This document shows, piece by piece, positions 1 through 48,460 of a DNA stretch of 48,460 bases (position 1 is the stretch's first letter; each line of letters opens with the position of its first letter). Location of the stretch: the IMG/VR virus record IMGVR_UViG_3300017593_000129, positions 1 through 48,460 of that record. One strand, 5' to 3'. The notes below the pieces were generated by a model that ran no database searches, had not been told where the DNA came from, and worked only from the letters and a program-made list of their open reading frames with translations. The DNA is from a virus. The translations under genes and the position numbers were made by a program.

Positions 1-1
1 T

Positions 2-454
2 CGTCCTCAAACCCTGATGGGTCAAACATTCCAGATGACCACCGGCTGCGGCCCCCTTTATGTCACCATCAATGTTGATGAACAGGGAAGGCCGTTTGAA
101 CTTTTCAATACCATTGGCAAGGCCGGCGGTTGTGCCGCCAGCCAAAACGAAGCTATTGGCCGACTGGTTTCCCTGGCCTGGCGTAGCGGTCTGCCAGCCG
201 AACCGATGGTTAAACAGTTGATTGGTATCAGTTGCCATAAACCTTTCGGTTTCGGTGACAACAAGGTGACTTCCTGTGCCGATGCTATCGCCCAGGCTAT
301 TCGCCTCCAACTGGAACTGACCAATGGCTGTCAGGATAAATCTTTAAAAGAAAACAACAATGCCTTCGGAGCCTGTCCGGAATGCGGCGGGGTTATCGAA
401 CATGAGGGTGGTTGTTTTGTCTGCCACTCCTGTGGCTATTCTGAATGCGCATGA
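2..454 (+). CDS. nrdJ: Class II (B12-dependent) ribonucleotide reductase, C-terminal part (partial at left edge)
   Basis: This is the tail of a ribonucleotide reductase, which makes deoxyribonucleotides for phage DNA synthesis. The frame is open to the left edge: codons before the first ATG (position 17) read R-P-Q-T-L and continue without a stop, as in NrdJ proteins, so the gene starts outside the window. Visible parts are a TSCPD-type domain (TGCGPLYVTIN, GKAGGC, and TSCADA in place of the usual TSCPD) and a C-terminal zinc ribbon with four cysteines (CPEC...CHSC). Class II enzymes need no oxygen, which fits an anaerobic or facultative host. It could instead be a stand-alone TSCPD protein, but the lack of a ribosome binding site at ATG 17 argues against that. 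Confidence 0.85.
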   Translation, partial: RPQTLMGQTFQMTTGCGPLYVTINVDEQGRPFELFNTIGKAGGCAASQNEAIGRLVSLAWRSGLPAEPMVKQLIGISCHKPFGFGDNKVTSCADAIAQAIRLQLELTNGCQDKSLKENNNAFGACPECGGVIEHEGGCFVCHSCGYSECA

Positions 455-657
455 TTGTACATTACCAATACATGGACAAAATGACCTCAATCCTAAAAAA
501 CCTAATAATCATCATCGTGACTGCACTTGCAAACGACAACCGGCGATTGCAGGAGCGCAATGCCAGGCTGGAACGGAATATCAGGATGGTGGTGGTGAAT
601 AGGGATCATAGGTTTTTAATGAATATTTCAATTTTTGTTGGCGGTAATTATGAATAA
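451..657 (+). CDS. Small putative membrane protein
   Basis: This is a 68-codon ORF whose ATG overlaps the stop of the preceding reductase gene (ATGA) and whose end overlaps the next start by 8 bases, as expected for a real gene in this operon. The product has one hydrophobic stretch (about residues 15-30, ILKNLIIIIVTALA) followed by a charged, probably helical segment (NDNRRLQERNARLERN). That layout resembles small single-pass phage membrane proteins. The ribosome binding site is weak and no family is recognised. It may be non-coding, in which case about 195 bases here hold no gene. Confidence 0.4.
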   Translation: MIVHYQYMDKMTSILKNLIIIIVTALANDNRRLQERNARLERNIRMVVVNRDHRFLMNISIFVGGNYE

Positions 658-1612
658 AGATATTAGACTCACAACCACATTTTTTTACCACCGAAAAACA
701 AAGAAATTATTCAGAGCCCTTGGGGAGCACGGTGTTATTTGCTTACTTAAATTATGGACACGAGTTGCACTGGAAGAACCTTCCGGCATACTCACTAATT
801 GGGATGTCGAAGATATCGAAATGGAAGCAGATTATAAGGGGGAAGCAGGATCATTCGTAACCCAATTATTAACTTTAGGTTTTATGGAAGAAATAGGCGG
901 AATCTTTACACTTCATAATTGGGATGAACGGCAAGGATGGGTATCAAAATCTGAGGAAAGAAGCAATAAGGCAAGATTTTCGAGAATGTCTAAAACGCAC
1001 AAAGAAATTTATCAAAGGTTGGCAGGGGAAGGACAAACAAGTATTACAAGGGATGAGTATGTGTCGTTAATAGATATTCAACGAAACGTTAACGAAACGT
1101 TAACGAAAAACAACGGAACGTTGACTCCTTCTCCTTCTCCTTCTCCTTCTCCTTCTCCTTCTCCTTCTCCTTCTCCTTCTCCAAAAGATATATTGTCCGG
1201 TAAAAAGCTTCCGGACGATGCAGCTAAAAAAATTATTGCGTATTTAAACAAAAATGCAGGGACCCATTTCAGATTGACGGGATCAAAGTCACGAGAAAAG
1301 ATTATTGCACGTTTCAACGACGGCTTTTCTCTGCAGGATTTTTTTACGGTAATCGACAAAAAAATAGCTGATTGGATCGACGATCCCAAAATGGTGAAGT
1401 TCCTTCGGCCTGAAACTTTGTTCGGTCCTAAATTTGAAAGTTATTTAAACCAGCGAGACGGGCCGCCAGATAATAGCGTCGGCAGGTTGGGGAAAACGAT
1501 TACCGCATTACAAAGCTGGGTAGAGGAGGACAAAAATAATGGACAGGAAAATATTTGCACGGGGGATGGCGATACTGAGAGCGGCATTCCCTCAAAGCAG
1601 GGCAGAGCTTGA
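650..1612 (+). CDS. DnaD-like phage replisome organiser / replication initiation protein
   Basis: This is a likely replication initiator of 320 residues. The N-terminal ~115 residues resemble phage replisome-organiser N-terminal domains (winged-helix type). A low-complexity linker follows, with about ten Pro-Ser units (residues ~158-178). The C-terminal ~75 residues match the conserved phage C-terminal domain seen in DnaD-like initiators: KIIAYLNK, ARFNDGFSLQDF, KIADWIDDPKM, LRPETLFG and FESYLNQ are all present. Such proteins bind the phage origin and help load the helicase, and the next gene looks like the helicase loader. ATG 650 is preferred over TTG 635 because the family begins near the MNKDIRLTT segment. 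The linker-coding DNA holds an iteron cluster at 1080-1122, so the origin may lie inside this gene. Confidence 0.8.
   Translation: MNKDIRLTTTFFYHRKTKKLFRALGEHGVICLLKLWTRVALEEPSGILTNWDVEDIEMEADYKGEAGSFVTQLLTLGFMEEIGGIFTLHNWDERQGWVSKSEERSNKARFSRMSKTHKEIYQRLAGEGQTSITRDEYVSLIDIQRNVNETLTKNNGTLTPSPSPSPSPSPSPSPSPSPKDILSGKKLPDDAAKKIIAYLNKNAGTHFRLTGSKSREKIIARFNDGFSLQDFFTVIDKKIADWIDDPKMVKFLRPETLFGPKFESYLNQRDGPPDNSVGRLGKTITALQSWVEEDKNNGQENICTGDGDTESGIPSKQGRA
1080..1122. repeat. Iteron-like 11-bp direct repeats; candidate replication origin
   Basis: Four head-to-tail units occur here: AACGAAACGTT at 1080-1090, an exact copy at 1091-1101, a degenerate 10-base unit at 1102-1111, and AACGGAACGTT at 1112-1122. 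Because 11 is not a multiple of three, the repeat does not encode a peptide repeat, so the conservation is probably at the DNA level. Initiator genes of lambda and several temperate phages carry their origin iterons inside the coding sequence. The calling of this as an origin is inference. Confidence 0.6.
1125..1182. repeat. Hexanucleotide tandem repeat (CTCCTT)n
   Basis: About 9.7 perfect copies of CTCCTT directly follow the iterons. They encode the Pro-Ser linker of the initiator. One strand is purely pyrimidine, so the tract could be prone to slippage (copy changes stay in frame because the unit is six bases) or adopt a non-B structure near the presumed origin. Confidence 0.95.
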
Positions 1613-2237
1613 TAACCGAGAAACAATTGGTGTCTGGTACGAAATGTTCAAAGATTTGCCCGAGGAAAAATATATTGCAGGAATAACGACTATTGCCAAA
1701 ACCAGTACAAAGCTTTTCCCATCTATTGCCGAGATCCGCGAGGCTGCACTGGAAACAGGGAAACAGGACATTGAGTTTAAAACCCTGCAAGCCTGGCAAA
1801 AAGTCAAACTCGCATTCAGGCGGGCCGGGTATATGAACAGCGTTAAATTTGATGATCCGGTAATTCATAACACCATCATGACTTTCGGTGGATGGCGGAA
1901 CCTGTGCCGCCAGGAAGAAGAGGACGAAAGATTTACTCGCCCACAGTTTCTTAAAGCCTATGCCGTTTTCTTCCGGCTTCAGGCGCAAGGCCGGTTGCAG
2001 GAGATTCCTTATCTTCCAGGTGAAGCCGAGATCCACAATTCCTGCAGTGGGCACGAAAAGCATGTAAAAAAACCAATGCTAATCAGTGACGAAGTTGTAC
2101 GGCAATCGTTGGATTACAAACCAGGGCTTCAAACGGCACTCCCGGAAAAACCGGCTAATGTCATCCCGCTGACAGAAGTGAGGATAAAGCTTAGGACATT
2201 AGTGGATTCGCTAATGCAGAAAGGAGAGGTGGCATGA
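1539..2237 (+). CDS. Replicative helicase loader/inhibitor, G39P-like
   Basis: The 232-residue product has an N-terminal region (about residues 1-75: MAILRAAFPQ, WYEMFKDLPEE, STKLFPSIAEIRE) typical of the phage G39P / helicase-loader family. The central part (residues ~85-150) resembles a DUF6475-type region: AWQKVKLAFRRAGY, FDDPVIHNTI, GGWRNLCRQEEE. In phages this pairing follows the DnaD-like initiator and delivers or controls the host DnaB helicase. The start at 1539 has a strong GAGGAGG site about 8 bases upstream. It overlaps the initiator gene by 74 bases in a different frame, which is a long overlap but is supported by the ribosome binding site and by the family N-terminus. Confidence 0.75.
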   Translation: MDRKIFARGMAILRAAFPQSRAELDNRETIGVWYEMFKDLPEEKYIAGITTIAKTSTKLFPSIAEIREAALETGKQDIEFKTLQAWQKVKLAFRRAGYMNSVKFDDPVIHNTIMTFGGWRNLCRQEEEDERFTRPQFLKAYAVFFRLQAQGRLQEIPYLPGEAEIHNSCSGHEKHVKKPMLISDEVVRQSLDYKPGLQTALPEKPANVIPLTEVRIKLRTLVDSLMQKGEVA

Positions 2238-2629
2238 TGGCCGCAACATCCGAGTGCAAAAAATTACGACAGAGGAAACAAACAGCGGAAGCCGTTAAGC
2301 GCTACCAGGCAAAAAAGAGAGCCGAACGCAAACAAAAGGGTTTGCTCGGGAGGAGAACCAGGCGGGTGCCAGCGACAAAATCAGGCAAACAGGCGTGGTG
2401 TGAATATTATCAACAGCTTATTTCCCTAGAGATATGCAACGCCAGGCAGGGGAGAATAGGAAGATCTGCGTCGGGGATGTTCATCGATGGGCATTGCCGG
2501 GAGGCGTGTAAGGGGACAGCTTTGCAGCCTGCAACCGCGAAGCAGATTGAAGATCACCGGAAAATGGTAAGACGAATAGCCAGGGAACGGGGGTATATCG
2601 TTAAAAAAACAAGGGAGGTAACACTATGA
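2234..2629 (+). CDS. Small basic protein of unknown function
   Basis: This is a 131-residue, strongly Lys/Arg-rich protein with four cysteines, coupled to the loader gene by an ATGA overlap and preceded by AAAGGAGAGG. No family is recognised. The N-terminal 50 residues are almost entirely basic and probably helical (KKLRQRKQTAEAVKRYQAKK). The middle has CEYYQQLISLEICNARQ, and CREAC lies nearby. Position among replication genes and the charge suggest nucleic-acid binding, but this is inference. Confidence 0.7.
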   Translation: MMAATSECKKLRQRKQTAEAVKRYQAKKRAERKQKGLLGRRTRRVPATKSGKQAWCEYYQQLISLEICNARQGRIGRSASGMFIDGHCREACKGTALQPATAKQIEDHRKMVRRIARERGYIVKKTREVTL

Positions 2630-3069
2630 AAAAATTATTATTTATTTGTGCCGTAGTATTGTTACTCATTGCTCCAGTGTTAGCAGGGGATTACCTCGGG
2701 CAATTAACCGTAAATCCCTACGAACCGGGATCTGTCTCTAACCCCTACGGGGAACACGGAAGCTCTTATGCCTCTGACGGAATTAATAACCCAGCTTCAC
2801 CATACGGCAATCCGTATTCCCCCGATAGTGTTTCCAATCCCTATGCAACAAATCCTCCAAGACTTTACGATAGCGACGGAAACTATCATGGAACCCTGAG
2901 CAGTGATCCCTACGATCCCGATAGCGTATCCAACCCTTACGGGAGGTATGGTAATCCATACTCTCCTGACAGTATCAATAATCCGTATGGAGCTGGGAAT
3001 CCATACAACCCCGACAGTCCATGGAACCCCGTGGGACGGGGATTGACGATTATCGGCGGAGAGGAATGA
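2626..3069 (+). CDS. Secreted NPY-repeat protein
   Basis: This 147-residue product begins with a clear Sec signal peptide (MKKLLFICAVVLLLIAPVLA, cleavage probably after residue 20). The rest is built from degenerate units of the form NPYxPDSVSNPYG or SPDSINNPYG, rich in Asn, Pro, Tyr, Ser and Gly. I recall similar proteins from deltaproteobacterial and other Gram-negative chromosomes, with no established function. Its start overlaps the preceding stop (ATGA) with a good GGGAGG site. An exported repeat protein is unusual between a helicase loader and a resolvase. It may be a captured host gene acting at the cell surface or periplasm, which is inference. Confidence 0.8.
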   Translation: MKKLLFICAVVLLLIAPVLAGDYLGQLTVNPYEPGSVSNPYGEHGSSYASDGINNPASPYGNPYSPDSVSNPYATNPPRLYDSDGNYHGTLSSDPYDPDSVSNPYGRYGNPYSPDSINNPYGAGNPYNPDSPWNPVGRGLTIIGGEE

Positions 3070-3071
3070 AT

Positions 3072-3527
3072 ATGAAAATTGTGATTGATGGTGTCCCTAT
3101 TGCCCAAGCCAGGCCCCGGTTTTACCGGCGGGGTAACTTCGTTGGAACTTACAACAGTCAGGAAACCGAAGCCGGAAAATGGCTATTAATGGCAAGCCAA
3201 CAGATAACCGAGAAATTAATCGGCCCATTGGAAATGAAGTGCAACTTTTATTTCCCCCGGCCAAAAAATCATTACGGAACCGGACGGAATAGCGGCAAAC
3301 TAAAAGCATCGGCTCCATTGGCTCATACCAAGAAGCCGGATATCGATAATCTTGTAAAATTCGTTCTTGACTGTTTGAACGGAGTAGCATGGAACGATGA
3401 CTCTCAGATAGTGAAAATTAGAGCGATGAAGGGATACGGACATAACCCAAGGACAGAGATGGAATTTTTCAACTTCCCGAGAGTTAATCGCCACTTCCAA
3501 ACAATAGGAACGTTCCCATGTTTTTAA
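3072..3527 (+). CDS. rusA: RusA-like Holliday junction resolvase
   Basis: This 151-residue endonuclease cuts four-way DNA junctions formed during phage recombination or replication before packaging. RusA signatures are visible: the N-terminal strand IDGVPIAQARPRF, and the acidic cluster KPDIDNLVKFVLDCLNG with D90 and D92, followed by WNDDSQI (D109/D110), which supply the metal-binding aspartates. Two in-frame ATGs exist, at 3066 and 3072. The GGAGAGG site at 3058-3064 is best spaced for 3072, while 3066 would give an ATGA overlap with the previous gene. Its end overlaps the next gene by 10 bases. Confidence 0.88.
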   Translation: MKIVIDGVPIAQARPRFYRRGNFVGTYNSQETEAGKWLLMASQQITEKLIGPLEMKCNFYFPRPKNHYGTGRNSGKLKASAPLAHTKKPDIDNLVKFVLDCLNGVAWNDDSQIVKIRAMKGYGHNPRTEMEFFNFPRVNRHFQTIGTFPCF

Positions 3528-3802
3528 AAAAATATCACCTTCTAACGCAAAAAAAGAAGCTGAGTGCAAAAAAGCGGCAGAAATTTTTAAACGAACTGTG
3601 CCGCCAGGTGTTCAAAAGAAAAGATTTAACTTTCCGAATATTGGTAAAAGAACTCGAACGTGAAAAAAATATATCGCGCCGGCAGGCTTACAGACAAGGG
3701 CACGCTTTTTTGTTCGAGGTACTAAAGTACCAGCGTCAGGAGTTGCAAGCACGGAACAGGTTCAGGCGGCTCTTAGCAAAGAAGTATAAACAGTTTGCCT
3801 GA
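3518..3802 (+). CDS. Small basic helical protein
   Basis: This is a 94-residue Lys/Arg-rich protein whose start lies inside the end of the rusA gene in another frame. It is predicted to be largely helical (SAKKRQKFLNELCRQVF, FRILVKELEREKNISRRQAYRQG). The middle could be a helix-turn-helix, and the last gene before a terminator in an early operon is a common place for a late regulator of the antiterminator or activator type. I do not recognise the family, so that role is speculative. Confidence 0.65.
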   Translation: MFLKKYHLLTQKKKLSAKKRQKFLNELCRQVFKRKDLTFRILVKELEREKNISRRQAYRQGHAFLFEVLKYQRQELQARNRFRRLLAKKYKQFA

Positions 3803-3816
3803 GTGGAAATAAAAAA

Positions 3817-3847
3817 GGCGGGGGCTTTTCGGTCCCCGTTTTCCTTT
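3817..3847 (+). terminator. Rho-independent terminator of the replication operon
   Basis: A six-pair stem (CGGGGG at 3819-3824 with TCCCCG at 3833-3838) and an 8-base loop are followed by TTTTCCTTT. It ends the early operon just before the conserved element at 3847. Confidence 0.8.
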
Positions 3848-3906
3848 GTGCCATCGGTTCTTTAACAAAAACATAGACTTACGGCGCATTGCCAATAGTA
3901 GGGGGA
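3847..3906 (+). promoter_or_regulatory. Putative late promoter/activator element, copy 1
   Basis: This 60-base segment aligns without gaps to 46686-46745, with about 42 of 60 positions identical. The best blocks are TGTGCCATYGGTTCTT at the left and ATTGCYAATAGT at the right, with AAAAC and TTAYGG between. Both copies follow a terminator directly and precede a late operon (terminase here, lysis there). No good sigma-70 -10 box is seen, so a phage-specific polymerase, sigma factor or activator is possible. The assignment is inference from repetition and position. Confidence 0.5.
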
Positions 3907-3917
3907 ATTAAACTGCT

Positions 3918-4376
3918 ATGGCGAAGGGAAAAACAAAGGGGATTACAACAAATAAGTTGGCTGTTTGGTTGCGGGCCTTCCTTAACGACGGATCAACAAC
4001 TTTTCTCGATAAAACTAAGTCAGCTAAAGCGGCTGGCTATAGATGTAAAAACGAAGAAAGCTTTGCAAGTATTGGACATCAGAACTTCAGGAAGCTTCGT
4101 GACACTATCGAAAAGTGGCTGGATGATCAGGGATTGAGCGAGGCTGCACTTAAAACTAAAATGATTTCTTTGCTAAATGCTAAGGAAGTTAAGTTTTTTC
4201 AGCATGAAGGAATTGTTAGCGATCAGCGAGAGGTTGAAGCTATTGAAACTCAACGTAAAACGCTTGATATGGCACTAAAAATCAAAGGGATGTACGCACC
4301 GGAAAAACACGAGCATACCGGCAAGATCAGTTTTGAGATGGATTTTGGCGCTGGTTTGAAAGCACAAGATGAGTAA
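3918..4376 (+). CDS. terS: Terminase small subunit
   Basis: This 152-residue protein lies directly upstream of the large terminase and overlaps it by 8 bases. It has the composition and layout of small terminases: an N-terminal helical DNA-binding part (KLAVWLRAFLNDG, KTKSAKAAGY, as in the helix-turn-helix of Terminase_2-like proteins), a central segment about small-subunit length (TIEKWLDDQGLSEAALKTKMISLLNAKE), and a C-terminal tail for the large subunit (KIKGMYAPEKHEH). It would recognise the packaging site and deliver concatemeric DNA to the motor. The start follows a GGGGG stretch at 3901-3905. Confidence 0.8.
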   Translation: MAKGKTKGITTNKLAVWLRAFLNDGSTTFLDKTKSAKAAGYRCKNEESFASIGHQNFRKLRDTIEKWLDDQGLSEAALKTKMISLLNAKEVKFFQHEGIVSDQREVEAIETQRKTLDMALKIKGMYAPEKHEHTGKISFEMDFGAGLKAQDE

Positions 4377-5760
4377 ATCTCGACGCATTACTTACAGCAC
4401 TAAAGATGCTCCGACATTGGCTAAGTTCCATGCGTCCGAAGCTTTTGTTCGCGGTGTTCGCGGGCCGTTAGGTTCCGGCAAGTCAGTTGCTTGTTGCATG
4501 GAAATACTCGGGCGAGCGTTCCGGCAATCACCCGGGAGCGACGGTATCCGCAGGACTCGATGGGCTATTATCCGCCAGACTTACCCAGAATTAAAGTCAA
4601 CGACGATTAAGACGTGGGTTGATTGGGTTCCTGAAAGCATTTTCGGGCCGGTTAACTGGTCAGCTCCAATTACCCACAAAGTCAGGCTGACGGACAAAGT
4701 TGAAATTGAGATCTTGTTTCTTGCGTTAGAGCGGCCGGATGATACAAAGAAACTGCTGTCATTGGAGCTTACGGGCGCTTGGATTAATGAAGCAAGGGAA
4801 ATGCCAAAAGCTGTCTTGGATGCAGCCACGGGCCGCGTTGGCCGGTTCCCAGCGCAGAAAGATGGCGGTTGTACCTGGTCCGGGATCATCATGGATACAA
4901 ATGCACCTGATGATGATCACTGGTGGTTCACTGCGGCCGAAGAAAGCCTTCCCGAAGGATGGGAGTTCTTTTCTCAGCCTGGCGGATTAGACCCCGCCGC
5001 AGAAAACCTCCCTAATCTTCCGCCTAAATACTATGAGCGCATGTGTGCCGGGAAAAATCCAGAGTGGATCAAGGTTTATGTTGATAATCAATATGGCAAT
5101 TTATCCGATGGCCGGCCTATTTGGCCGGAGTTCATTTATTCGCAGCATGTTTCAGAGCGTCCTTTAGAGATTTTTAAAGGTTTGCCGATCCTTTGCGGGA
5201 TGGATTTTGGTTTGACTCCGGCGCTTGTAGCGGTACAAGTCGCGCCAACTGGACAGGTAAGGGTTCTTGATGAGCTAGTCGGCGAATCCATAGGGATTAA
5301 ACAGTTTACCAATGGAGCTATTAAACCGTTGATTGCTAACAGGTTCAGAGGTCTTGAGCTGGATATATTCGGAGACCCAGCAGGGACAGCCAGGGCACAG
5401 AGCGATGAAAAAACCTGCTTTGAAGAGTTGGTCCTTGCTGATTTGCCGGCAACCCCGGCCAAAACTAACAATTTTGCGGCACGGAGAGAGGCGGTAGCAG
5501 CTCTGTTGCAGCGCACGATAGACGGCCAACCTGGTTTTATCGTTGATAAACGCTGCAAAACCTTAATAAAAGCGTTAAATGGTGGGTATAAATGGCGCAG
5601 GTTGCAGGTAGTTGGTGAAGAAAGATACCATGACAAACCTGATAAGAACAGATATAGCCATGTTGCCGAGGCTTTGCAGTACGTTTGTTTGAGCATTGAC
5701 GGAGCACAAGCCAGCGAGAACATGACTAATTGGACTCCCCCACGTAAGAAGGTTGCATAA
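4369..5760 (+). CDS. terL: Terminase large subunit (packaging ATPase/nuclease)
   Basis: This 463-residue DNA packaging motor has an N-terminal ATPase with Walker A GPLGSGKS (residues 32-39) and a Walker B-like strand around residues 130-142 (ELTGAWINEARE). It has a C-terminal RNase H-fold nuclease marked by MDFGLTPA near residue 277, DIFGDPAG near 335 and SHVAEALQY near 431, which supply the acidic metal ligands. Length is normal for the family. The stop overlaps the portal start (TAATG), so the two are translated together. The packaging type (headful or site-specific) cannot be read from the sequence. Confidence 0.93.
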   Translation: MSKSRRITYSTKDAPTLAKFHASEAFVRGVRGPLGSGKSVACCMEILGRAFRQSPGSDGIRRTRWAIIRQTYPELKSTTIKTWVDWVPESIFGPVNWSAPITHKVRLTDKVEIEILFLALERPDDTKKLLSLELTGAWINEAREMPKAVLDAATGRVGRFPAQKDGGCTWSGIIMDTNAPDDDHWWFTAAEESLPEGWEFFSQPGGLDPAAENLPNLPPKYYERMCAGKNPEWIKVYVDNQYGNLSDGRPIWPEFIYSQHVSERPLEIFKGLPILCGMDFGLTPALVAVQVAPTGQVRVLDELVGESIGIKQFTNGAIKPLIANRFRGLELDIFGDPAGTARAQSDEKTCFEELVLADLPATPAKTNNFAARREAVAALLQRTIDGQPGFIVDKRCKTLIKALNGGYKWRRLQVVGEERYHDKPDKNRYSHVAEALQYVCLSIDGAQASENMTNWTPPRKKVA

Positions 5761-7799
5761 TGGCAGTAATTACAAAAAAACCGGATGTCAACACTCTTTT
5801 GGCTTGGGTTTATGAATCACAAACAGCGGCGGCGGACTGGCGCGCCGAGTCTTGGAAAGACTGCGAATTCTACGATGGCGAACAATGGGATGCCGTATCT
5901 AAAGCTGCAGCGGAAGAGGCTGGCATTGATTGGTTGACGATTAACAGGGTTTTTCCGACAGTCAACTTGCTCAAAGGTAATCAATCAATTAATCGCCAGA
6001 ACATCACGGCAAAGGCCAGGACTACCAAGGATAGTGAGATATCTCAGATAATGAGTGAGGGGATACAATTTGTCATGGATCAAAATGATGGCAAATACAT
6101 TGTGTCTCAAGCGTTTGGTGATCAAATTGTCCCAGGGATAGGACTTCTAACCGTCGGGCTCAACCCTGATCCGCGCAAAGAACCGATAGCAATCAAATAC
6201 CGGGATTGGAAAACTTGGTGGGTTGATCCGTTTGGAGATCCATGGCTGTCACCGGAAAGTACAAGGTATAGTTTTATTGCAAAGTGGATGGACCTGGAAT
6301 CACTGATCGCGCTATATCCTGATCGGCAGAAAGAAATTGAGAACCAGTTTAGTGATTTAGCCGGTGAGCGGCCAGACAATAGCTCCTTTATGCTCGATGA
6401 AGCGACCGACATAGAGATGTCACGGCGGGCGTTAACCGGCTCATCGTGGGTTCAAGTTGACCGTAAGCGGGTTCGGCCAGTTGTTATGTGGTATCCGCAG
6501 TATGAACAATGTGTCTTTGCTGTCTTTGCAGATGGACAAGTCAAGGAAATAACGGATGATTTACCGGCTACGGAGCAATACGAGATAGTCTGTCAGTCGC
6601 AGAAATGCGTTAATGCGATGGTTCCCAAGATGTGGACGGCTACATTTATGGGTACTTTACTGCTCACACAAACAAAAACTCCCTACGATCACGATCAATA
6701 TCCGATGGTGCCTTTTATTGGTTATTTGGACAGATTTAACTTGCCTTATGGTGTCCCGAGGCAGCTGAGAGAGCAGAATGTTGAAGTCAACAAGCGTCGA
6801 TCAATGGCACTGGCCATGCTTTACAAACGCAGGGTTACGGCTGAGGCTGATGTTGTTAAGACTCCGAGTGAAATGGATAATCTTTACAAGGAGGCTAATC
6901 GGCTGGATGGGTTCATGAAAGTCCGAGCTGGCGGGATGAATAAGTTCAGGGTTGAAGATCAATCAAACCTTGTCGCTGCGCATATACACCTAATGGAACA
7001 GTCTGAGCGTGAGATACAGCAGATAGGTGGGGCGAATGATGAGACTATGGGCTGGCAGTCTAACGCAGTCAGTGGGAAAGCGATTGAGGCAAGACAATCT
7101 CAGGGGGCAATGACTATTGCTCCGTTGTTTGATAATTTACGGCGGTCATTGAAGCGAATAGGCGAACTGGTTGTCGCAAATATTCAGAAAGAATGGGATG
7201 GGGAAAAAGTCTTGAGGGTTACTGATCAACTTACTGGAGTTGATAAATTTGTGGTACTGAACGAGCGGCAGCAGGGTGATGATGGGGCTATCGTTGTCCG
7301 GAACAACGTCACCCAGGGCCGTTATGATTTGGTAGTTGCCGATGCTCCGCAGACTGATACAATCCGCGAGAAGAACCTGGAAATGATTATTGAATGGGTT
7401 AAGCGTTCTCCGCCGGAGGTTGTACCGCACTTGTTTATGCTGGCAATGGAGATGAGCGAGATACCGAACAAAGACCAGGTTATTCAACGGTTACGGCCTG
7501 TTTTGGGAATATCTCCGGAGGACGAAGGAATGAGTGCCGAAGAAATCAAGGAGAAAACACTGGCAGAGCTGGAAGCGCAAAAGCAAGAACAGGCGGCAGT
7601 GGCAGAGCTTGAGGCACAGAGCAACAGCCTTGAATTGCAGGGCAAAGATTTGGAAAACAAGAAACTCCAGGCGGAGATATTGAAAATCACGGCGGAAGCA
7701 ACGGCAACTCAGGCTCAGGCCGACAAAGAGGACTTTGAAGCCGGGTATAATATGACACGACAACATTTGGCAAATATTGCAGCAGGAGGGGGACAGTGA
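5760..7799 (+). CDS. Portal protein, P22-type
   Basis: This 679-residue protein is of the size and architecture of P22-like portals, which form the dodecameric ring at the capsid vertex through which DNA enters and leaves. The N-terminus (FYDGEQWD, LTINRVFPTVNLLKGNQS) and the central stem/clip segment (NLPYGVPRQLREQNVEVNKR, IQQIGGANDETMGWQS) are typical. Residues ~593-655 are rich in Glu, Gln, Ala and Lys and probably form a coiled coil, like the C-terminal barrel of P22 portals. It lies between terminase and scaffold, as usual. Confidence 0.9.
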   Translation: MAVITKKPDVNTLLAWVYESQTAAADWRAESWKDCEFYDGEQWDAVSKAAAEEAGIDWLTINRVFPTVNLLKGNQSINRQNITAKARTTKDSEISQIMSEGIQFVMDQNDGKYIVSQAFGDQIVPGIGLLTVGLNPDPRKEPIAIKYRDWKTWWVDPFGDPWLSPESTRYSFIAKWMDLESLIALYPDRQKEIENQFSDLAGERPDNSSFMLDEATDIEMSRRALTGSSWVQVDRKRVRPVVMWYPQYEQCVFAVFADGQVKEITDDLPATEQYEIVCQSQKCVNAMVPKMWTATFMGTLLLTQTKTPYDHDQYPMVPFIGYLDRFNLPYGVPRQLREQNVEVNKRRSMALAMLYKRRVTAEADVVKTPSEMDNLYKEANRLDGFMKVRAGGMNKFRVEDQSNLVAAHIHLMEQSEREIQQIGGANDETMGWQSNAVSGKAIEARQSQGAMTIAPLFDNLRRSLKRIGELVVANIQKEWDGEKVLRVTDQLTGVDKFVVLNERQQGDDGAIVVRNNVTQGRYDLVVADAPQTDTIREKNLEMIIEWVKRSPPEVVPHLFMLAMEMSEIPNKDQVIQRLRPVLGISPEDEGMSAEEIKEKTLAELEAQKQEQAAVAELEAQSNSLELQGKDLENKKLQAEILKITAEATATQAQADKEDFEAGYNMTRQHLANIAAGGGQ

Positions 7800-8011
7800 C
7801 CCCACAAGAAAAAGCCAGGCGAGACAGCATCGTAAACGAGGCCAAGGTTGACAAGATGATTGCCGATGTTGGCGTTAATCATCATCAGGATTGCCCGTTG
7901 GGCCGGAATTTCATGGCGTTCAGCATGATTACGAGGGGCAAGCAGGCTTTCAAAAACTATCGTGACAATTTCGATAGAGTGTTTCCTTGTTCACCGGGAG
8001 CGGGAATATGA
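7796..8011 (+). CDS. Small protein of unknown function, GTG start
   Basis: This 71-residue product starts at a GTG that overlaps the portal stop (GTGA), with a strong AGGAGGGGG site just upstream. Its only notable feature is a short central His/Cys segment (NHHQDCPLGR). No family is recognised. It may be a minor head or portal-associated protein by position. Its end overlaps the next small gene (ATGA). Confidence 0.65.
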   Translation: MTPQEKARRDSIVNEAKVDKMIADVGVNHHQDCPLGRNFMAFSMITRGKQAFKNYRDNFDRVFPCSPGAGI

Positions 8012-8166
8012 TAAAGTTGCCAACCTTACCCCAGGCTAAGGCAATTCAGGAAGACATCGAATCTGTCCTGCGTAAATGGGGCGTTTGGTACACGGTTAAG
8101 CATGTAAAGCGTCCAGGGTTATCGCAGATTATCTTTGAGGATATTTCAATAAAGGTTGGTAAATGA
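8008..8166 (+). CDS. 52-residue protein of unknown function
   Basis: This short ORF begins with ATG overlapping the previous stop (ATGA), after a GGGAGCGGGAAT stretch that can serve as ribosome binding site. The translated product starts MIKLPTLPQAKAIQ and has a compact alpha/beta-like pattern (DIESVLRKWGVWYTVKHVK, then IIFEDISIKVGK). The overlap with its neighbour and a stop just before the terminator region support it as the last gene of this segment. Function unknown. Confidence 0.6.
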   Translation: MIKLPTLPQAKAIQEDIESVLRKWGVWYTVKHVKRPGLSQIIFEDISIKVGK

Positions 8167-8200
8167 CATGGGCGTAGACGCCTAAGATTTAAGACAACCT

Positions 8201-8230
8201 AATAATAAGCAAATAGCACAAGCACCATTA
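8201..8230 (+). promoter_or_regulatory. Conserved box upstream of terminator, copy 1
   Basis: The segment AATAAGCAAATAGCAC plus AAGCACCATT is closely matched by 12813-12840 (AATAAGTAACAATAGACACG plus AGCACCAA). Both lie immediately before a GGGCYGG-type terminator stem. A weaker relative sits at 24434-24455 (TTAAGTAACAGGCACGGAGC). Role unknown. It could be an RNA site for antitermination or a phage promoter. Confidence 0.4.
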
Positions 8231-8231
8231 A

Positions 8232-8280
8232 GGGCTGGCTGATTTTCCTCAAGAGGGATTATCGCCAGCCTTTTCTTTTT
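8232..8280 (+). terminator. Rho-independent terminator
   Basis: The stem GGCTGGC (8233-8239) pairs with GCCAGCC (8264-8270), extended by GAT/ATC past a single bulged T at 8240. It is followed by TTTTCTTTTT. It separates the terminase-portal genes from the scaffold-capsid genes. Confidence 0.85.
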
Positions 8281-8311
8281 GCGATTTAGGCCACGTTACG
8301 GCCTTCAAATA

Positions 8312-8344
8312 CGGGGACTGCTAAACCCGAAACCATATAGCAGT
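8312..8344 (+). ncRNA. Possible H-type pseudoknot in the scaffold-gene leader
   Basis: Four segments occur in pseudoknot order: CGGG 8312-8315 pairs with CCCG 8326-8329, and ACTGCTA 8317-8323 pairs with TAGCAGT 8338-8344. Loops are 1, 2 and 8 bases, and the last is A-rich (AAACCATA), as in classic H-type knots. A simple hairpin (AGGCC 8288-8292 with GGCCT 8300-8304) lies upstream, and CGTC/GACG (8346-8359) downstream. The scaffold ribosome binding site follows at about 8371. It may control translation of the scaffold or act as a riboswitch. No known class is recognised. Confidence 0.4.
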
Positions 8345-8386
8345 TCGTCTTAGCGGACGTAAAACCTATGAAGGAGGATATGTACC

Positions 8387-9490
8387 ATGGCTGAACAAGC
8401 GACAAATGAGGCGGCAGTCACAACCCCGGAACCAGTAGCGAACGTAGAACCTGCAAATGCACCGGCAGACCTGGAAGCAGGACAAGAGGTAACGCAAGAA
8501 CTTCCTGATTTTTTCACAGATGAAGGAGTTACTGAAGCTGAATTGATGGGCAGTGACCCGGAAGAAGAGGCTAAAGCCGGAGAGGAAGCAGACAAAACGG
8601 AAGCAGGCGACGAGAAAGCTGGTTCCGAAGGAGAAGGGGCAGCAAAAACGGAAGAGGATGCAGACAAAGCCAAAGGTGATGACTCAGGGCAGGATGATAC
8701 GGCTACTGCCAAGCCGAAAGAGGAAGACGCCGACGGTACTGCAACAAAGAAACCCCCGGAGGGGTTTGTTCCGTACCAAGCTCTAAGCGAAGAACGCACC
8801 AAACGGCAGGCATTAACGCAGCAATTGGCCGATCTGCAAGCCGAAAACGAATCACTGAAAGGTGAAGAGGGTGACGCAGAGAAGGCGGAAGAGTTCAAGG
8901 TCTTGAGTGATGATGAGTTTGATGAGCTCCTGGAGGACGATCCCCAGGAAGCTATCAGATATCAACACAAGTTGCAAACGTATCAGCGCGAGCAAGCTAA
9001 CAAGGCCGCTCAAGAAGACATTGAGGCGGAACAAATCAATGTTGCTGCCAGCATGATCCAGCAAATTGTCCCTGGAATCTACGATGAAGGGAACAAAGCG
9101 GGTGAAGAGCTGGGGGATTTTGCGGTTGAGAATGGTTTAGATCCCCATTTTCTGACGTTGCTTACTGACCCACGCACAAAAGTTACGGCTGCCGGCAGTA
9201 AGGGGGCCGTTCTTATGGGCGAAGGTGCTGCAAGTGTTGTGTCTTTATTGTCTACTTTACGGACACAATTATCCGATCCTGATGCACAACGAGAAGCAAT
9301 CAAGGAATCTTTGCGGGAAGAAGTTACCGCAGAGCTTATGAAAAAATTTAAAGGAGGAAGCGCCTCTCCTGGCGTACTTGATGTCCCTGGCGATGCAGGC
9401 TCAATTCCGAACAGCGGTCAAGTGCTGAGTGAAGAAGAGTTTGGCCGGTTGCCGGAGGCAGAGCAAGAGAAGCTATTGTCAGGTGCTTAA
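8387..9490 (+). CDS. Head scaffolding protein (putative)
   Basis: This 367-residue, very acidic protein lies between portal and major capsid, the usual place for a scaffold. Residues ~1-125 are low complexity (Glu, Ala, Asp, Lys). A helical or coiled-coil segment follows (YQALSEERTKRQALTQQLAD, ~125-160), then a folded C-terminal half. The acidic, helical, low-complexity character is typical of scaffolds that guide capsid assembly and leave. There is a strong AAGGAGGA site, with a structured leader in front. No protease is seen nearby, so release rather than cleavage is likely. Identification rests on position and composition. Confidence 0.7.
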   Translation: MAEQATNEAAVTTPEPVANVEPANAPADLEAGQEVTQELPDFFTDEGVTEAELMGSDPEEEAKAGEEADKTEAGDEKAGSEGEGAAKTEEDADKAKGDDSGQDDTATAKPKEEDADGTATKKPPEGFVPYQALSEERTKRQALTQQLADLQAENESLKGEEGDAEKAEEFKVLSDDEFDELLEDDPQEAIRYQHKLQTYQREQANKAAQEDIEAEQINVAASMIQQIVPGIYDEGNKAGEELGDFAVENGLDPHFLTLLTDPRTKVTAAGSKGAVLMGEGAASVVSLLSTLRTQLSDPDAQREAIKESLREEVTAELMKKFKGGSASPGVLDVPGDAGSIPNSGQVLSEEEFGRLPEAEQEKLLSGA

Positions 9491-9514
9491 CTCCAGAAAT
9501 ATGGAGACAATCAA

Positions 9515-10591
9515 ATGGGTATGACTGAATTTGCCGTTAATGATCCATTGGCGGTCAAGCGTTGGAGTACGAGTCTTGGTGTAGAAGCTGCAAAAAAGCA
9601 GTATTTCGCCAAATTTATGGGTATGGGTGATAATGCCCTGATCAAAATCAAAAAGGAGCTGAATAAGGCTGCCGGTGATAAAGTCACTGTCGGGTTGCGG
9701 ATGAAGTTGTCTGGTGATGGTGTCGAAGGAGATGCCATCATTGAAGGGACCAGCGCAGAAGAAGCCTTGACGTTCTTCAACGATTCGCTGTTTATTAACC
9801 AGCGGCGTAAAGGGACGAAGAGCAAGGGTAAAATGTCAGAGCAACGGGTTCCGTATAACATCCGGAAGCAGGGGCGTGACGCTCTAGCTACTTGGTGGGC
9901 AGAGGATTACGACGAACAAATCATGATGTATCTGGCAGGTGCTCGCGGGATTGATACGAGCTTTCATGTTGATACAAGCTGGGCCGGAAGAGCTGGTAAT
10001 ATTTTGCAGGCTCCTGATTCGGATCACCTTGTTTATATGGGTGATGCAACGGCAAAGAATGATGTTGCCGTTGATGATAAAGTTAGCTTGGCGCTGATTG
10101 AGCGTTTGGTTGCCAAAATCGAAACACTTGACCCGATGATTCTCCCGTTTGAGATTAACGGTGAAAAAAAGTATGTCATGCTGATGCACTCCTGGCAGGC
10201 ATACGATTTACGTGTTGCTTCCAGCCCCAATGATTGGGTGGATGTCCATAAAAACACCGATGGTCAAAAGAGCATGATTTACAAAAATGCTCTTGGTGAA
10301 TATGCCGGGGTTGTCCTGCATAAACATCGTAATGTAATTCGGTTTAATGATTATGGTTCCGGTGCCAATATTGCAGCCGGGAGGGCATTGTTGCTTGGTG
10401 CTCAGGCTGGCATGATTGCATGGGGCCAGGGCGGAAGTCCGCAGCGATATTCTTGGAACGAGGAGACTGATGATCGTGGCAATGCTCTTGCCATTACCGC
10501 CGGGACAATCTACGGGGTTAAGAAATCCCGTTATGGCTCTAAAGATTTTGGTGTTCTTGCAGTTGACGGGGCATGCAAAGATCCGACATGA
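9515..10591 (+). CDS. Major capsid protein, N4-gp56 family
   Basis: This 358-residue protein matches the N4-gp56 major capsid family in its features: an N-terminal segment AVKRWSTSLGVEAAKKQYFA, then MGMGDNALIKIKKELNKAAG, VTVGLRMKLSGDGVEGD, and the E-loop/P-domain-like stretch QRVPYNIRKQGRDALATWWA. It would form the HK97-fold shell. ATG 9515 is chosen because GGAG at 9503-9506 is well spaced. A second in-frame ATG lies two codons downstream (9521). A hairpin follows the gene. Confidence 0.88.
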   Translation: MGMTEFAVNDPLAVKRWSTSLGVEAAKKQYFAKFMGMGDNALIKIKKELNKAAGDKVTVGLRMKLSGDGVEGDAIIEGTSAEEALTFFNDSLFINQRRKGTKSKGKMSEQRVPYNIRKQGRDALATWWAEDYDEQIMMYLAGARGIDTSFHVDTSWAGRAGNILQAPDSDHLVYMGDATAKNDVAVDDKVSLALIERLVAKIETLDPMILPFEINGEKKYVMLMHSWQAYDLRVASSPNDWVDVHKNTDGQKSMIYKNALGEYAGVVLHKHRNVIRFNDYGSGANIAAGRALLLGAQAGMIAWGQGGSPQRYSWNEETDDRGNALAITAGTIYGVKKSRYGSKDFGVLAVDGACKDPT

Positions 10592-10611
10592 GTTTAACCT
10601 TTAGCTGATTA

Positions 10612-10655
10612 TCCGGGCCGAGGCGTGAGCTGAAGCCCGGAACTTTAACTTTTCT
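10612..10655 (+). terminator. Hairpin after the capsid gene (weak terminator or processing site)
   Basis: TCCGGGC (10612-10618) pairs with GCCCGGA (10635-10641), followed by CTTTAACTTTTC. The U-rich tail is interrupted, so it could be a partial terminator or an mRNA-stabilising or processing hairpin rather than a full stop. Confidence 0.45.
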
Positions 10656-10672
10656 TATGGAGGATTTTCAAT

Positions 10673-11125
10673 ATGGCTGCTGTAACTGTAACAACTGATG
10701 CCGTGGATTCCGGATTGATTCCGGATGCGCGGAATGCCGGGCAGGTATTATGCCGATCTGCTAAGTATGTGGCCGCTGCTGCCCTTGACGCAGATAGCGT
10801 TGTCCAAATGGTTCCGGTTTGCGATGGGATGCTGATTCTGGATGTCCAAGTATCGATTACCGCTCAGGGGACAGGCCGAACGATTGATGTTGGTGATGGG
10901 GTTACTATTGACCGTTTCTTTGACGGTGTTGTCGTCTCTGCCGCCGCTGCTATGGATTTATTCAATGAGGGTGATGTCGCAACTTGTTTCGGACACAAGT
11001 ACACCGCCGATGATACTATCAATGTAAAAATTCTTGGTGATACACTGCTCAAGGATGCTGTAATCATCATGAATGTTTATTACAAGATGTTGGATACAAT
11101 CGAAGATGAAGACGGTGCATTTTAG
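10673..11125 (+). CDS. Capsid-associated small protein, possibly decoration protein
   Basis: This 150-residue protein directly downstream of the major capsid gene has its own good site (TGGAGG). The sequence is Ala/Val/Asp-rich and predicted beta-rich, with alternating hydrophobic strands (VQMVPVCDGMLILDVQVSI, INVKILGDTLLKDAVIIMN). Genes of this size and place in N4-gp56-type phages are often head decoration or minor structural proteins. No family is recognised with certainty, so the role is inferred from position. Confidence 0.6.
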   Translation: MAAVTVTTDAVDSGLIPDARNAGQVLCRSAKYVAAAALDADSVVQMVPVCDGMLILDVQVSITAQGTGRTIDVGDGVTIDRFFDGVVVSAAAAMDLFNEGDVATCFGHKYTADDTINVKILGDTLLKDAVIIMNVYYKMLDTIEDEDGAF

Positions 11126-11161
11126 TCTAGTGCCTCATTAATCTTATAACCTTTCAATTGC

Positions 11162-11205
11162 TTTCTCCCCGGTTCTGTGGGGTTTACCCTGGAGCCGGGG
11201 AGAAA
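11162..11205 (+). terminator. Strong hairpin between structural genes
   Basis: An 11-bp perfect stem (TTTCTCCCCGG 11162-11172 with CCGGGGAGAAA 11195-11205) encloses a possible inner GGG/CCC stem. The tail (TATAACTTTCC) is only weakly U-rich, so it may be a leaky terminator or an mRNA-processing or stability element controlling capsid-region stoichiometry. Confidence 0.5.
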
Positions 11206-11234
11206 TATAACTTTCCAAGCAGGAGAATGAGCAA

Positions 11235-11507
11235 ATGGCAACATTAACTTATTTGGGCAAGAAGAAAAATTACGGGCCTTTGTCGCTTCCCTGGATGATT
11301 GAGCCGATAAAGTTCGACAAGAACGGATTTGCCAAGGGAATTGATGATGGGGTGGCTCTGGCAATCGCAAACGAATGTCCGACATTGTTCATGGTTGGTG
11401 CGCTCAAGGTGGCAAAGGATGACGCTATCTATCCCGACGATCCTCCCTTGGATATTGAGACGGAGGACGACTTGGATACTCAGCCGGATGAGATGGAGGA
11501 GGGATAA
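11235..11507 (+). CDS. Small structural-region protein of unknown function
   Basis: This 90-residue protein has a compact N-terminal part (residues 1-60: MATLTYLGKKKNYGPLSLPW, then FDKNGFAKGIDDGVALAI) and a very acidic C-terminal tail (DIETEDDLDTQPDEMEEG). It lies between the decoration-like gene and the adaptor gene with an AGCAGGAG site. An acidic tail and this position fit a minor head or connector-assembly protein, but nothing in the sequence names it. Confidence 0.6.
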   Translation: MATLTYLGKKKNYGPLSLPWMIEPIKFDKNGFAKGIDDGVALAIANECPTLFMVGALKVAKDDAIYPDDPPLDIETEDDLDTQPDEMEEG

Positions 11508-11512
11508 ACACA

Positions 11513-12172
11513 ATGCAAGCATTATCAATCATAAATCAGGCGGCAATATTGCTCAATGATAGTGCGTCTAATGTCCGTTGGCCTAAAACTCAGTTGTTGA
11601 CATATCTGAATGACGGGCAACGGGAAGTAGTTATTTTTCGCCCTGATGCGTCTGTGCAAAACTCAGTGATGATGTTGACGGCTGGGAATACCAAACAAAG
11701 TATTCCTGCTGATGGTATCAGACTGATTGATGTAATCCGGAACATGGGTAGTGGTTCTACTGCGGGAGTCCCCGTAATGGTTATTGACCGTGATATCCTG
11801 GATACGCAAATCCCAACATGGCACTCAGACGATGCGTCCAGCAGCATTAAGCATTACACCTTTGACCCGAAAGACCCTGAAACGTTTTATGTCTATCCAC
11901 AACCTGCTGCTTCTGTTCACCTGGAGATAGTCTATTCCGTCCCACCTGCTGATTGTGATGTTGTTGGCGATAACATCTCGATTTCGGACATTTATACCAA
12001 TGCCTTGTTGGATTACATAATGTATCGAGCATTCAGCAAGGATACCGAGTATGCCAATCCTAATAAGGCGGCAAATTATTACCAAATGTTCAGGCAATCG
12101 CTGGGGTTGAAGGCGCAAATAGATATGACAACTGATCCCAACGCAGCGGTGAGGGCTGATGGTAAATCTTAG
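11513..12172 (+). CDS. Phage adaptor protein (DUF6682-like)
   Basis: This 219-residue protein with N-terminal ILLNDSASNVRWPKTQLLTY and LNDGQREVVIFRPDAS resembles DUF6682-type adaptor proteins found after capsid genes in many podophages. They are thought to attach below the portal and link head and tail. The rest is beta-rich, ending with a helical segment (NALLDYIMYRAFSKDTEY, ANYYQMFRQSLG) that is typical of such connectors. It overlaps the next gene by 14 bases. Confidence 0.7.
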   Translation: MQALSIINQAAILLNDSASNVRWPKTQLLTYLNDGQREVVIFRPDASVQNSVMMLTAGNTKQSIPADGIRLIDVIRNMGSGSTAGVPVMVIDRDILDTQIPTWHSDDASSSIKHYTFDPKDPETFYVYPQPAASVHLEIVYSVPPADCDVVGDNISISDIYTNALLDYIMYRAFSKDTEYANPNKAANYYQMFRQSLGLKAQIDMTTDPNAAVRADGKS

Positions 12173-12797
12173 TGCGTTCGCTCCCGATGTGGTAGCGGTT
12201 GACTCTCGGTGTCCAGGGTTTGTTGCCGAGAAAGCGGTATTGGCTGCAGCGATTGAGTTTGCCGAAATGACGTGGTGTTTGCAATCGGAACATGATCCTT
12301 TTGATCTTGATGCCGGGGTGGATGAATACGAACTCGATTCCCCTGCAAGTCACAAGATAACCGGTATTATCAATGTGAGGATTAATGGGAGAGCGATTGA
12401 TTCGGCAACCGTGGTCGAAAAAGACAGGAACAAATCTCAATGGCGTACCGAAACCGCACAATACCCGGATTTCTATTTAAGGGACACAAGTAAAACCATT
12501 TCGACTATTAAGCTTTATCCCTTGCCGATTGCTGATGTTGATGATGCGGTTAATGTTTTGATGGCGATAAAACCATCAACTACGGCGACAAGAATAGCCG
12601 ATGAATTCGCGGATAATTATCGTGATGCGATTATCGCCGGGGCGATATCAAGGATTATGTTACAACCGGGGCAAGTATGGTCACATTTAGAGATCGCTTC
12701 TGGATATCGAGCAATCTTTCTTGACTATGCCGGCAGCTCCAGAAACAACATTTTCATTAACGTTATGCAACCGCGGGAGAATGCACGAATCTTTTGA
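12159..12797 (+). CDS. Head-tail connector protein (putative)
   Basis: This 212-residue protein overlaps the adaptor gene. Its order in the operon (portal, capsid, adaptor, this) and its helical C-terminal part (NYRDAIIAGAISRIMLQPGQ, then WSHLEIASGYRAIFLDYAG) resemble the second connector or tail-completion protein of short-tailed phages (P22 gp4 or T7 gp11 position). No precise family is recognised. It ends just before a terminator, closing the head operon. Confidence 0.6.
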   Translation: MVNLSAFAPDVVAVDSRCPGFVAEKAVLAAAIEFAEMTWCLQSEHDPFDLDAGVDEYELDSPASHKITGIINVRINGRAIDSATVVEKDRNKSQWRTETAQYPDFYLRDTSKTISTIKLYPLPIADVDDAVNVLMAIKPSTTATRIADEFADNYRDAIIAGAISRIMLQPGQVWSHLEIASGYRAIFLDYAGSSRNNIFINVMQPRENARIF

Positions 12798-12812
12798 GAA
12801 GCAAAAAAGCTA

Positions 12813-12840
12813 AATAAGTAACAATAGACACGAGCACCAA
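12813..12840 (+). promoter_or_regulatory. Conserved box upstream of terminator, copy 2
   Basis: This segment contains AATAAGTAACAATAG and GAGCACCAA and is the partner of 8201-8230. Like that copy it sits just before a terminator stem that begins with GGGC(C/T)GG. The match is better than chance would suggest. The role is unknown. Confidence 0.4.
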
Positions 12841-12843
12841 TTT

Positions 12844-12896
12844 GGGCCGGTCAGCACCTTAATAAATAAGGAAAGCTGCCGGCCCCTTTTTATTTT
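12844..12896 (+). terminator. Rho-independent terminator after the connector gene
   Basis: GGGCCGG (12844-12850) and CAGC (12852-12855) pair with GCTG (12875-12878) and CCGGCCC (12879-12885), leaving one bulged T at 12851. A T-rich tail (CTTTTTATTTT) follows. It shares its bulged design with the terminator at 8232. Confidence 0.88.
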
Positions 12897-12910
12897 CAGG
12901 AGGATTTATC

Positions 12911-13312
12911 ATGAGTGGATTTTCAGATTATCTTGAACAGGCTTTAATCAATCACATATTGAGAGCAACGGCGTATTCCAATCCAAGCTCTATTTACGTG
13001 GCATTATTTACGGGTGATCCAGGTGATGCTAACGATACGTCCAAGGAATTAACTGATAGCGGATATGCCAGACAGAATGTGACTGGTCATTTTAATGCCC
13101 CTCATGCCACTGGTGGTTATACTTCTAATGATGCGGTCATCACCTTTCCTGCCATTGTAGATGCACAGGTAGTTATTTCTGATATTGGTATCTATGACGC
13201 ATTGACGATTGGCAACCTGCTCTTTTCCCAGCCGCTTAATTCACCGAAAACGCTGGAAGTGAATGACGTTCTTTCGTTTGGTATCGGAGCATTGACTATA
13301 ACGCTGGCGTAG
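12911..13312 (+). CDS. Phage tail fibre family protein
   Basis: This 133-residue virion protein is of a family common in phages and usually annotated as tail fibre protein. It has an N-terminal helical segment (FSDYLEQALINHILRATAY), the strand SSIYVALFTGDPGDAN, the central pattern SGYARQNVTGHF, then VITFPA, ISDIGIYDA, GNLLFSQPL and a C-terminal strand pair (VNDVLSFGIGALTITLA). AGGAGG lies before the start. It heads the fibre module after the terminator. Its exact place in the virion is not established from sequence. Confidence 0.7.
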   Translation: MSGFSDYLEQALINHILRATAYSNPSSIYVALFTGDPGDANDTSKELTDSGYARQNVTGHFNAPHATGGYTSNDAVITFPAIVDAQVVISDIGIYDALTIGNLLFSQPLNSPKTLEVNDVLSFGIGALTITLA

Positions 13313-13739
13313 AAGGTGCGAAGAAATGTCTAATGAACTATTATTGAAAACAAGAAGCGTTATCATTGCTCAGACGGCACAGGGTTCGGCTGTTTCCGTA
13401 GGTTCTTTCAGTTCGGGAACGCAAACCATTATTGATAATAGTTTTGATGGTGGTAGTGAAAATGCAAAAGGAGCATCGTATTTAGATATCTTTTTCGATG
13501 TTACTGATATAGCTGACACAAGTTGTGTAGATATCTATATTGAATCAAGTATTGATGGGACAACATTTTCTGACCCAGAATTTCTGATGCGGTCGAATAA
13601 GATATCAACAAGCAGTGCGTCACTTCAGAAGCTTTGCCGACTTCCAGTTGTTCCCTTATATTCGAGATTGAAATGGAAACCATATTCTCACACAATTGAT
13701 GGAATCTTGAAAGTGGTTCCTGTGCTCATGGAGTATCAG
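13300..13739. repeat. Long direct repeat, copy A (fibre N-terminal cassette)
   Basis: About 440 bases, from the last codons of the preceding gene (AACGCTGGCGTAG) through the ribosome binding region and the first ~137 codons of the propeller gene, recur at 15166-15610 with high identity. The main divergence is a short patch around 13504-13530. Confidence 0.9.
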
Positions 13740-14687
13740 TTAACAACATTAAGCTATTATGGTGCTACGACTCCTTTGTCAGCATCAAGGGACAGGCTTG
13801 CAGCTACTTCAATTGGCGATTATGCTTTATTTGGTGGGGGCACCACAGGGGATGTTAGTAATGTAGTTGATGCTTACGATACTTCTTTAACTCGTTCTAC
13901 TCCAACGGCCTTGTCAGTAGCAAGATATTGGCTTGCAGCTACTTCAATCGGAGATTATGCTTTATTTGGTGGGGGCACCACAGGGAGTGTTAGTAATGTA
14001 GTTGATGCCTACGATACTTCTTTAACTCGTTCTACTCCAACGGCCTTGTCAGTAGCAAGACGTTATTTAGCGGCAATTTCAATTGGCGATTATGCTTTAT
14101 TCGGTGGGGGCACCACAGGGGATGTTAGTAATGTAGTTGACGCTTACAATACTTCTTTAACTCGTTCTACTCCAACAGCTTTATCGGTAGCAAGATGTAG
14201 TCTTGCTACAACTTCAGTTGGAGATTATGCGCTATTCGGGGGAGGCTATTATAGTAATGTTGTAGACGCTTACAATACTTCTTTGGTTCGTTCCACTCCT
14301 ACAGCTTTATCAACAGAAAGAGGTACTGCAGCGACTTCGATTGGCGATTATGCTTTATTCGGTGGGGGTTATGCAGGTGGTGCTAAGAATGTAGTTGACG
14401 CTTACAATACTTCTTTAACTCGTTCCACCCCAACAGCTTTATCGTTAGCGAGGTATAATTTAGCAGCGACTTCGATTGGCGATTATGCTTTATTCGGTGG
14501 GGGTCATGGCCCTGTCTATAATGTTAGTAATGTTGTTGATGCTTACGATACTTCTTTAACTCGTTCTACTCCAACAGCCTTGTCAGTAGCACGGGATTTT
14601 TTAGCAGCGACTTCGATTGGCGATTATGCTTTATTCGGTGGGGGTGAGCCTGCAAGTAATGTTGTAGACGCTTACGAATGGTCTTAA
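13326..14687 (+). CDS. Virion fibre protein with seven-bladed kelch-like beta-propeller
   Basis: This 453-residue protein has two parts. Residues ~1-137 are an attachment-type domain duplicated in the gene at 15191. Residues ~140-453 hold seven repeats of 41-47 residues, most of them exactly 45, each with the core SIGDYALFGGG, then NVVDAYDTSLTRSTPTALS and VAR. The chain begins with the second half of a blade (YGATTPLSASR) and ends in the first half (VVDAYEWS), the usual ring closure of a propeller. The scaffold is nearly invariant while the loop after GGG (TTGDVSN, YYSN, YAGGAKN, HGPVYNVSN, EPASN) and the two residues after AR vary, as expected for a binding face. It is likely a host-receptor or glycan-binding fibre. 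Confidence 0.8.
   Translation: MSNELLLKTRSVIIAQTAQGSAVSVGSFSSGTQTIIDNSFDGGSENAKGASYLDIFFDVTDIADTSCVDIYIESSIDGTTFSDPEFLMRSNKISTSSASLQKLCRLPVVPLYSRLKWKPYSHTIDGILKVVPVLMEYQLTTLSYYGATTPLSASRDRLAATSIGDYALFGGGTTGDVSNVVDAYDTSLTRSTPTALSVARYWLAATSIGDYALFGGGTTGSVSNVVDAYDTSLTRSTPTALSVARRYLAAISIGDYALFGGGTTGDVSNVVDAYNTSLTRSTPTALSVARCSLATTSVGDYALFGGGYYSNVVDAYNTSLVRSTPTALSTERGTAATSIGDYALFGGGYAGGAKNVVDAYNTSLTRSTPTALSLARYNLAATSIGDYALFGGGHGPVYNVSNVVDAYDTSLTRSTPTALSVARDFLAATSIGDYALFGGGEPASNVVDAYEWS
13797..14687. repeat. Seven tandem repeats, mostly 135 bp, coding for propeller blades
   Basis: Unit starts, measured at the Leu codon before AATSIGD or its equivalent, are 13797, 13932, 14067, 14202, 14325, 14460 and 14601. 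Spacing is 135 bp four times, and 123 and 141 bp where the loop length changes. The DNA identity between the first three units is very high, so recombination can add or remove blades or swap loops. Confidence 0.95.
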
Positions 14688-14707
14688 AATTAAATTAGGA
14701 GGAAGAA

Positions 14708-15178
14708 ATGCTAAAATTAGAAAAATTCGATGGAACGAAAACTTATATGTTTCCGAATGGAGCGGTAGCAACTCCTGAAGCAATAAGAAAACAATTCCCA
14801 GCAGTGGATCATTTCCCACATGTAATTGAAGTCAATGGTGATGTATGTCAAGCGGTGATAAATTTGAATGCCCTTGCGAATATTCATGAGGTTGATTCTG
14901 AATTAGCTGAGGTAGATAAAATTGCGGCCATTGAAACAAAAATGAATGCTCCGGTAGAGGTGATAGTCCAGCCGGAAGAGCGGTTGGCTGCGGCAGCAGA
15001 GTTCCAGAATATCATTGCATTACCAGATACTCTTGAGGTGGCTGAAATGGATCACAAAGTTATTAAGAAGAACGTAAAAGCTGGATTGTGGGGGAAAGCT
15101 CATCTTGATGTTGTCAAAAAGAAAGGTTTAATAACAAAAGAAAGAGCAGATACTATTCTTGCAGAAACGCTGGCGTAG
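14708..15178 (+). CDS. Fibre-associated protein of unknown function
   Basis: This 156-residue protein directly follows the propeller gene with an AGGAGG site. The N-terminus (LEKFDGTKTYMFPNGAVATP, then IRKQFPAVDHFPHVIE) resembles a small family often found next to phage fibre genes. The C-terminal part (KAGLWGKAHLDVVKKKGLIT) is helical and recalls XkdX-like tails. It could be a fibre-assembly chaperone or a minor fibre part, which is inferred from position. Its last codons (TLA-stop, ACGCTGGCGTAG) match the end of the gene at 12911, marking the start of the repeated cassette. Confidence 0.65.
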   Translation: MLKLEKFDGTKTYMFPNGAVATPEAIRKQFPAVDHFPHVIEVNGDVCQAVINLNALANIHEVDSELAEVDKIAAIETKMNAPVEVIVQPEERLAAAAEFQNIIALPDTLEVAEMDHKVIKKNVKAGLWGKAHLDVVKKKGLITKERADTILAETLA

Positions 15179-15610
15179 GGGTGCGAAGAGATGTCTAATG
15201 AATGGTTATTGAAAACAAGAAGCGTTATCATTGCTCAGACGGCGCAAGGTTCGGCTGTTTCCGTAGGCTCTTTTAGTTCGGGAACGCAAACCATTATTGA
15301 TAATAGTTTTGATGGTGGTAGTGAAAATGCAAAAGGAGCATCATATTTAGATATCTTTTTCGATGTTACCATTGCCGCTTCTGCTAATTATTCTTATGTG
15401 GAAGTTTATATTGAATCAAGTATTGATGGGACAACATTTTCTGACCCAGAATTTCTGACACGGTCGAATAAGATATCAACAAGCAGTGCGTCACTTCAGA
15501 AGCTTTGCCGACTTCCAATTGTTCCCTTATATTCGAGATTGAAATGGAAACCGTCCGGTTATACAATTGATGGAATCTTAAAAGTGGTTCCTGTGCTTAT
15601 GGAGTCTCAG
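15166..15610. repeat. Long direct repeat, copy B (fibre N-terminal cassette)
   Basis: This is the second copy of 13300-13739, again starting in the last codons of the upstream gene (AACGCTGGCGTAG) and ending near GGAGTCTCAG. Here the reading frame stops after the shared domain instead of continuing into a propeller. Confidence 0.9.
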
Positions 15611-15616
15611 GCTTAA
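15191..15616 (+). CDS. Short paralogue of the propeller fibre N-terminal domain
   Basis: This 141-residue product is nearly identical to residues 1-137 of the protein encoded at 13326 (SNEWLLKTRSVIIAQTAQ, then GSFSSGTQTIIDNSFDGGSE), apart from a short patch near residues 57-68 (IAASANYSYVEVY). It ends in MESQA instead of entering kelch repeats. It may be a stand-alone attachment or trimerisation domain forming mixed fibres, or the remnant of a fibre that lost its distal part. The predicted fold is beta-rich. Confidence 0.75.
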   Translation: MSNEWLLKTRSVIIAQTAQGSAVSVGSFSSGTQTIIDNSFDGGSENAKGASYLDIFFDVTIAASANYSYVEVYIESSIDGTTFSDPEFLTRSNKISTSSASLQKLCRLPIVPLYSRLKWKPSGYTIDGILKVVPVLMESQA

Positions 15617-15619
15617 AAA

Positions 15620-17947
15620 ATGGATAAAAAACCTGGGATATGGGGAACAAGAGCTGATATTTCCCTTGCGGTGAATACGTGGGGTGACAAATATACCGCT
15701 AGTTCCCCGGCGGCTTTTACTTTTCCATTTTGGGCGCCTAACGATACACCTCTCTGCCAAACGGACGACTTGACACCTCACCTTTATTCCGATGAAGGCG
15801 CCCTCCCTCAATTGCTATCTCTTCCCGTTATCGTAGATGGCAGAACACTATTGAACGGATCATCTGCTTTTTCTGTAGGAAATTCTTTAACTTCGATTTT
15901 CCTTGCTAATGTTATCTTGTCAGAAACCATGACGGCAGGAGATTTGATTTTCAACCGGACTGGTAATTCCGGCTCTACACATACCTATCTTTATTACAAT
16001 TCGCCAACACAGATAAAAGCTGTATTCCATGCTAATGCGGCGGAGGAAGATACCGTTTACATGACGGTTGGCCCCCGGCCATGGGATTTATTTTTTTGCA
16101 CTAATACGTCTTATGATTATTTACTGATTAAGGCTGCTGATGGATTAATCTATGGGGCTTCTTCATCTGGGCCTGGTGGTGGCGGATCCTTCACCCTTTA
16201 TACTTGCGCTTCAAGTGACCTCATTATTGCTGGTGGGGCCGTAAGCCCCCTTGATGGTTCTAGGCTTTTGCAGAATATCTATGAATCTATCGCCCCACCT
16301 GAAATACCTTTTCGTGAACATGTGGACAAGTTTGATGTCCAGAGGGCAGCCGATGTCATAGTCAGCGGCAGTGTTGCCATTGCCGCGTCAGCAACCTTTG
16401 ATGCCACCTGTGGCTCTGTTTTTGGTGGCGTAACCAATGTCCAGGCGACTGCAACATTATCCCCGGATGGTTTACGCCATAAGATGGGTGTTACCACTGT
16501 TGCCTGTGATGCGGTTATCTCAACATTCCCCAAGAAGATAATTGGCAGCAGTATCGCAATAACGGCAACCGGGACGATGATCGCGGCGGTGGTATTGAAA
16601 GCCAATATTGCGTTTACCGGTTCTGCGGTGATCGATGCCATAGTTGCTGATGCCGTTGCTATCGCCAGCATTCCCTGTTCTGCTGTTGTCTCTCCTCCAT
16701 TGGCAACCAGAATCAAATTTGCAAGTTCTTCAGGTTGCAGCACTTCAACCGGAGTGCTTTCAATCTCTTCTGATCCCCTGGTTACTCAGTATATATACCC
16801 GGATATCGTTTGTTCCGGGATATTTTACCCGGTTCCGAAGGTTAAACGAGATGGCGACAGTTATTATACCCAGGATGCTTTTTGCAATATCCAAGGTGTT
16901 TCAACGTTTGGCCTTCCTTTGGGTTGGTATCTCAGCAATCCAACGGAAACACCGGCGACATGCGTCCTTGAAGCAACCCCTTCAAAGGTAAATGCTGCTG
17001 TCAGTGAGGTTGTGGTTGGAGCCAGTATTGACTTTGAGGCGCCGATTATTGCCGTAAAGGTTGGGGATATTGCATGTTCGGCAAGCATTTCCTGTGAACC
17101 ATCATTTATCTATGCGACTGAAATTAATTTATATGGGAATAGTACCGGATATGTTGTTGGGAAGATAACTCGGGGTGCAAAGGCAGGAATAATTTGTTCC
17201 AGCGGTCTTGGTGCATCAACCAAAATGATTATAGGTGCGGTTGCGAATGCTAAGGGAGACTCGTTATTTACCGTTGCTGATCCCGATCGGGCGGGGATGG
17301 CAATAGCCGCTATTCGTTGTCCCTGTATCGTGGCTGCGACTATGCTCATGGCAAAACAAGGAGAGTCTGCTTTCATTTGTGATTCAGCAATAGTCTTTAA
17401 TGATGAGGTTAGACTTGCAGAACAGGCGGAGATTGCTTTCATTTGTGATTCAGCAATAGTCTTTAATGATGATGATGTGAGGCTCGCTTACCAAGCAGAG
17501 GCAAACATTACTGCCGAAGCCATAGTGTTTCCTGATGGGAAGCCATGGAGTCTGGAAGCAGTTGATTTTTTTGCTAATGCGGTTATGGCGGGGTTTTGCA
17601 AGCTGGCCCCACGAGGCGATTCTGATATCCAATGCGGCGCATGGATGTTGGCAATGGGTACATTACTGACTATGGCTGGTGCGGATATCACGGGAGATTG
17701 CACTATGTATGGGGCTGGGATTTTGGCATACCAAGCTGGTGCAAATATCGTTGGAGATTGTACCGTGTATGGGGCTGGGATTTTGGCATACCAAGGGAAG
17801 GCGGATATCACGGGAGATTGCACCATGTATGCGGAAGGATGGATTCCTGTATCCGATAAGGCTACAGATACAAGATGTTATTATGTTCCTGGCAGTTCAA
17901 GAGAATATATCGTTCCCTATGAAAACAGACAAATAGAGGTGGTATAA
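15620..17947 (+). CDS. Large Ala/Cys-rich repeat virion protein
   Basis: This 775-residue protein lies in the fibre module, starting three bases after the previous stop. The N-terminal ~230 residues look like a folded beta-rich domain. The rest is made of short beta segments with Ala, Ile, Cys and Asp, and two tandem-repeat zones. One has two copies of FICDSAIVFND (about residues 590-620). The other has three 20-residue units around GDCTMYGAGILAYQ (about 685-745). Repeated strands with regular Cys and Gly resemble a fibrous stalk. No domain family is recognised. By position it is a structural fibre or tail protein. Confidence 0.65.
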   Translation: MDKKPGIWGTRADISLAVNTWGDKYTASSPAAFTFPFWAPNDTPLCQTDDLTPHLYSDEGALPQLLSLPVIVDGRTLLNGSSAFSVGNSLTSIFLANVILSETMTAGDLIFNRTGNSGSTHTYLYYNSPTQIKAVFHANAAEEDTVYMTVGPRPWDLFFCTNTSYDYLLIKAADGLIYGASSSGPGGGGSFTLYTCASSDLIIAGGAVSPLDGSRLLQNIYESIAPPEIPFREHVDKFDVQRAADVIVSGSVAIAASATFDATCGSVFGGVTNVQATATLSPDGLRHKMGVTTVACDAVISTFPKKIIGSSIAITATGTMIAAVVLKANIAFTGSAVIDAIVADAVAIASIPCSAVVSPPLATRIKFASSSGCSTSTGVLSISSDPLVTQYIYPDIVCSGIFYPVPKVKRDGDSYYTQDAFCNIQGVSTFGLPLGWYLSNPTETPATCVLEATPSKVNAAVSEVVVGASIDFEAPIIAVKVGDIACSASISCEPSFIYATEINLYGNSTGYVVGKITRGAKAGIICSSGLGASTKMIIGAVANAKGDSLFTVADPDRAGMAIAAIRCPCIVAATMLMAKQGESAFICDSAIVFNDEVRLAEQAEIAFICDSAIVFNDDDVRLAYQAEANITAEAIVFPDGKPWSLEAVDFFANAVMAGFCKLAPRGDSDIQCGAWMLAMGTLLTMAGADITGDCTMYGAGILAYQAGANIVGDCTVYGAGILAYQGKADITGDCTMYAEGWIPVSDKATDTRCYYVPGSSREYIVPYENRQIEVV
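17672..17851. repeat. 60-bp tandem repeat
   Basis: Three units with a 60-bp period (20 codons) encode AGADITGDCTMYGAGILAYQ-type segments. The first two are almost identical at DNA level, and the third diverges near its end. An earlier partial duplication with FICDSAIVFND lies around 17373-17471. Confidence 0.85.
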
Positions 17948-18222
17948 TGAGTATCCCAAAATACACAAAGCAGCCAGGAGACAAGCTTGATTACGATATA
18001 GATTTCAATGAATGGCTGTCTTCTTCCGATAGTCTGGATTCTGTTGATGTTACTGCGGATACCGGGATTACTATCGTTAATTCAACTATCGTCGGTTCGG
18101 TGGTCAAGGTGTGGATCTCCGGCGGGACTGACGGCGAAATTTACAAGATAACGGTGAAAGTGACAACGGTTGAAGGACGGATCAAGGAACAAGAATTTAA
18201 GATCAAGGTGAAGGAACGGTAA
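17947..18222 (+). CDS. Phage fibre-tail adaptor protein
   Basis: This 91-residue beta-sandwich-type protein has the start YTKQPGDKLDYDIDFNEWL and end VWISGGTDGEIYKITVKV plus QEFKIKVKER. It matches a small family usually labelled phage fibre-tail adaptor. Members look like single Ig-like domains that join a fibre to the tail hub. Start and stop overlap both neighbours (TAATG on each side), so it is co-translated with the repeat protein upstream and the tail protein downstream. Confidence 0.7.
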   Translation: MSIPKYTKQPGDKLDYDIDFNEWLSSSDSLDSVDVTADTGITIVNSTIVGSVVKVWISGGTDGEIYKITVKVTTVEGRIKEQEFKIKVKER

Positions 18223-20096
18223 TGCTATTGAAAACTGACGATTTCGCCGGAGTTCAGCCAATTCTACCCGCGCATAAATTAGGTGAAAATCAGGCGCAGC
18301 AAGCACTCTATTGTAAATTTATCAATGGGAATTTACAGCCATGGCGAGAAGTTTCTTTTACACAGAGTGTTCCTGCTGGGACAAAATCAATTTTTCGTTA
18401 TTCTCCTACTAAGTGGATTACTGTTTTATTTGATGCGGATATTGTTCGCAGTCCCATTCTTAATGATACGGAAGACAGGATATATAAAACCAGTTCCAAT
18501 ACCTATCCTGAAATGTCGTTCAATACTCAGATTGCGGTAAACAACTGGTTCAGGCTGGGGGTTCCGGCACCAACTACCGGCCCCACGGTGGGAAGCAGTT
18601 ATTCTCTTCCATCGGGAACAATTACCAAGGTGATGTCAACAACGGAGTATAATGATAACCCAAATGCTGTTTGCAACGATACCACCAAGTGTGCAACAAC
18701 CGGCTCCGGCCCTCTTGTGGTTACATCTGCGTCTCATGGGCTTGAGACCGGGCAACAAGTGATCATAGACATGCCTGCAGGGATTCCCACTATAAGTGGG
18801 CGCAGATTCGGGATAACGGTTTTAGATGATGATCATTTCTCGCTTAACGGTTCAACCCCGGATGAAGGATTCCCCTTCGAGGCTCCTGGTTCGTGGGATT
18901 TGTACCGGAATGAGAATGACAAAGAAAGCCGTGGGTATGCTTTCACCTTTGTGACCGGGCAAGGTGAGGAAGGTGTCCCGAGCCCCATAGCCACTATTGA
19001 TGTCTATCCCGATGAGACGGTTAATATCTCGGGGATGGAAGCGCCACCAAGCGGCGATTATGCTTTTTTCGGCGCGGCATTCAAAAGGATTTATCGAAGT
19101 GTTACCTCTTCCGGTGGAACAAACCTTTACTATATTGGCGAGGTTGCTATTACCGCTTCTACCTTTACTGATGATGTCGAAGCTGTTGACATAGGAGAGC
19201 TTATCCCGTCCGAAAATTGGGATATGCCACCGGAGGATATGCGAGGATTGGTTTCAATGCCTAATGGTATCCTTGCCGGATTCCGTGGCCGTGATATTTG
19301 TTTTAGTGTTCCATTTTTCCCCCATGCCTGGCCGGTTGACTATCGGTTGACTGTTGATAGTGAAATTGTTGCGCTTGGAGTATATGGGCAGAGTATGGTT
19401 GTTGCCACCAAGGAACGCCCATACATTGTTACCGGAACAGACCCGTCAGGGATGACACTTGAAAAGCTGGAGATCAATCAATCTTGTGTCTCAAAGCGTG
19501 GGCTAGTTGATATGGGGTATTCTGTTATTTATCCTTCTCCTGATGGTTTAGTGGAAATTAGGCAAGGAAACGTTAATTTAATTACGAAACATATCTTTTC
19601 CCGAGACCAGTGGCAGGCTCTTGACCCCGACACCATCAATGCGTTTTTTTGGGAAGGTAAATATGCGTTTTTTTCAGATACCATTGGCTATCTTTTATCT
19701 CCGGATATGCCGACCATCTCAGAATTTAGCGGCGGGGTTCCTGCCGGCTATGTTGATCTTGAAGAAGATGTCCTTTATGTTCTGGCTGGATCAGCACTTT
19801 ACCAAATGGAAGGTGGAGCTGGACTTGGTGCTTATGCCTGGAAATCCAAGGTGTTCAGGTTGCAGCAACCGGTTAATTTTGCTGCGGCACAGGTATTCCG
19901 GGAAACGGAAGGTGATGTAACTTTTAAATTATATGCCGATGGCGAGCTGGTTCATACCGAGAATATAACGGATAGCGACCCTTTTCGGTTGCCAAGTGGT
20001 TTCATGGGTATAAACTATGAATACGAATTAACCGGAACTGCAATTGTGAATGCGGTTTATGTCGCAACGACAATGGCTGAATTGAGAGCTATATGA
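18222..20096 (+). CDS. Tail hub/nozzle-like virion protein (putative)
   Basis: This 624-residue beta-rich protein is translated together with the adaptor (TAATG) and the J-like gene (ATGATG overlap). Its N-terminus (FAGVQPILPAHKLGENQAQQ, then FINGNLQPWRE) recalls the start of large podophage tail proteins whose first strands describe gene-product assembly around a ring. The middle has several strand pairs with aromatic and Gly residues that could be propeller-like (GYAFTFVTGQGEEGVPSPIA, LVSMPNGILAGFRGRDICFS). It is a good candidate for the tail nozzle or tubular protein, by size and position. No sure family match. Confidence 0.6.
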   Translation: MLLKTDDFAGVQPILPAHKLGENQAQQALYCKFINGNLQPWREVSFTQSVPAGTKSIFRYSPTKWITVLFDADIVRSPILNDTEDRIYKTSSNTYPEMSFNTQIAVNNWFRLGVPAPTTGPTVGSSYSLPSGTITKVMSTTEYNDNPNAVCNDTTKCATTGSGPLVVTSASHGLETGQQVIIDMPAGIPTISGRRFGITVLDDDHFSLNGSTPDEGFPFEAPGSWDLYRNENDKESRGYAFTFVTGQGEEGVPSPIATIDVYPDETVNISGMEAPPSGDYAFFGAAFKRIYRSVTSSGGTNLYYIGEVAITASTFTDDVEAVDIGELIPSENWDMPPEDMRGLVSMPNGILAGFRGRDICFSVPFFPHAWPVDYRLTVDSEIVALGVYGQSMVVATKERPYIVTGTDPSGMTLEKLEINQSCVSKRGLVDMGYSVIYPSPDGLVEIRQGNVNLITKHIFSRDQWQALDPDTINAFFWEGKYAFFSDTIGYLLSPDMPTISEFSGGVPAGYVDLEEDVLYVLAGSALYQMEGGAGLGAYAWKSKVFRLQQPVNFAAAQVFRETEGDVTFKLYADGELVHTENITDSDPFRLPSGFMGINYEYELTGTAIVNAVYVATTMAELRAI

Positions 20097-22396
20097 TGAG
20101 CAATCCTACGCCGACAAAAGTTCCACAGATACCAGCGGTTCCTAAGACTGCCGATCCTGCAGTCAAACGGTGGCTTGAATCTGTAAAACAAATCATTGAA
20201 GTCAGGGAAGGGACACGGGGGCAAGACCTTGATCGGAACGTAACTTTCAGAGACTTGGTTGCTGCGGAAGTAGATATTTCAAAATTGGCTATCCCTGGAG
20301 CACCACCACCAGCGCAGATACCCACTGATGATGGGGATGACGGAGGTGGTGGGGGTGGTGGCGTTTCCGATCCGAGCCCAATTCCGGGGCCGGTTGACCC
20401 TATTCCTGAAGTTGATGTTCCTCCAACGCCGACAAATTTTACAGCAGATTGTGGTGTTGGCGTAGTGTTTCTGTCGTGGGACGATCCGAATGACATTTAC
20501 GGCAATCATGCCTGCACTGAAATATGGCGTAGTTTAAGCGCAAATTTTGCCGGAGCGGTAATGATCGGCAGTGCTCCAGCTGGTTTTTATTGGGACAGGG
20601 TAGATACCCCTGATATGTATTATTACTGGATACGGTTCAAGAGTACGACCGACGTTTGTGGGCCGTATGCTGGGCCAGTATCAGGCGGGAGCGCTTACGA
20701 TATATTGGTTGGGCAAATCAAGGACACATATCTCTATGATGACTTGAAGAGCAGGATTGATCTTATCGACCTTATCGATGGCGATGAATTTATGACAAAC
20801 TCTGTTAATTACAGGATAAGATTTGTTGATCAGAAAATAGATGATGAAGCTCAAGCCAGGGCAACGGTTATAGCCTCGACACTGACACGAATAGACGATA
20901 ATGATGATTCTCTCGGTATTTTATCTGGGAGCCTTAACCAGGTATCGGCAAAGGTAAACACAAACAAACAAAGTGTCAGTGGTGTTGTCTCTGATTTAAG
21001 CAAAGTTAAAATTGATGTAAACAAGAATACCGGAAATATCTCTACACAAGCCACCAAGTTATCCCAGGTATCGGCAAAGGTAAACACAAACAAACAAAGT
21101 GTCAGTGGTGTTGTCTCTGATTTAAGCAAAGTTAAAATTGATGTAAACAAGAATACCAACAATATAAACGTACAGGCCACCAAAACAACGCAATTATCAA
21201 CTACCGTGGGGCAGAATACCACCACGGTTCAGCAACAGGCTCAATCTATTAATGGGCTCAGGGGGCAATGGACGGTAAAGATTGATCATCAAGGGTATGT
21301 CGCCGGGTTTGGGTTGGCTTCACATCCGCTCAAAGATGGACACATGACCAGCGAGTTTATTATCCGGGCTGATCGGTTTGGGATGGTCATGCCGGGGCAT
21401 GGAGAGGTAATGCCCTTTGTTGTTGGGATGGTTAATGGGAAACCACAGGTATGCCTTACGTCCGCTGCCATTGGTGATGCAACTATTGGGAATACTCATA
21501 TTGACGATAAAGGGTTATCTGCAAACCATATAACCAGTGGAACTCTCAGAGCAAATACAAAACTGACTATTGGGAACTTTCATTTTGTACTGGAAACACT
21601 AAGGGAAAATGACGGGAGCTATGGTAGGCTTGTTGTTTATGATAAAAATGGTCATCCAAGAGTAACATTAGGTAGGATGGGGAATGATTTCGGCTTACAG
21701 GTCGTGGATGGTAATGGTAATGTGCAATTTGACGCAAACGGGCCGAGGGTTACAATAGACCAAGCGTTTATTGAGGACTTATATCTTGGCGGATTTAAGG
21801 CGACGGTGCCTGGCAGCTCTTTTGTTCAGTCGTCTATATCTATTCCTATTGTCAAGAATCCACCTGCTAATGCTTTTTTCGTGATGGCATTTGATAAGAA
21901 TGTCCATACTCTACTTAACACGCTTTATTATGATCCCCAGGGCTGTTCTTCTTGTAATGTAACTATCTCTTTTTCTTTTGCAGGGATTGGGGATTGGAGC
22001 GACAGATATTTACCAGGCTCTTATCATTACGAATCACACAATCCACGATATACCGTATTTGCCTTAGAAGTCCAAGCCTCAAGCACTACAGGGTATAATT
22101 CTGGGGCAAAAATCTGGAGCAATGATAGTGCAATAATATTTGAGAACAACACAATTGATGATAACTATAATAATATTGAGGGTTCCAGTAGGTTACGCCA
22201 TGCTAGCTTCTCAGCCAGCTTTTTGACTACACGATTAGATCCATCCAAAGGTACGCATATAAATGCTTTTTTAACTCCTTCGGCATTATCGGCTAACTTT
22301 TCAAGACCTTACTTGATGCCTAAGATGGGGCCTTCGCCCGCTGGCCAATGGGGGATTGTTTGGAATAGAGACATAACTGTATTTGGGACAAGATAA
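20093..22396 (+). CDS. Lambda J-like tail tip/fibre protein (FN3 and DUF1983)
   Basis: This 767-residue protein has an N-terminal helical part and a Gly run (residues ~83-90). A fibronectin type III-like domain follows (about 110-200: PPTPTNFTADCGVGVVFLSW, then YYYWIRFKS). A coiled-coil stalk (about 280-390) contains an exact 94-bp DNA duplication. A DUF1983-like domain comes next (about 390-500: GQWTVKIDHQGYVAGFGL, FIIRADRFGMV), as in the C-terminal half of lambda J and related host-specificity proteins. The C-terminal ~230 residues are probably the receptor-binding tip. Finding this in a short-tail-type gene set is unusual. Confidence 0.75.
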   Translation: MMSNPTPTKVPQIPAVPKTADPAVKRWLESVKQIIEVREGTRGQDLDRNVTFRDLVAAEVDISKLAIPGAPPPAQIPTDDGDDGGGGGGGVSDPSPIPGPVDPIPEVDVPPTPTNFTADCGVGVVFLSWDDPNDIYGNHACTEIWRSLSANFAGAVMIGSAPAGFYWDRVDTPDMYYYWIRFKSTTDVCGPYAGPVSGGSAYDILVGQIKDTYLYDDLKSRIDLIDLIDGDEFMTNSVNYRIRFVDQKIDDEAQARATVIASTLTRIDDNDDSLGILSGSLNQVSAKVNTNKQSVSGVVSDLSKVKIDVNKNTGNISTQATKLSQVSAKVNTNKQSVSGVVSDLSKVKIDVNKNTNNINVQATKTTQLSTTVGQNTTTVQQQAQSINGLRGQWTVKIDHQGYVAGFGLASHPLKDGHMTSEFIIRADRFGMVMPGHGEVMPFVVGMVNGKPQVCLTSAAIGDATIGNTHIDDKGLSANHITSGTLRANTKLTIGNFHFVLETLRENDGSYGRLVVYDKNGHPRVTLGRMGNDFGLQVVDGNGNVQFDANGPRVTIDQAFIEDLYLGGFKATVPGSSFVQSSISIPIVKNPPANAFFVMAFDKNVHTLLNTLYYDPQGCSSCNVTISFSFAGIGDWSDRYLPGSYHYESHNPRYTVFALEVQASSTTGYNSGAKIWSNDSAIIFENNTIDDNYNNIEGSSRLRHASFSASFLTTRLDPSKGTHINAFLTPSALSANFSRPYLMPKMGPSPAGQWGIVWNRDITVFGTR
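20938..21157. repeat. Exact 94-bp direct repeat, 126-bp period
   Basis: Bases 20938-21031 are identical to 21064-21157. Each copy encodes QVSAKVNTNKQSVSGVVSD and the residues after it. Perfect identity including silent positions indicates recent duplication lengthening the coiled-coil stalk by 42 residues. Confidence 0.95.
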
Positions 22397-22405
22397 GAGG
22401 TTGAT

Positions 22406-22987
22406 ATGAGCGTTGATAAAGGAGCGAGGGAACTCGCGGATCTTGCCGAAGAACAATGGACTGACTACAAAACCCGGTTTTCTCCGCTTGAGCATCAGTT
22501 CGCTGCAGAAATGGCGTATGACGACCCAGCGAAAAGAGAACAAATGATATCGGGGAGCATGGCAAACGTTCAAGATGCCATGGCAACAACAAACGCCGGA
22601 GTCAATAAAAACCTTGCGGCAGCCGGAGTCAACCCCAATAGCGGCAGAGGGTTGGCGTTGACATCCAACATATCAAACAAGATGGGTTCATCGGCAGCTT
22701 TAGGGACAGTTGGGGCCAATGATGTGGCGACCGGGAGGCATTGGTCTGGGATGGTGAAGTCAATGAACCTGGGGAGAGGGCAGGCTTCACAATCGGTTGC
22801 CGGGTTGACTTCAAGTGCGGTTTTGCGGTCGCAGGCAAATGCGTTGAAAGAGCAAACAAATAACGCGATTAAATCATCAAATTACAACATGTATGGAAAT
22901 ATTGCCGGGATGGTGGCCGGCGCCGGGATGTATTATTACGGAAACCGTAAACCTGCAAATAACACTCCACAAACCATGTGGGTGTAG
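22406..22987 (+). CDS. Internal virion / DNA ejection-like protein
   Basis: This 193-residue protein is Ala, Asn, Ser and Gly-rich. It shares its layout with the protein at 23877: EQWTDYKTRFSPLEHQFAAE against EQWNDYQNTYVPYENEALAY, then a DP turn, then GVNPNSGR against GISPRADV, and a C-terminal hydrophobic segment (about residues 164-179, GNIAGMVAGAGMYYYG). Such proteins in the internal-protein region of podophages are ejected with the DNA and may insert in the cell envelope. Site AGAGGT precedes the start. Role inferred from composition and place. Confidence 0.6.
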   Translation: MSVDKGARELADLAEEQWTDYKTRFSPLEHQFAAEMAYDDPAKREQMISGSMANVQDAMATTNAGVNKNLAAAGVNPNSGRGLALTSNISNKMGSSAALGTVGANDVATGRHWSGMVKSMNLGRGQASQSVAGLTSSAVLRSQANALKEQTNNAIKSSNYNMYGNIAGMVAGAGMYYYGNRKPANNTPQTMWV

Positions 22988-22988
22988 G

Positions 22989-23402
22989 ATGTTGACGCTT
23001 GCACAGAAAAAATATGATGATGAGATTCATAAAGCATTTTCCAAGGGTGAGCATTGGGGGCTAAGCACTCAAATAAACCTGAGAGGCTGCAATGACCGCT
23101 CAATCAGCAACAAAAGAATGATCGAAGCCTTTGCTATTCAGCTTTGCGATTTGATTGGTATGAGGCGATTTGGAGAACCACAGGTAATTTATTTCGGTCA
23201 GGAGGAAAGGATCACAGGCTATTCCCTGGTGCAGTTGATCGAAACAAGTTGTATCACCGGCCATTTTGCGGTGGGGAATAATTGCAGTGCTTATATTGAT
23301 GTCTTTAGTTGTAAGGAGTACCCCCCTTATATGGCCGGTGAATTTAGTCGTGAGTTTTTTGGGGCTGAAAAATTTACCATAGGAGTGGCATTAAGACGAT
23401 GA
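22989..23402 (+). CDS. SpeD-like putative pyruvoyl-dependent decarboxylase
   Basis: This 137-residue homologue of S-adenosylmethionine decarboxylase shows the core GYSLVQLIETSCITGHF and then SAYIDVFSCK. Aligned to the bacterial enzyme, S87 is the residue that would become pyruvoyl, H92 lies five residues later as in the family, and C108 is near the catalytic cysteine position. The residue before S87 is Thr rather than Glu (E85 is one further back). Family members make decarboxylated AdoMet for spermidine, and some relatives have become arginine or ornithine decarboxylases, so the substrate cannot be named. ATG 22989 is one base after the previous stop codon. An upstream in-frame start at 22893 would overlap that gene. 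The end overlaps the next gene (ATGA). Confidence 0.7.
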   Translation: MLTLAQKKYDDEIHKAFSKGEHWGLSTQINLRGCNDRSISNKRMIEAFAIQLCDLIGMRRFGEPQVIYFGQEERITGYSLVQLIETSCITGHFAVGNNCSAYIDVFSCKEYPPYMAGEFSREFFGAEKFTIGVALRR

Positions 23403-23875
23403 ATTATGGACGATCAGAGCATGAATTTCTTTGCCAGTGCTTAAATAATAATATGGCGGCAGTTGCTTTATGCGAGTGTCTCGGAGCAATAACTCAAGTA
23501 TGGGATGACTTGATTGATCGAGATGTTGAAGTTTCCTATAAATCAATTAACGAAACATTTTGGCTGCTACTGTTTGATCTGCCTCAGAATCCTTTTTATC
23601 AGGAAAATCAAAAGAGCATTCTTCCCGTAATCCAGATGGCAGTTATCGATTGGTTTACTGCAAACAAGTTAGAAAGAGGGAATTCAAACGATAAAGTGCT
23701 TGCTTTTGTTTTAAGAGATAGCCTTACTTCGGTGGTTATTTCATGCGCCAGGATTATCGGCGGGTATGATTGGGTTGTACGGTGGTCTCCGGTTATCAGA
23801 CAATTCTTTCATGATGAATCTTTAAGTGACTATGTAAAGGATTTGCCGGGATGCCAAAAAGTAGGAGGGGTTTAA
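23399..23875 (+). CDS. Helical protein of unknown function, coupled to the SpeD-like gene
   Basis: This 158-residue protein starts at an ATGA overlap with the SpeD-like gene. It appears all-helical with many aromatic residues and a conspicuous acidic motif, VWDDLIDRDVEVS (about residues 33-45). It then has FWLLLFDLPQNPFY and ILPVIQMAVIDWFTANKLE, with a central hydrophobic face. The DDLID motif recalls metal-binding Asp motifs of prenyl-transfer enzymes, but the second motif of that family is not seen, so I do not assign it. Tight coupling suggests it works with, or is co-expressed with, the decarboxylase-like protein. Confidence 0.65.
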   Translation: MNYGRSEHEFLCQCLNNNMAAVALCECLGAITQVWDDLIDRDVEVSYKSINETFWLLLFDLPQNPFYQENQKSILPVIQMAVIDWFTANKLERGNSNDKVLAFVLRDSLTSVVISCARIIGGYDWVVRWSPVIRQFFHDESLSDYVKDLPGCQKVGGV

Positions 23876-23876
23876 A

Positions 23877-24434
23877 ATGGGTAGCTTAGGTGGCGGAGGC
23901 GGGTACAAGCCTGATACCTATGCCAGTCAAAAACGGGCAGAGATATCACGGGAACAATGGAATGACTATCAAAACACTTATGTTCCTTATGAAAATGAGG
24001 CACTTGCATATATCAATGATCCTGAAGCACAAGCAAAAGAAGTGTCTGACGCGGGAACATTGGCGGGGAAATCATTCGATACCATTCAGGGTGCGCGCCA
24101 AAGAAACCTGGAAAGGATGGGGATATCTCCCCGCGCCGATGTAGCGAAGAACTTCAGGAGTGATGCGTCCAGGTCAAAGGCGCTGGCTCAAATTGATGCT
24201 AAAAACAGGATGAGGGAATCAGTTGAGCAAAGGACAACCTCACTATCAGAAGAGATGATTGGTGTCGGGAAGGGTGTCAAGGCAAATACTGACAGCACAC
24301 TGCAGGCATGGACACAACTTGAAGGTATAAACAATCAGATGAAAGCCAGCAAAGCGGCTCAAAGCGCAGCAAGCAGAAACCAAATGATCGGGACAGCATC
24401 TACAGTAATAATGGGTGCAGCAATGTTTTTTTAA
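23877..24434 (+). CDS. Internal virion / DNA ejection-like protein, paralogue of the 22406 gene
   Basis: This 185-residue protein is related in layout to the product of 22406-22987: EQWNDYQNTYVPYENEALAY near residues 22-41, NDPEAQAKEVSDAGTLAGKS, GISPRADVAKN, then a long helical middle and a C-terminal hydrophobic segment (TASTVIMGAAMFF). It has a strong AGGAGGGG site. The two related genes flank the SpeD-like pair, as if an ancestral gene had been duplicated and the pair inserted between, or the pair moved in. Likely packaged with the DNA. Confidence 0.6.
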   Translation: MGSLGGGGGYKPDTYASQKRAEISREQWNDYQNTYVPYENEALAYINDPEAQAKEVSDAGTLAGKSFDTIQGARQRNLERMGISPRADVAKNFRSDASRSKALAQIDAKNRMRESVEQRTTSLSEEMIGVGKGVKANTDSTLQAWTQLEGINNQMKASKAAQSAASRNQMIGTASTVIMGAAMFF

Positions 24435-24473
24435 GTAACAGGCACGGAGCAATCAGACATAAGGGAAATTTTA

Positions 24474-25193
24474 ATGGAAGAACTTTTCAAACAGCATGAT
24501 TTAGCTATTTTGCAGTTTTCCGGTGGGAAGGATTCTTTAGCGGTGTTGGAACTGTGCCGGCCATACCTCGACAAGATTATCGTTGCCTGGGTGGATACGG
24601 GCGGAAATTTTCCTCATGTAGCAGACTTTGTTTACAAGGTGATGGCTGATGTTCCAAGGTTTACCGTCGTCAGACCATCAGAACCCCAAGGATTATCTTT
24701 CATGAAGCATGGCTTCCCTGTAGATATTATTCCCGTAATAAACAAGAGCAGACTAAAGATACAGCCGTGGGTAGAGTGTTGTAATCGGCTTAAATGGGAA
24801 CCGATGGAAGCTTTCGTAAAAGAGTCTGGTGCTACCCTGGTTGTCAATGGACAGCGGAATGATGAAGAGATGACCAACGGTTGGACAAATGGAACAATAG
24901 TTAAGGGTATTACTTACTGCTATCCGTTGGACGAATGGACTGAAGAAGAGGTTTTCGCATATCTCCGAGAGCAAAACGTCGTCCTTCCAGTCCACTACGG
25001 GATGGTGAAAGATAGTCTTGATTGTTATTCCTGCACGGCCATGGCTGATTTTACGGCTTCTGTGGCTAAAGACAGGGAAGACTTTATGCAGCGGTATTAT
25101 CCATTGATTTATCGGCAGGTACAGAGGAACAAACTGGCTATTGTCAGCGCGATTGAAGAAGAGATTAATCGACTTGAAAAGTTGAGATCATAA
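24474..25193 (+). CDS. CysH-like PP-loop protein with Fe-S cysteine pattern
   Basis: This 239-residue protein is of the PAPS reductase / PP-loop ATPase superfamily, with SGGKDS at residues 16-21, WVDTGG near 39, and VNGQRNDE near 124. It has C102-C103 and C184-x-x-C187, the CC...CXXC spacing (about 80 residues) seen in [4Fe-4S] adenylylsulfate reductases. The usual C-terminal ECG(I/L)H catalytic tail is absent, so it may not reduce sulfonucleotides. It may instead adenylate or thiolate a nucleic acid, as DndC- and TtcA-like relatives do. The gene has an AAGGG site and follows a short intergenic stretch with a weak copy of the box at 8201. Confidence 0.75.
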   Translation: MEELFKQHDLAILQFSGGKDSLAVLELCRPYLDKIIVAWVDTGGNFPHVADFVYKVMADVPRFTVVRPSEPQGLSFMKHGFPVDIIPVINKSRLKIQPWVECCNRLKWEPMEAFVKESGATLVVNGQRNDEEMTNGWTNGTIVKGITYCYPLDEWTEEEVFAYLREQNVVLPVHYGMVKDSLDCYSCTAMADFTASVAKDREDFMQRYYPLIYRQVQRNKLAIVSAIEEEINRLEKLRS

Positions 25194-25205
25194 CGGAGGT
25201 ATCTA

Positions 25206-26183
25206 ATGAATTATGGTGCGGGAAATTCCTTCGCGCAGGGAGCGGCAACCGGGTTTGAAATTATGGGAGGGATGCTAGACCTCCTTGAAAAAGGCAAAAA
25301 GGCACGTGAGGCTTCTGCAATTGCCGGAAGTGCAATGACTGGAGGGGGTGGCACAAGGAATAAGGTACACGTTCGCCCCATGATCCCTATAGATAAAGGA
25401 AATGCTGCGGCAGTATCTCCACAGGGAGACGCAATAAAACTTGAGATTCCACCAGAGCAGGGTGGCTCAACGTATGTGAAGGTCAAGGGGATCAAGAATG
25501 ACTCAATAACCACTGGTCAAGCCAGGGCGAAAAAAGCAAATGACTATACTGTCCGCCAAAATAATGCGGCTAAGATATCCGCACAAAAAGCCGATCTCAT
25601 CCGAAAAGGCATAGTGCTGGACAATAAGCTAAAACAAGCAAAGGTTGATGGCATTCCGAATCTCAAACTTCAAAATGAATACGATACTACGAAAAAACGG
25701 TATGAAATGTTGTTGGCCAAGAAAAAGGTGACGGCTACTGGTTTTGACATCGAGGTCAAGAAAGAAAAGAAAAAGCAGGAAAAGCTCAAAACGAAAACGG
25801 TGGCTAACAAGGTTACGGAGTCGGCAAACCAGGTTACAACGTCAAAGTTCAAGGCCAAAAAATCAGAGCAGGACTATCTGAAAAGTCTCAAGAAGACTGA
25901 GGTTGAAGGCAAATTGAAATTTAATGATGGCACGCCAACTACGGTAGACCAGTTGATTAAGATGTATAATGCCGGGGACAGAGAAACATCGTTGCAGGAG
26001 TTTATCAACAAGACAACGGGCCACAACCTTTTCACTAACCCTCGGCAGAAGACGGCTGGCGGCGGAAAATTCACGACGTTTATTACTCCGGATCAGCGAG
26101 CTTTAGCCAGCAAGTTCCTGAAGCAGGGTAGCCTGCGGAAGGGTAGCCGTGGCGATGTTCTTAATTTTGTTCCCAAACCGTAG
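25206..26183 (+). CDS. Basic coiled-coil internal virion protein (putative)
   Basis: This 325-residue Lys-rich protein has an N-terminal Gly/Ala-rich amphipathic part (SFAQGAATGFEIMGGMLDLL). A long charged helical segment (about residues 125-245) is rich in Lys, Ala and Glu (QNEYDTTKKRYEMLLAKKK, KKQEKLKTKTVANK). The C-terminal ~70 residues look like a small folded domain. Position before the larger internal proteins and basic charge suggest a DNA-associated ejection protein. GGAGG lies before the start. No family is recognised. Confidence 0.6.
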   Translation: MNYGAGNSFAQGAATGFEIMGGMLDLLEKGKKAREASAIAGSAMTGGGGTRNKVHVRPMIPIDKGNAAAVSPQGDAIKLEIPPEQGGSTYVKVKGIKNDSITTGQARAKKANDYTVRQNNAAKISAQKADLIRKGIVLDNKLKQAKVDGIPNLKLQNEYDTTKKRYEMLLAKKKVTATGFDIEVKKEKKKQEKLKTKTVANKVTESANQVTTSKFKAKKSEQDYLKSLKKTEVEGKLKFNDGTPTTVDQLIKMYNAGDRETSLQEFINKTTGHNLFTNPRQKTAGGGKFTTFITPDQRALASKFLKQGSLRKGSRGDVLNFVPKP

Positions 26184-26198
26184 AGAGAGAGGAAAGTC

Positions 26199-26771
26199 AT
26201 GCAAGAGAAAACTATTGGGATGATCGCGGGAAGTGGCGGTATCGACCAGGGGGAAAACGCTCGCAGGATGGAAGCTGCAATAACGCTCCAAGCGTTTAAA
26301 GAGATGTTGGCGGCGGATGACCAGGCAATAATATTTACAGATGACGAAGGAAATGAATTTACTGCCCAGGATGAAGTTGCATCCATGTTGGCAGCCAGGA
26401 TAAACGAGACTCCTTTTTATCAGGAACAATTCAATATTGGCGGTAATACCGGGCGTAAAGTCATTGGGTTCAGTCCTTTAGTTCATGAAAAGAATAGGGA
26501 ATCGATCCCCCCAGACCAGTTAGCGCAATTACCCCAAGATGCCTATGTGCCGATTATCGAGAACAGTAAAACCAACACCATCGGCCCGATGACGGAAGGA
26601 GCCAGTACCGACACTTCTGACTCTGTTCAGTACATAACCTTATCAAACCTTGAAGCTATTGCAAACGGGGAAGAGAATCCTTCCCAAGATATTCCTCCTG
26701 CAATGTCTCCACAGCCTTCACAGCAAACGCCACAGATTAGGCAAATCCAGGCATCTATTGGAAGGGGATAG
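26199..26771 (+). CDS. Virion-module protein of unknown function
   Basis: This 190-residue acidic protein has a central segment (DDQAIIFTDDEGNEFTAQDE) and a Pro/Gln/Ser-rich C-terminus (PPAMSPQPSQQTPQIRQIQ). It lies between the basic coiled-coil gene and the 1298-residue gene, two bases before the latter. It may be an assembly partner or internal protein, going only by position. GAGAGAGG precedes its start. Confidence 0.6.
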   Translation: MQEKTIGMIAGSGGIDQGENARRMEAAITLQAFKEMLAADDQAIIFTDDEGNEFTAQDEVASMLAARINETPFYQEQFNIGGNTGRKVIGFSPLVHEKNRESIPPDQLAQLPQDAYVPIIENSKTNTIGPMTEGASTDTSDSVQYITLSNLEAIANGEENPSQDIPPAMSPQPSQQTPQIRQIQASIGRG

Positions 26772-26773
26772 AG

Positions 26774-29700
26774 ATGGACCCGGTTAATTTTGATTATAAA
26801 GGTGCTCGAAACGCAGGGTTGTCCGATGAAGCTATTGCCGCGTTTCTTTCCGAGCAGTCTGGATATCGGTTTGAAGAGGCATTAGCGGCAAATGTCGACC
26901 CTCGGGAGATTATTTCATGGCATTTGCGTGGTGGAGCTCCTCCTTATGAGGGGGATTTTACCAATCTAACTGTCAATAGATTTGCTACAGGGGCTATACG
27001 ACTTCCAGGACAACTCGCATCCGGGGCAGCAGCAACCATGCGAGCCATTGAAGATCCGGTAATAGACAAACAGCCAACTGAACAGGAGTATTATGAAGCA
27101 GGTATTCCTGTCAGTACCATTACCAATAAACCAATGGCTACGTTTGTTCCCCGAAAAAAAGAATCTCCAGCTCATTACGAAATAGATAAAGAAGCCTTTG
27201 GCGGTGGTAGATGGACGAATATTGACAAAGCAACGGGAAGTCCTGGAGTGCTTAACAATATTATCAGTGCGGTGACAAAAGAGCAGCTTCCTACCAGACA
27301 AGATGTTCAAGCATTTTATGATGATGTAAAGGCAAAAACCTCTGATCTCCCCGATCCCGAATCCGCGAAAAGAGCATATCAGTATCTTTTGGCAAACGAA
27401 GGAGAAACAGCGGCAACCGAATATCGTAATCTTTTTAAGCAGAAACTCATGGAAGCCCTTCCTCCTGAAGAACACAAAGATTCAGCCACACTGAAATTTT
27501 TAGATCATCTGGCAAATGGACTCACCGAAAGTGGCGAGCGGTTTATTTATGAGCATCCATCAATTGACATGCCTAGAGAAGTGGCTTCCATTCATGGGGC
27601 AAAAGACGCATGGAAACAAGGTAAGTTTATGAAATGGGCAGTAGCTAATTCTGCAGAGAACTTGCCTCAGATGGTTGCAAATATTGGGGTTGTTGCAGCT
27701 TCAAGTTTGTTCGGGTCCCCTGTCTTGGGGGCGGTGATGTCAAGTGGAATGATGTATGCCCTTGAAAGCGGGGGGGTATATCAGGATTTGATAAAACAGG
27801 GGGTTCCCCCGAAGTATGCCGCTGATGTAACCCCAATAGTTGGGGGGATAAACGCAGCGCTTGAACTAGCTCCCGTGGCAACACTTGTAAACTTTGGCAG
27901 TGGCTCCATTATTAAAAAATTGATGGGAAAGAAATTAACAAAATATCTGGTCGAGAATCCAACCTTCACAAAAAAGCTGATAGACAAAACTCTTGGGATC
28001 GGATTTCAGGCCCTTGAAGAGGAAGAAACGGAAGGATGGCAGGAGAGAGTTAGCAATGCTGCCAAGGCAGTTTACAACGAGAACCAGGATTTGTTTGCAG
28101 GTGTTACGGAGGCCCGGGTAATTGGTTTATTTATGGGTTTGTTTGGCGCTACCGGCGAAACCGTTCATTCGACATGGAAGGAACGTGGGGCAGCGGGAAA
28201 AGTTGAAGATGGGGGTGATAGGCTGAACGACATTCCCGTTCCACCCCCGACAGCGCTTGGGAAAGCAGGGCAGAAATCTGCTGAGGATATAATAATAAAT
28301 GTTCCCGATAACCCAAAGACAAACGAGAAAGACACTTCACTATTGCCGGTTGGCTCTCCTGACCGTAAGGATCAGTCATATATCGGGGATATCCCTGCCG
28401 TTGTGAATCCAATGTCTTCTGGTTCTCCGAACCGTGAGGATCAGTCACAACTTGGGAATATAATTGCTCCTGGCAATGAAGTTCCCTCAACAGATTGGCG
28501 AGAAGAGCTAAGGAAGGTCAGGGAGGGCGACGAGGCTGACACAACCGGGACAGATGAGGGGCAGACTAAGGGCGGGGAAGAAAACCTCACTCCTGAGCAA
28601 AAAATGAGGGAAGAGCTTATATCCGGCAACTTTGATCCTGATTTCATCGAGAACAAAGTTAAAGATGCGGGATCTCTTGAAGCAGTCCATAATATCTATC
28701 CAGATGATAGCACGTTGGTAAGAGCATATGCGAGACGTTTTGCTGAAAATCTTTATGGTAAGGGAGAAAACAAAGATGTCAAAGCGGAAGAAAACAAGCC
28801 AGCGGCGGGACAGGAAAAGGAAGCAGGAGCGCAGGCAGAAGAAGCAAAGCATGATACGGTAGAAGAGGCAATATCTCCTGACAAACCCACTCCAGAGGAA
28901 ACTTCCGATGACTTAGCTAAAAGTAAAGGTCCCGATGAGGAGGACGTTGAAAAGAAAGAAAAGATTGACCAAGCCATGAATGAACCTTGGTCATTAACCC
29001 CCGATAATTTTGTTTCAATCGTTGCTGATACCCTGGGAATACCACCTGATAAACGACCACGTTCAGGAACGGGTACTTACGAAGAAGCTTGGCGACGAGA
29101 TCATCGGTTGGCCGTGGAACAAGCAGTAAAGGATGGAAAGCTGGTCCCAGCGGAAGTTCTTGCGGAATATCCAGATTTGCCACCCACAGCCACGGAAGAA
29201 GGCAAGCAGGGGGCAGAAGCCGGGCGAAAGCAAACAGAGGCAGAAAACAAGCCAGAGACGGGACCGGAAAAGGCAGGGGGAGTTGCACCGAAAACAAACC
29301 AGGAGCGGGCAGATGCCTTATGGGACAAAAACTACCCGGCGATGGAAGAGAAATACGGGAAGGAACATCTTGCCACAGCAAACAAGGGAAGGATAAGCAA
29401 CGCCCTTGAAATGCTAGATTCGGCCAAAAGTGTCGATGATATCGTCCAAGCGGAAAAGAACTTACGTGAAGCTGTCCCCGCAGAAGGCAGGGAAGCGCAA
29501 ATAGAAAAAGATAGCATGATCGATGACTTTATCTTTGAAGCTCTTGGAAAGATGAGCGATGAAGATATCGTTGCTAAATTCACCGATAGGGTAAAGAGAT
29601 TACACGCTCAGGGCGGACATTTAGAAGAGTTATTCCTTAAAAGAAGAGATACCGGCAGATATCAAGATACGTTTATGGCAGAAGCAGATAAGCGTGGGCT

Positions 29701-30670
29701 AGTTGATGGGGATAAGAAAACGCTGTCGTTAGAGAACAAAGCGACCGGCGAGGCAATCCAAGAGAACGGGGCCACGGAACGGGACGGGGCCGAGGAGGAA
29801 CAGCAAGGCTTGCCCGGTGGAGAAGAAATAACCGCACAAGAACCGACCCTCACTATCTCCGAGCTTTCCGAGAAGTCCATTATTGTCAAAGGTGACACCA
29901 AAACGCACAAGGATCGTATCAAGGCGCTTGGTGATGCCTTATGGGACAAGAAACACCAAGGCTGGATATTCTCGAAGAAACATCGAGAGAAGGTACAATC
30001 TCTGGTTAATGAAATTAACGGAGAGCAAGGGGAAACACCGGCTGAAACTCCTGCCACCCTAGAAACCCCATTTCAAGAAGGGATGACACCCTTTGAGAAG
30101 TTCAAGCACGACCTGGAAAATAAAGGTACAGCGAGAACTCCGTCCGGAAAAGACTACAAAGTAATAAGTACCGACAATGGTTTTGCTTATACTGAAACAG
30201 AAGATGGGGCGAGGGTGACAAAAGGTGGGGCAGCCCGGAATAAGTGGAGTCTCCAAACAGCCAGAGACAAAGTAATCGAAGCAGTTAAGGCTGAATTTGA
30301 ACGGCTTGAATCTGACAATCAAAATGATAACGGAATGTCTTTATTTGAGGCCAGAAACGCCCTCACAGAGCTTAGGGCAAAAGCAGATAAACAGGGAAAC
30401 ATTGCCGATGATCGTTTACTCTCACAAATTGTTCAATTTGAAAAGCTTGTAAAAGAATTGGAGGCCGAAGAAAAAGCCGCTGCAGAAAACCCGCATGGCC
30501 TGGTTGTTCCCATTGAGAATATCCCTGCAGACATGAAAGTGATGACCTCCGTTGTTGGTGAAGAGTCAGGCAGGCAGGCGACAGGCCCGGTTAAAGCCAG
30601 GGAAGCGGTTGAAGCATTAGGTGATTTGATTGAAAAACTTAAAAAGGTATTGGACTGCGTAAAGTCATGA
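26774..30670 (+). CDS. Large multi-domain internal/polyvalent-type virion protein
   Basis: This is a 1298-residue protein. The N-terminal ~290 residues are folded (FDYKGARNAGLSDEAIAAFL, REIISWHLRGG). Hydrophobic segments at about 299-330 and 352-375 (VVAASSLFGSPVLGAVMSSG) could enter a membrane. Residues ~590-770 are Glu/Lys/Ala-rich low complexity. A module near 773-795 (HRLAVEQAVKDGKLVPAEVL) and another near 1035-1075 (SIIVKGDTKTHKDRIKALGD, HQGWIFSKKHREKV) resemble small domains recurrent in phage polyvalent proteins. Two GSPxRxDQS repeats lie near 530-560. This and the giant downstream protein probably travel in the virion and enter the cell with the DNA. No enzymatic motif was identified here. 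Confidence 0.65.
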   Translation: MDPVNFDYKGARNAGLSDEAIAAFLSEQSGYRFEEALAANVDPREIISWHLRGGAPPYEGDFTNLTVNRFATGAIRLPGQLASGAAATMRAIEDPVIDKQPTEQEYYEAGIPVSTITNKPMATFVPRKKESPAHYEIDKEAFGGGRWTNIDKATGSPGVLNNIISAVTKEQLPTRQDVQAFYDDVKAKTSDLPDPESAKRAYQYLLANEGETAATEYRNLFKQKLMEALPPEEHKDSATLKFLDHLANGLTESGERFIYEHPSIDMPREVASIHGAKDAWKQGKFMKWAVANSAENLPQMVANIGVVAASSLFGSPVLGAVMSSGMMYALESGGVYQDLIKQGVPPKYAADVTPIVGGINAALELAPVATLVNFGSGSIIKKLMGKKLTKYLVENPTFTKKLIDKTLGIGFQALEEEETEGWQERVSNAAKAVYNENQDLFAGVTEARVIGLFMGLFGATGETVHSTWKERGAAGKVEDGGDRLNDIPVPPPTALGKAGQKSAEDIIINVPDNPKTNEKDTSLLPVGSPDRKDQSYIGDIPAVVNPMSSGSPNREDQSQLGNIIAPGNEVPSTDWREELRKVREGDEADTTGTDEGQTKGGEENLTPEQKMREELISGNFDPDFIENKVKDAGSLEAVHNIYPDDSTLVRAYARRFAENLYGKGENKDVKAEENKPAAGQEKEAGAQAEEAKHDTVEEAISPDKPTPEETSDDLAKSKGPDEEDVEKKEKIDQAMNEPWSLTPDNFVSIVADTLGIPPDKRPRSGTGTYEEAWRRDHRLAVEQAVKDGKLVPAEVLAEYPDLPPTATEEGKQGAEAGRKQTEAENKPETGPEKAGGVAPKTNQERADALWDKNYPAMEEKYGKEHLATANKGRISNALEMLDSAKSVDDIVQAEKNLREAVPAEGREAQIEKDSMIDDFIFEALGKMSDEDIVAKFTDRVKRLHAQGGHLEELFLKRRDTGRYQDTFMAEADKRGLVDGDKKTLSLENKATGEAIQENGATERDGAEEEQQGLPGGEEITAQEPTLTISELSEKSIIVKGDTKTHKDRIKALGDALWDKKHQGWIFSKKHREKVQSLVNEINGEQGETPAETPATLETPFQEGMTPFEKFKHDLENKGTARTPSGKDYKVISTDNGFAYTETEDGARVTKGGAARNKWSLQTARDKVIEAVKAEFERLESDNQNDNGMSLFEARNALTELRAKADKQGNIADDRLLSQIVQFEKLVKELEAEEKAAAENPHGLVVPIENIPADMKVMTSVVGEESGRQATGPVKAREAVEALGDLIEKLKKVLDCVKS

Positions 30671-31023
30671 TTATCGTAAAAGATAAAGAACTCTCAAAGA
30701 TGCAGTTGGACAATAAGCTTTCCGGCGGTGTTAAGAAAAAAGCGCCTCCGGTAAAGAAGGAGATTGATGCCAATACCAAGGCCACGCTTGAGCTTGTGGC
30801 AGCGGTAAGGGCATTGGGCGGAAGCAAGGGAAAAGAATCGCCAGTTTCAGCCACGCTGATTGAAGCGATAAAGCAGATACAAGCGACGCAGCAGGATGTT
30901 GTTGCATTGATGCAGAAGGACAGCAAGCCACAAGAATGGGAGTTTGCCGTAACCCGGAATAAGAGCGGAACGATTGACAAGATTAGTGCGAGAGAAACAA
31001 GTTCAATTAATGGAGGATCGTAA
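30667..31023 (+). CDS. Small virion-module protein of unknown function
   Basis: This 118-residue protein is coupled by ATGA to the large gene upstream. A basic, disordered N-terminal third is followed by a helical segment (TLIEAIKQIQATQQDVVALM) and a short beta end (EWEFAVTRNKSGTIDKISA) that resembles a phage structural family usually left unnamed. Its stop overlaps the next start (TAATG). Confidence 0.6.
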   Translation: MIIVKDKELSKMQLDNKLSGGVKKKAPPVKKEIDANTKATLELVAAVRALGGSKGKESPVSATLIEAIKQIQATQQDVVALMQKDSKPQEWEFAVTRNKSGTIDKISARETSSINGGS

Positions 31024-31379
31024 TGAAAAAACTATTAATCACCTTATTACTGTTGTTGTTTGCTGTACCTTGTTTCGGGGCGATGCTATCCTGGAACGCT
31101 TCTGAACGGAGTACCGGGTACCTGGTGTATCATAACGAGTATTCCAACGATGTCGGCAATGTCACGGAGCTTGCTGATTTTGAAAACACTCTAAACCTGG
31201 TTGCCGGAATTGACTATAGCATATCCGTATCAGCGTATAATGAATATGGCGAGTCAGCTAAATGCGATGCCATTATGTTTACCCGGCAGGCGTTTATCCC
31301 TGATACCAATCCGGGCCCGGTCATTATCAACATCCCGCTGGATACACCGAATGTAACTATTAATGTGGGAGGGAATTAA
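31023..31379 (+). CDS. Secreted fibronectin type III-like protein
   Basis: This 118-residue product has a Sec signal peptide (MKKLLITLLLLLFAVPCFG, residues 1-19). It then has a small FN3-type beta sandwich (LSWNASERSTGYLVYHN, YSISVSAYNEYGESA) and a Pro/Asn-rich tail (NIPLDTPNVTINVGGN). An exported protein inside the virion operon suggests action in the periplasm or at the surface, for example blocking further infection or helping virion maturation, both speculative. GGAGG precedes the start, which overlaps the previous stop (TAATG). Confidence 0.7.
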   Translation: MKKLLITLLLLLFAVPCFGAMLSWNASERSTGYLVYHNEYSNDVGNVTELADFENTLNLVAGIDYSISVSAYNEYGESAKCDAIMFTRQAFIPDTNPGPVIINIPLDTPNVTINVGGN

Positions 31380-31769
31380 GTGGCTTATCTTATTTGTATA
31401 GCAAAAGGAACATTGCGAGAAGGCATCAACAAGTTGGATGATATCGTTGATGTTGTTGACTCTTACAATGCGGACGTTTACAAGGATTTCAGGATTGTTA
31501 AAGTTGAAGGAAAAGCGAATGATATTAAGGCAGAATTGCAGGCTAAACGCCCCAAAGTAGAAACTGTCATGCGTTGGCAAGACCCGAAAACCCTGGAATG
31601 GTATCGTATTGAAAAAGAGCCGAAGTATATCTTAACGGTTGCTGACGTTGATGACAAGGCAATAAGCACTGAAAAGCTGGCTGCTATCAAGGACAATATT
31701 ACCAGCGATGAAGAATATAAGAAAGACAAGGTTGCTATAACTGCCACGTCTGCAACGGCTGAGGGATAA
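31380..31769 (+). CDS. Conserved phage protein of unknown function, GTG start
   Basis: This 129-residue protein starts with GTG right after the previous stop, with a GGGAGGG site. The sequence alternates strands and helices (AYLICIAKGTLREGINKLDD, DFRIVKVEGKANDIKAELQA). A middle part (MRWQDPKTLEWYRIEKEPKY) is followed by a polar, helical C-terminus. I do not recognise it. Lying between a secreted protein and a beta-helix fibre gene, it may belong to the structural set. Confidence 0.65.
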   Translation: MAYLICIAKGTLREGINKLDDIVDVVDSYNADVYKDFRIVKVEGKANDIKAELQAKRPKVETVMRWQDPKTLEWYRIEKEPKYILTVADVDDKAISTEKLAAIKDNITSDEEYKKDKVAITATSATAEG

Positions 31770-33293
31770 ATGTCTAATCGCATAACATTCTATTCTGTAT
31801 CACCTGTCGGCAATACTACCGATATGAAGGTGACTGCCAACATCACTATATCAGGTGGTGTGGCGACGCTTACGGCTGCACAGACTGGCAATATCGGTGC
31901 TGGTTGCCGGATTGAGTATAACTCGACCCATACCTATATCGCCCCTAATCGTATTGGCTTTGACAGTGGCGGTACGACTGAGATTAAGATTGGTGACAAG
32001 ATAGAAGGTGGCACAAGTTCGGCAACAGGCATTGTCCGTGCTGTGCATATTTCGTCTGGTACATGGGGCGGTGGAGACTGTGCCGGGCATATCTACTTTG
32101 AGAAAACAACTGGAACATGGCAGGATAATGAGCAGATAAACAGGGTAAAGCCGACCAGCTCAAGTAATGTTGGCACGACTGACGGAATGCTGGAAGGCAA
32201 CATTGGCAACGGCAATACTGAGTTTGTGGTACTGACTGCCACTGGGGCTGATGCAGGTAATCAGACCAGCGTTTCAGTTGATCATATTTACCATGAGTAT
32301 GGTTCATTAGCGTTATGGGAGGCTGGGTTTACAGACAGTAACCATCTTAATACAACGGATTTAACTACGAATGGCGATACAACTTACGCTTGTTGCTATT
32401 ATGATCATAACAATACATCTAATTATGATGACACACAACTTCAATTATTGTTTGGTACAACTGGGGGGAGCGGCACTGGTAACGATATTGTTTATATATT
32501 CACGCCGACGGGAGAAAGTGAGAGTATTAATAGACAACGCCATTCTGGGAAACGGGACACATCTAAACATATGTGTACTATTTCCGATGAAGCGTATGGA
32601 TTTTTTAAGATGCGCCAAAGCGGTGTAAGAGTAGAGGGTATACAGCTTGATGTGAACAGTACAGGCGGTGATGCATCATATGGATGGTATACTGCGTCAA
32701 ATGAGACAGGCCCAATAGTTATTGAAAATTGTATTTTCACTGAAATAGGCTCACCAATTGGAGATAATAACGCTATTAGTGGGTATGACGATGATACGAC
32801 AGTATATGTTGTGAATACTGTGATTGACGGATTTAGAGGATATGGGATATTTGCATATTATGATTATTATATTTACAATTGTGTTATTCGTGGAGATGGT
32901 TCAAATGACCGAGGAATAAGACAAGTAAATGGCACAACTACTGTAAAAAATTCCGCTGTTTTTTATAATTCAGACGATTTTTATAATGTATCTTCTGGAA
33001 ACATAACAACATCTGCTTCGGACGACGCTGATACTGCGATTAACCCATCCGATTGGAGTACAGTATTTGTTAATCCATCGTCACATGATTTCACCATCAA
33101 AGCTACTGATACTGATTTAAAAGACGCTGGTACTGACTTGTCAACTGATAACATCTATGCTTTCTGGCGTGATATAGCCGGTAATGAACGAGGCTCAACC
33201 CCTGATATCGGGGCGTTTGAGTATATGGCGGTGGGTGGTGGCGTAACTGTACCTATATTTATGAGTAACTATCTTCGAGCAATGGGAGCGTAA
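31770..33293 (+). CDS. Right-handed beta-helix virion protein (tailspike-like)
   Basis: This 507-residue protein has a beta-rich N-terminal part. A middle-to-C-terminal region (about residues 265-440) has short repeated strands of parallel beta-helix type (VRVEGIQLDVNSTGG, IVIENCIFTEIGSPIGDN, VYVVNTVIDGFRGYGI). The end, GSTPDIGAFEY near residue 480, is a motif common at the close of such beta-helix proteins. It is likely a fibre or tailspike that contacts surface polysaccharide. No catalytic residues can be assigned. Translation follows the previous stop directly. Confidence 0.7.
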   Translation: MSNRITFYSVSPVGNTTDMKVTANITISGGVATLTAAQTGNIGAGCRIEYNSTHTYIAPNRIGFDSGGTTEIKIGDKIEGGTSSATGIVRAVHISSGTWGGGDCAGHIYFEKTTGTWQDNEQINRVKPTSSSNVGTTDGMLEGNIGNGNTEFVVLTATGADAGNQTSVSVDHIYHEYGSLALWEAGFTDSNHLNTTDLTTNGDTTYACCYYDHNNTSNYDDTQLQLLFGTTGGSGTGNDIVYIFTPTGESESINRQRHSGKRDTSKHMCTISDEAYGFFKMRQSGVRVEGIQLDVNSTGGDASYGWYTASNETGPIVIENCIFTEIGSPIGDNNAISGYDDDTTVYVVNTVIDGFRGYGIFAYYDYYIYNCVIRGDGSNDRGIRQVNGTTTVKNSAVFYNSDDFYNVSSGNITTSASDDADTAINPSDWSTVFVNPSSHDFTIKATDTDLKDAGTDLSTDNIYAFWRDIAGNERGSTPDIGAFEYMAVGGGVTVPIFMSNYLRAMGA

Positions 33294-33295
33294 TT

Positions 33296-35374
33296 ATGAA
33301 TTATCTAAGACAATCAACACCCGTAGATGTCGAACTCGGAGTTTTTGTTGATAGCACCGACGGAGCAAGTACCGAAGAAGCATTAGCGCTTACCCAGGCT
33401 GATTTATACCTCACCAAGAATAGCGGCACTGCTGCTCAGAAGAACGATGCCACATCTGCTACACATATCTGGGGTGGTAATTACAAAATCCCTCTTGACG
33501 CTACTGATACGGGGACGCTCGGCAGGCTCCGTTTAATGTGCAAAAAGACAGGGGCATTGCCGGTTAAAGCTGATTTTATGGTTATCCCTGCGATGATATA
33601 TGATGCAATGTATGCCGGTACGGATAGGCTGGATGTTAATGTAACTCATATTGGTGATACCGCTCAGACCGCCAATGACAACGGTGCTGATATTAATGCA
33701 ATATTGATTGATACTGGGCAAATAGGAACAGCCGGTGCAGGACTTACTGCTGTACCGTGGAACGCTGCATGGGATGCTGAGGTGCAAAGTGAATGCACTG
33801 ATGCACTTAATACCTATGACCCACCGACTAAAACCGAAATGGATACGGGGTTTTCAGGGCTGAACAATTTATCCGCAGCAGAAGTAAATACCCAGGTCGA
33901 TGCAGCTCTTGTTACTAATCACCTTGATCACTTGTTTAAAACCACTTATGATCCTGCTAGTAAACCAGGGGCTGTTGATGCTCTATTAAATGAAATGGTT
34001 GAAAATGATGCAGGTGTTTCTCGCTTCACTGAGAATTCTCTTGAACAGGCTCCAAGTGGGACGGGCGCCAGTGCGGCAACCATCGCGGATGCCGTTTGGG
34101 ATGAAGCGATTGTAGCTCATACTGCTAATACTACTTTTGGTGGAAAGAATCAAAAAGTTGTACCGAGTGAAACAGTTGGAGATTATAAGGCTAGTGGGTT
34201 CAGCACTCATGCCGCATCAGATGTTTGGTCGGTTGTTGCTCGAACCCTGACTGCCAACACCAATCTTAATGACATAACCGCTGCCGATGTTAAAACAGCT
34301 ATCGAAGCAGCAGGCTCGCATCTTGCCTTGATCAAGACGCAAACGGATGATCTAGCCAATGGACAACGGTTAGACTTAATCTTTGATGAGTTAACTACTC
34401 AGGGGGATACAAACGAAACTGCAATTGGTAACTTAAAAGATTTTGACCCGGCTGCTGACACCGTGGCAACAGTAACCAACCTGACCAATGCTCCCACCAA
34501 TGGGGATTTAACTGCCACGATGAAGACTTCTGTCAATGCTGAAGTTGATACAGCTTTGAATACTGCCATCCCCGGCTTGCCAACTGCTGACAGCATCAAC
34601 CAGCGGATATCAGCACTTGACGACCTTGCTCAATCAGGTGGTTCCGGCGACCTTGCCGCAATCCTTGCCGACACTAATGATTTGCAGGGAAATCAGAGCA
34701 ATTGGGCCACAGCTGCAGGCTTCAGCACCCACAGCGCTGCTGATGTAAGGGCTGAAATGGATTCAAACAGCACTCAGCTTGCCGCTATTTTAACTGATAC
34801 CGGAACAACTCTTGACGGGAAGATTAACACCATTGATACGGTAGCAGATGCAATCAAACTTAAGACTGATAACTTACCGACTGACCCGGCTGATGAATCA
34901 TTGCTTGAGACAAAGATTGACGCATTGAATGATGTGTCTGCGGCAGAGGTAAACGCACAATGTGATACTGCCATTAGTGATGCTTCTCTGGCAACTACCG
35001 CTAGTATTGCCGCTCTAAACGATTTCGATCCTGCTGTTGATGCGGTGGCAACTGTTACCGATGTAACTAACCAGGTTACAGCAGATGTAACGGCTATTTC
35101 CGGCAGCTCTGATGCAGCCGATAAACTTGAAGCAAGTGCGGAGACTATAGTCGTAGCTGCTGCTGTAGCTGGAACATTATCCGCTACGGCAATGACCACT
35201 AATCTTACAGAGGCTACCGACGATCATTATAATGGGAGGATTATTATCTGGACCAGTGGAGTATTGCAGAATCAAGCAACCAATATCACTGATTACGATG
35301 GGGCCAGTAGAATGTTAACTTATACTGCAGTCACCGAAGCTCCAAGTGACGGTGATACTTTTGTGGTAGTGTAG
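33296..35374 (+). CDS. Fibre/tail protein with long helical repeat region
   Basis: This 692-residue protein has an N-terminal ~115-residue domain (PVDVELGVFVDSTDGAST, YKIPLDATDTGTLGRLRLMC, ALPVKADFMVIPAMIYDAMY) that matches a family common at the ends of phage structural operons. The rest is Asp, Ala, Thr and Asn-rich and likely a helical or coiled stalk. Repeated segments include NDFDPAVDAVATVTDVTN-like and LSAAEVNTQVDAAL-like units. The C-terminal ~60 residues form a probable beta domain (DHYNGRIIIWTSGVLQNQ). It is probably a fibre or baseplate-like part. Confidence 0.65.
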   Translation: MNYLRQSTPVDVELGVFVDSTDGASTEEALALTQADLYLTKNSGTAAQKNDATSATHIWGGNYKIPLDATDTGTLGRLRLMCKKTGALPVKADFMVIPAMIYDAMYAGTDRLDVNVTHIGDTAQTANDNGADINAILIDTGQIGTAGAGLTAVPWNAAWDAEVQSECTDALNTYDPPTKTEMDTGFSGLNNLSAAEVNTQVDAALVTNHLDHLFKTTYDPASKPGAVDALLNEMVENDAGVSRFTENSLEQAPSGTGASAATIADAVWDEAIVAHTANTTFGGKNQKVVPSETVGDYKASGFSTHAASDVWSVVARTLTANTNLNDITAADVKTAIEAAGSHLALIKTQTDDLANGQRLDLIFDELTTQGDTNETAIGNLKDFDPAADTVATVTNLTNAPTNGDLTATMKTSVNAEVDTALNTAIPGLPTADSINQRISALDDLAQSGGSGDLAAILADTNDLQGNQSNWATAAGFSTHSAADVRAEMDSNSTQLAAILTDTGTTLDGKINTIDTVADAIKLKTDNLPTDPADESLLETKIDALNDVSAAEVNAQCDTAISDASLATTASIAALNDFDPAVDAVATVTDVTNQVTADVTAISGSSDAADKLEASAETIVVAAAVAGTLSATAMTTNLTEATDDHYNGRIIIWTSGVLQNQATNITDYDGASRMLTYTAVTEAPSDGDTFVVV

Positions 35375-35378
35375 TAAT

Positions 35379-35786
35379 ATGGGGTATACTCACTTAACCC
35401 CAACCGGTACACCAGGTAGATCGTATTCGTTCTCAGCAAAGACTGAGGCAACGGCAGTTCTCAAAGGGTTTGGTCTTTTTAGCGGGTTATCAGTTCTTGG
35501 TACGCCAGGTAAGATTCACACCTTTACTGCCAAGACTCTGGCAACTGCTCCTTTAAAAGGGATTGGACCTTTTACCAGGTTGTCTGTTCTTGGGGTGCCT
35601 GGCCGAATTCATTCATTTTCGGCAAAAACTGCGGCAGAAATACTTGATTTTGGTGTTGTTCCTTCTGGTGGTGGAGGCCAAGCCGGAGCCATTGTCACCC
35701 GAAGCCAATTAAGAGCTTTAGGTTTGCAAAGAGACGACCAAGATGCTCTTGAATTTATTGTTGCTTTCGTTCTAAGTCGTAGATAA
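35379..35786 (+). CDS. Small protein with three 31-residue repeats
   Basis: This 135-residue protein is made of three degenerate 31-residue units: TPGRSYSFSAKTEATAVLKG, TPGKIHTFTAKTLATAPLKG and VPGRIHSFSAKTAAE. The first two also share GLSVLG/RLSVLG ends. A Gly-rich link and a helical C-terminus (RSQLRALGLQRDDQDALEFI) follow. Beta-strand repeats of this kind suggest a virion surface or fibre part. No family is recognised. It lies four bases after the fibre gene and 10 bases before the giant gene. Confidence 0.65.
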   Translation: MGYTHLTPTGTPGRSYSFSAKTEATAVLKGFGLFSGLSVLGTPGKIHTFTAKTLATAPLKGIGPFTRLSVLGVPGRIHSFSAKTAAEILDFGVVPSGGGGQAGAIVTRSQLRALGLQRDDQDALEFIVAFVLSRR

Positions 35787-35796
35787 GGATTAAAAA

Positions 35797-38700
35797 ATGG
35801 CTACTCTTGCACATTGTATTAAGCTTCATTCGTTAAATCCCCAAATTGCTGTTCGGATCGAAGATGTTCGCAAACAGTATATCACTGAGGGACATCCGGC
35901 CCAGGTTGCTACCGAACGGGCAATTAACGACATTATTGGCCAGGCGCAGGCCCAGCTTGATGAAGTGGTATCTCAGATAAATGATAAGATCGCAGCCCAA
36001 AACAAAACGATTGACGATGAGATTAACGATATAAGCATGGATGATCTCGGGGCCATGTTTGACGAAGCAGGTAAGTCGCCGGAACAGGGGCAGGCCAACG
36101 CGAAGCCGAAAGCTCCGAGGAAGAAAGCGGAAGCGGAACCGCCCAGTGTAAAGAAAAATACCGCAAAAGACATTGTCGCGGATGCGGCAAAGTCAGGGGT
36201 TGAAGGTCTTGAAGAGGCAGCGAATGGGCTTTATGCGTTATTTGGTGGTGGTGATTCCACCTTAATGTCATTCCCTGCTGGGTTCAATCAAGATACTTAT
36301 GCGGCAGCTAAACCTCATTTCGCCACTGCTTTACAGAAATTCAAGGAAGCCGGCCAGGGGTTACGGGAATTTGTTGCTTTTGTCCGGGATAAATTCGGGG
36401 CCGGGGCCAAAATGTATTTGATGAAGTTTGTCCAGGACATGAAAGACGGAATCCTTGACAAAAATGGAAATGTAGTTAAACTAGAAGGTGAGCCAAAACT
36501 AGAAGGAGGACAGGACAATGTACCAAACAACAGCGCTGAATTACCTGCAGGGGAACAAACCGAACCTGGGGGAGGACCCGAAAAAAGCAGCGAGAGTGGC
36601 AGCGGAAATGGCGAAAGAGAGGGAAGCGAAGATAATGGAGAAAATGACCAAGGGGAAATCGCTGGACAGCCTGGAAAGCCTACAGGAGATAAAGCGGGCG
36701 CAGAGGACAGCCAGGGAGATAGCGACCAGCGAAATGATAGACTTCCTCAGCAACCTTTAGACTACTCCATTACCGATGATGATGCTCTTGGCAAAGGCGG
36801 AGCGAAGACAAAAGCCCGGCAGAATATTGCGGCCATCAAGATCGTCAAGAAGCTCATCGAAGAGAACCGACAAGCCACTAAAGAAGAACAGGCAGCACTT
36901 GTTAAGTATGTGGGGTGGGGCGCTTCTGAGTTGGCCAATGGCCTCTTCCCGGTAAGAACTGCTTGGGATGCCAAGTCTAAAAAATTCCTTCCGGTTTACA
37001 AAGAGGGATGGGAATCTTTAGGCAAGCAAGTCAGAGGTTTATTGACTGACGAAGAATATGAGCAGGCAAAAGCGTCAACAGTCAATGCCCACTACACATC
37101 CCCTGAAGTTATCAGATCGATGTATGCTGCCTTGGAGCAGATGGGCTTCAAGGGTGGCAGGATTCTTGAACCAGGTTCCGGAATTGGCAACTTTCTTGGG
37201 CTGCTCCCTGAATCTCTCAAGGGCAGCACATTCACTGCCGTTGAAATGGATGCTATCAGTGCCGCTATTTCAAAATATCTTTATCCTTCTCACGATATCC
37301 GTCACCAGGACTTCACCCAAACAATTCTCCCGGACAACTTCTTTGATGTAGCTATCGGGAACCCTCCATTTTCTGACACTAAAATCCTTTCAGATCCACG
37401 GTATGCAAAGAAAAAGTTTGCCCTTCATGATTATTTCTTTGCCAAGACGATGGACAAAGTGCGTCCAGGTGGGTTGATGATACTTGTTACCAGCCGCTAC
37501 ACCATGGACAAAACGGATGACAAGGCCAGGGAATACCTCTCGAAACAAGCTGACTTCCTGGGAGCAATCAGGCTACCACAAACAGCTTTTAAGCAAAATG
37601 CCGGGACTGATGTTGTCACTGATGTTATTTTTCTCCGCAAGAGGGTTGACGGAGAGCAACCTGCCGGCGAAGCATGGGGAGAGTTGGTGCCTGTAAGGAT
37701 AAACAAAAAATCTGTCCACATTAATCAATACTTTGCTTCTAATCCTGGAATGATTCTCGGGACAAATTCTCTTGAAGGAAGCATGTATGGTGCCCAGCAA
37801 TATACCGTAAAACCTAAACGGGGGAAACAACTCGGAGAACTATTCCAGGAGGCTATCAAGAAGTTACCCCGAGACCTTTATGAAAAAGAAGACCCCGGGA
37901 CAGCAAACGCCAATGAGTCATTGGAAGCTGATTTTGCTCCAAACAACGTTAAGGAGGGGGCTTTTTACCTCGATAAAAAGGGAACCCTGCTTGTCAGGCA
38001 AAACGGAGTTGGGGTAAAATCAAAAGCCACAGGTATCAACAAAAAGAAGATCATAGCATTCACAGGCATAAGGGATGCGGTGCGAAACGTCTTATATGTC
38101 CAGCTGAAGGGGCATGATGATACAGAGTTAAAGGCCGCTCAGGCCGTAATGGAAAAACATTATGACGCTTTTGTGAAAAAGTTTGGGGCTCTCAACGAAA
38201 AGAAGGTTTCCACTCATGTCAACAAGGCGGGCAAAACCATAACCCGCACGACCTATCCCAACCTGCAACCATTCAGGAAGACTGATCCGGAGGCATATCT
38301 GGTTGCATCGATAGAAGAGTACAACGAAGATACTTTAGAAGCCACAAAAGGAGATATTTTCACTAAGAGGGTTATCGACCCCCAAGTAGAACCCGATATA
38401 GAATCCATTGAAGATGCGTTGAACGTATCATTGGCCCGGTTAGGTAAAATTGACATTGCGGATATTGCCAAGCTGATGAATATTCCAGAGGAAGACGCCA
38501 TTGCGGGGTTGGGGGACACTATCTTTTCTAACCCCACAAATGGGGAATGGGAGACTGACGATGAATACCTCCAGGGGAATGTCAAAGAAAAGTTGGCTCA
38601 GGCCCAGGCCGCAGCAATGGTGGACAAAAAGTTTGACAAAAACGTAAAAGCCCTTGAAGAAATACAGCCTGAAGACTTGCCTCCGTCAAAGACACCTATT

Positions 38701-41700
38701 AATCTAGGGATGCCAATCGTTACTTCTGATGATTTAAAAAAGTTTGCGAGAGAAATATTCGACGGGGACCTTCAAATAAGCCACAATGCACTACTCGGAA
38801 CCTGGAACGTTAAGAACAACAACGGGCGAATAAGTGTTGCGGCCACAACCGATTTTGGGACTTCCCGCGTCCCAGCGCATGAACTACTGACTTCTGCTCT
38901 GAACTCCAAGACAGTGGTTGTCAAAGATGCTGTCCCTGACGGTTCCGGGGGAACGAGGCAAGTAGTGTCAAAAGGCGCTACCATTGCCGCTAATGTAAAA
39001 CTCGAACAATTAAAGAAACGGTTTAAAGATTGGATATGGGAGGATAACGACAGGGCTGCTTATTACACCAAAGCATACAACGAAAGATATAACGTTTTCG
39101 TCAAACAGCATACCAATAGTGCGTTCATTAAGGCTATGACATTCCCAGGGGTGTCCGCCAGTATCCATCCATACGAACACCAGAAACGAATTGCCTGGCG
39201 CATCGTTCAAAAAGGCAACACCTACATGGCCCACAGTGTCGGCGCAGGCAAAACTATCGGATCTATCCTTGCGGGGATGGAGCTAAAGCGATTGGGAATT
39301 AAGAAGAAACCAATGTGGGTTATTCCAAACCACATGCTGAAACAGTTTTCTGCTGAGTTTTACGAACTGTATCCTGCGGCAAGGTTATTGATTGCAGATG
39401 AAAGTCAGTTTTCGAGGGCATTACGACAAAAGTTTATCGGTAAAATTGCCACGGGTAATTGGGATGGGATTATCATTACCCATGCCGCATTTAAAAAGAT
39501 TCCGCTAAGCGCCCAATTCCAGGCAGATATGATAAATGAACAAATCGAAGAGTATGCCGAGGCGTATAGAGACGCACAGGGAGATCGGCTAAAACGCAAA
39601 AAGCTCGAAGCCGCTCTTAGGAAATTAAGAGAAAAACTTGCAAGGGTTATGAATGATGCTACTGCTGACAGGGGCGTAACCTTTGAAGAATCCGGAATAG
39701 ACCAACTGTTTGTTGATGAAGCGCATGAGTTCCGGAAGCTGATGTTTGCAACCAATCAGGGCGATATGAAGGGGGTGGACCCTAATGGCTCAAATATGGC
39801 TTTTGATTTATTCATGAAGATACGGTATCTCGAATCATTAACCCCTAACAGATCAGCCGTATTCATGTCGGGGACTCCTATAACAAACACTCTTGGGGAA
39901 GTCTTTTCCATCCAAAGGATGTTACAATTACCGTTGTTGAAAAAATTAGGATTAGATAAGTTCGATGCGTGGGCATCTACGTTTACAACAACTACCACCC
40001 AACCGGAAGCTCAACCAAGCGGGAATTACAAGGTTATTACCAGATTAGGAGAATTCCAAAACCTTGAAACGTTGGTTGGGATGTGGGCCGATGTCGGGGA
40101 TTATGTCCATGCAAAGGATTTGCACTATATCACTCGTCCAAGGATAAAAGGCGGCGGCAGAAAAATGGTTGTGGCTGATGAGACAGAAGTATTGGCGCGA
40201 TACAGATCACAGTTGGGAGAAAGGATAAAAGCCATTGAACGACGTTCAGGCCCAGCACACAAAGGTGATGACATTATTCTGTCAGTTATTACCGATGGTA
40301 GACATGCAGCGCTGGATGACCGATTCATTGACCCAACTTTACCACCCAACCCTAACGGTAAATTAGAAAAGATGATCGGCAATGTTTTTGATATCTGGAA
40401 AAGGACCAAAGAGAATAAATCGGCCCAAATGATATTCGCAGATGAAGGACTGCCACAAGCCTTCGAGAAACGCGGCTTCTCTCCTTACCTGGAGATTAAA
40501 AGACGGCTTATCGAAATGGGTGTGCCGGAAGAAGAAATTGCCTTCATGCAGGATTTCAAGAAGTCCGAAGAAAAACGAAAATTATTTAACCAAGTTAATA
40601 ATGGTGATGTCCGGGTTCTTATTGGATCGTCTCAGGCCATGGGAACAGGCGTAAACGCTCAGGAGCGTCTTGTGGCCCTTCACCATCTTGATGCTGACCG
40701 TTATTTGCCTGCCATGATCGAGCAACGTGAAGGACGAATCATCCGGCAAGGCAATAGCAATGAAGAAATAGAAATCTACGCTTACATTACCAAGGGGTCA
40801 ATGGACGAGAATATGTGGCAATTCCTGGAATCTAAGCAAAGGTTTATTGACCAGTTCCTTGCTGGGAATGCCACGGTATCAACCACCGAGGATATAGATA
40901 AGGGCAGCAATTTATTTGCGCTGGCGAAAGCAATGGCCTCCAATAATCCCCTAATCCTTGAAAAGGCAACGATTGAAAATCAGATCATGCGGCTTGAGGC
41001 ATTGCATAGATCATTCATCGACAGCAAACATGCTATGCTGGGTGAAGCTAAACGGGCAGAAAGAGAAATCCCTGACGCAGAATTAGGGATTAAGACGCTT
41101 GAAAAAGCTATTGCCAGCAGGATATCAACCAAGGGTGATAAATTCAAGATGACCCTTGACGGAAAAATATACACAGATAGAACGGAAGTGGGTAAAGCTC
41201 TACTGAAAAAAGTGTTCAGTGGAAAGATTTCTACCGATAGAAAACAAATTGGTTCTATCGGGGGGTTCCCCTTGAGGATATATGCTAGTGATGATGAAAT
41301 GACCCTGATCAATTATGAGTTGATTAGTGATGATTACCAACTCTATCGGAAACATTTTTTCACAAATAACGCTGACTGGTATAAGGACGAAAGCCACATC
41401 GGGCTTATCATGGCAATGGAGACCTCTATCCGTAACCTGGATAACAGGTTAGCCGAAACAAAAGAGTTCATTGAACAAGCCAACAAGAAAATAGCTGACG
41501 CAAAGGCCAGAGAGGATAATGTTTTTGAACATGCCGATAAATTAAAAGAGAAGGAAGCCAGGCTCAAAGCTATCAATGATGAGCTAGTTATAAAAGACCA
41601 TGCAGAAACAACGCCGTCTACCGACAACACCCCAACATTTTCCCCACGTAAGGGAAATATCACCAATAAAGGAGGTGTCAAATATGGTACCCCGGTGGCA

Positions 41701-44700
41701 ACTGATAACACCAGCAGATTACAGACGCAGATTGAGGAACATACAGGTAAGAAATATGCCGAAGGTTCCTACCAAGAGGTTAAAGTGTCTGACGATTATG
41801 CTGGAATCGCCAAACGTCTCCAGCGAATCTTCCAAAAAAAGATAGTTTTTTTCAAACAAACCAACCCTGATGCTCTTGATTTCAATGGGGTAGCCTTCAA
41901 AGAAGAACCCCATACCATGTATATCAATGTTGATGGTGACTACCATGTCCAGACTATCATCGGCCATGAGCTGTTACATACAATGGAGAAAACAGCCCCA
42001 AAAATTTATAAAGAATTTCTCAGGGCTGCGTTAAGCGAGATGTATGAGGATGAGTTCGCTGTCCAACACTTAAAGCTGGCAGAACAAAGAGCTGATGCAG
42101 GCAAGTCCGCTCCTACCAAACAGGAAACTTACGAGGAAATGCTTGGTGATTTCTTAGGCGACAACATTACTGATCAGACTTTTTGGGACAAGGTTGCCGC
42201 TCGGATGCCAGAGATATTCCATGACCTGGTGAAATTTGTCACCAAATATCTTAATAAGATTAAATCAAAGATGAAGCTGGAAGGTATGGGTTCGAGTTCA
42301 TACTTCAGGGATGTCCAAAAAGTGCAGGATGCCGCGGCTAAAGCGATGGCAGAATTTAGCCAAATTCAGAATGGAGAATCCCTGAGCGAAGGGGTATTAT
42401 TCTCTCCCGAACAATCTCACCAGATTTGGTATTCAAAAATGGAGGCAGTATTAAACGCCAAATTGCCAGGTAAAGGTGTTGGGAAAATGCTGGCTAATAT
42501 GGTGCAGTCATGGTCAAAAAAGGGTGAGTTTAAGAAAGACGAATTGGCATGGAGTGGTTTAACTGACTGGTTGAATCGGCAGGGAGACAAAGTTACTAAA
42601 CAACAGGTTCTTGATTACCTGGAAGAGAACAACTTGCAGATCGAAGAGGTGGAGAAGGGCATCAAAACGACCAAGGAACTTGATGATTTGTATTTTAAGA
42701 GAGGCCTTGCCATTTTGCATAACCAAGAAACCCCAGAGCTAGACAAGAAAATTACAGCATTAGAAATAAAACTCCAGTCTACCAAATATGAATCTAAACA
42801 ACTCCCCGGCGGCAAGGATTACCGTGAATTGTTGATTACAATGCCGGGGGATGACAGGTCTGCAAGAGATAAAGCAACAGTAGCTTTTCGGAATAAAATA
42901 TATAAAAAATTAGGTAAGAATAGTTTTGACTATGAAGATTTGACTGATGCTGAGATAGACGAGTTTGATGAAATACAGAAAATGTCTGGCACTCCAGCAA
43001 AGTCTTACAGATCCCCCCACTTCGGTGAACCCAACATCCTCGTTCACATCCGGTTCAATGAGCGTGAGGTTGACGGCAAGCGGGTGATGTTTTTAGAAGA
43101 GGTACAAAGCGATTGGGCGCAAACAGGACGGAAGAAAGGGTTTAAAACAGAATTAACCAAAGAAGAACAAAAAGAAATTGATAATCTTATTGCTAAAAAA
43201 GAAAAGATATATATTGAATATGGTGGAGCTAAGGAAGTTATTGCCAAAGGGAAACAAAAAGGAGCACCTGAAGAATTAAAAAAAGCTTTCGATGAAATTC
43301 ATAACATTAATGGCAGAATAAACGAAATACAAATGTCAGCAAATGGTGTCCCCAATATGCCTTTCAAAGATTCCTCCAAATGGGCTACACTTGCCATCAA
43401 GCGAGCAATCCGTTGGGCGGCTGAAAATGGCTTTGACAGGGTAGAATGGACGACCGGAGAGCAACAGGCAGAGCGGTATGATTTAAGTAAGCAGATAAGC
43501 AGAATAAGGTACAGAAAAGCTGGTGATAAATTTGAGATAAGAGCAGAAAAAGGACAAGATGTAGTTTTGTCTAAAACTGCGAGGCCAGAAGAGTTAGAAG
43601 ATGTTGTGGGAAAAGATATTGTTCGCAAAATGGTTAATAATGAAGGAACCCAACTTAACGATGGAGGAATTTTTACTCATAAATTAGAAGGTCTTGACCT
43701 TAAAGTTGGTGGTGAAGGAATGAAAGGGTTTTACGACAAGATCGTTCCTGCTGCCGTACAGAAGTATATCAAGAAGTTTGGGGCTAAAGTAGCATTAAGC
43801 GAAGGCAAACCAAGCGCCACGGAGTACGGGCAGCAGTGGGGATTCGATGTTACAGATAAGATGCGTGATACAGCGATGGGAGGGCAACCAGTATTCTCTC
43901 CTCGGAAAAAAGCAACCCCATCTTCAGAGATTAACCCAAATGATGACAAGGGAAATGCCCCAGGCGACGAACAAGGGAAGAAAACCAATGCCATAGTTGA
44001 TACTGTCACCGGAGGCCCGGATACTGCCAGGGATATAGAGCAAGATCGGCTATTCACCATGAAAATATTTGAATACCGTGATCTTGCTCAGAAGAAAGCC
44101 AACAATATTGCCGTCCAGATAGAACAGCAGATTCAACAAATGGCCGGCAGTACACGGAAGTGGAAAGGCCCGTTAGCGTATAACCGGCTAAAGGATTCTA
44201 CGAAGGCCAGGCAGCTCAGTGAAGCAATGATGGTTTACCGTGACCTGAAACGGGATCCATCAGCGGAACAGACTTTCAGGGATTGGGCAAAAGAACAGCT
44301 CCATTCGGGAACCTTGGGAAAGGTGGAGACCAGGAAACTCCAGGAAAAAGTTGCTATCTTGGATCTGGCATCAAATTTATCACAGGAACAGAAAGACTTT
44401 GTTGATAATGATATTGATGAACTTTTCAAGGCAGTAGGTGAACGGGCACAGGCAACAGGCTTAGTCAATACCTTGCTTGATAATTATGTGAGACGGTTAT
44501 GGACGCTTCCGGACAAAAAGAAATTTACCGGGCTGGCGAATGGGTACGGGTTTAAAGTCTGGACATCTGCCAGTAAGCAGCGGACATTAAATACTATCCT
44601 TGATGGGTGGATGGCTGGATATGATTTGAAGGTTAAAGGCATCCATAATTCTTATGACCAGATTGCCCGCGAAATTGCCGGGATCGAAGCCGACCTTGCC

Positions 44701-46623
44701 TTCATCATCTCCGGGAAAAAGACAAAGGATCTTGACGGACACTCCCTTTTTACCACCAGTAACCTTGACGGATATGAAGAACTAAAAGACCCAGGGTTTG
44801 GAGTTTGGGTTGCTTCCGGCAAGGTTGCCGGCGGCCCACTTGCCACAGATGAAGATGGTAATTTAACTGATGATAGTTTTCTTTTGGAAGTGAATACGTT
44901 TGGACAAAAGGTTTTCGTCGCCCCACCTGATGGAAAAAACACGTCAACGATTTATGAAAAGCGGCAGCTAAAGGCACCTAAACAGCTTGCCGACATGATA
45001 AACAAGGTTACGGCACGAGACGATCTTTTCAGCTCTATCCCATTTATGGATAAGGCATCAAAGTTTAATCGGATCACGAAAGGGTGGATATTGCTGTCCA
45101 GCTTTTTCCACCATTTAGCTGGCTCCAGGTCTTGGTTTTTAGGCGTTCACCATGGTACCAAGATCAATCCTGTCATCGCCTATAAACGGGGATTGAAAAA
45201 GATTGAAGGGATGCACCCCATTGTTCAGCTTGGGATAAAGAACGGCCTCACCTATGGGCTGCGGCAGGATTTTGACGAAGCGTACTTTACTGAGGATACT
45301 GTATTTGAGCAGATATTCAAACGTCTGGATATGGACAAAGCATTAAAAGGTGCGGAATGGGTGAAGCAGAAGCGCAATTCCTTCACTAACTCACTCTTTA
45401 AGCACTTCTTTGCCGGATTGAAAGCCGAAGCCTTTGTTATTGAATTCACTCACGAATTAAATAAAGACAAAAGTCAAGATCAAGACCGCTTGGCTGAAAG
45501 AATTGCCACGCTGATGAATGCTGACTTTGGTGGGTTGCACCTTAAACGGATGGGAAGAAACCCAACATTACAAAAATTTGCCCAATTAATACAATTGGCA
45601 GCAGACTGGACCGAGTCTAATTTCCGTACTGTTACCGGTATGATCCCTGGAATGAACAAGGCAATATCTAAGCTCCTGGGTGAGCTTCCACCTCCTCCAG
45701 GGATGGACAAGGTTTATCGCCATTTTTGGGGTAGGGTGATATTCTCCTCGGTATTGTCTACCCTGATTCCTCAGTTGCTTCTTAACGCCTGGACTCCTGA
45801 TGACCGGGACGACCTGCTTGATTTTTATCGTGAGCAGTTTAGCTCTTGGAAACAATTCCGGCGATTGCGCTGGACAGCCGTTGACATTACAAAACTATAC
45901 CATGCCTTGGGTGTTGATATCCCAGACAACCAACGGAAAACCTTTTCCGTTATCGGGCATTTTGCAGACCCCCTAAAGATTATGGATATTGACCGGCTAA
46001 TAAAAGCAAAAGGTTCGCCAATCGTCAGAATTGCAGACAACCTTTTCTCTGGGACAGATTGGGCTAAAAGGCCATATACAGGCGTTAAAGAACTGGTAAA
46101 AACCCATAAGACCGTCAAAAAATCACGCTACCAGAAAACTGAAAATGTTTTCAGCCGATTGCCATCGGCAATTATCGGCTCCGCAAAAGGAGTGCTGCCG
46201 ATCCAGGCAAACGAGTTGATCAGTTACCTGATGGGTGAACAGGATGGATGGTCGGCGTTGTTTACCAGTGCTGGAGCGCATCCGTCGAACACATACACTC
46301 CTGATATCACGGGAAATCAATACAAGGAGCTACGCAGCAACGTTCTAAGAGTGGAACGAGAGGCAAAGGCTTTGCGGCTAGGAAAAGATAAACCTGGAGC
46401 AAAAAAGCTGATCATTAAAGAGTTCGGAAGCCTGGGTAACTTTTATGCTTTGAAACATTTATACGTTGCTACCAGGACGGGCTTGACTCCGCTCAATAAA
46501 CGTTTAAGAGTCCTGCGTGAAGGGAAGAAAATACCCCGGAGAGCCGAACGTATTGAAAAAATGAAATCGGCAATCGCAAATAAACAGCAGAAGTTTATTG
46601 ATCGATACCAAAAAGTACAATAG
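35797..46623 (+). CDS. Giant polyvalent protein: methyltransferase, SF2 helicase, metalloprotease-like
   Basis: This is a 3608-residue protein of the polyvalent/DarB type. In order: an N-terminal part with a low-complexity linker (~240-325), and a class I methyltransferase with motif I EPGSGIGNF (458-466) and NPPF (522-525). A helicase follows with GAGKT (1149-1153), DEAH (1307-1310), SGTP (1358-1361), GTGVNAQ (1616-1622) and QREGRIIRQG (1643-1652). After coiled coils comes a zinc metalloprotease-type HELLH (2057-2061), then a polyvalent-associated domain (EEVQSDW 2434-2440, WTTGEQQAERYDL 2551-2563), and a long helical C-terminal part with an amphipathic segment near 3098. Relatives protect incoming DNA from host restriction. 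The place at the end of the virion operon suggests packaging and ejection. Confidence 0.85.
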   Translation: MATLAHCIKLHSLNPQIAVRIEDVRKQYITEGHPAQVATERAINDIIGQAQAQLDEVVSQINDKIAAQNKTIDDEINDISMDDLGAMFDEAGKSPEQGQANAKPKAPRKKAEAEPPSVKKNTAKDIVADAAKSGVEGLEEAANGLYALFGGGDSTLMSFPAGFNQDTYAAAKPHFATALQKFKEAGQGLREFVAFVRDKFGAGAKMYLMKFVQDMKDGILDKNGNVVKLEGEPKLEGGQDNVPNNSAELPAGEQTEPGGGPEKSSESGSGNGEREGSEDNGENDQGEIAGQPGKPTGDKAGAEDSQGDSDQRNDRLPQQPLDYSITDDDALGKGGAKTKARQNIAAIKIVKKLIEENRQATKEEQAALVKYVGWGASELANGLFPVRTAWDAKSKKFLPVYKEGWESLGKQVRGLLTDEEYEQAKASTVNAHYTSPEVIRSMYAALEQMGFKGGRILEPGSGIGNFLGLLPESLKGSTFTAVEMDAISAAISKYLYPSHDIRHQDFTQTILPDNFFDVAIGNPPFSDTKILSDPRYAKKKFALHDYFFAKTMDKVRPGGLMILVTSRYTMDKTDDKAREYLSKQADFLGAIRLPQTAFKQNAGTDVVTDVIFLRKRVDGEQPAGEAWGELVPVRINKKSVHINQYFASNPGMILGTNSLEGSMYGAQQYTVKPKRGKQLGELFQEAIKKLPRDLYEKEDPGTANANESLEADFAPNNVKEGAFYLDKKGTLLVRQNGVGVKSKATGINKKKIIAFTGIRDAVRNVLYVQLKGHDDTELKAAQAVMEKHYDAFVKKFGALNEKKVSTHVNKAGKTITRTTYPNLQPFRKTDPEAYLVASIEEYNEDTLEATKGDIFTKRVIDPQVEPDIESIEDALNVSLARLGKIDIADIAKLMNIPEEDAIAGLGDTIFSNPTNGEWETDDEYLQGNVKEKLAQAQAAAMVDKKFDKNVKALEEIQPEDLPPSKTPINLGMPIVTSDDLKKFAREIFDGDLQISHNALLGTWNVKNNNGRISVAATTDFGTSRVPAHELLTSALNSKTVVVKDAVPDGSGGTRQVVSKGATIAANVKLEQLKKRFKDWIWEDNDRAAYYTKAYNERYNVFVKQHTNSAFIKAMTFPGVSASIHPYEHQKRIAWRIVQKGNTYMAHSVGAGKTIGSILAGMELKRLGIKKKPMWVIPNHMLKQFSAEFYELYPAARLLIADESQFSRALRQKFIGKIATGNWDGIIITHAAFKKIPLSAQFQADMINEQIEEYAEAYRDAQGDRLKRKKLEAALRKLREKLARVMNDATADRGVTFEESGIDQLFVDEAHEFRKLMFATNQGDMKGVDPNGSNMAFDLFMKIRYLESLTPNRSAVFMSGTPITNTLGEVFSIQRMLQLPLLKKLGLDKFDAWASTFTTTTTQPEAQPSGNYKVITRLGEFQNLETLVGMWADVGDYVHAKDLHYITRPRIKGGGRKMVVADETEVLARYRSQLGERIKAIERRSGPAHKGDDIILSVITDGRHAALDDRFIDPTLPPNPNGKLEKMIGNVFDIWKRTKENKSAQMIFADEGLPQAFEKRGFSPYLEIKRRLIEMGVPEEEIAFMQDFKKSEEKRKLFNQVNNGDVRVLIGSSQAMGTGVNAQERLVALHHLDADRYLPAMIEQREGRIIRQGNSNEEIEIYAYITKGSMDENMWQFLESKQRFIDQFLAGNATVSTTEDIDKGSNLFALAKAMASNNPLILEKATIENQIMRLEALHRSFIDSKHAMLGEAKRAEREIPDAELGIKTLEKAIASRISTKGDKFKMTLDGKIYTDRTEVGKALLKKVFSGKISTDRKQIGSIGGFPLRIYASDDEMTLINYELISDDYQLYRKHFFTNNADWYKDESHIGLIMAMETSIRNLDNRLAETKEFIEQANKKIADAKAREDNVFEHADKLKEKEARLKAINDELVIKDHAETTPSTDNTPTFSPRKGNITNKGGVKYGTPVATDNTSRLQTQIEEHTGKKYAEGSYQEVKVSDDYAGIAKRLQRIFQKKIVFFKQTNPDALDFNGVAFKEEPHTMYINVDGDYHVQTIIGHELLHTMEKTAPKIYKEFLRAALSEMYEDEFAVQHLKLAEQRADAGKSAPTKQETYEEMLGDFLGDNITDQTFWDKVAARMPEIFHDLVKFVTKYLNKIKSKMKLEGMGSSSYFRDVQKVQDAAAKAMAEFSQIQNGESLSEGVLFSPEQSHQIWYSKMEAVLNAKLPGKGVGKMLANMVQSWSKKGEFKKDELAWSGLTDWLNRQGDKVTKQQVLDYLEENNLQIEEVEKGIKTTKELDDLYFKRGLAILHNQETPELDKKITALEIKLQSTKYESKQLPGGKDYRELLITMPGDDRSARDKATVAFRNKIYKKLGKNSFDYEDLTDAEIDEFDEIQKMSGTPAKSYRSPHFGEPNILVHIRFNEREVDGKRVMFLEEVQSDWAQTGRKKGFKTELTKEEQKEIDNLIAKKEKIYIEYGGAKEVIAKGKQKGAPEELKKAFDEIHNINGRINEIQMSANGVPNMPFKDSSKWATLAIKRAIRWAAENGFDRVEWTTGEQQAERYDLSKQISRIRYRKAGDKFEIRAEKGQDVVLSKTARPEELEDVVGKDIVRKMVNNEGTQLNDGGIFTHKLEGLDLKVGGEGMKGFYDKIVPAAVQKYIKKFGAKVALSEGKPSATEYGQQWGFDVTDKMRDTAMGGQPVFSPRKKATPSSEINPNDDKGNAPGDEQGKKTNAIVDTVTGGPDTARDIEQDRLFTMKIFEYRDLAQKKANNIAVQIEQQIQQMAGSTRKWKGPLAYNRLKDSTKARQLSEAMMVYRDLKRDPSAEQTFRDWAKEQLHSGTLGKVETRKLQEKVAILDLASNLSQEQKDFVDNDIDELFKAVGERAQATGLVNTLLDNYVRRLWTLPDKKKFTGLANGYGFKVWTSASKQRTLNTILDGWMAGYDLKVKGIHNSYDQIAREIAGIEADLAFIISGKKTKDLDGHSLFTTSNLDGYEELKDPGFGVWVASGKVAGGPLATDEDGNLTDDSFLLEVNTFGQKVFVAPPDGKNTSTIYEKRQLKAPKQLADMINKVTARDDLFSSIPFMDKASKFNRITKGWILLSSFFHHLAGSRSWFLGVHHGTKINPVIAYKRGLKKIEGMHPIVQLGIKNGLTYGLRQDFDEAYFTEDTVFEQIFKRLDMDKALKGAEWVKQKRNSFTNSLFKHFFAGLKAEAFVIEFTHELNKDKSQDQDRLAERIATLMNADFGGLHLKRMGRNPTLQKFAQLIQLAADWTESNFRTVTGMIPGMNKAISKLLGELPPPPGMDKVYRHFWGRVIFSSVLSTLIPQLLLNAWTPDDRDDLLDFYREQFSSWKQFRRLRWTAVDITKLYHALGVDIPDNQRKTFSVIGHFADPLKIMDIDRLIKAKGSPIVRIADNLFSGTDWAKRPYTGVKELVKTHKTVKKSRYQKTENVFSRLPSAIIGSAKGVLPIQANELISYLMGEQDGWSALFTSAGAHPSNTYTPDITGNQYKELRSNVLRVEREAKALRLGKDKPGAKKLIIKEFGSLGNFYALKHLYVATRTGLTPLNKRLRVLREGKKIPRRAERIEKMKSAIANKQQKFIDRYQKVQ
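36518..36760 (+). CDS. Possible overlapping gene inside the giant gene
   Basis: This 80-codon ORF lies in the +1 frame relative to the giant gene, with GGAGGA at 36505-36510 seven bases before its ATG. The product is a plausible helical, charged protein (DPKKAARVAAEMAKEREAKI, SLDSLESLQEIKRAQRTARE) with bacterial-type codons such as repeated CTG and GCG. In the giant frame the same DNA encodes a low-complexity Gly/Ser/Glu/Asn/Asp linker. Either this is a real embedded gene, or a former separate gene was overprinted when the flanking parts fused. Not proven. Confidence 0.45.
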   Translation: MYQTTALNYLQGNKPNLGEDPKKAARVAAEMAKEREAKIMEKMTKGKSLDSLESLQEIKRAQRTAREIATSEMIDFLSNL

Positions 46624-46654
46624 CAGCAAACCGTACTAAGCTAAAAGATTGGGG

Positions 46655-46686
46655 AGGGGGGGGCGGAAGCCCCCCCCCTTTTTTTT
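46655..46686 (+). terminator. Strong rho-independent terminator
   Basis: GGGGGGGGC (46656-46664) pairs with GCCCCCCCC (46669-46677) around a GGAA tetraloop of the GNRA type, followed by a run of eight T. It ends the operon after the giant gene. Confidence 0.95.
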
Positions 46687-46745
46687 GTGCCATTGGTTCT
46701 TGAATGAAAACGGCAGGTTATGGGATATTGCTAATAGTGTAGGGA
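46686..46745 (+). promoter_or_regulatory. Putative late promoter/activator element, copy 2
   Basis: This is the partner of 3847-3906, with no alignment gaps and about 70% identity. Shared blocks are TGTGCCATYGGTTCTT, AAAAC, TTAYGG and ATTGCYAATAGT. It starts directly at the T-run of the terminator and precedes the lysis genes by about 45 bases, the same arrangement as before the terminase genes. Confidence 0.5.
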
Positions 46746-46790
46746 AATATAATTGCAAAATGCAAAACATTATTGCCGGAGGTATCCACT

Positions 46791-47168
46791 GTGAAGAAAC
46801 TAATTTTATTCGCAACCATGATGGCCATGTTGTTAATCATCCCTAAACATTGTCCTGCCGCTGACAGACCATGTCAACCGATATGGGATTTTGTCGCTGG
46901 AAACACTTATGAACTTGTGATTGATAACCAGAGCTATGACGTCGTGTTCAGCGGATCTTATGCAGGGCCAAATCCTCAAGGAATTTTGGAAATTTACGAT
47001 GGAATATATATTGCTCCTGTACTCCAGTGTCGCTACACCAGCGGCAATGATAATTTTGTCTATGTCAACTGCGGCGGGGATGACATCCCATTTATCCTGC
47101 GAGGCAATAAACTGGAGCTCTACATACCAAGCAAGGTCGTAATGACCAGAAAGGTGAACAATGAATAA
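46791..47168 (+). CDS. Secreted/periplasmic protein, first gene of lysis module
   Basis: This 125-residue protein starts with GTG 46791, chosen because GGAGG (46778-46782) sits eight bases upstream and the product then begins with a signal peptide (MKKLILFATMMAMLLIIP, cleavage near residue 24). The mature part is a small beta-rich domain with several Cys (CQPIWDFVAGNTYELVIDNQ, LQCRYTSGNDNFVYVNCGG). It overlaps the lipoprotein gene by 8 bases. It could be a periplasmic lysis helper or a superinfection-exclusion protein. No family is recognised. Confidence 0.7.
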   Translation: MKKLILFATMMAMLLIIPKHCPAADRPCQPIWDFVAGNTYELVIDNQSYDVVFSGSYAGPNPQGILEIYDGIYIAPVLQCRYTSGNDNFVYVNCGGDDIPFILRGNKLELYIPSKVVMTRKVNNE

Positions 47169-47547
47169 ACGACGCACTGTGTGGCTGTTTGTTGCCCTGT
47201 GCCTGCTGTTATTGCCTGGCTGTTACACCACTAAGGCATTTGTCAACCTTGAACAACGGCAAACAGAAACGATAAAGCAGGCAAAAGCGGGGACGTTGCT
47301 GTTGCTGGAAAACTGGGAATTTCGCTCTGGTGTAATTCACGGAGCATTACAATCACAGATTGACAAATTGCCGGTGGCCGCTGTCAACGCCATGAAGGAG
47401 CTGGACGATATTGCAAGCCGCCGGGATAAACTGACTGACTATGAGTTGGGATATGCTCTCGGTTTACGTATCAGTATGTTGGAATCCACAGTGAGAATGG
47501 CAGTAAAAAAGTTTGCACCTGACATTCTAAGCTATGTAAAATTTTAA
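47161..47547 (+). CDS. Lipoprotein of the lysis module
   Basis: This 128-residue protein has a basic start (MNKRR), a hydrophobic stretch and a lipobox LLPGC with the lipidated cysteine at residue 21. The rest is mostly helical (NLEQRQTETIKQAKAGTLLL, LDDIASRRDKLTDYELGYAL). A lipoprotein in a lysis cassette suggests an outer-membrane spanin subunit, but it is longer than many o-spanins and no partner i-spanin is visible, so this is only a possibility. Confidence 0.7.
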   Translation: MNKRRTVWLFVALCLLLLPGCYTTKAFVNLEQRQTETIKQAKAGTLLLLENWEFRSGVIHGALQSQIDKLPVAAVNAMKELDDIASRRDKLTDYELGYALGLRISMLESTVRMAVKKFAPDILSYVKF

Positions 47548-47556
47548 GAGGCTATT

Positions 47557-48015
47557 ATGTACAGATTGGAAATGCCGATATTACGACCGTTGCCCATTAG
47601 CACGCAAAAATTATCCTGGTGGCAGCGGACAAAGGCGTGGCTGTTTAAATCTCGCCGCTGGGAATCAGTGGAAAACTACTCCCTGTATGTAAGTTATTTA
47701 CAAGAAACACTCATGATCCCAGCCGGGTTTATTTTTAACGGTGCTTCAAGCCCCCGACTGTTTTGGCCATTGTTGAGACCCACCGGGATACTTCTAATTC
47801 CGGCATTATTCCATGATTTTGCTTATGGGCATCATGCCTTAATGGGCAAGGATGGCGAGTTGATTCATAAAGATAAAGGCCAGAAATTTTATGACAAAAT
47901 GTTCAGGGAAATTTCGTTACAGGTAAATGGCATAAAAACCCCTGATTATACTGCCTGGCTGGCGTTACGGCTGTTTGGCAGATTTGCTTACAATAAAGGA
48001 GGGAGGAAAGCATGA
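47557..48015 (+). CDS. DUF1353 family protein
   Basis: This 152-residue protein with the DUF1353 core has a strand IPAGFIFNGASSPRLFWPLL, then ALFHDFAYGHHAL with conserved His and Asp, and a C-terminal helical part (YDKMFREISLQVNG, TAWLALRLFGRFAYNKGGRK). DUF1353 genes are frequent in phage lysis or end-of-operon regions. Their function is not established. It overlaps the endolysin candidate by 4 bases (ATGA). Confidence 0.8.
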   Translation: MYRLEMPILRPLPISTQKLSWWQRTKAWLFKSRRWESVENYSLYVSYLQETLMIPAGFIFNGASSPRLFWPLLRPTGILLIPALFHDFAYGHHALMGKDGELIHKDKGQKFYDKMFREISLQVNGIKTPDYTAWLALRLFGRFAYNKGGRKA

Positions 48016-48311
48016 AGATCAAAAAAGATGTCTCCGTTCTCGGGCTACAACCTGAAATCGTTGTCGCTCTGCTGGTAGCTTCCAGTGTGTACCATCAACA
48101 CGGGGCTGAATTGGTTGTAACCAGCGGCGTTGAGGGTAAGCACGGCAAGCATTCGCATCACTACAAAGGACTGGCAATTGACTTACGAATAAGAGATATC
48201 CGCCGGGAAGTGCTGGTGAGGATAATTGATGATTTGAAAATATCCCTGGGGGATCAATATCAAGTTATTGTTGAAGCTAATCATATCCACTGTGAATTTG
48301 ACCCGGCATGA
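48012..48311 (+). CDS. M15-type peptidase, endolysin candidate
   Basis: This 99-residue protein carries the zinc-peptidase pattern of the D-Ala-D-Ala / M15 group: SHHYKGLAIDLR gives S-x-H-x-x-G-x-A-x-D with H50 and D57, and HIHCEF near the end gives the third ligand (H91 or H93). Such small proteins cleave peptide bonds in peptidoglycan and serve as phage endolysins. No signal peptide is visible, so it would need a holin or other export, and no clear holin is seen before the right edge. Confidence 0.8.
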   Translation: MKIKKDVSVLGLQPEIVVALLVASSVYHQHGAELVVTSGVEGKHGKHSHHYKGLAIDLRIRDIRREVLVRIIDDLKISLGDQYQVIVEANHIHCEFDPA

Positions 48312-48460
48312 CTAATCGTGAAATGCTCCATATCTTGCGTGATCCATATGATGTACCTGAAGAAAAACAGCGGGTGGCTCGATTGTGGGCTGCGTCGATA
48401 GCTGAACAGTATATTCAGGAACAATTATTTAAACGATTTAAGCAACATGGAGGGCGAACA
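48308..48460 (+). CDS. Unidentified gene, cut by the right edge
   Basis: This ORF starts with ATG overlapping the endolysin stop (ATGA) and stays open for 51 codons to the end of the window. The visible part is charged and helical (MTNREMLHILRDPYDVPEE, IAEQYIQEQLFKRFKQH) with no membrane segment, so it is not a clear holin. Function unknown. Confidence 0.55.
   Translation, partial: MTNREMLHILRDPYDVPEEKQRVARLWAASIAEQYIQEQLFKRFKQHGGRT

Follow-up and report, generated by a model that had tools for sequence, protein, structure and literature searches.

A probable TnpV-superfamily gene inside a phage DarB-like methylase-helicase gene, read in the +1 frame

Several described systems bear on the locus considered here. 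DarB-like polyvalent proteins, a class with an LPD36-methylase-SF2 helicase dyad and with a GXGU motif in LPD36, were described by Iyer et al. 2017 (PMC5512222). TnpV of the Tn4451/Tn6104-type mobilisable transposons is reported to have a gene of its own, next to a large serine recombinase, and has been postulated to act as a Xis-like excision factor (PMC3158075). Nested genes are themselves familiar from Rz1 within Rz, and JC1, a phage of the group considered here, carries an embedded Rz1 (PMC9144972). The window, by which we mean the whole 48,460-nucleotide stretch of viral DNA analysed (IMG/VR record IMGVR_UViG_3300017593_000129), combines elements of all three. Its host gene resembles the DarB-like class in joining a giant adenine methylase to an SNF2-type helicase and in its phage or conjugative element settings. 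The gene inside it resembles the transposon TnpV in size and in its mobile-element setting, but it lies within a methylase-helicase gene rather than standing apart, and Firmicutes TnpV itself is often nested. Like Rz1, it is complete, has a start of its own and is read in a different frame from the longer gene around it. Its protein is unrelated to Rz1, however, its host frame is a linker within a giant anti-restriction gene, and pairs of this kind occur in phages, in plasmids and in chromosomal elements from several phyla. Searching the text of PMC5512222 for the terms, we found no mention of an overlapping gene or of TnpV, and a full-text literature search returned no report of TnpV nested in a DarB-like giant; subscription journals lie mostly outside that search, so an earlier notice is possible. 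Neither the protein family nor the family of the host gene is new; the nesting of one in the other is apparently unreported.

Aligned across some 480-515 residues, the giant (Table 1) shares 37-44% identity with proteins annotated as DarB-like in Burkholderia, Klebsiella, Pseudomonas, Vibrio and further phages. The tetrapeptide GWGA, encoded at 36913-36924, fits the LPD36 GXGU motif, and together with the N6-adenine methylase and the SF2/SNF2 helicase motifs in a single protein it places the giant, as judged from its sequence, among the polyvalent proteins of PMC5512222. No close relative of its N-terminal region was found in the viral contigs searched.

Table 1. Features of the giant gene and of the gene nested within it (window coordinates).
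Feature	Position	Strand	Remarks
Giant host gene, 3,608-aa DarB-like polyvalent N6-adenine methylase / SNF2-type helicase	35797..46623	+	
N-terminal region of the giant, ahead of the linker	35797..36504	+	Without Pfam match
Shine-Dalgarno motif GGAGGA	36505..36510	+	7 bases between motif and nested ATG
Gly/Glu/Asp/Ser/Asn-rich linker over the nested gene	36517..36759	+	Giant codons 241-321; low complexity over codons 241-322
Probable nested gene, 80-aa TnpV-superfamily three-helix protein	36518..36760	+	Reads in +1 relative to the giant; ends with TAG at 36758-36760
Start of the conserved methylase module	36760..36990	+	Directly after the nested stop; domain end approximate
Eco57I-type N6-adenine methylase core	37309..37551	+	Giant residues 505-585; above cut-off
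SNF2-related / Helicase_C motifs	39856..40752	+	Giant residues 1354-1652; weak, below or near cut-off

The initial annotation had proposed a hidden gene in the giant, citing the spacing of a Shine-Dalgarno motif ahead of an 80-residue frame, the low complexity of the giant frame over the same bases and codon usage of a bacterial type. The letters bear out the motif, the frame and the low complexity, and what they contain is a complete reading frame with its own start and ribosome-binding motif, lying wholly inside another gene in a different frame. The codon usage is not gene-like: compared with the other genes of the window the nested frame has a log-odds of 0.011, against an off-frame 95th percentile of 0.025, a true-frame 5th percentile of 0.095 and a value of 0.17 for the giant frame. 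Nor is openness informative. When the giant protein sequence of the linker region was fixed and codons were redrawn from the giant's own usage, 80% of synonymous recodings left +1 free of stops over 85 codons or more, 54% contained an ATG-initiated frame of at least 80 codons, and 15% contained ATG plus a Shine-Dalgarno motif; few linker residues carry T at codon position 2, which by itself keeps +1 stops rare. After this simulation we dropped both openness and codon usage as evidence, and the case for a nested gene from the window alone is weak.

The stronger case comes from relatives. Direct searches with the 80-aa protein gave no match in phages, plasmids, or viral or genome contigs because it is too divergent, and the neighbouring methylase provided the entry. 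In 80 viral loci collected by methylase alone, independently of the nested frame, a homologous frame was matched by HMM at the same place in 74, and three of the other six show a nested frame by eye. Two HMMs, one each for family A (the window and Lessievirus-like members) and family B (LASTA, PEp14, VvAW1, PBC5 and others), were scanned against 1,824 candidate ORFs comprising all non-giant frames of 178 loci, and every match below E=0.01 lay in +1, with none in +2 or the reverse frames. The window ORF scored E=2e-4 with an HMM built without it, and families A and B belong together. Distant relatives translated at the same place yield a helical +1 protein whose start is conserved in nearly all. 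With contigs that had been retrieved twice counted once, 130 distinct nested proteins remain, nearly all with a Shine-Dalgarno-like motif ahead of the start and 90 with a strong one. The nearest relatives found for the window, loci L029 and L030, have methylases 60-61% identical to its own; the window's nested protein is short and divergent, with about 25-30% identity to its nearest relatives. Neither of the two shows the +1 stops or start loss that the initial annotation had named as refuting its proposal: the start is retained behind AGGAGG in L029 and AAGGAGG in L030, the C-terminus reads FLTNL or FLTSL where the window has FLSNL, and Z is 7.9 and 9.5 in +1 versus 4.8 and 6.7 in frame 0. 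An obvious nested ORF is absent from some related giants, namely those of Enterococcus (L183), Bradyrhizobium (L184) and, in the stretch seen, Subdoligranulum (L181).

Substitution patterns point the same way. The per-frame tests, which had been suggested at the outset, compare pairs of relatives, none with a close strain on the window's own branch, and they place the +1 frame under selection in most pairs. In most pairs the usual pattern is turned round in the overlap: changes avoid third positions of the giant and gather at its first positions, which are the wobble positions of the nested frame. When intervals along the whole giant are compared, the overlap mostly stands out as a local dip in third-position changes, with p values as low as 4e-18. 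The fraction of changes at giant position 3, in the overlap and in the rest of the gene, is 0.29 and 0.74 for Stean/PEp14 (p=4e-9), 0.21 and 0.67 for L198/L199 (p=3e-11), 0.15 and 0.65 for L016/L018 (p=4e-18), and 0.15 and 0.55 for LASTA/SopranoGao (p=4e-3). Two close pairs, BcepIL02/DC1 and L003/L004, reach no significance in this test because they hold too few changes. Wherever the members of a pair are divergent, the nested protein has changed less than the giant residues encoded by the same bases, and this, with the third-position pattern, argues that the giant's own frame there is a tolerated, weakly constrained linker.

The family to which the nested proteins belong can be named. Pfam PF14198 (TnpV) is matched by 49 of 74 diverse nested proteins, the best at 1.1e-30. 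By itself the window protein has no match to PF14198 over the curated cut-off, so we regard it as a distant relative in the TnpV superfamily rather than as a Pfam member. A profile led by the window protein matches Firmicutes TnpV with a probability of 97.3 (E 2e-11), and in the tree the window falls in a clade with L029 and L030 (support 98/83). AlphaFold predicts a confident three-helix fold for it (pLDDT 95.5, pTM 0.81), a plain three-helix bundle, and gives a confident helical core with a disordered tail for a member of family B; Foldseek searches returned no significant structural relative. We also considered a DNA-mimic inhibitor and found it unsupported, given the mild net charge of the proteins (median -5 per 100 aa; +2.5 for the window).

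TnpV is also found nested in Firmicutes. A Cohnella plasmid carries an annotated TnpV gene inside an unannotated methylase-helicase frame, and all 22 of the 22 close Firmicutes kin of that TnpV lie in the same +1 frame of a giant reading frame. Among the 22, only the Geosporobacter locus (L200:5344) has its giant frame interrupted directly behind TnpV. A wider sample of Firmicutes PF14198 genes held 39 classifiable cases, 21 of them nested, always in +1, and 18 stand-alone or unclear. A search for the small protein as a stand-alone gene, another of the initial suggestions, was successful: such TnpV genes exist, and those examined adjoin serine recombinases, a relaxase/ParB region or unrelated genes, a position beside a serine recombinase being also reported for Tn6104 (PMC3158075). 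Together, the homologous +1 frames, the codon-position signature, the TnpV matches, the nested Firmicutes TnpV and the confident fold indicate that the proposed hidden gene is ancient and has a helical product of the TnpV family, and from these comparisons of sequence we consider 36518-36760 very probably a genuine, translated gene.

How much room does this leave for other readings of the +1 frame? One is that low-complexity linker, with no hydrophobic residues, happens to leave +1 free of stops and that the Shine-Dalgarno motif and ATG are accidental. The recoding results and the codon usage favour this, but chance would not place a homologous protein at the same site, in +1 only, across very divergent relatives, nor produce the third-position dip in most pairs, the Pfam matches of family members or the confident fold of the window protein; at the level of the family it is already refuted, and we give it almost no credence. 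Equally improbable is that the DNA is kept as an RNA structure or packaging signal with +1 untranslated: nothing turned up in favour of this, conservation tracks the residues that a single frame encodes, the third codon positions of that frame showing wobble, and the relatives are too diverged for conservation of the DNA itself. A programmed +1 frameshift from the N-terminal part of the giant, making the small sequence the C-terminal tail of a short giant form, has some evidence in its favour: the small domain of phage PBC5 shares its frame with orf33 upstream of it, and in phrog_938 the domain forms the C-terminal end. Yet nearly all members retain their own ATG and Shine-Dalgarno motif, stand-alone TnpV genes exist, and PBC5 may reflect a sequence error or a fusion. 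An in-frame stop also lies within 15 codons upstream of the nested start in 48 of the 130 proteins and within 5 codons in 25, which fits independent initiation and makes the frameshift very unlikely.

For a separately initiated nested gene, a ribosome would start at the internal Shine-Dalgarno motif and ATG on the giant's mRNA, and such internal initiation would mean that both proteins are always co-produced and co-inherited. The constant pairing with the methylase-helicase suggests that the small protein may be a partner dedicated to it. The simplest such partner would be a chaperone or an assembly factor, which could bind the nascent or finished methylase module until phage packaging or use by the conjugative element. 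We advance this role tentatively, from co-location. The stand-alone TnpV genes next to recombinases argue for action without the giant, and an independent role for the nested protein, as in excision, is possible. The nesting gives the DarB-type anti-restriction system a constant and so far unexamined companion, and TnpV a testable role besides that of postulated excision factor.

The origin of the nesting is a separate matter. The initial annotation had suggested that two genes flanking a small one became fused across it, so that its DNA ended up as linker. Fusion concerns origin alone and is compatible with a nested gene as the best explanation of the present state; in its favour, TnpV exists alone (PMC3158075), the nested protein is folded where the giant frame is linker, and plasmids and locus L089 have helicases with only a short N-terminus ahead of the nested gene. 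Against it, members of the phage clade and of the Firmicutes group alike are nested in one and the same frame of this giant, with stand-alone genes scattered among them (5 changes on a tree with a midpoint root only), and no pre-fusion arrangement was found. The passive linker in that proposal is supported, its fusion origin is not shown, and we put fusion somewhat short of an even chance. Because both sides are nested and stand-alone copies are scattered, nesting may be ancestral and the stand-alone copies escapes, an explanation that, on the sequences compared, appears at least as good as fusion. It is conceivable, and we offer it cautiously, that TnpV, a small transposon protein of wide occurrence, was born by overprinting in the linker of an ancestral methylase-helicase gene of a mobile element, that it later escaped several times to stand alone, and that most elements keep the nested form as an obligate partner.

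Plasmids had seemed to offer the unfused state. In three of them (L016:2656-3175, L017:2680-3205 and L018:2608-3430) the annotated methylase-helicase starts too late: the helicase opens upstream with a conserved N-terminus, and once its truncated start is corrected the annotated small hypothetical gene is nested, so we rejected them as examples of that state. Related nested ORFs on Xanthomonas, Burkholderia and Stutzerimonas plasmids are likewise annotated as separate hypothetical genes, and on a Campylobacter plasmid (L182:2600-3097) an SNF2 gene contains a further nested ORF in +1, unannotated and some 160 aa long, whose product is related to small proteins of the Xanthomonas type. The link of these plasmid proteins, Campylobacter included, to TnpV is weak (probability 30%). 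A search of plasmids for stand-alone B-type proteins found none. Same-frame nesting occurs in many phages, plasmids and chromosomal mobile elements, and annotation almost always misses or mishandles the gene. Its retention in one frame across such elements makes it a rare, well-supported long-term overlap in bacteria and viruses. It also explains broken annotation: a called small gene goes with a giant that is absent or truncated, and a called giant with an absent small gene.

Some loci show further peculiarities. The helicases with a short N-terminus (L089:3647-3740; L016-L018; L184, with TLDLFG) begin with motifs like QLELFG, QLSFDF or QLAFDF, which we take to resemble the sliding-clamp binding motif. 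The PBC5 locus (L023, 1752-8309) is the sole exception seen in having its nested domain in frame with orf33, by fusion or sequence error, and phrog_938, with 2185 positions, is labelled 'endolysin'. At L121:3970-4340 the giant frame opens only just ahead of the nested gene and the upstream part is seemingly disrupted, as in a decayed prophage, or is a separate gene. In phage Itty13 (L008, 636-11503) three large annotated CDSs lie on the strand opposite the DarB-like giant, which is itself unannotated in that stretch.
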